From a virus, in the IMG/VR virus record IMGVR_UViG_3300042541_000187, positions 1 through 36,469 of that record: a stretch of 36,469 nucleotides of DNA; one strand, given 5' to 3'. Shown piece by piece: positions 1 to 36,469 of this stretch. The notes beneath the pieces were generated by a model, which saw only the letters and a list, made by a program, of their open reading frames with translations, was not told the origin of the DNA and did no database searches. The first letter of the stretch is position 1, and each line of letters begins with the position of its first letter. The translations under genes were made by a program, and so were the position numbers.

Positions 1-140
1 TTGATTCCATAGCCTTTGTCAAATCTGAGCCAGGTTTGTCTCGCGCAACTGGATTTACGGGCATGTTGCCATCTTTTCCTGAAGGCGGCGCTGCTTCTGC
101 TGACGTAAGATTAGCCAACTTAAAAGGCAAAGTTACCGCG
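1..140. repeat. Terminal overlap, left copy
   Basis: These 140 bases recur at 36330-36469. The only difference is base 14, which is C here and G at 36343. The reading frame across the repeat is identical, and the ejection-protein gene starting at 35351 continues through it to 473. This is how a circular or circularly permuted genome appears when assembled linearly. A true short terminal repeat of the virion DNA cannot be excluded from sequence alone, but P22-like terminases usually package by headful, which fits circular permutation. Confidence 0.95.
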
Positions 141-473
141 CTTGGCAAGGCTGCTGCTGCATCTAGCGGCGCTATTGGATCAATTGCTAACCAAGAATGG
201 AAAATTCTTTCTGATCAAATTGCAAATGTTGACCCCGTAAAAGGCGTTAGGCCTCTTTTAAGTCAGTTAGATTTGATTGAACAGCAAGCACAAGGTGCTA
301 TGAGTCGCATCCAAGATGCCTACCAACGGCAATTTGGCGAAGATTTTGAAAGGTTTCCTCAGTTTTCTGATCTTCCTCCGCCAAAATCCTCAGTTAAGGC
401 CAAGACGCCTGCGGCTGCTGCGGCTCCACAAGGTACTGGCGGGTTCAAATATCTTGGTAAAGAAAGCAAATAA
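3..473 (+). CDS. Ejection (internal virion) protein, C-terminal part
   Basis: This is the 3' part of the gene that begins at 35351; the frame is open from base 3, and joining both parts gives about 483 residues. The TTG at 36 is not a real start, only an internal Leu codon of the split gene. The segment is rich in Ala, Ser and Gln, has helical stretches and ends in a low-complexity Pro/Ala tail (PPPKSSVKAKTPAAAAAPQG). The stop overlaps the next start as TAATG. The place between other ejection-type proteins suggests a protein injected with the DNA, like P22 gp16/gp20. That role is inferred from position and composition, not from a recognised domain. Confidence 0.85.
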   Translation, partial: DSIAFVKSEPGLSRATGFTGMLPSFPEGGAASADVRLANLKGKVTALGKAAAASSGAIGSIANQEWKILSDQIANVDPVKGVRPLLSQLDLIEQQAQGAMSRIQDAYQRQFGEDFERFPQFSDLPPPKSSVKAKTPAAAAAPQGTGGFKYLGKESK

Positions 474-2713
474 TGGCTACTAAATACCGTGTTCAAGGCC
501 CGGATGGCGCGGTTCATGTGTTTGAAGGGCCAGATGATGCAACGCCTGCTCAAGTTGAATCGTTTGCTGCTCAGACATTTGGCGCTGCGCCAGCACAGCC
601 TAAATCTTTGGTAGAACAAATACCGGGCTATGGCGGGCCAGTTCCTGCGGCCACGGCTCGGCAAGATTCCGCACCAACTCGTAGGCAGGCAATTGCGGAA
701 TTCATAGCGCCTACTGTTGAAGCTTTGGGTGCTGTTGGCGGTGGCACGTTAGGCATACCCGCTGGCCCTGCGGGCATGGTTCTTGGGTCTGGCGCTGGTT
801 ATGCAGGCGCTAAAGAACTTATGCGTCTGGCCGCAGGCAACGCTGCGCCCGAAACGCTGCCTGAGTCCGCTGTTCGTCAAGCAAAAAATGTACTTGTGGG
901 TGCATCTGAAGAAGCTGCGGGTCGAGGTCTTATCGCGCCGGTAATTGGCAAAGGAATGGAATACGCCAGCAAGTTGTCAAACATCAAACTGGATACTTAC
1001 CTTAAAGCCATTGGCAACAAAGGCGACGACATTGTTAACGCATTAAGGGGTCGATCTTCAGCCGTTCCTGGCGCTGTCCCAACAGCAGGCGAAGTTGCAT
1101 CGCCAGCAGGCAGCACGGGGTTTTCTACGCTACAAGCCAAAGCGTTAGAAGTTCCTGCCATGACCGACACTTATGCCGATATGGCGGCGCAAACAAATCA
1201 AGCGCGGTTGGCTCAACAAACTCGCGCTGAAGCAAAGTTCAAATCTTCCGCAGATAGGATCAAACAGCAAATTGACAGAGGCTTAACTTCGGTAAGCCAA
1301 CGTGATGCAGGGCAAACTTTGCTCAATGCGGCCAAGGCTGAACAACAAACGGCTAAAGCAACAATTACCGAACCTGCGTACAACCGAGCGTTTGCGGCGG
1401 CTGGCGATGCCAAGATTAACGTCACAAACGTAATCGACGAGGCCGAATCTATTCTTGGTCGTAAGCTGTCAACGTTTGACCCAAGCACCGCGCCATCAAC
1501 AGTTTCTAAGCTGCTTTCTTTACAACCCCCCGCGCCTGTAGCAAAACCTATTGGTTCTGGCTTAGTGGCATCCCGCATAAAAACAGCTATGCCTTCAAGG
1601 CCTGCGCCTGAAGTTACGTTGGCAGAACTTGATGACGTTCGCAAAGCCATCAACGCTGATATTGCGTCAGCAGCTAGGTCTAGCGATCCTTCTGCCGCCG
1701 TTACGCTTCGTAATTTAGGCAAACTGCACAGCGCAATTGATGACGCCGTTAACAGTAGTTCTACATTGCCTGCGGATGCAAAAACGCTTTACAAAGACGC
1801 GCTGGACACATACCGCACAGAATACGCGCCTAAATTTAAGACAGGTGTTAATGCAAACCTGTTTAAACAAACTTCGCTTAACGAACCTCGGCTTAATCCT
1901 GACGACGTAATCAAGACTTACTTTCAGCCTAAAGGTGAACGGGAAGCCCAGCAGTTTGTGACGATGTTTGGTAAAAACGCCGACGCAACTCGCGTAGCAC
2001 GGGCAGGCATTGAAGATTTGTACCGCAGAGAGGTTACAGACGCAGCAGGCCGGGTAACACCAGAATCACACGCCAAATTTTTGAAAAAGTACGCTGATCC
2101 AATTCGCATTTTGGATGGTGCGGGCATGAGTCTTAGCCCTCGGTTGGACGCAGTGGTGAAAGACGCAGCGCGGTTGGCAAAGATTGAATCACTTGCAGCA
2201 GCAAGTCAAAACAAACTGGCGCCTCCATTGCCTTCAGGTTCAAACGCGCTGGCGGTTGACAAACGAATCTCTGAGTTGACTAAAGGGCTTACACCCCAGC
2301 AACTGTCCCATGTAAACGCGGTTCGTGATGATTTGTTGCGCGAAGGAAGTTATCAGCGTCTTGTTGACGCAGGGGCAAAAACCAACATAACAGTGCGCGG
2401 GCTAGGAACTGAAACAGGCCGCGAAATGGGTTTGCCATTACCTAATTTTTTATCTGTCCCAATCACAATTTTTAACAATACGTTTAAGAAACTAGCTCTT
2501 AGGATGGACGACAAAATTGCAATGGAAATTGCGCGTGAAATGACCAGCCCGTCTAAGGCCGCTGATATGGTAGAGTCCGCCATGCTTTTGCGTCGAGGCC
2601 GTGAAATAAATCAAGCGCCTGAATTTTATGGTCGTGCTGCCGCGCAATTTGGCAACGAATTGTCACGACGCGCTGAACCTATGCAACAGAACCAAAACGC
2701 AATGACGCAGTAG
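473..2713 (+). CDS. Large DNA ejection / internal virion protein
   Basis: A 746-residue protein. Its N-terminus (KYRVQGPDGAVHVFEGPDDATPAQ, residues about 4-27) is a short module often seen at the start of phage internal virion proteins. Residues about 85-120 are a Gly/Ala-rich hydrophobic stretch with glycine-zipper spacing that could insert into membrane. The rest is long and mostly helical, rich in Ala, Lys and Gln, ending in a polar tail. It is the third of three consecutive large proteins of this kind (34535, 35351-473, 473). By analogy with P22 gp7/gp16/gp20 they probably leave the capsid with the DNA and help it cross the cell envelope. No catalytic motif was seen. Confidence 0.8.
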   Translation: MATKYRVQGPDGAVHVFEGPDDATPAQVESFAAQTFGAAPAQPKSLVEQIPGYGGPVPAATARQDSAPTRRQAIAEFIAPTVEALGAVGGGTLGIPAGPAGMVLGSGAGYAGAKELMRLAAGNAAPETLPESAVRQAKNVLVGASEEAAGRGLIAPVIGKGMEYASKLSNIKLDTYLKAIGNKGDDIVNALRGRSSAVPGAVPTAGEVASPAGSTGFSTLQAKALEVPAMTDTYADMAAQTNQARLAQQTRAEAKFKSSADRIKQQIDRGLTSVSQRDAGQTLLNAAKAEQQTAKATITEPAYNRAFAAAGDAKINVTNVIDEAESILGRKLSTFDPSTAPSTVSKLLSLQPPAPVAKPIGSGLVASRIKTAMPSRPAPEVTLAELDDVRKAINADIASAARSSDPSAAVTLRNLGKLHSAIDDAVNSSSTLPADAKTLYKDALDTYRTEYAPKFKTGVNANLFKQTSLNEPRLNPDDVIKTYFQPKGEREAQQFVTMFGKNADATRVARAGIEDLYRREVTDAAGRVTPESHAKFLKKYADPIRILDGAGMSLSPRLDAVVKDAARLAKIESLAAASQNKLAPPLPSGSNALAVDKRISELTKGLTPQQLSHVNAVRDDLLREGSYQRLVDAGAKTNITVRGLGTETGREMGLPLPNFLSVPITIFNNTFKKLALRMDDKIAMEIAREMTSPSKAADMVESAMLLRRGREINQAPEFYGRAAAQFGNELSRRAEPMQQNQNAMTQ

Positions 2714-2722
2714 GAACTTGAT

Positions 2723-3448
2723 ATGTACTACCTCAATGCTTTCAACGAGATGCTGCGTAAGCGTCAATCGCAAAACCAGATGATGGGTGGTGGGCAAGAG
2801 TATGGCGTCGCCCCTGCCGCACCATCTGGCCCACTTGGGCTAGGCCCGGCGCAAGATCGGAATGCTTTTCGGGATACGCTCAACAGTATGTCGCCCATGT
2901 CGCGGTTTGCTGTGGGCATGATGCCTGTCATTGGCCCAGCGTTCAATGCTGGAAGGTTAGTTGACGCAGGTATATCGGCATACCAAAATTCGCAGCTTGC
3001 GCCAAGCCGGGACGCTAGAGAACGGGCGCAAGATCAATTTAGGGCGTCTGAAATATCAGAGATGAATGCGCCTGCTTATGCTGATGACAGCATGGATAGG
3101 TTGTCGTTTAACGCGCCCTCGCCGGTGTCGCAGTCATCATTTACCAGCCAAGAGTTAGCCCCCATGGCTCCCGTAGCTTTTAGCTCGCCCGTAAGTAGTG
3201 GATCAGCTGTTGCTGACAATAGCTACGGTGGCTTTGGCGACGACACTGGCGGTAGTGACACAATGGGGTTTGCTGGGACTTACGCCCACGGCGGCATGGT
3301 AGATGCCCGTCACCTCAAAGGCAAAGCCACTGCTCCAGACGATGGGTACGGTGCTTTGCAGGGTGGCGAGTACGTTATCACTAAGGCGGCGGTGGAGAAG
3401 TACGGCAAGCGTTTGCTCGACGCGATTAATAACGGGACATTCCGATGA
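2723..3448 (+). CDS. Virion-associated protein with C-terminal 'GGEYVI' module
   Basis: A 241-residue protein. The N-terminal half is Met/Gly/Gln-rich with a short hydrophobic stretch (FAVGMMPVIGPAF, about residues 62-74). The middle is Ser/Pro-rich low complexity. The C-terminus (AHGGMV... ALQGGEYVITKAAVEKYGKRLLDAINNG) is a recurrent ending in phage virion proteins, where 'GGEYVI..AAV.KYG' is conserved. It follows the ejection proteins and ends in an ATGA overlap with the lysis cassette. A structural or ejection-associated role is likely; the exact function is unknown. Confidence 0.75.
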   Translation: MYYLNAFNEMLRKRQSQNQMMGGGQEYGVAPAAPSGPLGLGPAQDRNAFRDTLNSMSPMSRFAVGMMPVIGPAFNAGRLVDAGISAYQNSQLAPSRDARERAQDQFRASEISEMNAPAYADDSMDRLSFNAPSPVSQSSFTSQELAPMAPVAFSSPVSSGSAVADNSYGGFGDDTGGSDTMGFAGTYAHGGMVDARHLKGKATAPDDGYGALQGGEYVITKAAVEKYGKRLLDAINNGTFR

Positions 3449-3699
3449 CTGACGATGATTTCAGACGCCTTGAAAGCAAGGTCGACAAGCTGACGGATGC
3501 CGTGGGCAAGCTGATCCTGTTTGAGGAACGTCAGGCCACACAAGGCGAACGCATTGGCAACATTGAAGTCAAGCTAGGCATCCATGATGCCACTTTGCAG
3601 CGCATTGACAAGAAGGTTGATCAATGGGTTAATCGCGGTGTCGGAGTTTGGGCTGCTGCGGCCATAGTGTTTGCAGTGGTGAAGTATCTAGACAAATGA
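3445..3699 (+). CDS. Small coiled-coil protein with C-terminal membrane span (lysis-associated)
   Basis: An 84-residue protein. Residues 1-60 are charged with heptad-like spacing (RRLESKVDKLTDAVGKL, GNIEVKLGIHDATLQRIDKKV). Residues about 66-80 (GVGVWAAAAIVFAVV) form one membrane span ending in Lys/Asp/Lys. This layout matches XhlA/holin-accessory-like proteins. It starts in an ATGA overlap with the virion gene upstream and runs by 4 bases into the peptidase gene, so it belongs to the lysis cassette. It could be a second holin or an anchor for the endolysin; the sequence does not decide. Confidence 0.75.
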   Translation: MTDDDFRRLESKVDKLTDAVGKLILFEERQATQGERIGNIEVKLGIHDATLQRIDKKVDQWVNRGVGVWAAAAIVFAVVKYLDK

Positions 3700-4136
3700 C
3701 CCCCCACTTCAGCCTAGAAGAATTCACCGCCAGCGACACGGCGGCTAGGCTGGGCATTGACAACCGTTTGCCAGATGAACTGCGCGAAAACGCATTGAAA
3801 ACACTGGAAATGATGGAGCGTATTCGGTTCCACATTGATGCGCCAATCACAATCACATCAGGATACCGCTGCAAGGCCTTGAATGGCGTCATAGGCTCCA
3901 AACCAGGGTCAGACCATACATTGGCCTTCGCTTGTGACTTCAAGGCTCCAAAGGCCGGCACGCCCTACGAGATCGCCAAAGACTTGGCGTCGGTCATTGG
4001 CATTGTGGGTATCGGTCAGTTGATATTGGAGTTTGGAACATGGGTTCACGTTAGCCTAGCTAGGCCCGACAAGGTGATCAACCGCATCATCACGATTGAC
4101 AAAAACGGAACAAAGGCAGGCATATGGATCCCATAA
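3696..4136 (+). CDS. Endolysin, peptidase M15 family (D-Ala-D-Ala/L-Ala-D-Glu type)
   Basis: The 146-residue reading from the ATG at 3696 begins MTPHFSLEEF, the usual start of this family; the longer frame upstream adds unrelated residues. Zinc ligands appear as His74 (in GSDH), Asp81 (in ACDF) and His118 (in WVHVS), with Glu112 as the likely catalytic base. The TSGYRC..LN..IGS signature lies at about 54-68. Such enzymes cut peptide bonds in peptidoglycan at the end of infection. There is no signal peptide, so release probably depends on the holin encoded next, whose gene overlaps by 13 bases. Confidence 0.92.
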   Translation: MTPHFSLEEFTASDTAARLGIDNRLPDELRENALKTLEMMERIRFHIDAPITITSGYRCKALNGVIGSKPGSDHTLAFACDFKAPKAGTPYEIAKDLASVIGIVGIGQLILEFGTWVHVSLARPDKVINRIITIDKNGTKAGIWIP

Positions 4137-4546
4137 CAATTCTGATGGGCCTTGGCTCCAAGGTCATTGACCGGCTGTGGCCTGATCCAGCAGAGCGTGA
4201 CGCCGCCAAACTGGAACTGCTCAAGATGCAGCAGTCTGGTGATCTGGCGCAGTTGACTGCCGATACCAGCCTGATGATCGAACAAATCAAGGTCAATGCT
4301 GCCGAGGCGCAACACGCAAGCGTGTTCGTTTCTGGATGGCGTCCAGGCGTTGGCTGGGTCTGTGTTGCGGCCTGCGGCTGGAACTGGATTGGCCTGCCCA
4401 TTGCCAAACTAGGCATGGAAATCTACGGCCACCCAATCAACCTGTCACCGGCAGACCTCACGGAGATGCTGCCAATCCTGATGGGTATGCTCGGGCTAGG
4501 TGGCCTGAGAACGATAGAAAAGCTACAGGGCCGTGCTGCGAAGTAA
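4124..4546 (+). CDS. Holin, 3TM_holin superfamily
   Basis: A 140-residue protein. After a charged N-terminal helix it has the hallmark 'SGWRPGVGW' followed by a hydrophobic segment (about 70-95) and a C-terminal hydrophobic block with the 'LPILMGMLGLGGLRTIEK' ending (about 115-134), as in the phage 3TM_holin family. It would open the inner membrane for the M15 endolysin encoded just upstream. The last 24 bases overlap tail-to-tail with the minus-strand gene ending at 4523, so this is also the convergence point of the late and left early transcripts. No terminator hairpin is evident there. Confidence 0.9.
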   Translation: MDPITILMGLGSKVIDRLWPDPAERDAAKLELLKMQQSGDLAQLTADTSLMIEQIKVNAAEAQHASVFVSGWRPGVGWVCVAACGWNWIGLPIAKLGMEIYGHPINLSPADLTEMLPILMGMLGLGGLRTIEKLQGRAAK

Positions 4547-4681
4547 CTTCATGGCATCCCGCAGGTCTTGACGTAGCTGCTCAATCGCCTCGGTCTGCTG
4601 CTGCATCCGAATGTAGGCGTCCGTTGCGAATTTGTCCAGCGTCTGACGCTCCCAGGCTGCAAAGTTCGGTAGATCGTTCAA
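4523..4681 (-). CDS. Small conserved phage protein (52 aa, TTG start)
   Basis: I chose the TTG at 4681 because a strong Shine-Dalgarno (AAGGA, 6 bases away) precedes it and no ATG fits. The protein starts MNDLPNFAAWERQTLDKFA and ends with a charged helix containing EQLRQDLRDAMKLLR. This pattern (Trp/Glu start, helix ending in DLRDAM) recurs in small phage proteins of unknown function. It overlaps the previous gene by 101 bases in another frame and the holin gene by 24 bases on the opposite strand. It is the last gene of the left early operon. Confidence 0.65.
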   Translation of the reverse strand: MNDLPNFAAWERQTLDKFATDAYIRMQQQTEAIEQLRQDLRDAMKLLRSTAL

Positions 4682-4796
4682 TTTGATTCCTTATCCACTC
4701 CGGGCCGCCAAGTTTAATCAACTTGATGCGCTGAGTTTGAGTTAGTTTGATTGAATAAAAGACATTCATGGGTTCGCCAAGGCGCTTTGCACTCAT
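4581..4796 (-). CDS. Small protein with LTxxQRxKLxxLGGxEWIRxQI motif
   Basis: A 71-residue reading from the ATG at 4796, which overlaps the preceding stop as ATGA; a start at 4769 is also possible. The core, IKLTQTQRIKLIKLGGPEWI (about residues 17-36), resembles a short motif in many small phage and plasmid proteins, perhaps DNA-binding like ribbon-helix-helix proteins. The last 30 residues look unstructured and lie entirely over the start of the next gene in another frame. The original gene may thus have ended earlier and run on after losing its stop. Confidence 0.6.
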   Translation of the reverse strand: MSAKRLGEPMNVFYSIKLTQTQRIKLIKLGGPEWIRNQIERSTELCSLGASDAGQIRNGRLHSDAAADRGD

Positions 4797-5119
4797 TGCA
4801 TCAACCCCGCCCACACGCCCATTTTACGGTGGGTTTTTGCCGTCAAATAAGCGCTGAAAGTCTGATTGATTGCAGGTTTTTGCGGTGGCTTTTTTGCATC
4901 TGACCCAGCACCCTCGGCATAAATCGGTGCGTAATGGCCTGTCTTATCAAGCTCATACGACACGATGCGCAGACGATCCTTGCGCCTGAGAACTTGGACG
5001 ATGTTGCGCACTGATGTCATGGGCCAGTCAAGTTGCAACTGTAGTTCGTAGTTTGTCATTGGGCCGATAGTTGCAAGTGCGTGTAGCACGGTTGCTTGGC
5101 GTTGGCTAATTTCTGTCAT
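4793..5119 (-). CDS. Winged-helix DNA-binding protein
   Basis: A 108-residue protein from the ATG at 5119, joined to the upstream gene by an ATGA overlap. Residues 5-65 (QRQATVLHALATIGPMTNYE... then SVRNIVQVLRRKDRL) read as a winged helix-turn-helix like MarR/ArsR-type phage regulators: a first helix, a turn helix beginning 'MTNYELQ', a recognition helix 'MTSVRNIVQVLRRK', then a beta wing (RIVSYELDKTGHYAPIYAEG). The C-terminal 40 residues are basic. It may regulate phage or host transcription; the target is unknown. Confidence 0.7.
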   Translation of the reverse strand: MTEISQRQATVLHALATIGPMTNYELQLQLDWPMTSVRNIVQVLRRKDRLRIVSYELDKTGHYAPIYAEGAGSDAKKPPQKPAINQTFSAYLTAKTHRKMGVWAGLMQ

Positions 5120-5361
5120 GGTTTCTTCTTTGGTAGGGGTGCCCAAAAATTCCAGAACTGGGTTTCATTGGGCCGGTGGAAATACTGACCCAGCGAAGCC
5201 ACGCCACCTCGCCCAAGCAGGAGGATTTTCACACCGGTCGGTGTTGTGTGGTCAATCGGTATCCAGTAATAGTCGGTGGAAACCACGGCTGCCTTGGTGC
5301 TGTCCAGCCTGAACTTCTGCTCCATCTCGATGCGCTCAAATTCATCGTCTTCGTTTACCAC
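5116..5361 (-). CDS. Conserved phage protein 'YYWIPIDHTTPTG' (81 aa, GTG start)
   Basis: The start is GTG at 5361, overlapping the stop of the 31-aa gene upstream by 7 bases. The charged N-terminus precedes a conserved core, YYWIPIDHTTPTGVKILLLG, then a Gly-rich strand (RGGVASLGQY), and ends in FWAPLPKKKP. Proteins with this core are frequent in accessory regions of proteobacterial phages and have no assigned function. The core looks like a small beta domain. Confidence 0.75.
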   Translation of the reverse strand: MVNEDDEFERIEMEQKFRLDSTKAAVVSTDYYWIPIDHTTPTGVKILLLGRGGVASLGQYFHRPNETQFWNFWAPLPKKKP

Positions 5362-5450
5362 GGTGCGTCCTCATGATTGTTGGGGTTGAATGGTACTGGC
5401 TTGGCTGGTTGGGGCTTGGGTAGCTCAAGGGGGAAGGGCCAGATGGTCAT
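5355..5450 (-). CDS. Proline-rich micro-protein (31 aa)
   Basis: This frame begins at the ATG at 5450, whose ribosome binding site (AAGGAG, 8 bases away) is the same repeated LKERNT sequence that serves the genes upstream in the array. It reads MTIWPFPLELPKPQPAKPVP... and ends EDAPW, with 9 prolines in 31 residues. The stop overlaps the GTG start of the next gene. Strict fit at both junctions argues that it is translated. No function is known. Confidence 0.65.
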   Translation of the reverse strand: MTIWPFPLELPKPQPAKPVPFNPNNHEDAPW

Positions 5451-5659
5451 GTGTTGCGCTCCTTCAATACCTGTTGAGCCACGTACATCCCAGCGTGAAA
5501 TGCCAGCTTCATTTGTGAAGCAATCATGGCAGACTCTCGGTTTACATCTTCATCCGTCAGACCCTGCCACTCACGCTTCATTTGAAAGTCTTTAATGATC
5601 TGGTGGCAGTTCTTTATCTCTTCACGCAAATGTTCCAGTTCACTGATTGCTATTTTCAT
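5447..5659 (-). CDS. GLTDEE-family protein, LKERNT-ending (array member 4)
   Basis: A 70-residue protein from the ATG at 5659, which overlaps the stop of the gene upstream as ATGA; the longer frame lacks a ribosome site. The N-terminal half is a charged helix. The C-terminal half holds REWQGLTDEDV followed by a helix and the ending QQVLKERNT. The last codons (LKERNT) contain the AAGGAG site for the 31-aa gene downstream. It is the most diverged of the four paralogues near the end: the Ala-Lys before LKERNT is replaced. Confidence 0.78.
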   Translation of the reverse strand: MKIAISELEHLREEIKNCHQIIKDFQMKREWQGLTDEDVNRESAMIASQMKLAFHAGMYVAQQVLKERNT

Positions 5660-5919
5660 GTGTTGCGCTCCTTCAGTTTGGCTTCTGCCCATAAAGCGCC
5701 AAGAGCAAAATAAACCCCGTGGTCGTCCTTCTTAGCTTGATAGTCAATCTCCGTGTCCGTCAGTCCCTGCCACGGGCGTGGTCGGCATCCCTCATTAAAC
5801 CCCTCGGCAAAACCCATTGCATAGTCTGCTGATGTTGGCTCTACCTTGTTGCAGTACTCTTCCAGTGCGCGGGTATACGCAACGTGCGACACGTAGTCGG
5901 ATTCAGTTGGTCGGTTCAT
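5656..5919 (-). CDS. GLTDEE-family protein, LKERNT-ending (array member 3)
   Basis: An 87-residue protein. The N-terminus, MNRPTESDYVSHVAYTRALEE, is unrelated to that of its neighbours. The C-terminal 40 residues carry PWQGLTDTEIDYQAKKDD and end EAKLKERNT, as in the other members. Both junctions are ATGA overlaps, and the start is served by AAGGAG inside the upstream gene's last codons. Function unknown; the shared C-terminal domain with a variable N-terminus suggests exchange of the front part. Confidence 0.78.
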   Translation of the reverse strand: MNRPTESDYVSHVAYTRALEEYCNKVEPTSADYAMGFAEGFNEGCRPRPWQGLTDTEIDYQAKKDDHGVYFALGALWAEAKLKERNT

Positions 5920-6134
5920 GTGTTGCGCTCCTTTAGTTTGGCTTCAACTGCCATTGCAATCGCCATGTGATTCCCCGTCTGCCAAAACTCATCGCTCTCA
6001 ATCTGCGCGAGGTCTTCTGCTTCCAGCCCTACCCACTCACGTTGCTGTTTTCCAGCGGAATACCCAGACACATATGCCAAGTTGATTGCTTGTTTTACGT
6101 CCTCAAGCGCGTGTAGTGCTTCTTGCATTGTCAT
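5916..6134 (-). CDS. GLTDEE-family protein, LKERNT-ending (array member 2)
   Basis: A 72-residue protein from the ATG at 6134 (MTMQEALHALEDVKQAI...), overlapping the upstream stop as ATGA. An acidic helix is followed by REWVGLEAEDLAQIESDEFWQ and an Ala-rich helix ending VEAKLKERNT. The GLT motif is degenerate (GLEAED). It shares a 'D..WQ' element with the upstream member, which points to recent duplication of the C-terminal part. Function unknown. Confidence 0.78.
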   Translation of the reverse strand: MTMQEALHALEDVKQAINLAYVSGYSAGKQQREWVGLEAEDLAQIESDEFWQTGNHMAIAMAVEAKLKERNT

Positions 6135-6532
6135 GTGTTGCGCTCCTTCAGCTTGGCTTGACAAGCCAGCAACATTAACTCAGGTCGCATTTGCCAACGA
6201 TCATCACAAAGTATTTCAGCAATTTCCTCATTCGTCAGACCTACCCATTTGCGCTGTGAGCAAACGTGACCGCAGCGAGGGCAGTCAACAACCTGCTCTG
6301 GCTGTGCTGCTGGTGGGGTGGCAAAGTGATCAGCCAACTCACGCGCTTTGTGCTTGTTGATACCCTCTCGGACTAGGTTGACTACTACCATGTCGCGCCA
6401 CTGACTCGGCCCCTGCTGTGGCTGCTCCAGTGCGTTGCGGAGGGCGGTGATGGCGTCCCGCATATCGGTGTCAAGGGCGTCAGCGCCCCACAGCGCTTCC
6501 AGCGCCTGCTGCATTATTTCTCTGTGGCTCAT
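6131..6532 (-). CDS. GLTDEE-family protein with zinc-binding CxxC pair (array member 1)
   Basis: The longest of the four paralogues, at 133 residues. The N-terminal helix (MSHREIMQQALEALWGAD) plus 'DAITALRNALEQ' is common in phage proteins of this class. Residues about 81-92 are CPRCGHVC, a probable metal site. RKWVGLTNEEIAEILCDDRWQ follows, then an ending AKLKERNT. The start overlaps the stop of the 108-aa gene as ATGA. Its last codons supply the Shine-Dalgarno of the next member. Function unknown. Confidence 0.8.
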   Translation of the reverse strand: MSHREIMQQALEALWGADALDTDMRDAITALRNALEQPQQGPSQWRDMVVVNLVREGINKHKARELADHFATPPAAQPEQVVDCPRCGHVCSQRKWVGLTNEEIAEILCDDRWQMRPELMLLACQAKLKERNT

Positions 6533-6855
6533 TTCAATGCTCCTATCACGGCCAGTGCAATGGCCTTTTGTGGGGTGTCTGCGTTAAAAAACCCGAGTTT
6601 GTATTTGCCCCTTGATATTGCCTCCCATGCCCCGCCCCTCAGTCGCAAGGGAAAGCAGTCGTACCGCGCAGCAATCGGGCCGATCACGTTCCAGTCGCGG
6701 TAGTCAAAGAACTTCCACACATCCACGTGCGGATAAACTTTTGGCCGCAAACATAGGGCTACTTTGTCGGTGGAGTAGTACCGACCTGCGTCAATCAAAT
6801 GTTCCGGCCACCCAATCGCCAGCGCCAAGGAGCGATCAATTTCTAGGTCAGTCAT
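6529..6855 (-). CDS. Hypothetical phage protein (108 aa)
   Basis: It starts at 6855 and is coupled by ATGA overlaps at both ends. The N-terminus (MTDLEIDRSLALAIGW) and the later motif 'FDYRDWNVIGPIAARYDCFPLR' occur together in small phage proteins of unknown function. 'DTPQKAIALAVIGALK' ends it. Aromatic and acidic residues dominate; there is no membrane span and no clear catalytic motif. It may be a cytoplasmic protein made early, given its operon. Confidence 0.78.
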   Translation of the reverse strand: MTDLEIDRSLALAIGWPEHLIDAGRYYSTDKVALCLRPKVYPHVDVWKFFDYRDWNVIGPIAARYDCFPLRLRGGAWEAISRGKYKLGFFNADTPQKAIALAVIGALK

Positions 6856-6998
6856 TTCAAAATCTCCCTCTCAAGTATTTCAGTGGCAGCGGTCAACTGC
6901 TCATATAGGTAGTCAGGCAAGGATATTTTGCTTACCAGACTTGCACTTTCCAGTGCCGACAGTAGACGTAGGATTTTCAGCATCTCTTGCTTAGTCAT
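6852..6998 (-). CDS. Small helical protein (48 aa)
   Basis: It reads from the ATG at 6998 to the TGA at 6852, with ATGA overlaps on both sides. The sequence begins MTKQEMLKILRLLSALES and ends EILEREILK; it is probably two amphipathic helices. Support comes from its exact fit between coupled genes rather than from any recognised family. Function unknown. Confidence 0.6.
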   Translation of the reverse strand: MTKQEMLKILRLLSALESASLVSKISLPDYLYEQLTAATEILEREILK

Positions 6999-7126
6999 GT
7001 CAAGTACCCCACAAAGAAAGCAAACGCCGCCAGCGAGATCGTGGTGATCGCTACCGCAATGGTTAGTGCAAGCCAGTCTGGTTTATAGAGGTCTTCGATC
7101 TCGTCGTCTTTGATTTCGTCGTTCAT
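6995..7126 (-). CDS. Small single-span membrane protein (43 aa)
   Basis: The frame runs from the ATG at 7126 and is coupled by ATGA overlaps at both ends. The N-terminus is strongly acidic (MNDEIKDDEIEDLYKPDW), and residues about 19-42 form one hydrophobic span (LALTIAVAITTISLAAFAFF...). An acidic head with a single span suggests an inner-membrane peptide. It could act on host membrane proteins or superinfection, but that is only a guess. Confidence 0.6.
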   Translation of the reverse strand: MNDEIKDDEIEDLYKPDWLALTIAVAITTISLAAFAFFVGYLT

Positions 7127-7386
7127 GTCCGATTCCCCCGGCTCGGCAGTTTGTAAGCGTCCATGCTCCCCGCCCGTGGCACCTGTGCGGTGTAGTCACC
7201 GTCGCCTGTTCTATACGTCGTGCGATTCCAGATGTTCATTTCTGCTGCCTTCACTTCTCCGGGCTGCTTCTCGCGCTCGGTGTACTTACCCATGCTTTGC
7301 CGAGCTTCCCGGCTCAAGGTTAGGCTCGGGGTACGCACCATGTGAGTTGGTGTGCGGTTGACTTTGATTTCTTCTAAGATGCTCAT
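7123..7386 (-). CDS. Hypothetical phage protein (87 aa)
   Basis: A basic protein from the ATG at 7386, coupled to both neighbours by ATGA. It contains TPSLTLSREARQSMGKYTER, then 'EMNIWNRTTYRTGDGDYTAQVPRAGSMDAYKLPSRGNRT'-type residues (about 50-87), rich in Thr, Arg and Gly, possibly a flexible nucleic-acid-binding tail. Not assigned to a family with confidence. Function unknown. Confidence 0.7.
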   Translation of the reverse strand: MSILEEIKVNRTPTHMVRTPSLTLSREARQSMGKYTEREKQPGEVKAAEMNIWNRTTYRTGDGDYTAQVPRAGSMDAYKLPSRGNRT

Positions 7387-7583
7387 ACTGCTTTCTCCGC
7401 GTCGGCCAAGAACTTGCGGAGGCGTTTGATCCTGGCGTCTTCGTAACTTACCACTGACGAAGCGTATTCCATAGCACTGTGGGCTTCCAGCCGGTGCAAT
7501 TCGGCCTCTGCCAACTCTGTTGCTGCCATCTCCACAGGGGTAAGGCGTCTGATGATCCGTTTAAGTTGTTGCGTAATAGTCAT
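7383..7583 (-). CDS. Small helical protein (66 aa)
   Basis: Starts at 7583, coupled by ATGA to the gene upstream, with AAGGA nearby. It is Ala/Glu/Arg-rich (TPVEMAATELAEAELHRLEAH, then YEDARIKRLRKFLADAEKAV) and probably a helical hairpin or coiled coil. Similar short helical proteins accompany replication genes in other phages. Function unknown. Confidence 0.68.
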   Translation of the reverse strand: MTITQQLKRIIRRLTPVEMAATELAEAELHRLEAHSAMEYASSVVSYEDARIKRLRKFLADAEKAV

Positions 7584-7768
7584 GGTTTTTTTCCTTCTTT
7601 CAAAATCTCCAACCGTTCCCGGTTGGCTCTCATGGTGCAGTAGCGTTGATGGATGCGCTCCAACATAGACACTCTGCGGTGCTTTAGTCGTTCCTCGTCC
7701 AGCAAAACCAATAGATCGGCTTCACTGTAGTTGGGCAGGTTGCTTTGGAAGGTTCTCCAGGTCAGCAA
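7580..7768 (-). CDS. Small basic protein (62 aa, TTG start)
   Basis: I place the start at the TTG at 7768 because GGAG lies 7 bases before it (followed by seven A), and no ATG or GTG lies near the upstream stop. This makes it overlap the upstream gene by 47 bases in another frame. The protein is MLTWRTFQSNLPNYSEADLL... and continues with a basic helix (EERLKHRRVSMLERIHQRYC). Function unknown; possibly a nucleic-acid-binding helical protein. Confidence 0.6.
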   Translation of the reverse strand: MLTWRTFQSNLPNYSEADLLVLLDEERLKHRRVSMLERIHQRYCTMRANRERLEILKEGKKP

Positions 7769-7904
7769 TTTTTTTCTCCAGTTCGGTGATATGGGCAGTC
7801 ACCTTGTTATAGGCCCGGCTTGCGCTGTTATGCGTCCGAGTGCGGATTGCAAGTTCGGCTTGTGCAGCCCTCAACTTAGCTTTGAGTTGGGTAAGTCTGT
7901 TCAT
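7722..7904 (-). CDS. Small coiled-coil protein (60 aa)
   Basis: It starts at 7904, 27 bases after the primase/helicase gene. Two helices (MNRLTQLKAKLRAAQAELAI; AHITELEKKIADLENL) have heptad-like Leu/Ile spacing, so a coiled-coil hairpin is likely. The ribosome site is weak (no clear GGAG), which suggests lower expression or coupling to the gene before. Function unknown. Confidence 0.62.
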   Translation of the reverse strand: MNRLTQLKAKLRAAQAELAIRTRTHNSASRAYNKVTAHITELEKKIADLENLPKQPAQLQ

Positions 7905-7931
7905 GTCAAGAAGTTTAGCACAAGTAGTTTG

Positions 7932-9956
7932 TTATTTGGAATCTTTCTTCAACATCATTCCTGATGCTGTACCAGGGTCAATCACAATCCATCCGTTCTC
8001 ATGGACTTCAATCAGCTTGGCGTCTATCAAGTTGTTGATGTACCGAGCGTCTTTGCCATCAATCAAGTTTCGGCGTGAGCCATCTGCCTTTGAGCCAGGA
8101 AAGTTTGATATGCCATTGGCAACGGCGTACTCGCGCATCACTGACTTGGTAACGTAAGGTGCGCCACCTCGATCTTCTGCGTCTCCTTTCCACCAGGCTT
8201 TCTCAAAGTCGGCAAACCCCAGCGACTTATCCTTTTGCTTTGTTTCCGGCACTTCGCCCTTGATTACCACTGCGCTAGTGACCGCCTCGCCATCCTCATC
8301 AAACCAGCCGGGTATTGCCACCGAATCCAAGTCAACATAGACCGGCGCTGCCATCTCGGCGTCTTTGCTCTTGCGCTGCACAATCTCAATGGACTTGTCG
8401 CCCTTGGCGGGAATGACGCTGATCTCAATGTCCAATGCGCCACGCCATGCGGATGAGCCTCGCGCTCGGTGCTGGGCTTCCTCTGACACGCCTGTGTGGT
8501 GAACCAGAATGACGGTGCAGCCAAACTCTTGCATGAGTGCAGCGCAGGCGTCCAGCATAGTCTTGGCATCTTGAGCGCTGTTCTCATCACCGGCCATGAA
8601 GCGGTGCAAGGTGTCTACCGTAATCACATCAGGCTTGATCTTAAGCGCCCGAATGGCCTCCACCACCTTCAGATAGCCCTCTGGCGTATTCAGGTCAAGC
8701 CCCGACTTGCTGACCCACATATTCAAGTTGCTGACGCTGTTGTGGTGCTTCCAGGCTGCAATGCGTGAGCGCAGGCCGTGATGGCCTTCCCCAGCCAAAT
8801 ACACCATGTTGCCGGGTCTGACCTTGTGACCAAACCAAGTTGCTTTGCCTGATGCAATGTGCAGCATCCAGTCCAGCGTCACGAAAGTCTTGCCGCCACC
8901 GCTGGGGCCATGCACCATGACCAAAGCCTTATCTTGTATCCAGTGCTTCACAAGCCACAAGATTGGCGCAGGCTGCGCTGAAAAGCCGTCGGCATGAATA
9001 AGGTAGTCCGTCACTGGTGCAGGCGGCTTGAGCAACAAGGCTAGGTCATGCCCCGCTTGGACGTAATCATTGGCGTCGCCAAGGACGGGCGGTGTTGTCA
9101 TGCGTACCCCATACTTGGCGCTGGCCTGCTCGGCGTAGCGTTGCCCCACACCACTTGCGTCATGGTCAGCCACTATGCAAATGTCCAGCGTCGGGTGGCC
9201 TTCCTTCAGGATGCCTGTGACCGGCACAAGGTTGGACGCGCTGTAAGCCACCGCGCAGGGCTGGCCTGTCACCTCGGCAATAGTGGCGGCGGTAGCGAAG
9301 CCCTCGGCGATGTAGAGCGTAGTGGCGTCATCCATACTGCCGACCAGCCAATACATCGAGCCAGTCTGTCCACCAGGGTGATACAGCTTCCCGCCTTGAT
9401 GGTCAATGTACTGAATGCTGGATAGTTCGCCATCCTCGTTGTATAGCGGCACCATCAGCCTACCGTCACCCGTTATTCTTGCGCCATGCGTCTTGATGCC
9501 CTTGCGCTGCAAATAGGGATGCTCCGGGCTTGCTGCGCCTGCCTGCGACCAGATGAGATCGACGGTGTTGGCGGCCACCTCCCGCGCCTTTTTCACCTCG
9601 GCGTCACGCTGGGTCTTGGCCTCCGCCAAGCGCCGGGACTGCGCCATTTCCTCCACCGGAGTCAGACTGCGGCCAATGTCTGCTTTCCAACTGGATTCAA
9701 AGCCAGAACGCCAGCAGCCAAAGCGACCAGCCGGTACGCCATCACTAAAAACCACATACCAACCAGGCTTGTCGTGGCCTTTTTCGCCCTTAGTGCCACT
9801 GTTAAAGCGGTGCAATTTGCCGTCCAAATAGATCACATCTGGCGGCTTCAACCCCGCGCCAAGCATGGCATCCTTTAGTTGAATGTCAGGTGCATCTACC
9901 TGCTTTTGAGAGGGCGGCGACCAAGGGCCACCGAGAATATTTGAGAGGTCTGCCAT
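7932..9956 (-). CDS. Primase/helicase: TOPRIM domain plus RecA-like (AAA_25) helicase
   Basis: A 674-residue protein, the first gene of the left early operon. A zinc-ribbon-like or leader part (1-100) is followed by a charged helix. The TOPRIM domain has the catalytic Glu in IAEGFATAATI (about 217-226) and the acidic pair in VADHDASG (about 262-269). The RecA-like ATPase has Walker A GPSGGGKT (about 350-357), a Walker B-type strand DVITVDTLHRF and the 'VHHTG' element. The C-terminal 130 residues look like a winged helix. Such proteins prime DNA synthesis and unwind the fork. With no phage DNA polymerase in view, it likely loads the host replisome. Confidence 0.9.
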   Translation of the reverse strand: MADLSNILGGPWSPPSQKQVDAPDIQLKDAMLGAGLKPPDVIYLDGKLHRFNSGTKGEKGHDKPGWYVVFSDGVPAGRFGCWRSGFESSWKADIGRSLTPVEEMAQSRRLAEAKTQRDAEVKKAREVAANTVDLIWSQAGAASPEHPYLQRKGIKTHGARITGDGRLMVPLYNEDGELSSIQYIDHQGGKLYHPGGQTGSMYWLVGSMDDATTLYIAEGFATAATIAEVTGQPCAVAYSASNLVPVTGILKEGHPTLDICIVADHDASGVGQRYAEQASAKYGVRMTTPPVLGDANDYVQAGHDLALLLKPPAPVTDYLIHADGFSAQPAPILWLVKHWIQDKALVMVHGPSGGGKTFVTLDWMLHIASGKATWFGHKVRPGNMVYLAGEGHHGLRSRIAAWKHHNSVSNLNMWVSKSGLDLNTPEGYLKVVEAIRALKIKPDVITVDTLHRFMAGDENSAQDAKTMLDACAALMQEFGCTVILVHHTGVSEEAQHRARGSSAWRGALDIEISVIPAKGDKSIEIVQRKSKDAEMAAPVYVDLDSVAIPGWFDEDGEAVTSAVVIKGEVPETKQKDKSLGFADFEKAWWKGDAEDRGGAPYVTKSVMREYAVANGISNFPGSKADGSRRNLIDGKDARYINNLIDAKLIEVHENGWIVIDPGTASGMMLKKDSK

Positions 9957-9984
9957 TTATTTTCTATCTTTCGTAATAAAGTTG

Positions 9985-10020
9985 TTGACACTGTAGCACA
10001 GAACTATGCTATGATCTAGC
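9985..10020 (+). promoter_or_regulatory. Promoter with repressor-like operator in the divergent early intergenic region
   Basis: TTGACA at 9985-9990 and TATGAT at 10010-10015, 19 bases apart, form a plausible promoter for the rightward module starting at 10069. The -10 lies inside GCTA-TGATC-TAGC (10008-10020), which matches 12 of 13 bases of the core of the palindrome at 17985-17997. TGTAGCACA at 9992-10000 matches one arm of that palindrome. The spacing of 19 is long, so strength without help is uncertain. The leftward promoter for the primase operon must lie in the same 112-base gap but I cannot place it. Confidence 0.6.
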
Positions 10021-10068
10021 CACGCTTCGAACTGAGTTACAGACGGAAGCGCAAACTAGGAGAGCCAA

Positions 10069-10734
10069 ATGGCTATTTCGTTGAAACGCACCGCAGGCAT
10101 GATTGCCAATGGTGTCAAGCTGCTTGTCTACGGGCAAGCTGGGGCTGGCAAGACCAGTCTTATCAAGACTTTACCGCATCCCGTGGTGTTGTCAGCAGAG
10201 GGGGGTTTGCTGTCTATTGCGGACGCAGACCTGCCGTACATTGAGATCGCCTCAATGGATGACTTACGCGAGGCTTACGCTTGGGTCATTGAATCTGAGT
10301 ACAAGTCGGTGGCATTGGACAGCATCTCCGAGATTGCCGAGGTCTGCTTAAACCATGAGAAAAAGATCAACAAAGACCCACGCGCTGCCTACGGCTCTAT
10401 GGCCGAGCAAATGAGCGACATTATTCGTGCCTTCCGCGACATTCCCGGACGCCACGTGCTGATGACCGCCAAGTTGGAAAAGACCCAAGACGAGATGGGT
10501 CGGGTGCTGTATTCGCCCTCTATGCCCGGCAACAAGACCGGGCAGGCATTGCCTTACTTCTTTGACGAGGTGTTGGCTCTGCGAGTTGAAAAGGATGCCG
10601 AGGGCGGTACTCAACGCGCCTTGATGTGCGACAGCGACGGCCTGTGGCTTGCCAAGGATCGTAGCGGCAAGTTGGGAACCTGGGAAGCGCCAGACCTTGG
10701 CGAGATCATCAATAAGATTGGCGGTGCAGCATGA
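10069..10734 (+). CDS. Sak4-like RecA-fold ATPase (AAA_24), single-strand annealing/recombination
   Basis: A 221-residue protein with a good AGGAG site. Walker A is GQAGAGKTSLI (about 24-34), Walker B is SVALDSISEI (about 83-92), and the 'MTAKLEKTQDEMGRVLYSPSMPGNKTGQALPYFFDEVLAL' region is typical of the phage Sak4-like family, short RecA/Rad51-core proteins that promote annealing together with a ssDNA-binding protein. Such an SSB (11299) lies two genes on in the same operon. It ends in an ATGA overlap. Confidence 0.88.
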   Translation: MAISLKRTAGMIANGVKLLVYGQAGAGKTSLIKTLPHPVVLSAEGGLLSIADADLPYIEIASMDDLREAYAWVIESEYKSVALDSISEIAEVCLNHEKKINKDPRAAYGSMAEQMSDIIRAFRDIPGRHVLMTAKLEKTQDEMGRVLYSPSMPGNKTGQALPYFFDEVLALRVEKDAEGGTQRALMCDSDGLWLAKDRSGKLGTWEAPDLGEIINKIGGAA

Positions 10735-10925
10735 GCCAGCCTTCAGTCGGACTTATTGCCTTGTGGACTGGTGAATTGACAGCCAATGTGGAACACATGA
10801 AAAGCATGGCGATTCACCAGATGAACGATGCTGAACTTGACCAGTTTGCCAAGTACGTCAAAGAAGTTGGTTATTCCATTTCTTCCCTTTCTAAATATGT
10901 CAAAGAATGTCAGGAACAATCATGA
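10731..10925 (+). CDS. Small helical protein (64 aa)
   Basis: ATGA overlaps on both sides place it firmly in the recombination operon. The protein has a short hydrophobic N-terminus followed by two helices (HQMNDAELDQFAKYVKEVG, SISSLSKYVKECQEQS). I recognise no family. It may be an accessory to the Sak4-like ATPase or a host-directed peptide. Confidence 0.68.
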   Translation: MSQPSVGLIALWTGELTANVEHMKSMAIHQMNDAELDQFAKYVKEVGYSISSLSKYVKECQEQS

Positions 10926-11296
10926 ACACCCTATACCAACGCTGGCTAGATGCCAAGAAATTGGAGGCCGCTGCGGTGGCCGAGCGCCGTCAATTGGAAG
11001 ACCAGATGGCCGAGGAATTTGGCCTACCCAAAGACTTGGACGGAACTGTCAACCATCAGGTTGACGGCTACAAGATCAAGATGGAAGGCCGCATCAACAA
11101 AAAGATCGACTCCGACAAGCTGCAAATGCTGGCCGCCGAGGCCGGTCTGTCCGAACATCTTTCCAGCCTTTTCAGGTGGAAACCAGAAATCAATGTAAAG
11201 GTTTGGAATGCGGCTGCTGAAGCTGTGACCGGGCCATTGCTTGGTGCCATCACGTCCACCCCTGGACGCCCCACTTTTTCAATCACTAAGGAATAA
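10922..11296 (+). CDS. Conserved phage recombination-module protein (124 aa)
   Basis: I choose the ATG at 10922, which overlaps the previous stop as ATGA. It starts with a charged helix (LYQRWLDAKKLEAAAVAERR), then a two-strand basic region (GYKIKMEGRINKKID), and ends 'RWKPEINVKVWNAA...' before a tail 'TPGRPTFSITKE'. Proteins of this shape commonly sit between Sak4-like and DUF669 genes in phage genomes. Its role is unknown; a helper in recombination or ssDNA handling is inferred from context. Confidence 0.75.
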   Translation: MNTLYQRWLDAKKLEAAAVAERRQLEDQMAEEFGLPKDLDGTVNHQVDGYKIKMEGRINKKIDSDKLQMLAAEAGLSEHLSSLFRWKPEINVKVWNAAAEAVTGPLLGAITSTPGRPTFSITKE

Positions 11297-11298
11297 TC

Positions 11299-11796
11299 AT
11301 GGCTTTCCTCGACGAAGAATTTACCCTCGACACCCTTCCCGTTGGCAACACCGGAAACTTTGACCCACTGCCGGAGGGCTGGTACAACTCCAGCATTACC
11401 GGCGCTGAGATCAAGGCTACCAAGGCAGGTGACGGCAAGTACATTGCTGTCAAGTACACCATCACCGGCCCGTCGCATCAAGGCCGGGTTATCTTTGGAA
11501 ACCTGAACATCAAGAACGCCAGCACCAAGGCCGAGGAGATTGGACGCCAGCAGCTTGGCGAGATCATGCGAGCCATTGGCTTGGCAAAGGTGACGGACAC
11601 TGACCAACTGATTGGCGGAAACCTGGGCATCAAGTTGGTCGTCAAGACTGGTGAGTATGCAGGCAACGAGATCAAAAGCTACCGCGCACTGGGCGGCGTG
11701 ACACCTGCGGCGGTTGCGCCATTCAAGCCTGTTGGGCCGTCTGCGGCTGCTGGTATGCCTGCTGCTAAGTCTGCGCCACCGTGGGCTAAGAAGTAA
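11299..11796 (+). CDS. ssDNA-binding protein, DUF669 type
   Basis: A 165-residue protein. The opening 'MAFLDEEFTLDTLP', the 'PLPEGWY' motif, the OB-fold-like strands (IAVKYTITGPSHQGRVIFGNLNI) and the C-terminal 'KSAPPWAKK' tail are all typical of the DUF669 phage SSB-like family. It would coat single strands for the Sak4-like ATPase and nuclease encoded beside it. The AAGGA site lies 5-8 bases upstream. After its stop comes a 152-base gap with RNA structure. Confidence 0.88.
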   Translation: MAFLDEEFTLDTLPVGNTGNFDPLPEGWYNSSITGAEIKATKAGDGKYIAVKYTITGPSHQGRVIFGNLNIKNASTKAEEIGRQQLGEIMRAIGLAKVTDTDQLIGGNLGIKLVVKTGEYAGNEIKSYRALGGVTPAAVAPFKPVGPSAAAGMPAAKSAPPWAKK

Positions 11797-11801
11797 GTTT
11801 T

Positions 11802-11879
11802 GGGGGGAAAGTTGCTGGGAGAGCTTAGTCAGTAAGCAGGTCACAGGTGCAAGTCCAGTCCCATGCAGCGAGTACCCCC
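11802..11879 (+). ncRNA. Structured intergenic segment with tRNA-like T-arm
   Basis: GGGGG at 11803-11807 can pair with CCCCC at 11875-11879, and TTGCTG (11812-11817) with CAGCGA (11866-11871). Inside, GCTT (11823-11826) pairs with AAGC around a 7-base loop, and ACAGG-TGCAAGT-CCAGT (11843-11859) looks like a tRNA T-arm with one mismatch. There is room for only one arm besides the T-arm, and the loop lacks a normal anticodon context (no U33). It may be a decayed tRNA, a tRNA mimic or a leader for the nuclease gene. No function is established. Confidence 0.35.
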
Positions 11880-11890
11880 ACCCAAAAAAA

Positions 11891-11914
11891 GACCCCGGTG
11901 TTAAAGCCGGGGTC
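11891..11914 (-). terminator. Intrinsic terminator oriented leftward
   Basis: GACCCCGG (11891-11898) and CCGGGGTC (11907-11914) form a perfect 8-bp stem with an 8-base loop. On the minus strand the stem is followed by seven T (plus-strand A at 11884-11890), the classical rho-independent layout. On the plus strand it is followed only by AATATA. It therefore terminates leftward transcription best, although all genes on both sides are on the plus strand. Confidence 0.75.
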
Positions 11915-11948
11915 AATATAGCAACAACAACCAACAGGAACACCAACC

Positions 11949-12962
11949 ATGAGAATCCCTGAGCCAGATATTACCATCACCAGCCTGATTGATCAAGCTC
12001 ACGAGGCCCGGACTGAGAAGCCCCGCGCCCATATGGGTTGCAGCACATTGGGCCATCACTGCGAACGCTGGCTCTGGCTTTCGTTTCGTTGGGCGGTGGT
12101 TGAGAAGTTCCAAGGACGCATCCTGCGACTGTTCAGGCGTGGTCAGAACGAGGAAGCGCAGATCATCAGCGATCTCCGCGCCATTGGCATGAGCGTGAGC
12201 GGAACCCAACGCCGGGTGAACTTTGGCAGCCACGTTAGCGGGAGCCTGGACGGTATCGGCAAGGGCGTACCCGGTGCGCCTAAGACTGAACACGTATTAG
12301 AGTTCAAAACCCACAGTCTGAAATCATTTAATGACCTGGAGAAAAATGGCGTGGCAAAGAGTAAGCCCCAGCATTTCACCCAGTGCCAAGTGTATATGCA
12401 CGGCACCGACCTGAAACGTGCCCTGTACGTGGCCGTCTGCAAGGACGACGACCGCATCTACACCGAGCGCCTGGAGTACGACCGAGAACACGCCATCAAA
12501 GCCATCGACAAGGGCCAGCGGCTGGCGCTGACTGACCGCCTGCCACCGCCCATTAGCACAGACCCGACATGGTTTGAGTGCAAGATGTGCGCGGCCCATG
12601 ACTTCTGCCACGGTTCAAAGACCACCAAGCAGGTCAACTGCCGAACCTGCGCCCACATCACGCCGCTATCTGATTCGACATGGCACTGCGCCAAATGGGA
12701 CGCCATCGTGCCGCTAGACGCCCAGCATACCGGCTGCGAGAGTCACGTTATCCATCCTGATCTGGTGCCCTGGAAACGCCTAGAGGGTCCAAGCGATTGG
12801 GTTGCAGTCTATGAGATTGACGGGCAGGGCATTGCCAATGGCGAACCCGGCGAGGGTGTGTACGGTAGCAAAGAACTGTTGGCTAATGCTGCGGCCTGCG
12901 TGGCTGCTGACCCGATGGTCATGGCGCTGCGGAAGGAATGGGATGGAAGGGTAGTGGGATGA
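11949..12962 (+). CDS. Cas4-like PD-(D/E)XK nuclease
   Basis: A 337-residue protein. The nuclease core has GSLDGI (Asp at about 99), EFKTHS (E-x-K at about 118-120), and a Q..Y element in 'FTQCQVYMHG'. Cysteines near the N-terminus (GCSTLGHHCERW, about 31 and 37) and in CKMCAAHDFC (about 212-220) suit the Fe-S cluster of Cas4/RecB-family phage exonucleases. The remaining 110 residues contain a second Cys-rich part (CRTCAH...WHC...GC). It likely makes 3' overhangs for the annealing proteins encoded just upstream. Confidence 0.82.
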   Translation: MRIPEPDITITSLIDQAHEARTEKPRAHMGCSTLGHHCERWLWLSFRWAVVEKFQGRILRLFRRGQNEEAQIISDLRAIGMSVSGTQRRVNFGSHVSGSLDGIGKGVPGAPKTEHVLEFKTHSLKSFNDLEKNGVAKSKPQHFTQCQVYMHGTDLKRALYVAVCKDDDRIYTERLEYDREHAIKAIDKGQRLALTDRLPPPISTDPTWFECKMCAAHDFCHGSKTTKQVNCRTCAHITPLSDSTWHCAKWDAIVPLDAQHTGCESHVIHPDLVPWKRLEGPSDWVAVYEIDGQGIANGEPGEGVYGSKELLANAAACVAADPMVMALRKEWDGRVVG

Positions 12963-12988
12963 ATGTTTCATCAAGCCTTGAAATAACG

Positions 12989-12994
12989 TATAAT
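12989..12994 (+). promoter_or_regulatory. -10 box TATAAT of the GIY-YIG gene, apparently leaderless
   Basis: A perfect TATAAT ends 6 bases before the ATG at 13001, so transcription would start at or next to the start codon. The -35 region at the proper distance (TTTCAT, 12966-12971) is weak. No Shine-Dalgarno precedes this ATG. Mobile endonuclease genes often carry their own promoter, which fits. Confidence 0.5.
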
Positions 12995-13000
12995 CAAAAC

Positions 13001-13717
13001 ATGAAAACATATTACGTTTACCTTCACACACGCAATGACACCGGCAAAGTTTTTTACGTTGGCAAAGGTCGAGGCAGACGCGCTTGGTGGAAAAACGGAA
13101 GAAATAGACATTGGCATTTTGTGGCTAAAAAGCATGGGTATGAGGTGCATATTTGGCGTGATGAATTGACCGAGGTTCAAGCATTTGAAATTGAAAAAGA
13201 ACGTATTTCTTTTTACGGAAGAAATAACTTGTGCAATTACACCGATGGTGGAGATGGAACTTCTGGAACTAAAAAAACTGAAGCTCAAAAATTGCATATA
13301 AAAGAAAAAATGATTGGACGCAAATTTAGCGAGCAAACTTTAGAGCAAATGAAAATTGCAGCCAGTCAAAGATCAAAGGAAACAAGACAAAAACAAGCTG
13401 ATGCAATACGTGGAAGAAAACATAGCAAAGAACACAAACAAAAAATATCTGCGGCAGGAATTGGAAGAATTACAACGGAAGAAACCAAGAAAAAAATATC
13501 AGATGCTCATAAAGGAAAACCAAAATCAGCAGAGGCTGTAAAAAAAATGGCTCAATCAAAATCAAAACAAGTTATGTGTTTAACCAATAACACAATTTAT
13601 GAATCACAAAGAGAAGCAGCGCGTCAATTGAATTTAAAAAGTTCACACATTAGCGCCGTTGTAAATGGAAAAGCGCATCAAACCAAAGGTTTTGTTTTTG
13701 TATCGGTGCAATCATGA
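13001..13717 (+). CDS. GIY-YIG homing endonuclease with NUMOD DNA-binding repeats
   Basis: A 238-residue reading from the ATG at 13001; an ATGA-coupled start at 12959 would add 14 residues. The catalytic domain begins YYVYLHTRNDTGKVFYVGKG, with the 'VYL...FYVGKG' motif replacing GIY-YIG, and continues to about residue 95. NUMOD3-like repeats follow (GRKFSEQTLEQMK, GRKHSKEHKQKIS, ...KGKPKSAEAVKKMA). A C-terminal helix-turn-helix of NUMOD1 type ends it (YESQREAARQLNLKSSHIS). It is far more AT-rich than its neighbours, as expected of a recent insert. It ends in an ATGA overlap with the helicase gene. Confidence 0.88.
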   Translation: MKTYYVYLHTRNDTGKVFYVGKGRGRRAWWKNGRNRHWHFVAKKHGYEVHIWRDELTEVQAFEIEKERISFYGRNNLCNYTDGGDGTSGTKKTEAQKLHIKEKMIGRKFSEQTLEQMKIAASQRSKETRQKQADAIRGRKHSKEHKQKISAAGIGRITTEETKKKISDAHKGKPKSAEAVKKMAQSKSKQVMCLTNNTIYESQREAARQLNLKSSHISAVVNGKAHQTKGFVFVSVQS

Positions 13718-15303
13718 AATTGCGCGAATATCAAACTCGCGCACTGGAAATGCTTTACGCATGGTTTGAAAAAAATTCAACCGGCCATCCAGTGCTAAAT
13801 ATGCCTGGAGGTTCTGGAAAATCGGTGGTGATTGCATCTTTGGCAAAGGATGCATTACAAAACTGGCCGGAAACAAAAATTTTGATGCTAGTGCATTCCA
13901 AAGAATTGATTTTGCAAAATGCTGACAAGCTACGTAAGCTGTGGCCGAATGCACCGCTTGGTGTTTACAGCGCCAGTGTTGGAAGGCGTGACCTTGGAGA
14001 GCCAATTACGTATGCTGGCATTGGATCAGTCGCTAAACGTGCAAAGCAGTTGGGACACATAGATTTGTGCATCATTGATGAAGTTCATTCCGTTTCAACG
14101 GTGGAGAGTGGCATTTACCGCAAGTTGATTTCTGACTTGTTGACGATAAACCCTTCCATGAGAATAGTGGGTTTAAGCGCCAGCCCGTACAGGCTTGGGC
14201 AAGGCATGATTACCGAGGGTAAAGACGCAATATTTACAGAAATTTTGGAGCCGGTAAGCATTGAGGAACTGGTTTTCAAAACTCACCTTGTTCCGTTGCG
14301 CTCAAAAATTACGCAACATAAATTAGAAACTGAAGGCTTGCATAAAAGGGGTGGCGAATACATTGCGGCAGAAATGGAGGCCAAATTCAATACAAACGAC
14401 CACAATAGCGCAGTGGTGCAAGAAATAATTGAAAAAGCAAACAACCGCAAACATTGGCTAATTTTTTGTTCTGGTGTTGCTCATTCTGAAGCGGTGGCCG
14501 AATGTTTGCGCGTTGCTGGCATTGCTGCTGAATCATTGGATGCCACGCACAATAAAGCGGAGCGTGAGCGTAAATTGTCTGAATTTGAATCCGGCAAATT
14601 ACGTGCGCTGTGCAACGTAGGAATTTTGACAACTGGCTATGATTTTCCTGCGTTAGATTGCATTGCATTTTTACGAGCCACTGCATCGCCTGGGCTTTAT
14701 TTGCAATGTGCGGTTCGCGGGATGCGACCATCACCCGGTAAAACTGATTGCCTAGTCCTAGACTTTGCTGGCGTGGTGGAGCAACATGGGCCCATCACCG
14801 CCGTGAGAGCGCCACCAAAAAAGGGCGACAAGCAGGGCGAAGCGCCGGTGAAAGTATGTGACCATTGCCAAGAGATATGCGCCTTGAGCGTGAGGGTCTG
14901 CCCAGCTTGCGGTGAGGCATTCCCCGAGCCGGTGAAGCCAGCCTTAAAACTGCACAATCTGGACATAATGGGCGTAGAAGGCACCGATATGGACGTGAGC
15001 GCCTGGACGTGGCGAAAGCATATATCTCGCGCCAGTGGCCGGGAGATGTTGAGCGTGACGTACTACGGCGGCCTATCAGACCCGCCAGTAACGTCTTACT
15101 ATGCAATTTGCCATGATGGTTTTGCAGGAGAGCGAGCTAGAAAAAACTTAGCAGACATTGCCCATAAAGCTGGCGTAATTTTGGACTATGCGTCCGCCGA
15201 TTTGCATGACATTGCAAAACAGATGACAGAAGGTACGCCGCCAAAAGTTATTGAATACAAACGCGAGGGGCGTTTTTACACCGTGCTTTCCCATCAGTGG
15301 TAA
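13714..15303 (+). CDS. SF2 DEAD/DEAH-box helicase (phage type)
   Basis: A 529-residue protein. Motif I is MPGGSGKS (30-37), motif II is DEVH (122-125), motif III is SAS (155-157), and motif VI is QCAVRGMRPSPGK (331-343). A zinc-ribbon with Cys382, Cys385, Cys396 and Cys399 follows, then a C-terminal domain with 'DVSAWTWRKHISRASGREMLSVTYYGG'. It pairs in the operon with a VRR-NUC nuclease, a known phage combination in recombination or replication. Its first 1,060 bases are AT-rich like the endonuclease upstream and the next few hundred are GC-rich. Confidence 0.9.
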   Translation: MKLREYQTRALEMLYAWFEKNSTGHPVLNMPGGSGKSVVIASLAKDALQNWPETKILMLVHSKELILQNADKLRKLWPNAPLGVYSASVGRRDLGEPITYAGIGSVAKRAKQLGHIDLCIIDEVHSVSTVESGIYRKLISDLLTINPSMRIVGLSASPYRLGQGMITEGKDAIFTEILEPVSIEELVFKTHLVPLRSKITQHKLETEGLHKRGGEYIAAEMEAKFNTNDHNSAVVQEIIEKANNRKHWLIFCSGVAHSEAVAECLRVAGIAAESLDATHNKAERERKLSEFESGKLRALCNVGILTTGYDFPALDCIAFLRATASPGLYLQCAVRGMRPSPGKTDCLVLDFAGVVEQHGPITAVRAPPKKGDKQGEAPVKVCDHCQEICALSVRVCPACGEAFPEPVKPALKLHNLDIMGVEGTDMDVSAWTWRKHISRASGREMLSVTYYGGLSDPPVTSYYAICHDGFAGERARKNLADIAHKAGVILDYASADLHDIAKQMTEGTPPKVIEYKREGRFYTVLSHQW

Positions 15304-15336
15304 AATGATTACGTCAGGACAGGGCCGGCCAGCCTT

Positions 15337-15355
15337 GCATTGCTCTAACCAATGC
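15337..15355 (+). other. Hairpin between helicase and HNH genes
   Basis: GCATTG (15337-15342) and CAATGC (15350-15355) form a 6-bp stem with a 7-base loop in the 90-base gap after the helicase stop. A GGCCGGCC palindrome lies just before it at 15323-15330. No T-run follows, so it is not a clear terminator. It could mark the insertion border of the HNH gene or be a weak pause site. Confidence 0.35.
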
Positions 15356-15393
15356 TTACTGACACTATCATCCAACCGTTAGAGGGTGTCACC

Positions 15394-15966
15394 ATGACAA
15401 GATTTTGTCCAAAATGCCAAATTGAAACTGAGCACAACACAAAAAGCTATTGCAAGCCATGTGCAAAAGCATATCACGCAGCGTGGGTTGCCGTTAACAA
15501 TGACAAAATGAAAGCATACAAAGCAGCATGGAAAGCAGCAAATAAAGAAAAAATTAAGGCAAAAGATGCGATTTATCGAGCAGCAAACCGAGACAAAGAA
15601 AAGGCAAGAAGTGCTGCTTACTATGCAAAAAACCCTGAAAAAGCAAAAGCAAGCAATGCAGCATGGAAGGCCGCAAACCCAGAGGCTAGGCGCATTCAAG
15701 TTCAAAACCGCCGCGCCCGTAAACGCGAAAACGGCGGTATTCTTTCAAAAAGTTTGGCAAAAAAATTGTTTGAACTTCAAAAAGGCAAATGCCCATGTTG
15801 TCAGCAATTATTAGGCGACGATTACCATTTAGACCACATTGTCCCAATAGCACTTGGCGGGTCAAACACTGATGACAACATCCAATTATTAAAAGCCGTT
15901 TGTAATTTGAAAAAAAATGCAAAACATCCAATTGATTTTATGCAACAACAAGGATTTTTACTATGA
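15394..15966 (+). CDS. HNH homing endonuclease
   Basis: A 190-residue protein; the ATG at 15394 has GAGGG upstream and begins MTRFCPKCQIETEH. An N-terminal zinc finger (CPKC...CKPC) leads into several degenerate repeats of the form (A)AWKAANKEKxKA, a helical linker rich in Lys and Ala. The C-terminal HNH domain has KCPCCQ, HLDHIVPIALGG, then NIQLLKAVCNLKK (His-Asn-Cys ligands). Such enzymes cut specific sites and spread their own gene. Base composition is AT-rich compared with the module around it. It ends in an ATGA overlap. Confidence 0.88.
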   Translation: MTRFCPKCQIETEHNTKSYCKPCAKAYHAAWVAVNNDKMKAYKAAWKAANKEKIKAKDAIYRAANRDKEKARSAAYYAKNPEKAKASNAAWKAANPEARRIQVQNRRARKRENGGILSKSLAKKLFELQKGKCPCCQQLLGDDYHLDHIVPIALGGSNTDDNIQLLKAVCNLKKNAKHPIDFMQQQGFLL

Positions 15967-16154
15967 GACACCCAGAACCCCCAAGCGTGATTCACTACCG
16001 CGCCACTTTGAAGGCTGATGTGCCCCAGCTTTGCCACACTTGCGATAACTACCGCCCCGATGGCGTATGCGCTGAATTCGGCGAAGCCCCGCCTGAAGCG
16101 TTTGCTAGTCAACCTGGCGAGTGTTCGCTATGGGTTTGGGAGGTGCCATTCTGA
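15963..16154 (+). CDS. Small Cys-rich protein (63 aa)
   Basis: Coupled to the HNH gene by ATGA and to the VRR-NUC gene by TGATG. It has four Cys in a CHTC-x(7)-C-x(16)-C arrangement (about residues 24-54), suggesting a zinc site, and ends 'SLWVWEVPF'. Its GC-rich composition matches the original operon rather than the inserted endonucleases. Function unknown. Confidence 0.72.
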   Translation: MRHPEPPSVIHYRATLKADVPQLCHTCDNYRPDGVCAEFGEAPPEAFASQPGECSLWVWEVPF

Positions 16155-16483
16155 TGGAATCCGAACATCTACAGCAGGTCAGGTTAGTGGCATGGTTCCG
16201 GCGCAGCTACCCCGGCGTGAGAGTCTTTGCAATCCCCAATGGGGGCGCCAGATCGGGCCTACAGGGCGCATCGTTGAAAGCCGAAGGGGTAACCCCTGGT
16301 GTACCCGACCTTTTCGTGCCTGAGTGGCTATTGTGGGTTGAAATGAAGCGTGAGACTGGCGGTGTGGTGTCGCCAGTCCAAAAGGATTGGATAGCGTACC
16401 TTGAGGGTATCGGCCACCGGGTGATTGTGGGGCGTGGTTTCGAGGACGCAAAGCGCCAGATAGAAACAATAAAGCCCCTGTGA
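16154..16483 (+). CDS. VRR-NUC nuclease
   Basis: The ATG at 16154 has GGAGG upstream; a longer frame begins upstream but lacks support. In the 109-residue reading the family signature is complete: IPNGG (27-31), GVPDLF with catalytic Asp52, WVEMK with E63-x-K65, and Gln76 in SPVQKDW. VRR-NUC proteins are PD-(D/E)XK-type nucleases that often sit beside SF2 helicases in phages and may resolve branched DNA. It is the last gene of the rightward early module and ends inside a bidirectional terminator. Confidence 0.9.
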   Translation: MESEHLQQVRLVAWFRRSYPGVRVFAIPNGGARSGLQGASLKAEGVTPGVPDLFVPEWLLWVEMKRETGGVVSPVQKDWIAYLEGIGHRVIVGRGFEDAKRQIETIKPL

Positions 16484-16491
16484 AGGGGCTT
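16472..16491. terminator. Bidirectional terminator between convergent operons
   Basis: AAGCCCCT (16472-16479) and AGGGGCTT (16484-16491) form a perfect 8-bp stem with a 4-base loop holding part of the VRR-NUC stop codon. TGTTTGATT follows on the plus strand and TTATTGTTT on the minus strand. It separates the rightward module from the leftward island. Confidence 0.82.
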
Positions 16492-16497
16492 GTTTGA

Positions 16498-16551
16498 TTA
16501 CAGGTTAAGAATCAGGGCCATCAGGCCGGCCACAATGGCGGCGGCTAACAT
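16498..16551 (-). CDS. Possible 17-aa hydrophobic peptide
   Basis: An ATG at 16551 overlaps the stop region of the gene upstream, with GGAGAGGGGG just before it, and the frame gives MLAAAIVAGLMALILNL before a stop near the terminator. The ribosome site is very good and the peptide would be one membrane span. With only 17 codons, chance is possible. Function unknown. Confidence 0.35.
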   Translation of the reverse strand: MLAAAIVAGLMALILNL

Positions 16552-16706
16552 TCCCCCTCTCCCTTACAAGTGCCACAGGTAGTACCCTCATGCATCCCTT
16601 CGCCTGAACCGCTACAGGCAGGGCAGATACCGGGCTCTGAGTCGTCCGGGCCATCGTCCGCCATGAGTCGGTCATAGTCTTTGTCGTCATCGTAGTCGTA
16701 GGTCAT
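16545..16706 (-). CDS. Acidic mini-protein with DnaJ-type zinc-finger repeats (53 aa)
   Basis: I take the ATG at 16706, with AAAGG upstream. The first half is very acidic (MTYDYDDDKDYDRLMADD). The second half has two CxxC motifs in CPACSGSGEG and CGTCKGEGEC, the CxxCxGxG pattern of the DnaJ zinc finger. It could bind zinc and a peptide or act as a DNA mimic by its acidic head, but no such activity is shown. The stop is the last TAG before the terminator region. Confidence 0.65.
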   Translation of the reverse strand: MTYDYDDDKDYDRLMADDGPDDSEPGICPACSGSGEGMHEGTTCGTCKGEGEC

Positions 16707-16710
16707 GACA

Positions 16711-16884
16711 TTAAACCTTTCTGTAACTGCCAGCAGCATAAGCTGGCACCATGTATCGTGTAATAAAGCACTTGGCAGCATGTAGGCTTTTAAAGTGTCG
16801 CATGCGACTACATGCCATCAGGTCGCAAAAATAAACATCTTTTTTATCGACATGAGTAAATATCTCAAAGTTTTTGTAAATCAT
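16711..16884 (-). CDS. Small protein (57 aa)
   Basis: The ATG at 16884 has GGAG 9 bases before it and overlaps the upstream stop as ATGA. It reads MIYKNFEIFTHVDKKDVYFC and continues with 'HFKSLHAAKCFIT'. The pattern 'M..KN..I......YF...........SL..AK..I' is that of small phage proteins of unknown role. Four bases separate it from the next gene. Confidence 0.62.
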   Translation of the reverse strand: MIYKNFEIFTHVDKKDVYFCDLMACSRMRHFKSLHAAKCFITRYMVPAYAAGSYRKV

Positions 16885-16976
16885 GGTTTCATGCTCCAAA
16901 AGTACCAAATAAAGGGTAGGCCCCAAATGGCCGCTCCGAGTAGGCCTTGGATTAGGGTTATTAATAGTTTGCGCAT
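16881..16976 (-). CDS. Single-span membrane peptide (31 aa)
   Basis: Starts MRKLLITLIQGLLGAAIWG and ends PFIWYFWSMKP, one hydrophobic span after a basic start. The stop overlaps the next ATG as ATGA. No clear Shine-Dalgarno precedes it, so translation may depend on the gene upstream, whose stop is 9 bases away. Function unknown. Confidence 0.5.
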   Translation of the reverse strand: MRKLLITLIQGLLGAAIWGLPFIWYFWSMKP

Positions 16977-16985
16977 AATTGATAT

Positions 16986-17183
16986 TTAGTTAAGCAAAGC
17001 CTTGCACAATGCATCAGCTTCTTTTAAATCAACGGCAGTCCGAAAAGCATCGACATATTCGGCATATTGCGGATGATCTGGCCGCATTTGAACGCCGCCG
17101 GATTTATGGGTTGATTCAATAATCAGGCCTGAACTATTGAGTAAATATGCGGCGTAATTTGATGACTGGTGAATTGTGATCAT
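16986..17183 (-). CDS. Hypothetical protein (65 aa)
   Basis: GAGGT lies before the ATG at 17183. The protein starts MITIHQSSNYAAYLLNSSG and ends in an Asp/Ala-rich helix (DAFRTAVDLKEADALCKALLN). It probably forms a small mixed alpha/beta domain. It follows the 106-aa gene by 9 bases and is part of the same leftward transcript. Function unknown. Confidence 0.62.
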   Translation of the reverse strand: MITIHQSSNYAAYLLNSSGLIIESTHKSGGVQMRPDHPQYAEYVDAFRTAVDLKEADALCKALLN

Positions 17184-17192
17184 GCTGCTACC

Positions 17193-17513
17193 TCAAAACG
17201 CAGAGCAATAAACAAAACCCTTGTCGGTTTCACCAATAATGGACGTATGCTCATTTAGCCAGTCGCGGACAACATCAGCGCGATCTTCGGCTTCGGCACA
17301 ATCTGATAGATCGATGCTGTAATTATTGGCAATCTCCATCACGCCATCGTGAGAGTAATCGCAGCAAAGCGCAATCACGTCCAGCTCCATATCTGGGTTG
17401 ACGTCTTCGCAGTATTCAAACAATGCCTTAAGCGCTTCATAGCCGAATTGGTCATAACGGTTGTAAGCATGGAATGCTTGCATAAATGATTCAAGGTTGA
17501 CGGTCTGCTTCAT
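17193..17513 (-). CDS. Conserved acidic phage protein 'ELDVIALCCDY' (106 aa)
   Basis: AGGA lies 8 bases before the ATG. The sequence has MKQTVNLESFMQAF, then FGYEALKALFEYCED and ELDVIALCCDYS, and ends 'EHTSIIGETDKGFVYCSAF'. This combination (GYEAL..L..Y.E....E.D.IA.CC.) is typical of a common but uncharacterised acidic phage protein that often lies in accessory regions. The strong negative charge could suggest a DNA-mimic or antirestriction role, but nothing here proves it. Confidence 0.78.
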   Translation of the reverse strand: MKQTVNLESFMQAFHAYNRYDQFGYEALKALFEYCEDVNPDMELDVIALCCDYSHDGVMEIANNYSIDLSDCAEAEDRADVVRDWLNEHTSIIGETDKGFVYCSAF

Positions 17514-17560
17514 GGTGCTTGTCCTAGGTTGGTTAGGTTGATTGTTCGATGCCGGATGAC

Positions 17561-17598
17561 ATCACATAGCCCACCAGTGATGGGCTACAGGATGTGAT
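17561..17598 (-). other. Inverted repeat between small leftward genes
   Basis: ATCACA-TAGCCCA (17561-17573) pairs with TGGGCTA (17581-17587) and ATGTGAT (17592-17598), forming a long stem with a CCAGTGA loop and one bulge. No T-run follows in either direction. It may protect the mRNA end, pause RNA polymerase or bind a protein. Confidence 0.4.
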
Positions 17599-17690
17599 CA
17601 GAGGAAAAACGGGAAGACTACGAGAGCTGGCAGAACTGCAAAGAACATCAGTGATTCGAAAGCTAGGCCGATGACTTCAAGTGTTTTCAT
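17598..17690 (-). CDS. Single-span membrane peptide (30 aa)
   Basis: The ATG at 17690 has AGGA 6 bases upstream. The peptide is MKTLEVIGLAFESLMFFAVL followed by PALVVFPFFL, hydrophobic through to the stop. It is the first gene of the leftward island, directly downstream of the control region, so it should be among the most strongly expressed. Function unknown; a membrane-targeted host-takeover or exclusion peptide is one idea. Confidence 0.52.
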   Translation of the reverse strand: MKTLEVIGLAFESLMFFAVLPALVVFPFFL

Positions 17691-17730
17691 GGTGTTTCCT
17701 GGTTGACATGGCGATGCTGCCATGGGTTCC

Positions 17731-17757
17731 ACTGTAACAGATTCTGTAGCACTGCAA
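17731..17757 (-). promoter_or_regulatory. Putative leftward promoter with operator half-site
   Basis: On the minus strand TTGCAG (17757-17752) and TGT-TACAGT (-10 at 17736-17731, with an upstream TG) are 15 bases apart. The spacer contains GTGCTACAG, matching an arm of the palindrome at 17981-18001. The spacing is short, so this promoter is tentative. It would drive the leftward small-gene island. Confidence 0.35.
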
Positions 17758-17807
17758 TGCTTTTCTTCTAGGTGGTTTCCCTAGGTTGTACTGTACGTTT
17801 ATACATT

Positions 17808-17926
17808 AGGGTTTACCCTTACATTTCATGCACAATGTATGCACAATGCATTGTGTAAGAATGGGGCAAAACAGCGCGTTTCTTACACAACATGCACAAC
17901 AACTCTAAGAGTTGTGCATTGTGTAA
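17808..17926. repeat. Inverted-repeat/iteron-like cluster in the control region
   Basis: ATGCACAATG occurs at 17828 and 17839, 11 bases (one helix turn) apart. CACAATGCATTGTG (17842-17855) is a perfect palindrome. TTGTGTAAGAA (17851-17861) is inverted at 17880-17890. ATGCACAAC (17892) and GTTGTGCATTGTGTAA (17911-17926) flank AACTCT-A-AGAGTT (17901-17913). AGGGT-TT-ACCCT lies at 17808-17819. No gene fits here, so a protein-binding region, origin or control element is likely. It fills most of the 309-base gene-free gap 17691-17999. Confidence 0.7.
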
Positions 17927-17980
17927 AGCGATGCATGAGCGAAATCGGTGAAAGTTTCCTAAAAAGTTGGGTTCTATCGT

Positions 17981-18001
17981 ATGTGCTATGATGTAGCACA
18001 T
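17981..18001 (+). promoter_or_regulatory. Operator palindrome over the -10 of the ribbon-helix-helix gene
   Basis: ATGTGCTA (17981-17988) and TAGCACAT (17994-18001) are perfect 8-base arms around TGATG. TATGAT at 17987-17992 serves as the -10 box; the -35 region is poor. The start codon at 18000 overlaps the last bases of the palindrome, where transcription should begin. A repressor bound here would block both promoter and +1. Confidence 0.65.
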
Positions 18002-18134
18002 GATGAAACGAACGAACTTTTACTTTCCTGTCGCAATGCTTGATCAGTTGCGCCAGCTCTCCACACGAACCGGCCTACCGGTTAGCGAACTGATCAGGCG
18101 CGCAATTGAGGATTACTTAAAATGGAAACTGTGA
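18000..18134 (+). CDS. Ribbon-helix-helix (Arc/CopG-like) transcriptional regulator, 44 aa
   Basis: The frame starts at the ATG at 18000 (or the next ATG at 18003). It has the Arc/CopG pattern: a basic beta strand KRTNFYFP, a first helix VAMLDQLRQLSTRTG, and a second helix PVSELIRRAIEDYLK. There is no Shine-Dalgarno; the upstream palindrome runs into the ATG, so the mRNA is probably leaderless. The protein is as short as these dimeric repressors get. It overlaps the next gene by 13 bases. It most likely represses its own promoter and others with the same operator. Confidence 0.78.
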   Translation: MMKRTNFYFPVAMLDQLRQLSTRTGLPVSELIRRAIEDYLKWKL

Positions 18135-18343
18135 AACACCCCATAAGCGATAAGGTTTTTACCTTTTGCGGGTTTGAACCGTATCAAAAGCGCGATGGTG
18201 AATGGACGGAATTGAAGGTGTGGCAGACTACTTGCAAAACTTGCAAGGGGTTTTTTACGGTTAAGACTCCAAAAGGTGTCAAAGGTTATATGGACGCAAA
18301 TGTCTTTCAATTGGTGAATTGTCCTGAACATAGGGGAAAGTGA
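18122..18343 (+). CDS. Small Cys-containing protein (73 aa)
   Basis: It starts inside the end of the regulator gene and stops one base before the small terminase gene. CKTCKG (about 40-45) and a later Cys-Pro-Glu-His (CPEH, about 67-70) could hold zinc. 'FTFCGFEPYQKRDGEWTELKVW' precedes them. Placement right before the terminase genes suggests a role near packaging or late regulation, but there is no direct evidence. Confidence 0.68.
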   Translation: METVKHPISDKVFTFCGFEPYQKRDGEWTELKVWQTTCKTCKGFFTVKTPKGVKGYMDANVFQLVNCPEHRGK

Positions 18344-18829
18344 ATGGCAGCGTTGAAAAACAGAGATGAACTAGCAGAGCTGGTTCCTGAGTACATGGCA
18401 GATGGGCTGTCAATGCGTCAAAGCTGCATTAAGGCCGGTTTAACGGCTCAGACGTTCCTCAGGGCTGTTGATGCTTCGCCGGCGCTTGCGGAGCGTTATG
18501 CACAGGCGCGCGGGGCATTGCTTGACGCTATGGTCGACCAGATTCTCACGTTGGCTGACGCCCCTGTACCGACGCTCGAGAATGGCGCTACTGATCCCGG
18601 TATGGTGCGACAACGCCAACTACAGATAGACGCTAGACGCTGGGTGCTATCTAAGCTCGCGCCTAATAAGTATGGCGACAGGCTTGATGTGAGCGTCACC
18701 GACACCCGCATATCTATTAGCGGTGCCCTTGCCGCTGCACAAGCTAGGCTTGTGGACGTCGTGGACGTTACACCGAGGCTCAGTGCATCGCCAGTGCATG
18801 ATGTGCATGAGGATGACCAGGGCGATTGA
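18344..18829 (+). CDS. terS: Terminase small subunit
   Basis: A 161-residue protein directly upstream of the large terminase gene. The N-terminal part has a helix-turn-helix-like start (ELVPEYMADGLSMRQSCIKAGLTAQTFLR), typical of phage small terminases that recognise the pac site. Later come 'QILTLADAP' and 'VRQRQLQIDARRWVLSKLAPNKYGD', a signature of this family (helices plus 'APxKYGDR'). A tail rich in Val/Asp follows. The start has GGGGAAAGTGA upstream. Confidence 0.88.
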   Translation: MAALKNRDELAELVPEYMADGLSMRQSCIKAGLTAQTFLRAVDASPALAERYAQARGALLDAMVDQILTLADAPVPTLENGATDPGMVRQRQLQIDARRWVLSKLAPNKYGDRLDVSVTDTRISISGALAAAQARLVDVVDVTPRLSASPVHDVHEDDQGD

Positions 18830-18850
18830 GGGGGGGTGCAGGGCCTTGGC

Positions 18851-18907
18851 TGGGCCGGTTTCGGTTACGGATGGCCCACAAACAATTTTTATTTTTTTCT
18901 TTTTTTT
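18851..18907 (+). terminator. Terminator-like hairpin and T-tract between terS and terL
   Basis: TGGGCC (18851-18856) and GGCCCA (18873-18878) can pair, with a 16-base loop that itself may fold, followed by CAAACA and a T-rich run (18885-18907, interrupted by one A and one C). If the stem forms it would partly terminate between the two terminase genes. The long loop makes it weak, so read-through is likely. Confidence 0.5.
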
Positions 18908-18970
18908 ATGATCAAACTAATTATTATTCTCGCTGCCGCCATTTTTATAATTAACCTTATATTCGAATAA
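18908..18970 (+). CDS. Possible 20-aa membrane peptide between terS and terL
   Basis: From the ATG at 18908 the frame reads MIKLIIILAAAIF... to a TAA overlapping the terL start (TAATG). Almost every residue is hydrophobic. The T-tract just upstream leaves no Shine-Dalgarno. It may be translated by coupling, or be a chance frame in AT-rich sequence. Confidence 0.3.
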   Translation: MIKLIIILAAAIFIINLIFE

Positions 18971-20442
18971 TGCAAACCACAATATATAAACCAGAAGATG
19001 AACAAGAGTTAATGGCGGTACTTTGGAGTCCTGCATTAAAAGATAATCCCCTGGCTTTTGTTAAATACCTATTTCCTTGGGGAGTTAAGGGTACTCCACT
19101 GGAGCATTTCTCTGGCCCACGTAAATGGCAGCGTGAGGTATTAAATGATATTGCGGTGCATATTGCTGCAAATAAGATTGCTGGAGATAATAAATCTACC
19201 GAGGAGATAATGTACAAGGTATTGCAAGAGGCAATATCTTCTGGGCGTGGTATTGGTAAGTCGGCATTAGTGTCATGGCTGACTATATGGATGGTGTCAA
19301 CTCGTATTGGCTCGACAACCATTATTTCGGCGAATAGCGAGAACCAGTTACGCAGTATTACCTGGGCAGAGATAACCAAGTGGCTGGCTATGGGGTTAAA
19401 TTCGCACTGGTTTGAGGTGAGTGCGACAAAAGTGGCACCTGCTAAATGGTTGACTGACCTGGTGGAGCAGGATTTGAAGAAGGGTACACGATATTGGGCG
19501 GTAGAAGGTCGGCTTTGGAGTGCTGAAAACCCGGATGCTTATGCTGGTGTGCATAATTTTGACGGTGTGCTGGTGATTTTTGACGAGGCGAGTGGTATTG
19601 ATGACTCGATTTGGTCGGTTACTGGTGGATTCTTCACGGAAAACACGCCGAATCGTTTCTGGCTGGCGTTTTCTAACCCACGGCGCAACACGGGGTACTT
19701 TTACGAGACTTTTCACTCAAAAAGGGACTTTTGGGCGACTAAGGTGGTGGATGCGCGGACGGTGGAAGGGACGGACAAGGCGGTTTATGAGAGGATCATT
19801 GCGGAGTACGGGCCGGACAGCGCCCAGGCGCACGTTGAGGTGTATGGTGAGTTCCCACGGGCGGGAGATGACCAGTTTATTCCAAGCGACATTGTGGACG
19901 AGGCGATGAAGCGGCCTAAGTACAAAGATGGGACGGCCCCTATCATTATTGGCGTTGATCCGGCGCGGTTTGGGGCAGATGCGACTGTGATTGCGGTCAG
20001 ACAGGGGCGGGATATTGTAACGATTAAGAAGTACCGGGGCGATGACACCATGACGGTGGTGGGGCATATCATTGAGGCAATTGAGGAGTACAAGCCTGCG
20101 CTGGTGGTAATTGATGAGGGTGGGCTGGGGGCGGGAATTGTGGATAGGCTTAAGGAGCAGATGTGGGGGGATATGAAAGCGTGGTTGAAATCTGCTAGTA
20201 TTCCGCACGATAGGTTTTTGAAGACAGACCTGATTTCGCCCTTGATGAAGCCTGATTCACGGGGTACGATCTTCTTGGAAAGCAAGAAAGAGATGAAAGC
20301 ACGGGGTTTAGCCAGTCCAGATGCTGCGGATGCTATCTGTGTGACGTTTGCTTTCCCTGTGGCGCATCGTGAGAGTAGAGAGCCGTCGATACGGCGGTAC
20401 TCTGACTATTCGGCGGTATCAACTGGATGGATGGGATCATGA
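18970..20442 (+). CDS. terL: Terminase large subunit (packaging ATPase/nuclease)
   Basis: A 490-residue protein. Its Walker A is the variant SGRGIGKS (91-98) and Walker B is VLVIFDEAS (about 200-208). The RNase H-like nuclease has Asp330 in IIIGVDPARFGAD, Asp382 in VVIDEGGLG and Asp451/Asp454 in ASPDAADA. The ATPase pumps DNA through the portal and the nuclease cuts concatemers. The start region is AT-rich compared with the rest. It ends in ATGA overlap with a small Lys-rich gene. Confidence 0.95.
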   Translation: MQTTIYKPEDEQELMAVLWSPALKDNPLAFVKYLFPWGVKGTPLEHFSGPRKWQREVLNDIAVHIAANKIAGDNKSTEEIMYKVLQEAISSGRGIGKSALVSWLTIWMVSTRIGSTTIISANSENQLRSITWAEITKWLAMGLNSHWFEVSATKVAPAKWLTDLVEQDLKKGTRYWAVEGRLWSAENPDAYAGVHNFDGVLVIFDEASGIDDSIWSVTGGFFTENTPNRFWLAFSNPRRNTGYFYETFHSKRDFWATKVVDARTVEGTDKAVYERIIAEYGPDSAQAHVEVYGEFPRAGDDQFIPSDIVDEAMKRPKYKDGTAPIIIGVDPARFGADATVIAVRQGRDIVTIKKYRGDDTMTVVGHIIEAIEEYKPALVVIDEGGLGAGIVDRLKEQMWGDMKAWLKSASIPHDRFLKTDLISPLMKPDSRGTIFLESKKEMKARGLASPDAADAICVTFAFPVAHRESREPSIRRYSDYSAVSTGWMGS

Positions 20443-20594
20443 AAACAAGCAAACCCGGCTTATACGCTGCAATTCACGCCAAGCAGGAGCGCATCAAGGC
20501 TGGCTCTGGCGAGAAAATGAACAAGGTTGGCAGCAAGGCAGCGCCTAGCGCCAAGGACTTCAAAGACTCTGCCAAGACGGCTAAGAAGAAATAA
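20439..20594 (+). CDS. Small Lys-rich conserved protein between terminase and portal (51 aa)
   Basis: It starts in an ATGA overlap with the terL stop and ends in a TAATG overlap with the portal gene. The 51 residues include GLYAAIHAKQERIKAGSGEK, then PSAKDFKDSAKTAKKK. This core (GLYA.IHAK..RIK.GSGEKM) is widely conserved at this place in P22-like phages and matches an uncharacterised family (a DUF6321-type domain, from memory). It has a strong positive charge and might bind DNA in the head. Confidence 0.82.
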   Translation: MKTSKPGLYAAIHAKQERIKAGSGEKMNKVGSKAAPSAKDFKDSAKTAKKK

Positions 20595-22756
20595 TGGCTG
20601 ACTACACGGGCATCAACAAGGTCGGTCAGGTTGCCAATGTCGGCGGGGGGCCGGGCGAGCAGGACGACCAGCGCGATATGTTGGCGACGATGCGCTCACG
20701 CCTCACTATGGCGGTGGATGCCTACAGCGACTCGCGCAGCAACGAACTGGATGACTTGCGGTTCATGGCGGGTAGCCCGGACAATCAGTGGCAGTGGCCT
20801 GCTGACGTATTGGCGACTCGCGGGGCCGTCCAAGGGCAGACGATCAACGCCCGTCCTTGCCTGACCATTAACAAGCTGCCGCAGCACGTTCGGCAAGTTA
20901 CCAACGACCAGCGCCACAACCGTCCAAGCGGTAAGGTTATCCCTGCCGACGAGATTGGCAATACGGAGATGGCGGAAATCTTTAACGGCATCGTGCGGCA
21001 CATTGAGTACATCAGTGACGCTGACACGGCCTACGACACGGCTTGCGAGAACCAGGTTACCTACGGTGAAGGTTACATTCGGGTACTGACTGAATATTGC
21101 GACGAGAACAGCTTTGACCAAGACCTGAAGATTGGCCGGGTTCGGAATTCATTCTCGGTGTTTATGGATCCCGCTATCCAAGACCCATGCGGTGCGGATG
21201 CGCGGTGGTGTTTTGTCACGGAGGACGTACCCAAGGACGAGTACGAGCGCCTGTACCCGGATGCCGCGCCAATTAGCAGCTTGCAGTCCCTTGGTATTGG
21301 CGACCAAGACTTGACGCAATGGCTGCGGGATGAGACGGTTCGGATTGCTGAGTATTTCTACATTGAATACAAGCCTGAGACGCTGAACCTGTACCCCAAC
21401 AACATCACGGCGTTCAACAACACGCCTGATGACAAGCAACTAAAAATGCTTTACGGCAAGCCGCTAAAAAACCGAGTTGTGCAGCGGCAGAAGGTTTGCT
21501 GGGTCAAAACCAACGGTTACGAGGTGCTGGAAAAGCGCGATTGGGCGGGTAAGTACATTCCAATCGTGCGCGTGGTGGGCAATGAGTTTGAGGTTGACGG
21601 GCAGATTTATGTCTCCGGTCTGGTGCGTAATGCCAAGGACGCACAGCGGATGTACAACTATTGGGTGAGCCAAGAAGCCGAGATGCTGGCCTTGGCACCC
21701 AAAGCACCGTTCATTGGCTACGGTGGGCAGTTTGAAGGGTATGAGTTGCAGTGGAAGACTGCCAACACCACCAACTGGCCGTATCTGGAGGTCAATCCAG
21801 ACGTTACAGACGGCGCTGGTGCGACTCTGCCACTACCCCAGCGTGCGCAGCCACCAATGGCGTCTAGTGGCCTTTTACAAGCCAAATCTGGCGCTTCTGA
21901 GGACATCAAAGCGGCGACCGGGCAATACAACGCTAGTTTGGGCATGGCTGGCAACGAGCGCAGCGGAAAAGCCATTCTTGCCCGGCAGCGCGAAGGTGAT
22001 GTTGGCACTTACCACTACGTTGACAACTTGGCTCGGGCCATTCGCTATGTAACCCGCCAACTGGTGGACATGATCCCCAAAATCTACGACACCCAGCGGG
22101 TGGCTCGGATTATTGGCGAGGATGGCGTTACCGACATGGCGAAGATCGACCCGTCACAGCCAGAGCCGGTCAAAAAGATCGTTGACCAACAAGGTGTTGA
22201 GATCGAAAAGATTTACAATCCTAGCGTCGGAAAATACGACGTAGTAGTGACTACCGGCCCAAGCTACAGCACCAAGCGGGTAGAGACTCGGGAGGAAATG
22301 TCAAACCTGCTGCAAGGCAACCCGCAATTGTGGGCAGTGGCTGGTGACCTGTTTGTCAAGAACATGGACTGGCCTGGTGCTGATGAGTTGGCTAAACGTC
22401 TGGCTAAGACCATTGACCCCAAACTCATGGGTGATGACAACGACCCAGCCCTGCAAGCCGCCAATATGCAGATGCAGGCTATGGGTCAGGAAATGCAGCA
22501 GATGCAAGAAATGTTGCAAAACGTCCAGCAGTCGATGGAAGCGCAGACGCTGAAGGTCAAAGAATTTGAGGCCGAGGTCAAGGCATACGATGCTGAAACC
22601 AAGCGCATCAGTGCGGTGCAGGCCGGTATGACTGAGCAGCAGATTCAAGACATTGCTATGGGTGTGGTTGCTGCGGCAATGGAATCGCAAGGTATGGCTG
22701 GTCAAATGCCAGAAATGCCAGAGCAGCAGATGGACGTTGAAGGAGCCATGCAATGA
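20594..22756 (+). CDS. Portal protein, P22-like
   Basis: A 720-residue protein, the usual length of P22-type portals. Early motifs are RFMAGSPDNQW and QGQTINARPCLTINKLPQHVRQVTNDQRHNRP (about 56-112), typical of this family, with a long C-terminal helical barrel rich in Gln/Met (MQMQAMGQEMQQMQEMLQNV, from about 629). It forms the ring at the DNA-entry vertex, docks the terminase, and binds the connector proteins encoded at 31581 and 32294. Confidence 0.95.
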   Translation: MADYTGINKVGQVANVGGGPGEQDDQRDMLATMRSRLTMAVDAYSDSRSNELDDLRFMAGSPDNQWQWPADVLATRGAVQGQTINARPCLTINKLPQHVRQVTNDQRHNRPSGKVIPADEIGNTEMAEIFNGIVRHIEYISDADTAYDTACENQVTYGEGYIRVLTEYCDENSFDQDLKIGRVRNSFSVFMDPAIQDPCGADARWCFVTEDVPKDEYERLYPDAAPISSLQSLGIGDQDLTQWLRDETVRIAEYFYIEYKPETLNLYPNNITAFNNTPDDKQLKMLYGKPLKNRVVQRQKVCWVKTNGYEVLEKRDWAGKYIPIVRVVGNEFEVDGQIYVSGLVRNAKDAQRMYNYWVSQEAEMLALAPKAPFIGYGGQFEGYELQWKTANTTNWPYLEVNPDVTDGAGATLPLPQRAQPPMASSGLLQAKSGASEDIKAATGQYNASLGMAGNERSGKAILARQREGDVGTYHYVDNLARAIRYVTRQLVDMIPKIYDTQRVARIIGEDGVTDMAKIDPSQPEPVKKIVDQQGVEIEKIYNPSVGKYDVVVTTGPSYSTKRVETREEMSNLLQGNPQLWAVAGDLFVKNMDWPGADELAKRLAKTIDPKLMGDDNDPALQAANMQMQAMGQEMQQMQEMLQNVQQSMEAQTLKVKEFEAEVKAYDAETKRISAVQAGMTEQQIQDIAMGVVAAAMESQGMAGQMPEMPEQQMDVEGAMQ

Positions 22757-23115
22757 CCGCCGCGCAACTGATGGGCATACTGTTTTTGGGCCGTAACGTG
22801 GCCCATTCGGTGCATTTAAACACCCGCAGCTACTCCAAACACATGGCGTTGAACACGTTCTACGACAGTGTGATTGATGTGGCGGATGCGTTTGCGGAAG
22901 CCTACCAGGGCCGAAATGGCCTGATTGGCCCCATTGCAATCCCTGCCGCCAAGAAGACGACCAACATTATTGAGTTCCTGCAAGACCAACTTGCAGAGAT
23001 CGAAAAGGGTCGATACGATGTGTGCGACAAGTCTGACTCTACGTTGCAGCAATTGATAGATAATATCGTTGAACTGTACCTAACTACCCTCCATAAACTC
23101 CGCTTTTTAGCGTAA
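22753..23115 (+). CDS. DUF5856-like helical phage protein
   Basis: A 120-residue all-helical protein coupled to the portal gene by ATGA. 'SVHLNTRSYSKHMALNTFYDSVIDVADAFAEAYQGRNGLIG' resembles a ferritin/Dps-like four-helix protein family (DUF5856) found in phages. His, Asp and Glu residues could hold metals, but a full ferroxidase site is not evident. Its role in the virion is unknown. Confidence 0.75.
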   Translation: MTAAQLMGILFLGRNVAHSVHLNTRSYSKHMALNTFYDSVIDVADAFAEAYQGRNGLIGPIAIPAAKKTTNIIEFLQDQLAEIEKGRYDVCDKSDSTLQQLIDNIVELYLTTLHKLRFLA

Positions 23116-23118
23116 ATT

Positions 23119-23634
23119 ATGCAAATTAGTGGCGCAATCGCTGAGTCGGTAAAGCTAAACAGCGCGGATGGTGAACCCATCACCGACCTGAATCCATTAC
23201 CTACAACAGGTGGTGGTGGTGGCGGAAGCGCTTTGTCAGATACAGTGTTCCAAGATAGCACTGGTCAATTGTTTGTTTACCGCGATACGGGAACTGGCGT
23301 ACCGAATGCGTATTCCATTCCTGGTTGGGCATTGTACGTTCCAGTTGGTGCTGTTACCACTTCCAATGCAACGGAAGAATCAACACAAAGCATGGTTTTG
23401 CTGTTGACCCGGATGCTAAACTATCTGAATAGTCCGATGGGTTACGACAAGTCGTTACAACGGGCAAGGCAGACGGCCATTATTGAGTCAGGAACAGTCA
23501 CTACCGTTGGCACGGTTACCACGGTGTCGGCAGTAACATCGTTGAACAACATTGATACCTACAACGCCCGTATGACTGTGCTTGACACTAACCGTACAGC
23601 ATGGGCGCAATGTGTTCGTGCCCGTATCACTTGA
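23119..23634 (+). CDS. Putative virion protein (171 aa)
   Basis: A protein rich in Ser, Thr, Val and Gly. A short Gly-run (GGGGGGS, about 32-38) follows 'ITDLNPLPTT'; then come 'VFQDSTGQLFVYRDTGTG' and repeat-like 'TVTTVGTVTTVSAVTS' (about 128-143). Such beta-rich low-complexity sequence is usual in fibre or decoration proteins. It lies between the portal and tailspike genes. No family was recognised with certainty. Confidence 0.7.
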   Translation: MQISGAIAESVKLNSADGEPITDLNPLPTTGGGGGGSALSDTVFQDSTGQLFVYRDTGTGVPNAYSIPGWALYVPVGAVTTSNATEESTQSMVLLLTRMLNYLNSPMGYDKSLQRARQTAIIESGTVTTVGTVTTVSAVTSLNNIDTYNARMTVLDTNRTAWAQCVRARIT

Positions 23635-23643
23635 GAATACAAC

Positions 23644-25269
23644 ATGGCAAACACGTTTAAGAAGGTCATTGATACACTGGTATGGCGGCAAGTGCCGCCT
23701 ATGCCCAACGCCCATGCGGCAGCGGCAGCGGTGTGCAGCGATCTGCGCAACGACATCTCGCGCAACCCGTTTGTGTACCAGCTGTTGTCGGCGGCGATCC
23801 TAAATCGCTACAACATCGTCACGAAGGGGTCTGCTTTTGCGGTGAACCCCGGTCTTGGTGGCACGTTTGGTGCGGGTGCAGCGTGTGCGTTTGTTCCATC
23901 GTTTGGCCTTGTGGGAACGATTGCTGCGGGTGCAACCACAACCTCTGTGACGCTGACTACTGCCCTACCTACTGCTGTAGGCGTAAATATGCTGGCGAAC
24001 AGGGGAGGCTCGGGTGAGTACGGGTACAAGCTGCGGATCATTGACAACGGCGCAGGCGGCTCTGGTAAGACAGTGGAACGCTACATCACCGGCAACACGG
24101 CCAGCACGACTCCCGTTATCACGGTGTTGTCGGCATTCGGCTTTACGCCGGTCAGCGGCTCACGCTACGAAATCGTGGCAGGGCGCGTGATGATGCTATC
24201 GGCAGGTGTCTTGGCAGCGACCATTTTCCGTTCGTTTGAAGTGGCGACCAACACCCTAGCGTCACTCACCAATACGAACTTGCCAGCAACCGTCGGCACG
24301 GACTCAAGCCTGATGGTGCTGGATGAGCAGTACGTCCCTTATAACAACTCTCCCGGCGACGGGATGATCAAGGGGGCTTTCAACTACGACACTGGGGTAG
24401 TGGCACGGTATGCTCTGACTGCAACAGCCACGGCAGCAGGTACCATCACCGGGCAGGCTACGCTGGGCGACGCGGTTGTGTTGGCAAACGAGTACCGAAA
24501 CTTCCAGATTCGGATTGTGGAAGACACCACCAACGTCACGGCGGTCGGCCAGCGGCGCATCATTGCGTCCCACACCGCAGGTCCCTCGGCGGTCTACACG
24601 CTTGGCTCCAACTGGGCGGTAACGCCCTCGGCAACGGCTAAATTCGTGATCGAACTGCCGAATCTCATGCTGCTGCGCAGCACAGCAACCACTACGGTAT
24701 ATACCTACAACTACACCGACGCGACCATCAACAACGGTACCAACAACATTGTTGCCAACGCTTGGAGCACAACCTATTTCGGTGTGGCCCCTGCTGCAAA
24801 TGCTGCTGGCGGTATGTGGGCACCGTCCTTTGGTATTAATCCTGACCAAAATAGATACGGTCGGCAGTCGTTCTGCTACTTTTTTCGGGGCGGTGCGGCC
24901 ACGCTGGATGTTCTGGACATTGCGGGAGCAATTGCGGGAACATGGACGGCCGCGATTGTTTATGACGGATCGCCCGGTGCGCTACCAGCCACGGGGTCAA
25001 GCGGGTGCTACAGCCCGTTTGATAATGAAGGCAGGATGTTCTACATGAACCTGTACGTTGCCTCGCAGATCAGCCAGATGTACAGGTTTGATGTAGAGAA
25101 TCGCGTTTTGTCTGTGTTCACGCCGACAGATTTTTTGCAGTCAGGCACTGCTGCCCTGGGAAATCGGGTGGCGTGTTACTGCGCCATTGACGGAACAGAC
25201 ACTTACGACACGGTGTTCTTGCAATCGAATCTTTCCACAGTCGCACAAGAATGCGTGGTACTGGTATGA
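23644..25269 (+). CDS. Putative large virion protein (541 aa)
   Basis: After a basic N-terminus (MANTFKKVIDTLVWRQVPPM) the protein is beta-rich and full of Ala, Thr, Gly and Asn, with a hydrophobic stretch AFVPSFGLVGTIAAGATTTSVTLTTA (about 82-107). Similar long Thr/Gly-rich proteins with 'MANTFKKV..TLVW' starts occur in podovirus structural regions. It is probably a capsid-surface or tail protein. The stop forms an ATGA overlap with the next small gene. Confidence 0.72.
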   Translation: MANTFKKVIDTLVWRQVPPMPNAHAAAAAVCSDLRNDISRNPFVYQLLSAAILNRYNIVTKGSAFAVNPGLGGTFGAGAACAFVPSFGLVGTIAAGATTTSVTLTTALPTAVGVNMLANRGGSGEYGYKLRIIDNGAGGSGKTVERYITGNTASTTPVITVLSAFGFTPVSGSRYEIVAGRVMMLSAGVLAATIFRSFEVATNTLASLTNTNLPATVGTDSSLMVLDEQYVPYNNSPGDGMIKGAFNYDTGVVARYALTATATAAGTITGQATLGDAVVLANEYRNFQIRIVEDTTNVTAVGQRRIIASHTAGPSAVYTLGSNWAVTPSATAKFVIELPNLMLLRSTATTTVYTYNYTDATINNGTNNIVANAWSTTYFGVAPAANAAGGMWAPSFGINPDQNRYGRQSFCYFFRGGAATLDVLDIAGAIAGTWTAAIVYDGSPGALPATGSSGCYSPFDNEGRMFYMNLYVASQISQMYRFDVENRVLSVFTPTDFLQSGTAALGNRVACYCAIDGTDTYDTVFLQSNLSTVAQECVVLV

Positions 25270-25430
25270 AAATGCAAGAACTAGTTACCTTGTTGTCAAA
25301 CAAGTTATCATCTCTTAACAATGCCAAATCTACGGCTGTTGCCTCTGGCGATGTTGAGGCCGTCATTCGTTTGGATGTTGAAATCCAAGAAACGCAAGTT
25401 ACCCTGAATACTTTGCAAGGAGCAATGTAA
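25266..25430 (+). CDS. Small protein (54 aa) in virion operon
   Basis: It runs from the ATG at 25266 (ATGA overlap with the previous stop) to the TAA at 25430, directly followed by the next ATG. Sequence MKMQELVTLLSNKLSSLNNA then SGDVEAVIRLDVEIQETQVTLNTLQ, a helical pair with regular hydrophobic spacing. It could be a chaperone or minor head component, similar in form to small helical proteins in other virion operons. Confidence 0.66.
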   Translation: MKMQELVTLLSNKLSSLNNAKSTAVASGDVEAVIRLDVEIQETQVTLNTLQGAM

Positions 25431-25736
25431 ATGTCAATGAACCTAAAATCCATCACTACGCGTCTTGGATACCAGCAAATCACTTCACTTAGTTCGGCTA
25501 CTGCTTTGACCGTGCCGGAAAGGGATTTGAATGGTTTGGCTTGCAGGCCCAGCATTGCTTTGATTACCCCGGAAACCACCAATGTGCGCTGGCGTGATGA
25601 TGATGTCAACCCAACGGCCTCAGTTGGTATGCCATTGGCGGCGGGTGTGACTTTGCAATACGACGGCGATCTGACCAAAATCAAGTTTATTGAGCAGACA
25701 GCCAGTGCCAAACTCAATGTGACCTATTACGCTTAA
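25431..25736 (+). CDS. Small beta-rich virion protein (101 aa)
   Basis: A protein beginning MSMNLKSITTRLGYQQITSL and ending FIEQTASAKLNVTYYA. The body has the layout of a short beta-sandwich: 'VRWRDDDVNPTASVGMPLAAGVTLQYDGDL' is like phage head decoration or fibre-associated domains. AAGGAG lies before the start, inside the previous gene's end. It is followed by the coiled-coil gene. The assignment is by form only. Confidence 0.7.
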   Translation: MSMNLKSITTRLGYQQITSLSSATALTVPERDLNGLACRPSIALITPETTNVRWRDDDVNPTASVGMPLAAGVTLQYDGDLTKIKFIEQTASAKLNVTYYA

Positions 25737-25745
25737 AGGTGCAAC

Positions 25746-26234
25746 ATGAACATAGTTAACGACAATCCCGGTGTAGATTACCTGGCTTATTTCACCACTC
25801 AAATGCCCAAAGATTTGGCGCAAATGGCTGCTCTGCGTGATGAACTCGCCAAGCGCCAAGGCGCAATGAGCGCGGTGGAAGCTGCCGTTGCTGATCGCGC
25901 AGCCGCCAGTGCTGCGTTGGAAGCCGCCAAAGCAGAAGCCAAGGACTTGTTGGCCGACGCCAAGGAAAAGAATGCTGCTGCTACGGCCAAGGGCAAAGAG
26001 TTGGATGCTCAAGAAAAAGCATTTGCCGCCCGTTGTGCTGACATGGAAGTGGCTTTGCAAGCTAAAGCTGATGCCGTTGCTGAACGTGAACGCCGGGCTT
26101 CTAGCAATGAAGTCTCCCAGGCTGCGCTCAAAGACAAACTTGAGGAGCGTTCTGCCCAGCTAGATGCCGACCGTGCGGTTCTTGATTCTCGCGTCAAGGC
26201 ATTCCAAGACAAAGTTGCTGCTCTCAGCGTTTAA
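25746..26234 (+). CDS. Long coiled-coil protein (162 aa)
   Basis: After about 25 residues the sequence is almost all Ala, Glu, Lys, Asp and Arg with heptad spacing (e.g. 'AALEAAKAEAKDLLADAKEK', 'LKDKLEERSAQLDADRAVLDSRVKAFQDKV'). This is a long parallel or antiparallel coiled coil. It sits directly before the tailspike gene, so it may be a tailspike chaperone, a stalk or a scaffold. No direct support for either. Confidence 0.72.
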   Translation: MNIVNDNPGVDYLAYFTTQMPKDLAQMAALRDELAKRQGAMSAVEAAVADRAAASAALEAAKAEAKDLLADAKEKNAAATAKGKELDAQEKAFAARCADMEVALQAKADAVAERERRASSNEVSQAALKDKLEERSAQLDADRAVLDSRVKAFQDKVAALSV

Positions 26235-26243
26235 GGGTAAATC

Positions 26244-28157
26244 ATGACCGCACTTGCCACGCCACCCAAACTCCAATTTTTGGACGCTAACGGTGCGCCG
26301 TTGGTAGGCGGCAAACTGTACACCTACGTTGCCGGTACAACTACGCCACAAGTCACCTACACCGACTTTGGCGGTGGGACTGCCAACGCTAACCCTGTCA
26401 TCCTAGACAGCCGTGGTGAGGCTTCTGTGTGGCTTGATACGCCTCTCTACAAGATGGCGCTGTATGACAGCACCAACGTGCTAATCTGGACGGTGGACAA
26501 CATTGGTGGGTTTGCTACTTTGGCGCAATTGGCAGCATCTGGCGGGTCTAACTTGGTTGGGTTCTTGCAAGCTGGTACAGGTGCTGTTGCGACCACGGTT
26601 CAGGCGAAGCTGCGGGAAAGTGTGAGTGTTAAGGACTTTGGGGCGGTTGGGGATGGGGTTACTGACGATTCAGCCGCATTCCTTGCAGCGTTTAATACAG
26701 GCAAGCGGGTTTACGCACCGGCTGCAACATACGCCACCAACCTGCTAAATATGCCAACGAATAGTTACCTTTATGGTGATGGCGAATCAACAATAATTAT
26801 TCCGTACAACGTAACTGGTCTTGGTGCTTTAGGCGCTAATAGTGGAAGTGCTTCAACCTACATCACAGGTCTTGTGATTCGTGATGTGAAGTTTCTTGGG
26901 TCTGTAGTCGCCAATGGGTTTCAAGAACAATGTCACTTATTGGTACTTGAAGGCGTCAAGCGGTGCCGCATTGACAATGTTTACTTTGAGGGTTTCCGTG
27001 GGGATGGTTTCTATCTTGGTGCTGGCCGGTCAGGAACGGAGCGCCATAACTTTGATGTGATCGTTAAGAACTGCGTGTTTGACGGGGTAAATAACGACAA
27101 TAGAAACGGCTTGTCTGTTATTGATGCCGATGGCCTTGAGGTTGAAGCCTGCGTATTTCGTAATTGCGCCCGATCTGATATGCCGGGTTCACTTGATCTT
27201 GAACCAGACGCGGCAGTAGAAAGCATAAAAAATATCAGAATTCTAAATAACCGTTTTTACAATACCAACGGAAATAGGGGTCATATATGTATTCAGACGC
27301 AGAACACTGCACTCCTTGAAAATGTGATTATTCGAGGTAATCACTTTGAAGATGCAGGCACTGAATCATCCATTGTGATGAACCTGAAAACAACTACACC
27401 AACAACGCCACAGCGAATAATTATTGAGGGCAATACTAGCTACAACCCTTCTGGCAATTTTGTTTATAAACGTGACGGTTATACAAATGGCATTAGTATT
27501 GCCAACAACATCAGCACTCATTTGCGAGGTGTGTGGTTTTCTACTGCTGGTGTGACTATGGTTGATACCAATATCACAGTGCGTGGAAACCAATTTTCTG
27601 GTAGTGGTGCTGGAAGTCTTGGGACACTGTTTAGTCAAACTACAACTAATGTAGCTATCTGTGGAAATTCATTTTTTACTCATGCTGCTTATCACATCAG
27701 GTTTGGTAACACTGGCGCAGTCACTTATGCAAGCATTCGTGACAACGACTTTTATGGCGCTGCTCCTTCCTCTGGCGCTATTCAAGATTCAAGCCCAAGC
27801 GGAACTGGGGTAACTAATATCCTTCAAAACAACAGATTTGATTTTGTTACGCATACCATGAGGGCAGCGTTAAGTGACTTTACTGGATCACTCAACAACA
27901 CGACTGGTGCAGATGAAGCAACATTGCCAAGCGCATTTGTTTACGGCATTAGTATGACGCATCTTTCAAACCGAACTATTGATGGCGCAAATCAATCGGG
28001 TATGCTGTACACACACAAGCAGTCCAGTGCTACAAATACGGCTATTTGGCAGCAATTTATCCCAGACTACGACGCCACCTATAGAGATGATTTCTACTTT
28101 CGCAAAGCAATTGATGCTTCAACATGGGATAGCTGGTGGCAGGTAACAGGTGTCTAA
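26244..28157 (+). CDS. Tailspike with right-handed beta-helix (pectate lyase-like)
   Basis: A 637-residue protein. Residues 1-90 are the head-binding type domain (PPKLQFLDANGAPLVGGKLY, NPVILDSRGEASVW). Residues about 126-170 hold SVKDFGAVGDGVTDDSAAF, the start of the Pectate_lyase_3 fold. Many Asn/Gly-rich turns follow (RGNHFEDAG, NNISTHLRG, RDNDFYGA), as in a parallel beta-helix. The C-terminal 90 residues are typical of tail proteins (SGMLYTHKQSS..., ending DSWWQVTGV). It probably binds and cleaves a surface polysaccharide of the host. Confidence 0.92.
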   Translation: MTALATPPKLQFLDANGAPLVGGKLYTYVAGTTTPQVTYTDFGGGTANANPVILDSRGEASVWLDTPLYKMALYDSTNVLIWTVDNIGGFATLAQLAASGGSNLVGFLQAGTGAVATTVQAKLRESVSVKDFGAVGDGVTDDSAAFLAAFNTGKRVYAPAATYATNLLNMPTNSYLYGDGESTIIIPYNVTGLGALGANSGSASTYITGLVIRDVKFLGSVVANGFQEQCHLLVLEGVKRCRIDNVYFEGFRGDGFYLGAGRSGTERHNFDVIVKNCVFDGVNNDNRNGLSVIDADGLEVEACVFRNCARSDMPGSLDLEPDAAVESIKNIRILNNRFYNTNGNRGHICIQTQNTALLENVIIRGNHFEDAGTESSIVMNLKTTTPTTPQRIIIEGNTSYNPSGNFVYKRDGYTNGISIANNISTHLRGVWFSTAGVTMVDTNITVRGNQFSGSGAGSLGTLFSQTTTNVAICGNSFFTHAAYHIRFGNTGAVTYASIRDNDFYGAAPSSGAIQDSSPSGTGVTNILQNNRFDFVTHTMRAALSDFTGSLNNTTGADEATLPSAFVYGISMTHLSNRTIDGANQSGMLYTHKQSSATNTAIWQQFIPDYDATYRDDFYFRKAIDASTWDSWWQVTGV

Positions 28158-28158
28158 C

Positions 28159-28416
28159 ATGACCCACACCGCCACCGGCCTAATCCTCGCGTATATGCGC
28201 TTCTGCGGCTTCCACGGCTGGACGTCGTTTTGGAACGTCATCTATCTTGCCCCCGGCTACGAGATGCACCAAGGCCTGATCCGGCACGAGCGCAAGCACC
28301 TTGAGCAGATGCAGAGGGATGGCAAGCTGGTATACCTCATCAAGTACACGTACTGGCTGCTACGCTATGGTTATAAAATGAATCCGTATGAAGTTGAGGC
28401 TCGCGCAGCAGAATGA
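28159..28416 (+). CDS. Small HExxH protein, putative metallopeptidase-like (85 aa)
   Basis: The ATG at 28159 is preferred; an upstream GTG (28150) overlaps the tailspike stop. His43-Glu44-Arg-Lys-His47 is an HExxH zinc motif and Glu78/Glu80 in NPYEVEARA fit a third ligand, as in gluzincin-type peptidases. An N-terminal hydrophobic part (about 5-31) may be a membrane or packing helix. The protein is much smaller than usual peptidases. It sits between tailspike and scaffold genes and may process a virion or a host envelope protein. Enzymatic activity is not proven. Confidence 0.65.
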   Translation: MTHTATGLILAYMRFCGFHGWTSFWNVIYLAPGYEMHQGLIRHERKHLEQMQRDGKLVYLIKYTYWLLRYGYKMNPYEVEARAAE

Positions 28417-28439
28417 TTTTTTGGCATAATAGCCCCGTA

Positions 28440-28471
28440 CTGGCTCGGTAAACCAGGGAATCTCAGGATTC
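28440..28471 (+). promoter_or_regulatory. Two hairpins in the leader of the scaffold gene
   Basis: CTGG (28440-28443) pairs with CCAG (28453-28456), and GAATC (28458-28462) pairs with GATTC (28467-28471) with loop TCAG. The second includes the AGGA of the scaffold ribosome site, 3 bases before the start codon at 28475. A CATAAT element lies at 28435-28440 but no -35 is clear. The structure could tune scaffold translation. Confidence 0.4.
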
Positions 28472-28474
28472 AAA

Positions 28475-29215
28475 ATGTCAGAAGTAGAGCAATCAGCGGA
28501 GTTAGCCCCCGCGCCGGAACTGGAAGCCACGGCGGCCACACCAGAACCTGTAGTTGAAACGCCGGAAGTTGAGGCTCCCAAGACATTCTCGCAAGAGGAA
28601 CTTGATGCCGCAATTGGAAAACGTCTCGCAAGAGAGCAGCGAAAGTGGGAACGAGAGCGACAGCCTGCGCCACCAGTGGCAGTGGACTTACCTCCGCAAG
28701 ATCAGTTTGAGTCGGTTGATGCTTACGCAGAAGCCAAGGCTTATAAGCTGATTGAGCAGCGGGAAATCCAGAAACAGCAAGCTGAGATTCTTGATAACTA
28801 TCATGAGCGTGAAGAAACGGCTCGGTCTAAGTACAGCGACTTTGAACAAGTTGCCTACAACCCGAACCTGAAGATTACGACCGTGATGGCGCAGACGATT
28901 CAATCGTCGGACATTGGGCCTGACTTGGTTTATCACCTTGGCTCAAATCCGAAAGAGGCAGATCGTATTTCTCGACTATCGCCTATTTTGCAGGCAAAAG
29001 AGCTTGGACGGCTTGAGGCTAAGTTAGCCGATAACCCCGTTCAAAAACGCACTTCTGGTGCGCCTGAACCGATTTCACCAGTCACCGCCCGAGGGGTGGG
29101 TTCTGGGTCTTACGACACGACTGACCCACGGTCTACCAAGACCATGACAACCAGTCAGTGGATTGAGGCCGAAAGAGCAAGGCAAGTGAAAGCGCAACAA
29201 GCGCGTAAGTTTTAA
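28475..29215 (+). CDS. Scaffolding protein
   Basis: A 246-residue acidic, helical protein directly before the coat gene, the standard place for a scaffold. The N-terminal 50 residues are Glu/Pro/Ala-rich (ELAPAPELEATAATPEPVV), then 'TFSQEELDAAIGKRLAREQRKWE' as in many phage scaffolds. Central helices (SVDAYAEAKAYKLIEQREIQKQQ) and a C-terminal basic segment (SQWIEAERARQVKAQQARKF) fit coat binding. It would direct assembly of the P22-type coat and then leave. Confidence 0.87.
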   Translation: MSEVEQSAELAPAPELEATAATPEPVVETPEVEAPKTFSQEELDAAIGKRLAREQRKWERERQPAPPVAVDLPPQDQFESVDAYAEAKAYKLIEQREIQKQQAEILDNYHEREETARSKYSDFEQVAYNPNLKITTVMAQTIQSSDIGPDLVYHLGSNPKEADRISRLSPILQAKELGRLEAKLADNPVQKRTSGAPEPISPVTARGVGSGSYDTTDPRSTKTMTTSQWIEAERARQVKAQQARKF

Positions 29216-29235
29216 TTTGTTTTTAAGGAAATATC

Positions 29236-30450
29236 GTGGCTAATAGCATTCTTACCATTGACATGATCACCCGGAAGGCTCTCGAAATTCTCGAGAACAA
29301 CCTGGTGATTACCCGCAACGTGAACCGCCAGTACGATGACAGCTTTGCTGTTAACGGTGCCAAGATTGGTTCTACCCTGCGTATCCGCCTGCCTGACCGC
29401 GCTCTGGTTACTGACGGTGCCGCCCTGCAAGTTCAGGACGACAACGAGCAGTTCACAACCCTGACCGTGGCAAGCCAGAAGCACATCGGCGTGAACTTCA
29501 CCTCCGCTGAACTGACCATGCAGATGGACGACTTTGCAGACCGGGTACTGAAACCCCGTATCTCGCAGTTGGCCGCGAGCATTGATGCAGACGTCGCCAA
29601 CGCCTACAAGTCGATTTACTCGACCGTCGGCACTCCTGGCACGACCCCTGCTACTTCACTGGTGCTGTTGCAAGCCCAGCAGAAGCTGAACGAAAACGCT
29701 GCCGTGATGTCGCCTCGCTACGCTACCGTCAACCCTGCCGCCAACGCTGGCCTGGTTGAAGGCATGAAAGGCTTGTTCAACCCAACCGATACCGTGTCAC
29801 GCCAGTTCAAGAACGGCATGATGGGTACTGGTGTTCTGGGCTTTGAAGAAGTCAACATGAGCCAATCCATCAAGGTTCACACCACTGGTTCGCGGTCTAC
29901 GACTGACACGATTTTGGTCAACGGCGCTGTCAGCACCCAAGGCCAATCGACGATCAGCATCGACGGCGGCACTGGTTCTGCAACTGTTGTAGCTGGCGAT
30001 GTGTTCACTATCGCAAACGTGTTCTCTGTCAACCCACAGACCCGCGAGTCCACTGGTTCGCTGCAGCAGTTTGTTTGTACTGCCACCAACACGGCCTCCA
30101 GCGGTGCATGGACGAACATTGCAATCAGCCCGGCAATCTACACCAGCGACAGCGCCTTGGCTACCGTCAACAGCTTCCCCGCTGATGGCGCTGCCGTGAC
30201 GTTTGTTGGTACTGCTTCTACCGGCTATCCGCAAAACCTGGTCTATCACAAAGACGCCATCACGTTTGCCACTGCTGACCTGTTGATGCCCCAAGGCGTT
30301 GACATGGCCGCTCGCGCAAACCACAACGGCATCTCGCTGCGTGTTGTTCGTCAATACGACATCAACAACGACCGTATGCCTTGCCGTATTGACGTTCTGT
30401 ACGGCTATGGCACTATTCGTCCTCAAATGGCCGCCCGTATCTGGGGCTAA
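29236..30450 (+). CDS. Major capsid protein, P22 coat-like
   Basis: The start is GTG at 29236 with AAGGAA 7 bases away. The 404-residue protein begins ILTIDMITRKALEILENNLVITRNVNRQYDD, a clear P22 coat-type N-terminus, followed by 'GSTLRIRLP' and 'TSAELTMQMDDFADRVLKPRISQLAASID'. A Thr/Ser-rich insertion (about 210-330) is like the I-domain. The C-terminus is 'GISLRVVRQYDINNDRMPCRIDVLYGYGTIRPQMAARI', which is diagnostic. A UUCG hairpin follows the stop. Confidence 0.95.
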   Translation: MANSILTIDMITRKALEILENNLVITRNVNRQYDDSFAVNGAKIGSTLRIRLPDRALVTDGAALQVQDDNEQFTTLTVASQKHIGVNFTSAELTMQMDDFADRVLKPRISQLAASIDADVANAYKSIYSTVGTPGTTPATSLVLLQAQQKLNENAAVMSPRYATVNPAANAGLVEGMKGLFNPTDTVSRQFKNGMMGTGVLGFEEVNMSQSIKVHTTGSRSTTDTILVNGAVSTQGQSTISIDGGTGSATVVAGDVFTIANVFSVNPQTRESTGSLQQFVCTATNTASSGAWTNIAISPAIYTSDSALATVNSFPADGAAVTFVGTASTGYPQNLVYHKDAITFATADLLMPQGVDMAARANHNGISLRVVRQYDINNDRMPCRIDVLYGYGTIRPQMAARIWG

Positions 30451-30457
30451 ATTGAAT

Positions 30458-30471
30458 GGGGCTTCGGCCCC
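30458..30471 (+). terminator. UUCG hairpin after the coat gene
   Basis: GGGGC-TTCG-GCCCC followed by TTTCTTC is a compact terminator-like hairpin with a very stable tetraloop. The T-run is interrupted, so it likely reduces rather than stops transcription into the next virion genes. Confidence 0.7.
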
Positions 30472-30503
30472 TTTCTTCATCACATCTTTCAAAGGAAATT
30501 ATC

Positions 30504-30926
30504 ATGGCTCTCCCAAATTCTGGCGGTGGGTATCAGTTCACTGATGGCAACGTCAATGAAATCGTTATGGGCGTTCAAGCCGCCCCTCAGACAGCAACTG
30601 CAACGGCCACGCTGACCGCTGCACAAGTTACTGGTGGCATCTTGGTGGGCAATCCGTCTACCACTGCTGCTTCGTACACGCTGCCAACGGCTACGGCACT
30701 TGACGCCGTGTTCAACAACGCCAAGCCCAACAGCACGTTCCGCTTGGTCGTTATCAACCTGGGTACTTCCACCGGCCTGATCACGATGATCGCAGGCACT
30801 GGCATTACGACCGTGGGCAACCTGGTTGTTGCCATTACCGGCAGTGCAGCTGGTGTTGGCGGTGCAGCCGAGTTCTTGTTCCGCAAGACCGGCGATGCTG
30901 CCTACACGATGTATCGCGTTGCTTAA
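30504..30926 (+). CDS. Putative head decoration or virion protein (140 aa)
   Basis: The ATG at 30504 has AAGGAAA upstream; a longer frame runs through the hairpin and is rejected. The protein begins MALPNSGGGYQFTDGNVNEI and is beta-rich with many Thr, Gly and Val (GTSTGLITMIAGTGITTVG; 'EFLFRKTGDAAYTMYRVA' at the end). Position between coat and connector genes, with similar small Gly/Thr-rich genes beside it, suggests a capsid-decorating protein. Confidence 0.75.
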   Translation: MALPNSGGGYQFTDGNVNEIVMGVQAAPQTATATATLTAAQVTGGILVGNPSTTAASYTLPTATALDAVFNNAKPNSTFRLVVINLGTSTGLITMIAGTGITTVGNLVVAITGSAAGVGGAAEFLFRKTGDAAYTMYRVA

Positions 30927-30933
30927 ACCAAAT

Positions 30934-30955
30934 AGGGGCTTCGGCCCCTGTTTTT
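30934..30955 (+). terminator. UUCG terminator after the decoration-like gene
   Basis: AGGGGC-TTCG-GCCCCT is followed by GTTTTT. Its core is the same GGGGCTTCGGCCCC hairpin as at 30458-30471, here with a better T-run. It probably lets the coat and decoration genes be expressed more than the downstream ones. Confidence 0.82.
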
Positions 30956-30968
30956 AAAAGGACACATC

Positions 30969-31385
30969 ATGCCCAATACCCAAGCAACCGGCGTTGCCTT
31001 CGCTGACCCGGAATTTACTACCTGCTACGTTAGCCAAGAATTTGGCTACAGTTCAGCGGCTCAAGGCACGGTGACTCAGCTAACAGACAAGTCCACAGGG
31101 GTAACTCTGAACAAGTCTGCTGGTCAAATTACGATGCACAACGCTGCCTTGGCTGGTGGTGCAGTTGCGTCATTTATTCTGACCAATAGCACGATCAGCG
31201 CCAAAGACACAATGATTGTGAACGTCGGAAGCAATACCACTGGTAGTGCCGCTGGTGCTTACACAGTTTACGTTTCCTATCTGGCTGCTGGCTCGGCTTT
31301 GATTACGCTGCGAAATCTGACTGCTGCCACTTCATACTCTGAGGCGGTAGTAATCAATTTTTCACTCATTCACGGCGCAGCGTAA
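30969..31385 (+). CDS. Putative virion protein (138 aa)
   Basis: Begins MPNTQATGVAFADPEFTTCY, is beta-rich and contains 'LTDKSTGVTLNKSAGQITMHNAALAGGAVASFILTNSTIS', a regular strand-turn layout. 'GQITM.N..LA....ASF.LTN' is found in phage proteins encoded next to coat genes. It may be a decoration or head-fibre protein. It has a shorter neighbour of unrelated sequence upstream and follows a terminator, with AAGG upstream of the start. Confidence 0.72.
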   Translation: MPNTQATGVAFADPEFTTCYVSQEFGYSSAAQGTVTQLTDKSTGVTLNKSAGQITMHNAALAGGAVASFILTNSTISAKDTMIVNVGSNTTGSAAGAYTVYVSYLAAGSALITLRNLTAATSYSEAVVINFSLIHGAA

Positions 31386-31386
31386 T

Positions 31387-31578
31387 ATGGCAGTCATCTA
31401 TCTACGTCACCCAGTTCATGGTACTAAAGTAGCTTGCGCCGAAAAGGAAGCTGACTACGACGAGCAAAATGGCTGGGTAAGGTATGATTTGGATGACGTT
31501 GAGCCTCCTGCCACGGTAAACGAAATGCGGCGTCCCCGTGGCAGGCCGCGAGTTGGGGTTGTTGAACTAGGAGCATAG
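31387..31578 (+). CDS. Small virion-region protein with AT-hook-like tail (63 aa)
   Basis: Residues 1-40 begin MAVIYLRHPVHGTKVACAEKEADYDEQNGW, an element found in small phage proteins near connector genes. The C-terminus RRPRGRPRVGVVELGA contains RGRP, the core of an AT-hook. This could bind DNA minor groove inside or near the head. The DNA-binding idea is inference from the motif only. It starts 2 bases after the upstream stop. Confidence 0.72.
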   Translation: MAVIYLRHPVHGTKVACAEKEADYDEQNGWVRYDLDDVEPPATVNEMRRPRGRPRVGVVELGA

Positions 31579-31580
31579 GT

Positions 31581-32294
31581 ATGACCACATCTGCTGGCGA
31601 CCAGATAAACGGGGCCATGCGCCTGATTGGGATGCTTGCAGAGGGTGAGACACCTTCAGCGGCAGCGTCGCAAGACGCACTGTCGGCGATGAACCAGATG
31701 ATTGACTCATGGAACACTGAGCGGCTATCAGTGTTCTCTACGCAGGATCAAGTATTCACTTGGCCTGCAAGCACTTTAAGCCGCACACTAGGCCCGACGG
31801 GTAATTTTGTCGGCAACAGGCCGGTCTTGTTGGAAGACTCTACCTACTTCAGGGATGCGGCCACCAACGTCAGCTACGGCATCAAGATCATCAATCAGCA
31901 GCAGTACAACGGTATTGCTGTCAAGACGGTGACCAGCACTTACCCACAGGTTATGTGGGTCAACATGACGTACCCCGACATTGAGATGTACGTCTACCCA
32001 GTGCCGCTGCGTCCGCTGGAATGGCACTTTGTCTCAATTGAAGAACTGACCCAACCGGCAGTATTGGCGACTACGCTGTCGTTCCCGCCTGGTTACCTAA
32101 GAGCGTTCAAATACAACTTGGCCTGCGAGATTGCCGCTGAGTTTGGCGTCGAGCCAAGTCCGCAAGTGCAGCGCATTGCCATGACCAGCAAGCGCAACCT
32201 CAAGCGCATCAACAACCCAGATGATGTGATGGCTATGCCTTATGGCATTGTTGCCAATCGGCAACGGTACAACATCTACGCTGGCAACTTCTAA
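31581..32294 (+). CDS. Head-tail connector/DNA stabilisation protein, P22 gp4-like
   Basis: A 237-residue protein with GDQINGAMRLIGMLAEGETPSAAASQDALSAMNQMIDSWNTERLSVFS, the hallmark of the P22 tail accessory factor gp4 family. 'FPPGYLRAFKYNLACEIAAEFG' is in the second half. It sits in the right order before a gp10-like gene and overlaps its start (ATG at 32294). It plugs the portal ring after packaging. Confidence 0.9.
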   Translation: MTTSAGDQINGAMRLIGMLAEGETPSAAASQDALSAMNQMIDSWNTERLSVFSTQDQVFTWPASTLSRTLGPTGNFVGNRPVLLEDSTYFRDAATNVSYGIKIINQQQYNGIAVKTVTSTYPQVMWVNMTYPDIEMYVYPVPLRPLEWHFVSIEELTQPAVLATTLSFPPGYLRAFKYNLACEIAAEFGVEPSPQVQRIAMTSKRNLKRINNPDDVMAMPYGIVANRQRYNIYAGNF

Positions 32295-33736
32295 TGCACA
32301 CGCCCATTCTTGGCTCGGCCTATGTTGCGCGTAGCATCAACGCTGCGGCCAATCGGTGCGTCAATCTGTTTCCAGAAGCCATTCCCGCAGGCGGGTTAGA
32401 GGCTGGGTTTCTGAACAGAGCGCCTGGGCTGGAGTTTCTTCAGACTGTAGGCACCGGCCCCATCCGGGCGCTGTGGGCGCATCAGACCAACGGCAGCGAC
32501 TTCTATGTCGTATCCGGCCAAGAAGTCTACAAACTGACCGGCATGACGGCTACGCCTACTTTGCTTGGCACGGTGTCAGGCACTGGCCCGGTATCCATTG
32601 CGGACAACGGCACTCAGATGTTCTTTGCCTGCAATCCTGACGGCTATATTTACAACGAAGTCACCAACGTATTCGCGCAGATCACAGACCCAGACTTTGC
32701 TGGCGCTGTGACGGTGGCCTACCTTGATGGCTATTTTGTTTTCAACCAGCCTGACAGTCAGATTATTTGGGTGTCGCAATTGCTAGACGGCACGTCAGTT
32801 GACCCGTTGGATTTCAAATCCTCGGAAGGCTCACCCGACGGCGTGGTAGGGATTATTGCTGACCACCGGCAACTGTGGGTGTTTGGTACTGACTCGGTTG
32901 AAGTCTGGTACAACGCAGGCTCTGCTGATTTCCCATTAGAGCGCATCCAAGGGGCTTTTAACGAGATTGGCTGCGTGTCTGCATACTCCATAGCCAAACT
33001 GGACAACGGCCTGTTCTGGCTGGGTACAGACGCCCGTGGGCAGGGTATTGTCTATCGCGCGAACGGCTACACCGGCACTCGGGTTTCTACTCACGCCATT
33101 GAGTACGCCATTGCCCAATACGGCAACATCTCGGACGCTATTGCGTACACATACCAGCAAGAAGGTCATGCTTTCTACGTCCTAACATTCCCGTCTGGTA
33201 ACGCCACTTGGGTCTACGATGTGTCTACCCAAGCCTGGCACGAACGTGCTGGATTTGATGCAGGTCAGTTTATGCGGCACCGCAGCAACTGCCAATGCAA
33301 CTTTGGTGGCAACATCATTGTTGGTGACTTTGAGAACGGCAACCTTTACAGGTTTGACCTAGACGTTTACGCTGACAACGGCGGGGTTCAAAAGTGGTTG
33401 CGTTCTTGGAGGGCGCTGCCACCCGGCGAAAACAACTTTAAGCGCACGGCACACCATACGTTGCAACTTAACGCTGAGACTGGCGTCGGGCTAAACACCG
33501 GCCAAGGCTCTGACCCGCAAGTTATGTTGCGCTGGAGCGACGATGGCGGTCACACTTGGTCAAACGAGCATTGGGCCAGCATGGGTCAGATTGGTGAGTA
33601 CGGCTACCGCACGTTCTGGCGTCGGCTGGGCATGACGCTCAAGCTGCGTGATCGGGTGTACGAAATCAGCGGCACTGACCCGGTAAAAATTGCCATCACG
33701 GGCGCTGAGTTGGTGCTGAGTCCAACAAAGTCTTGA
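32294..33736 (+). CDS. Packaged-DNA stabilisation protein, P22 gp10-like
   Basis: A 480-residue protein beginning MHTPILGSAYVARSINAAANRCVNLFPEAIPAGG and continuing 'RAPGLEFLQTVGTGPIRALW'. The long middle is beta-propeller like (NGLFWLGTDARGQGIVYRANGY; ATWVYDVSTQAWHERAGF), and the end is 'RLGMTLKLRDRVYEISGTDPVKIAITGAEL'. This is the P22 gp10-type hub that closes the head-tail channel. It follows the gp4-like gene as in P22. Confidence 0.9.
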   Translation: MHTPILGSAYVARSINAAANRCVNLFPEAIPAGGLEAGFLNRAPGLEFLQTVGTGPIRALWAHQTNGSDFYVVSGQEVYKLTGMTATPTLLGTVSGTGPVSIADNGTQMFFACNPDGYIYNEVTNVFAQITDPDFAGAVTVAYLDGYFVFNQPDSQIIWVSQLLDGTSVDPLDFKSSEGSPDGVVGIIADHRQLWVFGTDSVEVWYNAGSADFPLERIQGAFNEIGCVSAYSIAKLDNGLFWLGTDARGQGIVYRANGYTGTRVSTHAIEYAIAQYGNISDAIAYTYQQEGHAFYVLTFPSGNATWVYDVSTQAWHERAGFDAGQFMRHRSNCQCNFGGNIIVGDFENGNLYRFDLDVYADNGGVQKWLRSWRALPPGENNFKRTAHHTLQLNAETGVGLNTGQGSDPQVMLRWSDDGGHTWSNEHWASMGQIGEYGYRTFWRRLGMTLKLRDRVYEISGTDPVKIAITGAELVLSPTKS

Positions 33737-33737
33737 C

Positions 33738-34520
33738 ATGGCAAACATCACCCAGATCCCCGCACCTCGCGTTCCTTTGCTGAACGCGCAGACTGGTGCT
33801 GTGTCTATGGAGTGGTTTCTTTGGTTTACTAACGTCTACACCATCACAGGCGGTGGTCTTGCCATTACACCAGTCATCAACGGCGGCACCGGGCTAGGCA
33901 CAATTCCTACTAACGGCCAACTGCTGATTGGCAACGGCACGGGCTACGCATTAGGGACGCTGACAGCCAGCACAGGCATTACCGTGACCAACGGCGCAGG
34001 CACCATCACGGTGACAAACAGCCTGCCTGATTTGACGGTAACACTGACTGGCGCAGGCACAACGGTAGTGACCGGGACATATCCCAACTTCACAATCACC
34101 AGCAACGATGCGTTTGTCGGCACGGTGACTAGCGTTGGCGGTACAGGTACGGTCAACGGCATTACGCTGACAGGCACGGTCACCACAGCAGGTAATTTGA
34201 CGCTTGGCGGGACGCTTAGTGGGGTGAGCCTGACCACTCAAGTCAGTGGAACTTTGCCAATAGCTAACGGCGGTACGGGTACAACGGCTACGACTTTTGT
34301 TAATCTTACAACCAATGTATCTGGTATCCTCCCTGTAGCCAATGGGGGGAATGGATTAGGCGCAGCGTACACAGTAGCAACCCTTCCAGCAGCCGGTACA
34401 CAAGGCCGCAGATCATGGGTGACTAATGCCTTAGCGCCTGTATTTTTAGCTGCCCCTGTTGGGGGTGGTGCGGTGGTTTGCCCGGTGTTTGACAATGGCA
34501 CGGCCTGGGTGGTTGGGTAA
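33738..34520 (+). CDS. Tail fibre-like protein with GGTG repeats (260 aa)
   Basis: An N-terminal domain (ITQIPAPRVPLLNAQTGAVSMEWFLWF) common to P22-like tail proteins precedes repeats containing NGGTG (VINGGTGLG, IANGGTGTT, VANGGNGLG; about residues 50-220), with Thr/Val-rich beta strands. The final 40 residues are 'GTQGRRSWVTNALAPVFLAAPVGGG', a motif often at the end of small tail fibre proteins. Together these suggest a short fibre or tail needle-like protein. Confidence 0.82.
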   Translation: MANITQIPAPRVPLLNAQTGAVSMEWFLWFTNVYTITGGGLAITPVINGGTGLGTIPTNGQLLIGNGTGYALGTLTASTGITVTNGAGTITVTNSLPDLTVTLTGAGTTVVTGTYPNFTITSNDAFVGTVTSVGGTGTVNGITLTGTVTTAGNLTLGGTLSGVSLTTQVSGTLPIANGGTGTTATTFVNLTTNVSGILPVANGGNGLGAAYTVATLPAAGTQGRRSWVTNALAPVFLAAPVGGGAVVCPVFDNGTAWVVG

Positions 34521-34534
34521 CAAGGAGAAAGATT

Positions 34535-35341
34535 ATGGGTTGGGCACAATTAATAGGTGGCGCGGCGGGATATTATTTTGGTGGGCCAGCAGGCGCTGCT
34601 GCGGGTGCTGCTCTTGGTGGCGGTCTTGAGGAAGCTACTGGTGGCGGCGCGTCAGGTGCGGCAAGAGAGGCCGCGAACACATCTGCTGCTGCTAATGATC
34701 GTGCTTTGGCGTTGCAACAGCGTATGTACGAGGAAGGCGTTGCTAGACAACAACCAAGGCTGGCAGCAGGCAACAACGCACTAGCGCAGATGCAAAGCGG
34801 CGCGTTTGCACAACCCGCAGCGTTTAAGTTTGGCGCGGGGGATTACCAAGCTGACCCAGGCTATGCGTTTCGGCTGGCAGAAGGCCAGAAATTATTGGAC
34901 AGAACAGCAGCGCGAGAAGGCAGAATTTTTTCTGGAAGTGCGTTAAAGGCGGCAACTCGTTACGGCCAAGAGATGGGTTCACAAGAGTTTGGTAATGCTT
35001 ACAGCCGCGCACTTGATGCGTACAACGCTGACGTAGCACGTTCAAACACTGGTTACAACCGTTTGGCGGGGCTTGCTGATGTAGGTCAAACAGCAGGCAC
35101 TCAAATCGGCACTGCCGGTCAAAGTTACGCGACCAATGCTGGAAATCTGATGATGAACCAAGGCGATGTTCAAGGTAATGCCATGTTAGCGTCTGAACGC
35201 GCTAGGCAGTCGGCCTACGGCAACATTGGAAAAGCACTTGGTTCTGGTGGGTTTGACAGTTTAGTCAGTGGTTTTTATGGCCCCGGCCAGTACAACCAAA
35301 GAATGGGCGTTAACTTTAACGACCCATACACTTACGGTTAA
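34535..35341 (+). CDS. DNA ejection/injection protein, P22 gp7-like
   Basis: A 268-residue protein. Residues 1-40 are Gly/Ala rich with glycine-zipper spacing (LIGGAAGYYFGGPAGAAAGAALGGGLEE), able to insert in a membrane. Residues about 105-155 carry GDYQADPGYAFRLAEGQKLLDRTAAREGRIFSGSALKAATRYGQEM, the signature of phage DNA injection proteins (gp7-like). The rest is helical. It is the first of three consecutive ejection-type proteins. AAGGAGAAAG precedes the ATG. Confidence 0.87.
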   Translation: MGWAQLIGGAAGYYFGGPAGAAAGAALGGGLEEATGGGASGAAREAANTSAAANDRALALQQRMYEEGVARQQPRLAAGNNALAQMQSGAFAQPAAFKFGAGDYQADPGYAFRLAEGQKLLDRTAAREGRIFSGSALKAATRYGQEMGSQEFGNAYSRALDAYNADVARSNTGYNRLAGLADVGQTAGTQIGTAGQSYATNAGNLMMNQGDVQGNAMLASERARQSAYGNIGKALGSGGFDSLVSGFYGPGQYNQRMGVNFNDPYTYG

Positions 35342-35350
35342 GGACATATC

Positions 35351-36469
35351 ATGGCACTTAATTTTGGAGTTCTTGACCAAGGTGGCCCTTCAAATTTCTT
35401 TGAGGGCTACTCTCAAGGCCAAGAGAAAATGCAGGCCAACGCAATGGCCCAGCAGAGAGCAGCGCAGGCCCAGCAAGAGTTTGGTATGCGCCAGCAGGAG
35501 TTTGCTGCTGGGCAGGCGGATAAGCAACGGGTTGCCAACACCGCCATGGTTACGCAAAGAACAGCCGCTGCGCGTGACGCGCTGCTCCGCGCTCGTACTC
35601 CAGACGAGGCCCGTGCAATTGAACGAGCGACTCATGCCGACGAATACCTCGGCCCGATTAGGCGACAGTTTGGCAGCCTAGAAGCAGACTTAGCTGATAT
35701 TCCAAACGAACCCACTGCTTTTAATCAGTGGAAATTAAAACAAGCTTTGGGCGCTGACAAGTTTATTGAAAGTCAAGCGTCTGAACAAGGGTTTCAAAAC
35801 CTTTTGGCAAGAGTAAAGGGTGGTTCATCTAGCGTTGATGCTGCGCCTGCTGGCCCTCAACCTAGCGGCGCGGTAACATTTCCAGTACGCACCAACCAAA
35901 TGATGCCAAGCCAAAATCAGACTAACGCAATGGTTGCGCCTGCAATTGGTGGCAGAACGCCTCAAGAAATAGCTCGTGAGATTGACACTCTTAGCGAATC
36001 ATCTGACCCCCGCGCAAAAGCAATGGTAGCCCGGTTGTCAAAAGAGTATGAGGCATCTCTAAAAGTTGCTAACCCTACGATGTCAGATCGTTTTGTGCCG
36101 GTAGGGCGGCTAGTGTTTGACCGTCAGACGCAAAAATACATTTCACCATCACAAGCGCAGTTGGAGAAATCGCAAGAACGCGCGCCTTCAGCGGCGTCAG
36201 CAGCACGACCAACAGAAGTAGCGGCACAACCCAAGCCGCTAACTCCCGTACAAGAAGCCAACCGTCGAGACAAGCTCGGTAAAGAATTTAAATCCGCTAC
36301 TTCAGCACTCCAGACCACGCAAGATGTTCTTGATTCCATAGCGTTTGTCAAATCTGAGCCAGGTTTGTCTCGCGCAACTGGATTTACGGGCATGTTGCCA
36401 TCTTTTCCTGAAGGCGGCGCTGCTTCTGCTGACGTAAGATTAGCCAACTTAAAAGGCAAAGTTACCGCG
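35351..36469 (+). CDS. Ejection (internal virion) protein, N-terminal part running off the end
   Basis: From the ATG at 35351 (MALNFGVLDQGGPSNFFEGY) the frame is open to the window end and joins in phase with the frame at base 3, giving about 483 residues in total. The sequence is helical and rich in Gln/Ala (AQQRAAQAQQEFGMRQQEF), with a Pro/Gln/Ser-rich middle and a second helical part. It lies between two ejection-type genes, so a role in DNA ejection, like P22 gp20/gp16, is likely but inferred. Confidence 0.86.
   Translation, partial: MALNFGVLDQGGPSNFFEGYSQGQEKMQANAMAQQRAAQAQQEFGMRQQEFAAGQADKQRVANTAMVTQRTAAARDALLRARTPDEARAIERATHADEYLGPIRRQFGSLEADLADIPNEPTAFNQWKLKQALGADKFIESQASEQGFQNLLARVKGGSSSVDAAPAGPQPSGAVTFPVRTNQMMPSQNQTNAMVAPAIGGRTPQEIAREIDTLSESSDPRAKAMVARLSKEYEASLKVANPTMSDRFVPVGRLVFDRQTQKYISPSQAQLEKSQERAPSAASAARPTEVAAQPKPLTPVQEANRRDKLGKEFKSATSALQTTQDVLDSIAFVKSEPGLSRATGFTGMLPSFPEGGAASADVRLANLKGKVTA
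36330..36469. repeat. Terminal overlap, right copy
   Basis: Same as bases 1-140 with one change, G at 36343 versus C at 14. Both are third positions of an Ala codon (GCG/GCC), so the protein is unchanged. After the change, 126 bases are identical. Confidence 0.95.

Follow-up and report, generated by a model that had tools for sequence, protein, structure and literature searches.

Two models of phage mosaicism have been described: in one, homologous recombination takes place at short boundary sequences that are conserved; in the other, recombination is illegitimate and selection follows (PMC3233612). The boundary-sequence model was credited to Clark 2001 and to Susskind & Botstein 1978 (cited in PMC3233612). 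The dispute between exchange guided by boundary sequences and random joining with later selection is an old one. In Cluster K mycobacteriophages, a short repeated translation-start element (SAS/ESAS) is found before many small unrelated genes, and SAS was proposed by its authors as a possible target of homologous recombination (PMC3203893). Relaxed recombination by phage Rad52-like recombinases exchanges gene fragments via imperfect, short border homology (PMC3945230).

A phage locus was analysed in which one DNA stretch encodes a protein end, forms a ribosome site with its start codon and acts as the point of exchange. The window, that is, the whole stretch of 36,469 nt that was analysed (IMG/VR virus record IMGVR_UViG_3300042541_000187), encodes a P22-like portal and a set of proteins for recombination, namely a Sak4-like annealing protein, an SSB, a Cas4-type exonuclease and an endonuclease VII-like protein. 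It was compared with metagenome contigs or MAGs, plus lambda, and individual loci are given below by L numbers. In the open-access literature, the general mosaicism model and SAS were found, and no description of the LKERNT junction.

Anatomy of the cassette array and constraint on its junction

Four consecutive overlapping minus-strand genes, spanning 6532 to 5447, ended in LKERNT followed by the stop codon, as an earlier note on this DNA had claimed. They belong to an extended run of small genes on the minus strand, many of them ATGA-joined, downstream of a primase/helicase gene (7932–9956). All four endings contained the identical 18-mer AAGGAGCGCAACACATGA, which reads AAGGAG-CGCAACAC-ATGA. 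The layout was that given in the earlier note: AAGGAG and an 8-nt spacer are followed by the ATG of the next gene, which overlaps the TGA, and the ATGA is at once the stop of the upstream gene and the start of the downstream gene. A Shine-Dalgarno (SD) sequence inside the upstream gene together with overlapping stop and start codons is the anatomy of a coupled pair. Shuffled windows had a mean of 0.04 junction sites with up to 3 mismatches, and four sites occurred in 0 of 100 shuffles. The genes and junction copies were as follows.

6131–6532, minus strand: cassette gene 1, 133 aa; N-terminal part plus W-GLT tail, ending in LKERNT; L044 has its tail with a different N-terminal part
5916–6134, minus strand: cassette gene 2, 72 aa; start inside the repeat (ATGA overlap); tail also in L031, L054, L107 and L124 with other N-terminal parts
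5656–5919, minus strand: cassette gene 3, 87 aa; tail also in L035 behind a different N-terminal part
5447–5659, minus strand: cassette gene 4, 70 aa; of 48 contigs found, most have residues 28–70 and only a few have the whole protein
5355–5450, minus strand: fifth gene, 31 aa; uses the last junction as its start and is without the repeat; the same junction precedes its sequence in L128 and L184
6131–6148, minus strand: junction copy 1, AAGGAG-CGCAACAC-ATGA; end of gene 1, ribosome-binding site (RBS) and start of gene 2
5916–5933, minus strand: junction copy 2, 18-mer match
5656–5673, minus strand: junction copy 3, 18-mer match; with copy 1, the ends of the 475-bp deletion in L044
5447–5464, minus strand: junction copy 4, 18-mer match

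Gene 1 starts outside the span of 5447–6164 given in the earlier note, at 6532, and gene 2 starts at the ATG at 6134, position 6164 being only the mechanical TTG start of the open reading frame. The common tail WxGLTxEE...AKLKERNT, also proposed there, held as a consensus and not literally, as gene 2 has WVGLEAED and gene 4 ends in QQVLKERNT. The N-terminal parts were unrelated, as had been stated, without mutual similarity except for an 8-residue match at chance level, and the fifth gene indeed used the last copy without bearing the repeat itself. The WPFP.ELP...PFNP.NHEDAPW peptide, which is a short gene at window 5355–5450, was the tail of longer proteins elsewhere (L076, L096, L128, L184), and this peptide is another exchangeable end module.

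Codon usage was counted at 170 KLKERNT ends. The Thr codon was ACA in at least 133 (a lower bound), ACT in 34, ACG in 3 and ACC in 0, the ACT, ACG and ACC matches being listed in full. ACA, ACT and ACG are exactly the codons that, with TGA, give an ATG, TTG or GTG start. The stop after KLKERNT was TGA in 170 of 170, and a scan across the contigs for versions ending in TAA or TAG found none. The Lys of KE was AAG in 168 of 170, compared with a background of 54% in long ORFs. Constraint was greatest at the SD and start letters, and the spacer codons were also kept (CGC 155/170, AAC 145/170). Free synonymous divergence, which the earlier note had named as evidence against its reading, was absent inside and after the SD part; synonymous choice was free only in the preceding Lys and Leu codons.

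The junction element stands directly 5' of the start codons of many small genes. The same 18-mer also precedes genes without an LKE-coding gene ahead, either in leaders or behind endings such as ...FWKERNT and ...QLCKERNT. In a sample of 47 contigs collected by the gene 4 tail and not by the junction, GGAG with a start 7–8 nt further on was kept in 45 (count read from sequence contexts), while the endings varied (LKERNT, LQERNT, LEERNT, LKERNS, LKERNNG, LKERNND). A start one letter closer gives the ending LKERNND or LKERNNG; therefore, the protein end follows the start signal. By these patterns, what is constrained at the junction is the DNA and not the peptide.

A second population (L126–L162) had ACT-TGA, with a TTG start overlapping the stop. 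Its downstream genes belonged mostly to few families (MKSARLPR..., MIETIRTM..., MISARLPR...), so the TTG start variant travels with the downstream gene. In L166, L169, L179, L187 and L203 (contigs of 11 to 200 kb), the 18-mer was part of the leader that precedes a 339-aa gene and did not overlap any upstream coding sequence.

Breakpoints and re-pairing at the junction and at an intragenic hinge

Homology between contigs started or stopped within the repeat, as the earlier note had predicted. In 56 junction pairs with the upstream 60 nt in common and the downstream 60 nt not, identity was high through ATGA and at background (about 0.25) from the next base. In 49 pairs of the reverse class, upstream identity was at background and rose to about 0.96 from the first base past ATGA. 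The junction pair counts are not independent; where feasible, clusters were counted instead. The modules formed 159 clusters upstream and 167 downstream, in 216 pairings, which requires at least 106 switches, and about 167 unrelated downstream clusters thus stand behind the junction. All-against-all BLAST match ends within 100 bp piled up at −25 to +24 of the junction and at −25 to +28 of the W described below, with nearly none elsewhere.

Clean indels spanned from junction to junction, with overlaps of 19–33 bp. L044 is a natural relative of the window, and its contig has a portal of the same P22 type and a Sak4-like protein. In it, the gene 1 tail was joined straight to gene 4 across the repeat, and exactly genes 2 and 3 (475 bp) were missing. 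The gain, loss and swap of cassettes through the repeat copies, as proposed in the earlier note, were thus seen both in the re-pairings and in indels, one of them in this close relative; the fixed gene set that the note had held to speak against its proposal was not what the relatives had. Among the listed indel breakpoints off the junction and the W hinge, several were at RBS/start stretches and others elsewhere. For off-junction indels in L025/L063, L031/L195 and L089/L099, RBS/start stretches can also form the ends, for example GGAGAAAAATCATG, AAGGAGAAGACATG and AAGGACAAGAACAATG.

Within the repeat, left variants tracked the upstream gene more and right variants the downstream gene more. 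Agreement at the first base of the Arg codon was 0.91 between copies with the same downstream gene, 0.76 between copies with the same upstream gene and 0.67 at baseline. This gradient from 5' to 3' is as expected if crossovers fall within the repeat. The exact tract common to unrelated junction copies had a median of 12 nt and was at least 18 nt in one third; such tracts are short for homologous recombination. Homogenisation of the repeat within contigs was sought and none was found (median exact tract of 11 within and 12 between contigs).

The breakpoint fraction was 0.73 at the junction, 0.64 at other ATGA starts with an SD, 0.43 at other SD starts and 0.36 at random nearby sites. As a mean per site, the junction had 0.69 and other ATGA starts 0.54 (p = 8e-5; sites not fully independent). 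Because other SD starts were also rich in breakpoints, the pattern is due in part to selection for intact genes, with a further contribution from the junction.

A second hinge was located at W-x-GLTDEE, inside the genes, where fronts and 41-residue tails reassort independently. It was found in all four cassette genes.

6224–6255, minus strand: intragenic hinge of gene 1 (QRxW-x-GLT-EE); breakpoint profile around W
6012–6043, minus strand: intragenic hinge of gene 2; W-x-GLT switching and front/tail re-pairing
5749–5780, minus strand: intragenic hinge of gene 3; W-x-GLT switching and front/tail re-pairing
5546–5577, minus strand: intragenic hinge of gene 4; W-x-GLT switching, front/tail re-pairing, and the distribution of residues 28–70 in contigs

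Alignment on W-x-GLT showed switching from about −8 to +23 (seen in 30 pairs sharing a front and 79 pairs sharing a tail). At this hinge, 151 fronts and 125 tails occurred in 181 pairings, which requires at least 85 switches, and all four window tails recurred elsewhere behind different fronts. About 230 W-GLT genes were present in the loci examined, and the window tails lie within 5447–6247. LKERNT was the commonest ending of W-GLT proteins (113/234).

AlphaFold2 on 77 aligned tails predicted a confident helical hairpin (mean pLDDT 89.9), so the W hinge is placed at a predicted domain border. Tail pairs had 1140 synonymous and 936 nonsynonymous differences, where about 1:3 is expected without constraint; this synonymous excess indicates that the tails are real proteins. 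No family was found for the cassette genes and the tail in Pfam, PHROGs and PDB, and no Pfam or PHROGs family was common to more than 2 of the 77 W-GLTDEE tail members, the best isolated match having E = 3.8e-4. The W-x-GLTDEE...LKERNT tail is an undescribed mini-domain, and the comparison exposed it in many phage accessory proteins.

Spread over phage backbones and recombination genes

A degenerate pattern (KLKERNT plus ATG) located the junction in at least 119 viral contig stretches. Among the 131 pattern matches listed, 130 continued into ATGA and the remaining one was cut by the contig end. The large ORFs of junction contigs belonged to many families. A P22-type portal was detected in 8 of 35 large junction contigs, 6 of these weakly, and the window core genes were present in 35 of 198 loci. 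Judged by these gene contents, the junction-bearing contigs are not one lineage and have unrelated backbones.

The array DNA had no match among 50,697 GenBank phage records, and the proteins of genes 1 and 3 had no match in the GenBank phage collection at E ≤ 0.01. In a GTDB scan, the junction occurred in two MAG contigs only, one named Comamonas and one from a beta-proteobacterium. The assignment of the hosts to betaproteobacteria is weak because it depends on these two contigs.

The window carries the following recombination genes.

10069–10734, plus strand: Sak4-like ssDNA annealing protein (phrog_124, E = 9.9e-56); candidate recombination engine
11299–11796, plus strand: single-strand DNA-binding protein (phrog_6015, E = 2.9e-25)
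11949–12962, plus strand: Cas4-domain exonuclease (phrog_1990, E = 4.1e-98)

A homing-endonuclease-like protein (phrog_314, HNH C-terminus) was encoded at window 12938–13717, between the exonuclease and helicase genes. No integrase or invertase was found among the larger window proteins scanned. Across the 35 large junction contigs, Sak4 was detected in 4, one of them weakly, ERF in 2, and RecT over the cut-off in none; therefore, no single recombinase explains all exchanges. On the same counts, Sak4 was not supported as the common engine.

Proposed mechanism and comparison with known systems

The features established here, namely junction anatomy, DNA constraint, breakpoints at both hinges, gain and loss between copies, and spread over unrelated backbones, are probably best read as a standardised translation-coupling junction that doubles as recombination microhomology and is kept by selection for readable operons. 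The last codons of the upstream gene would supply the SD and the spacer of the next gene, with the TGA overlapping the next start, and judging from this anatomy a ribosome finishing one cassette would restart on the next; such coupled translation would presumably be used during infection. A crossover inside the junction could join, remove or insert any two junction-bearing genes, and the product would again be a correctly coupled operon. Since the coupling signal and the exchange site are one, every exchange product would be translated and the row would stay readable. The QRxWxGLTDEE stretch at the border of variable front and helical tail may likewise allow the exchange of fronts and tails. 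Short stretches of homology could join the pieces, with the annealing done by host enzymes or by phage recombinases, the Sak4-like protein being one example. The cassette-junction reading of the earlier note is supported; the note overlooked the intragenic W-x-GLTDEE hinge and did not see that the DNA signal takes precedence over the peptide.

Selection alone could produce this pattern if illegitimate joins fell anywhere and the survivors had their joins at gene starts and domain borders, the junction being kept as a good coupled ribosome site and not as an exchange guide. Phage mosaicism has two standing models, and this is one of them (PMC3233612). The elevated breakpoints at SD starts without the repeat, the maximum of constraint at the SD and start letters and the short exact tracts between unrelated copies all agree with it. 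It does not account for the higher breakpoint density of the junction relative to other ATGA starts (on sites that are not fully independent), nor for clean indels that end in matching repeats, nor for variants inside the repeat that go with the nearer gene; moreover, the spacer CGCAAC, with no known initiation role, was kept before about 167 unrelated genes. We consider selection alone unlikely. The variant gradient and the indel overlaps would favour homology as the cause of the exchange, and the raised breakpoints at other SD starts would point to retention of such joins by selection.

Three further explanations were weighed. The frequency of LKERNT among W-GLT endings, and the K-L still encoded by the two codons before the SD part at which synonymous choice is free, would suit selection for the peptide itself, as a C-terminal tag, degron or docking end with the ribosome site as a by-product. 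For a peptide, however, endings in ACC-TGA, TAA or TAG would be equally good, yet these were absent, the DNA element was also found in leaders and behind genes with other endings, moving the start by 1 nt changed the ending to LKERNND or LKERNNG with RBS and start intact, and LQERNT and LEERNT kept GGAG. On the codon and leader evidence, a causal role of peptide function was rejected and is very improbable. That metagenome assembly created the re-pairings as chimeras, with joins at the repeat, might be suspected from the origin of the comparison sequences, which except for lambda are metagenome-derived contigs or MAGs; it is, if anything, still less credible, given that identical re-paired combinations were recovered from separate metagenomes (e.g., L252/L253/L255/L256, L231/L232, L223/L224 and L218/L219). 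The shared tracts (median 12 nt) are also below the usual assembly overlaps, which are longer. A short common sequence and a head-to-tail cassette layout recall an integron, but site-specific or integron-like recombination targeting the junction was rejected for want of an enzyme and a palindromic site and has almost no probability left: the scan of larger window proteins yielded neither integrase nor invertase, the site is not palindromic, lacks an inverted core and is variable at many positions, and other common stretches such as the W hinge behave alike.

The preferred reading, a coupling junction that doubles as recombination microhomology, may extend further. Unrelated backbones, probably of betaproteobacterial phages, might use one interoperable accessory-gene format (junction plus tail hinge) that is kept for productive exchange, with homology-driven crossovers in mixed infection; we put this forward tentatively and with rather less than even confidence. 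The array offers a natural data set on mosaicism, with more than 100 independent-looking exchanges at one 18-letter site and dozens at a second. For engineers, such junctions may be natural plug-in gene junctions that would still be translated after reordering.

The lambda nin region resembles the window in that its small genes are arranged head to tail and overlap by ATGA. In the lambda record J02459 (39500–44900, L163), four nin boundaries had an SD-like stretch and GCATGA in common, and the upstream proteins ended in -RAA, -REAA, -SEAA and -GEGA. The nin boundaries are the same principle in miniature, sharing about 6–10 nt, whereas the window-type junction has 18–27 nt that are nearly identical. 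As at lambdoid-type boundaries, a short common sequence stands at the borders of unrelated genes and breakpoints fall within it; in contrast to them, the window-type junction is spread over unrelated phages, has a fixed 6-residue end and is accompanied by a second hinge inside genes. Arbiol et al. 2010 reportedly treated T4-type mobile regulatory cassettes, which by the title are short repeated regulatory elements mediating modular gene shuffling; these cassettes are said to be intergenic promoter/stem-loop elements and not coding-overlap ribosome sites. SAS is GGGATAGGAGCCC, and ESAS has a 17-bp inverted repeat, so the junction is not an SAS by sequence; unlike the junction, SAS is not described as coding for a common protein end or overlapping a stop codon. 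Relaxed recombination was described for Redbeta-type proteins of E. coli phages (PMC3945230), whereas here Sak4 occurs in the lineage of the window and is absent from most contigs. The principle is known; what is new, and unusually clear in this array, is that the codons of a fixed peptide do double duty and that a further hinge lies inside the genes. The array is also set apart by how many re-pairings there are and by its distribution across unrelated phages.
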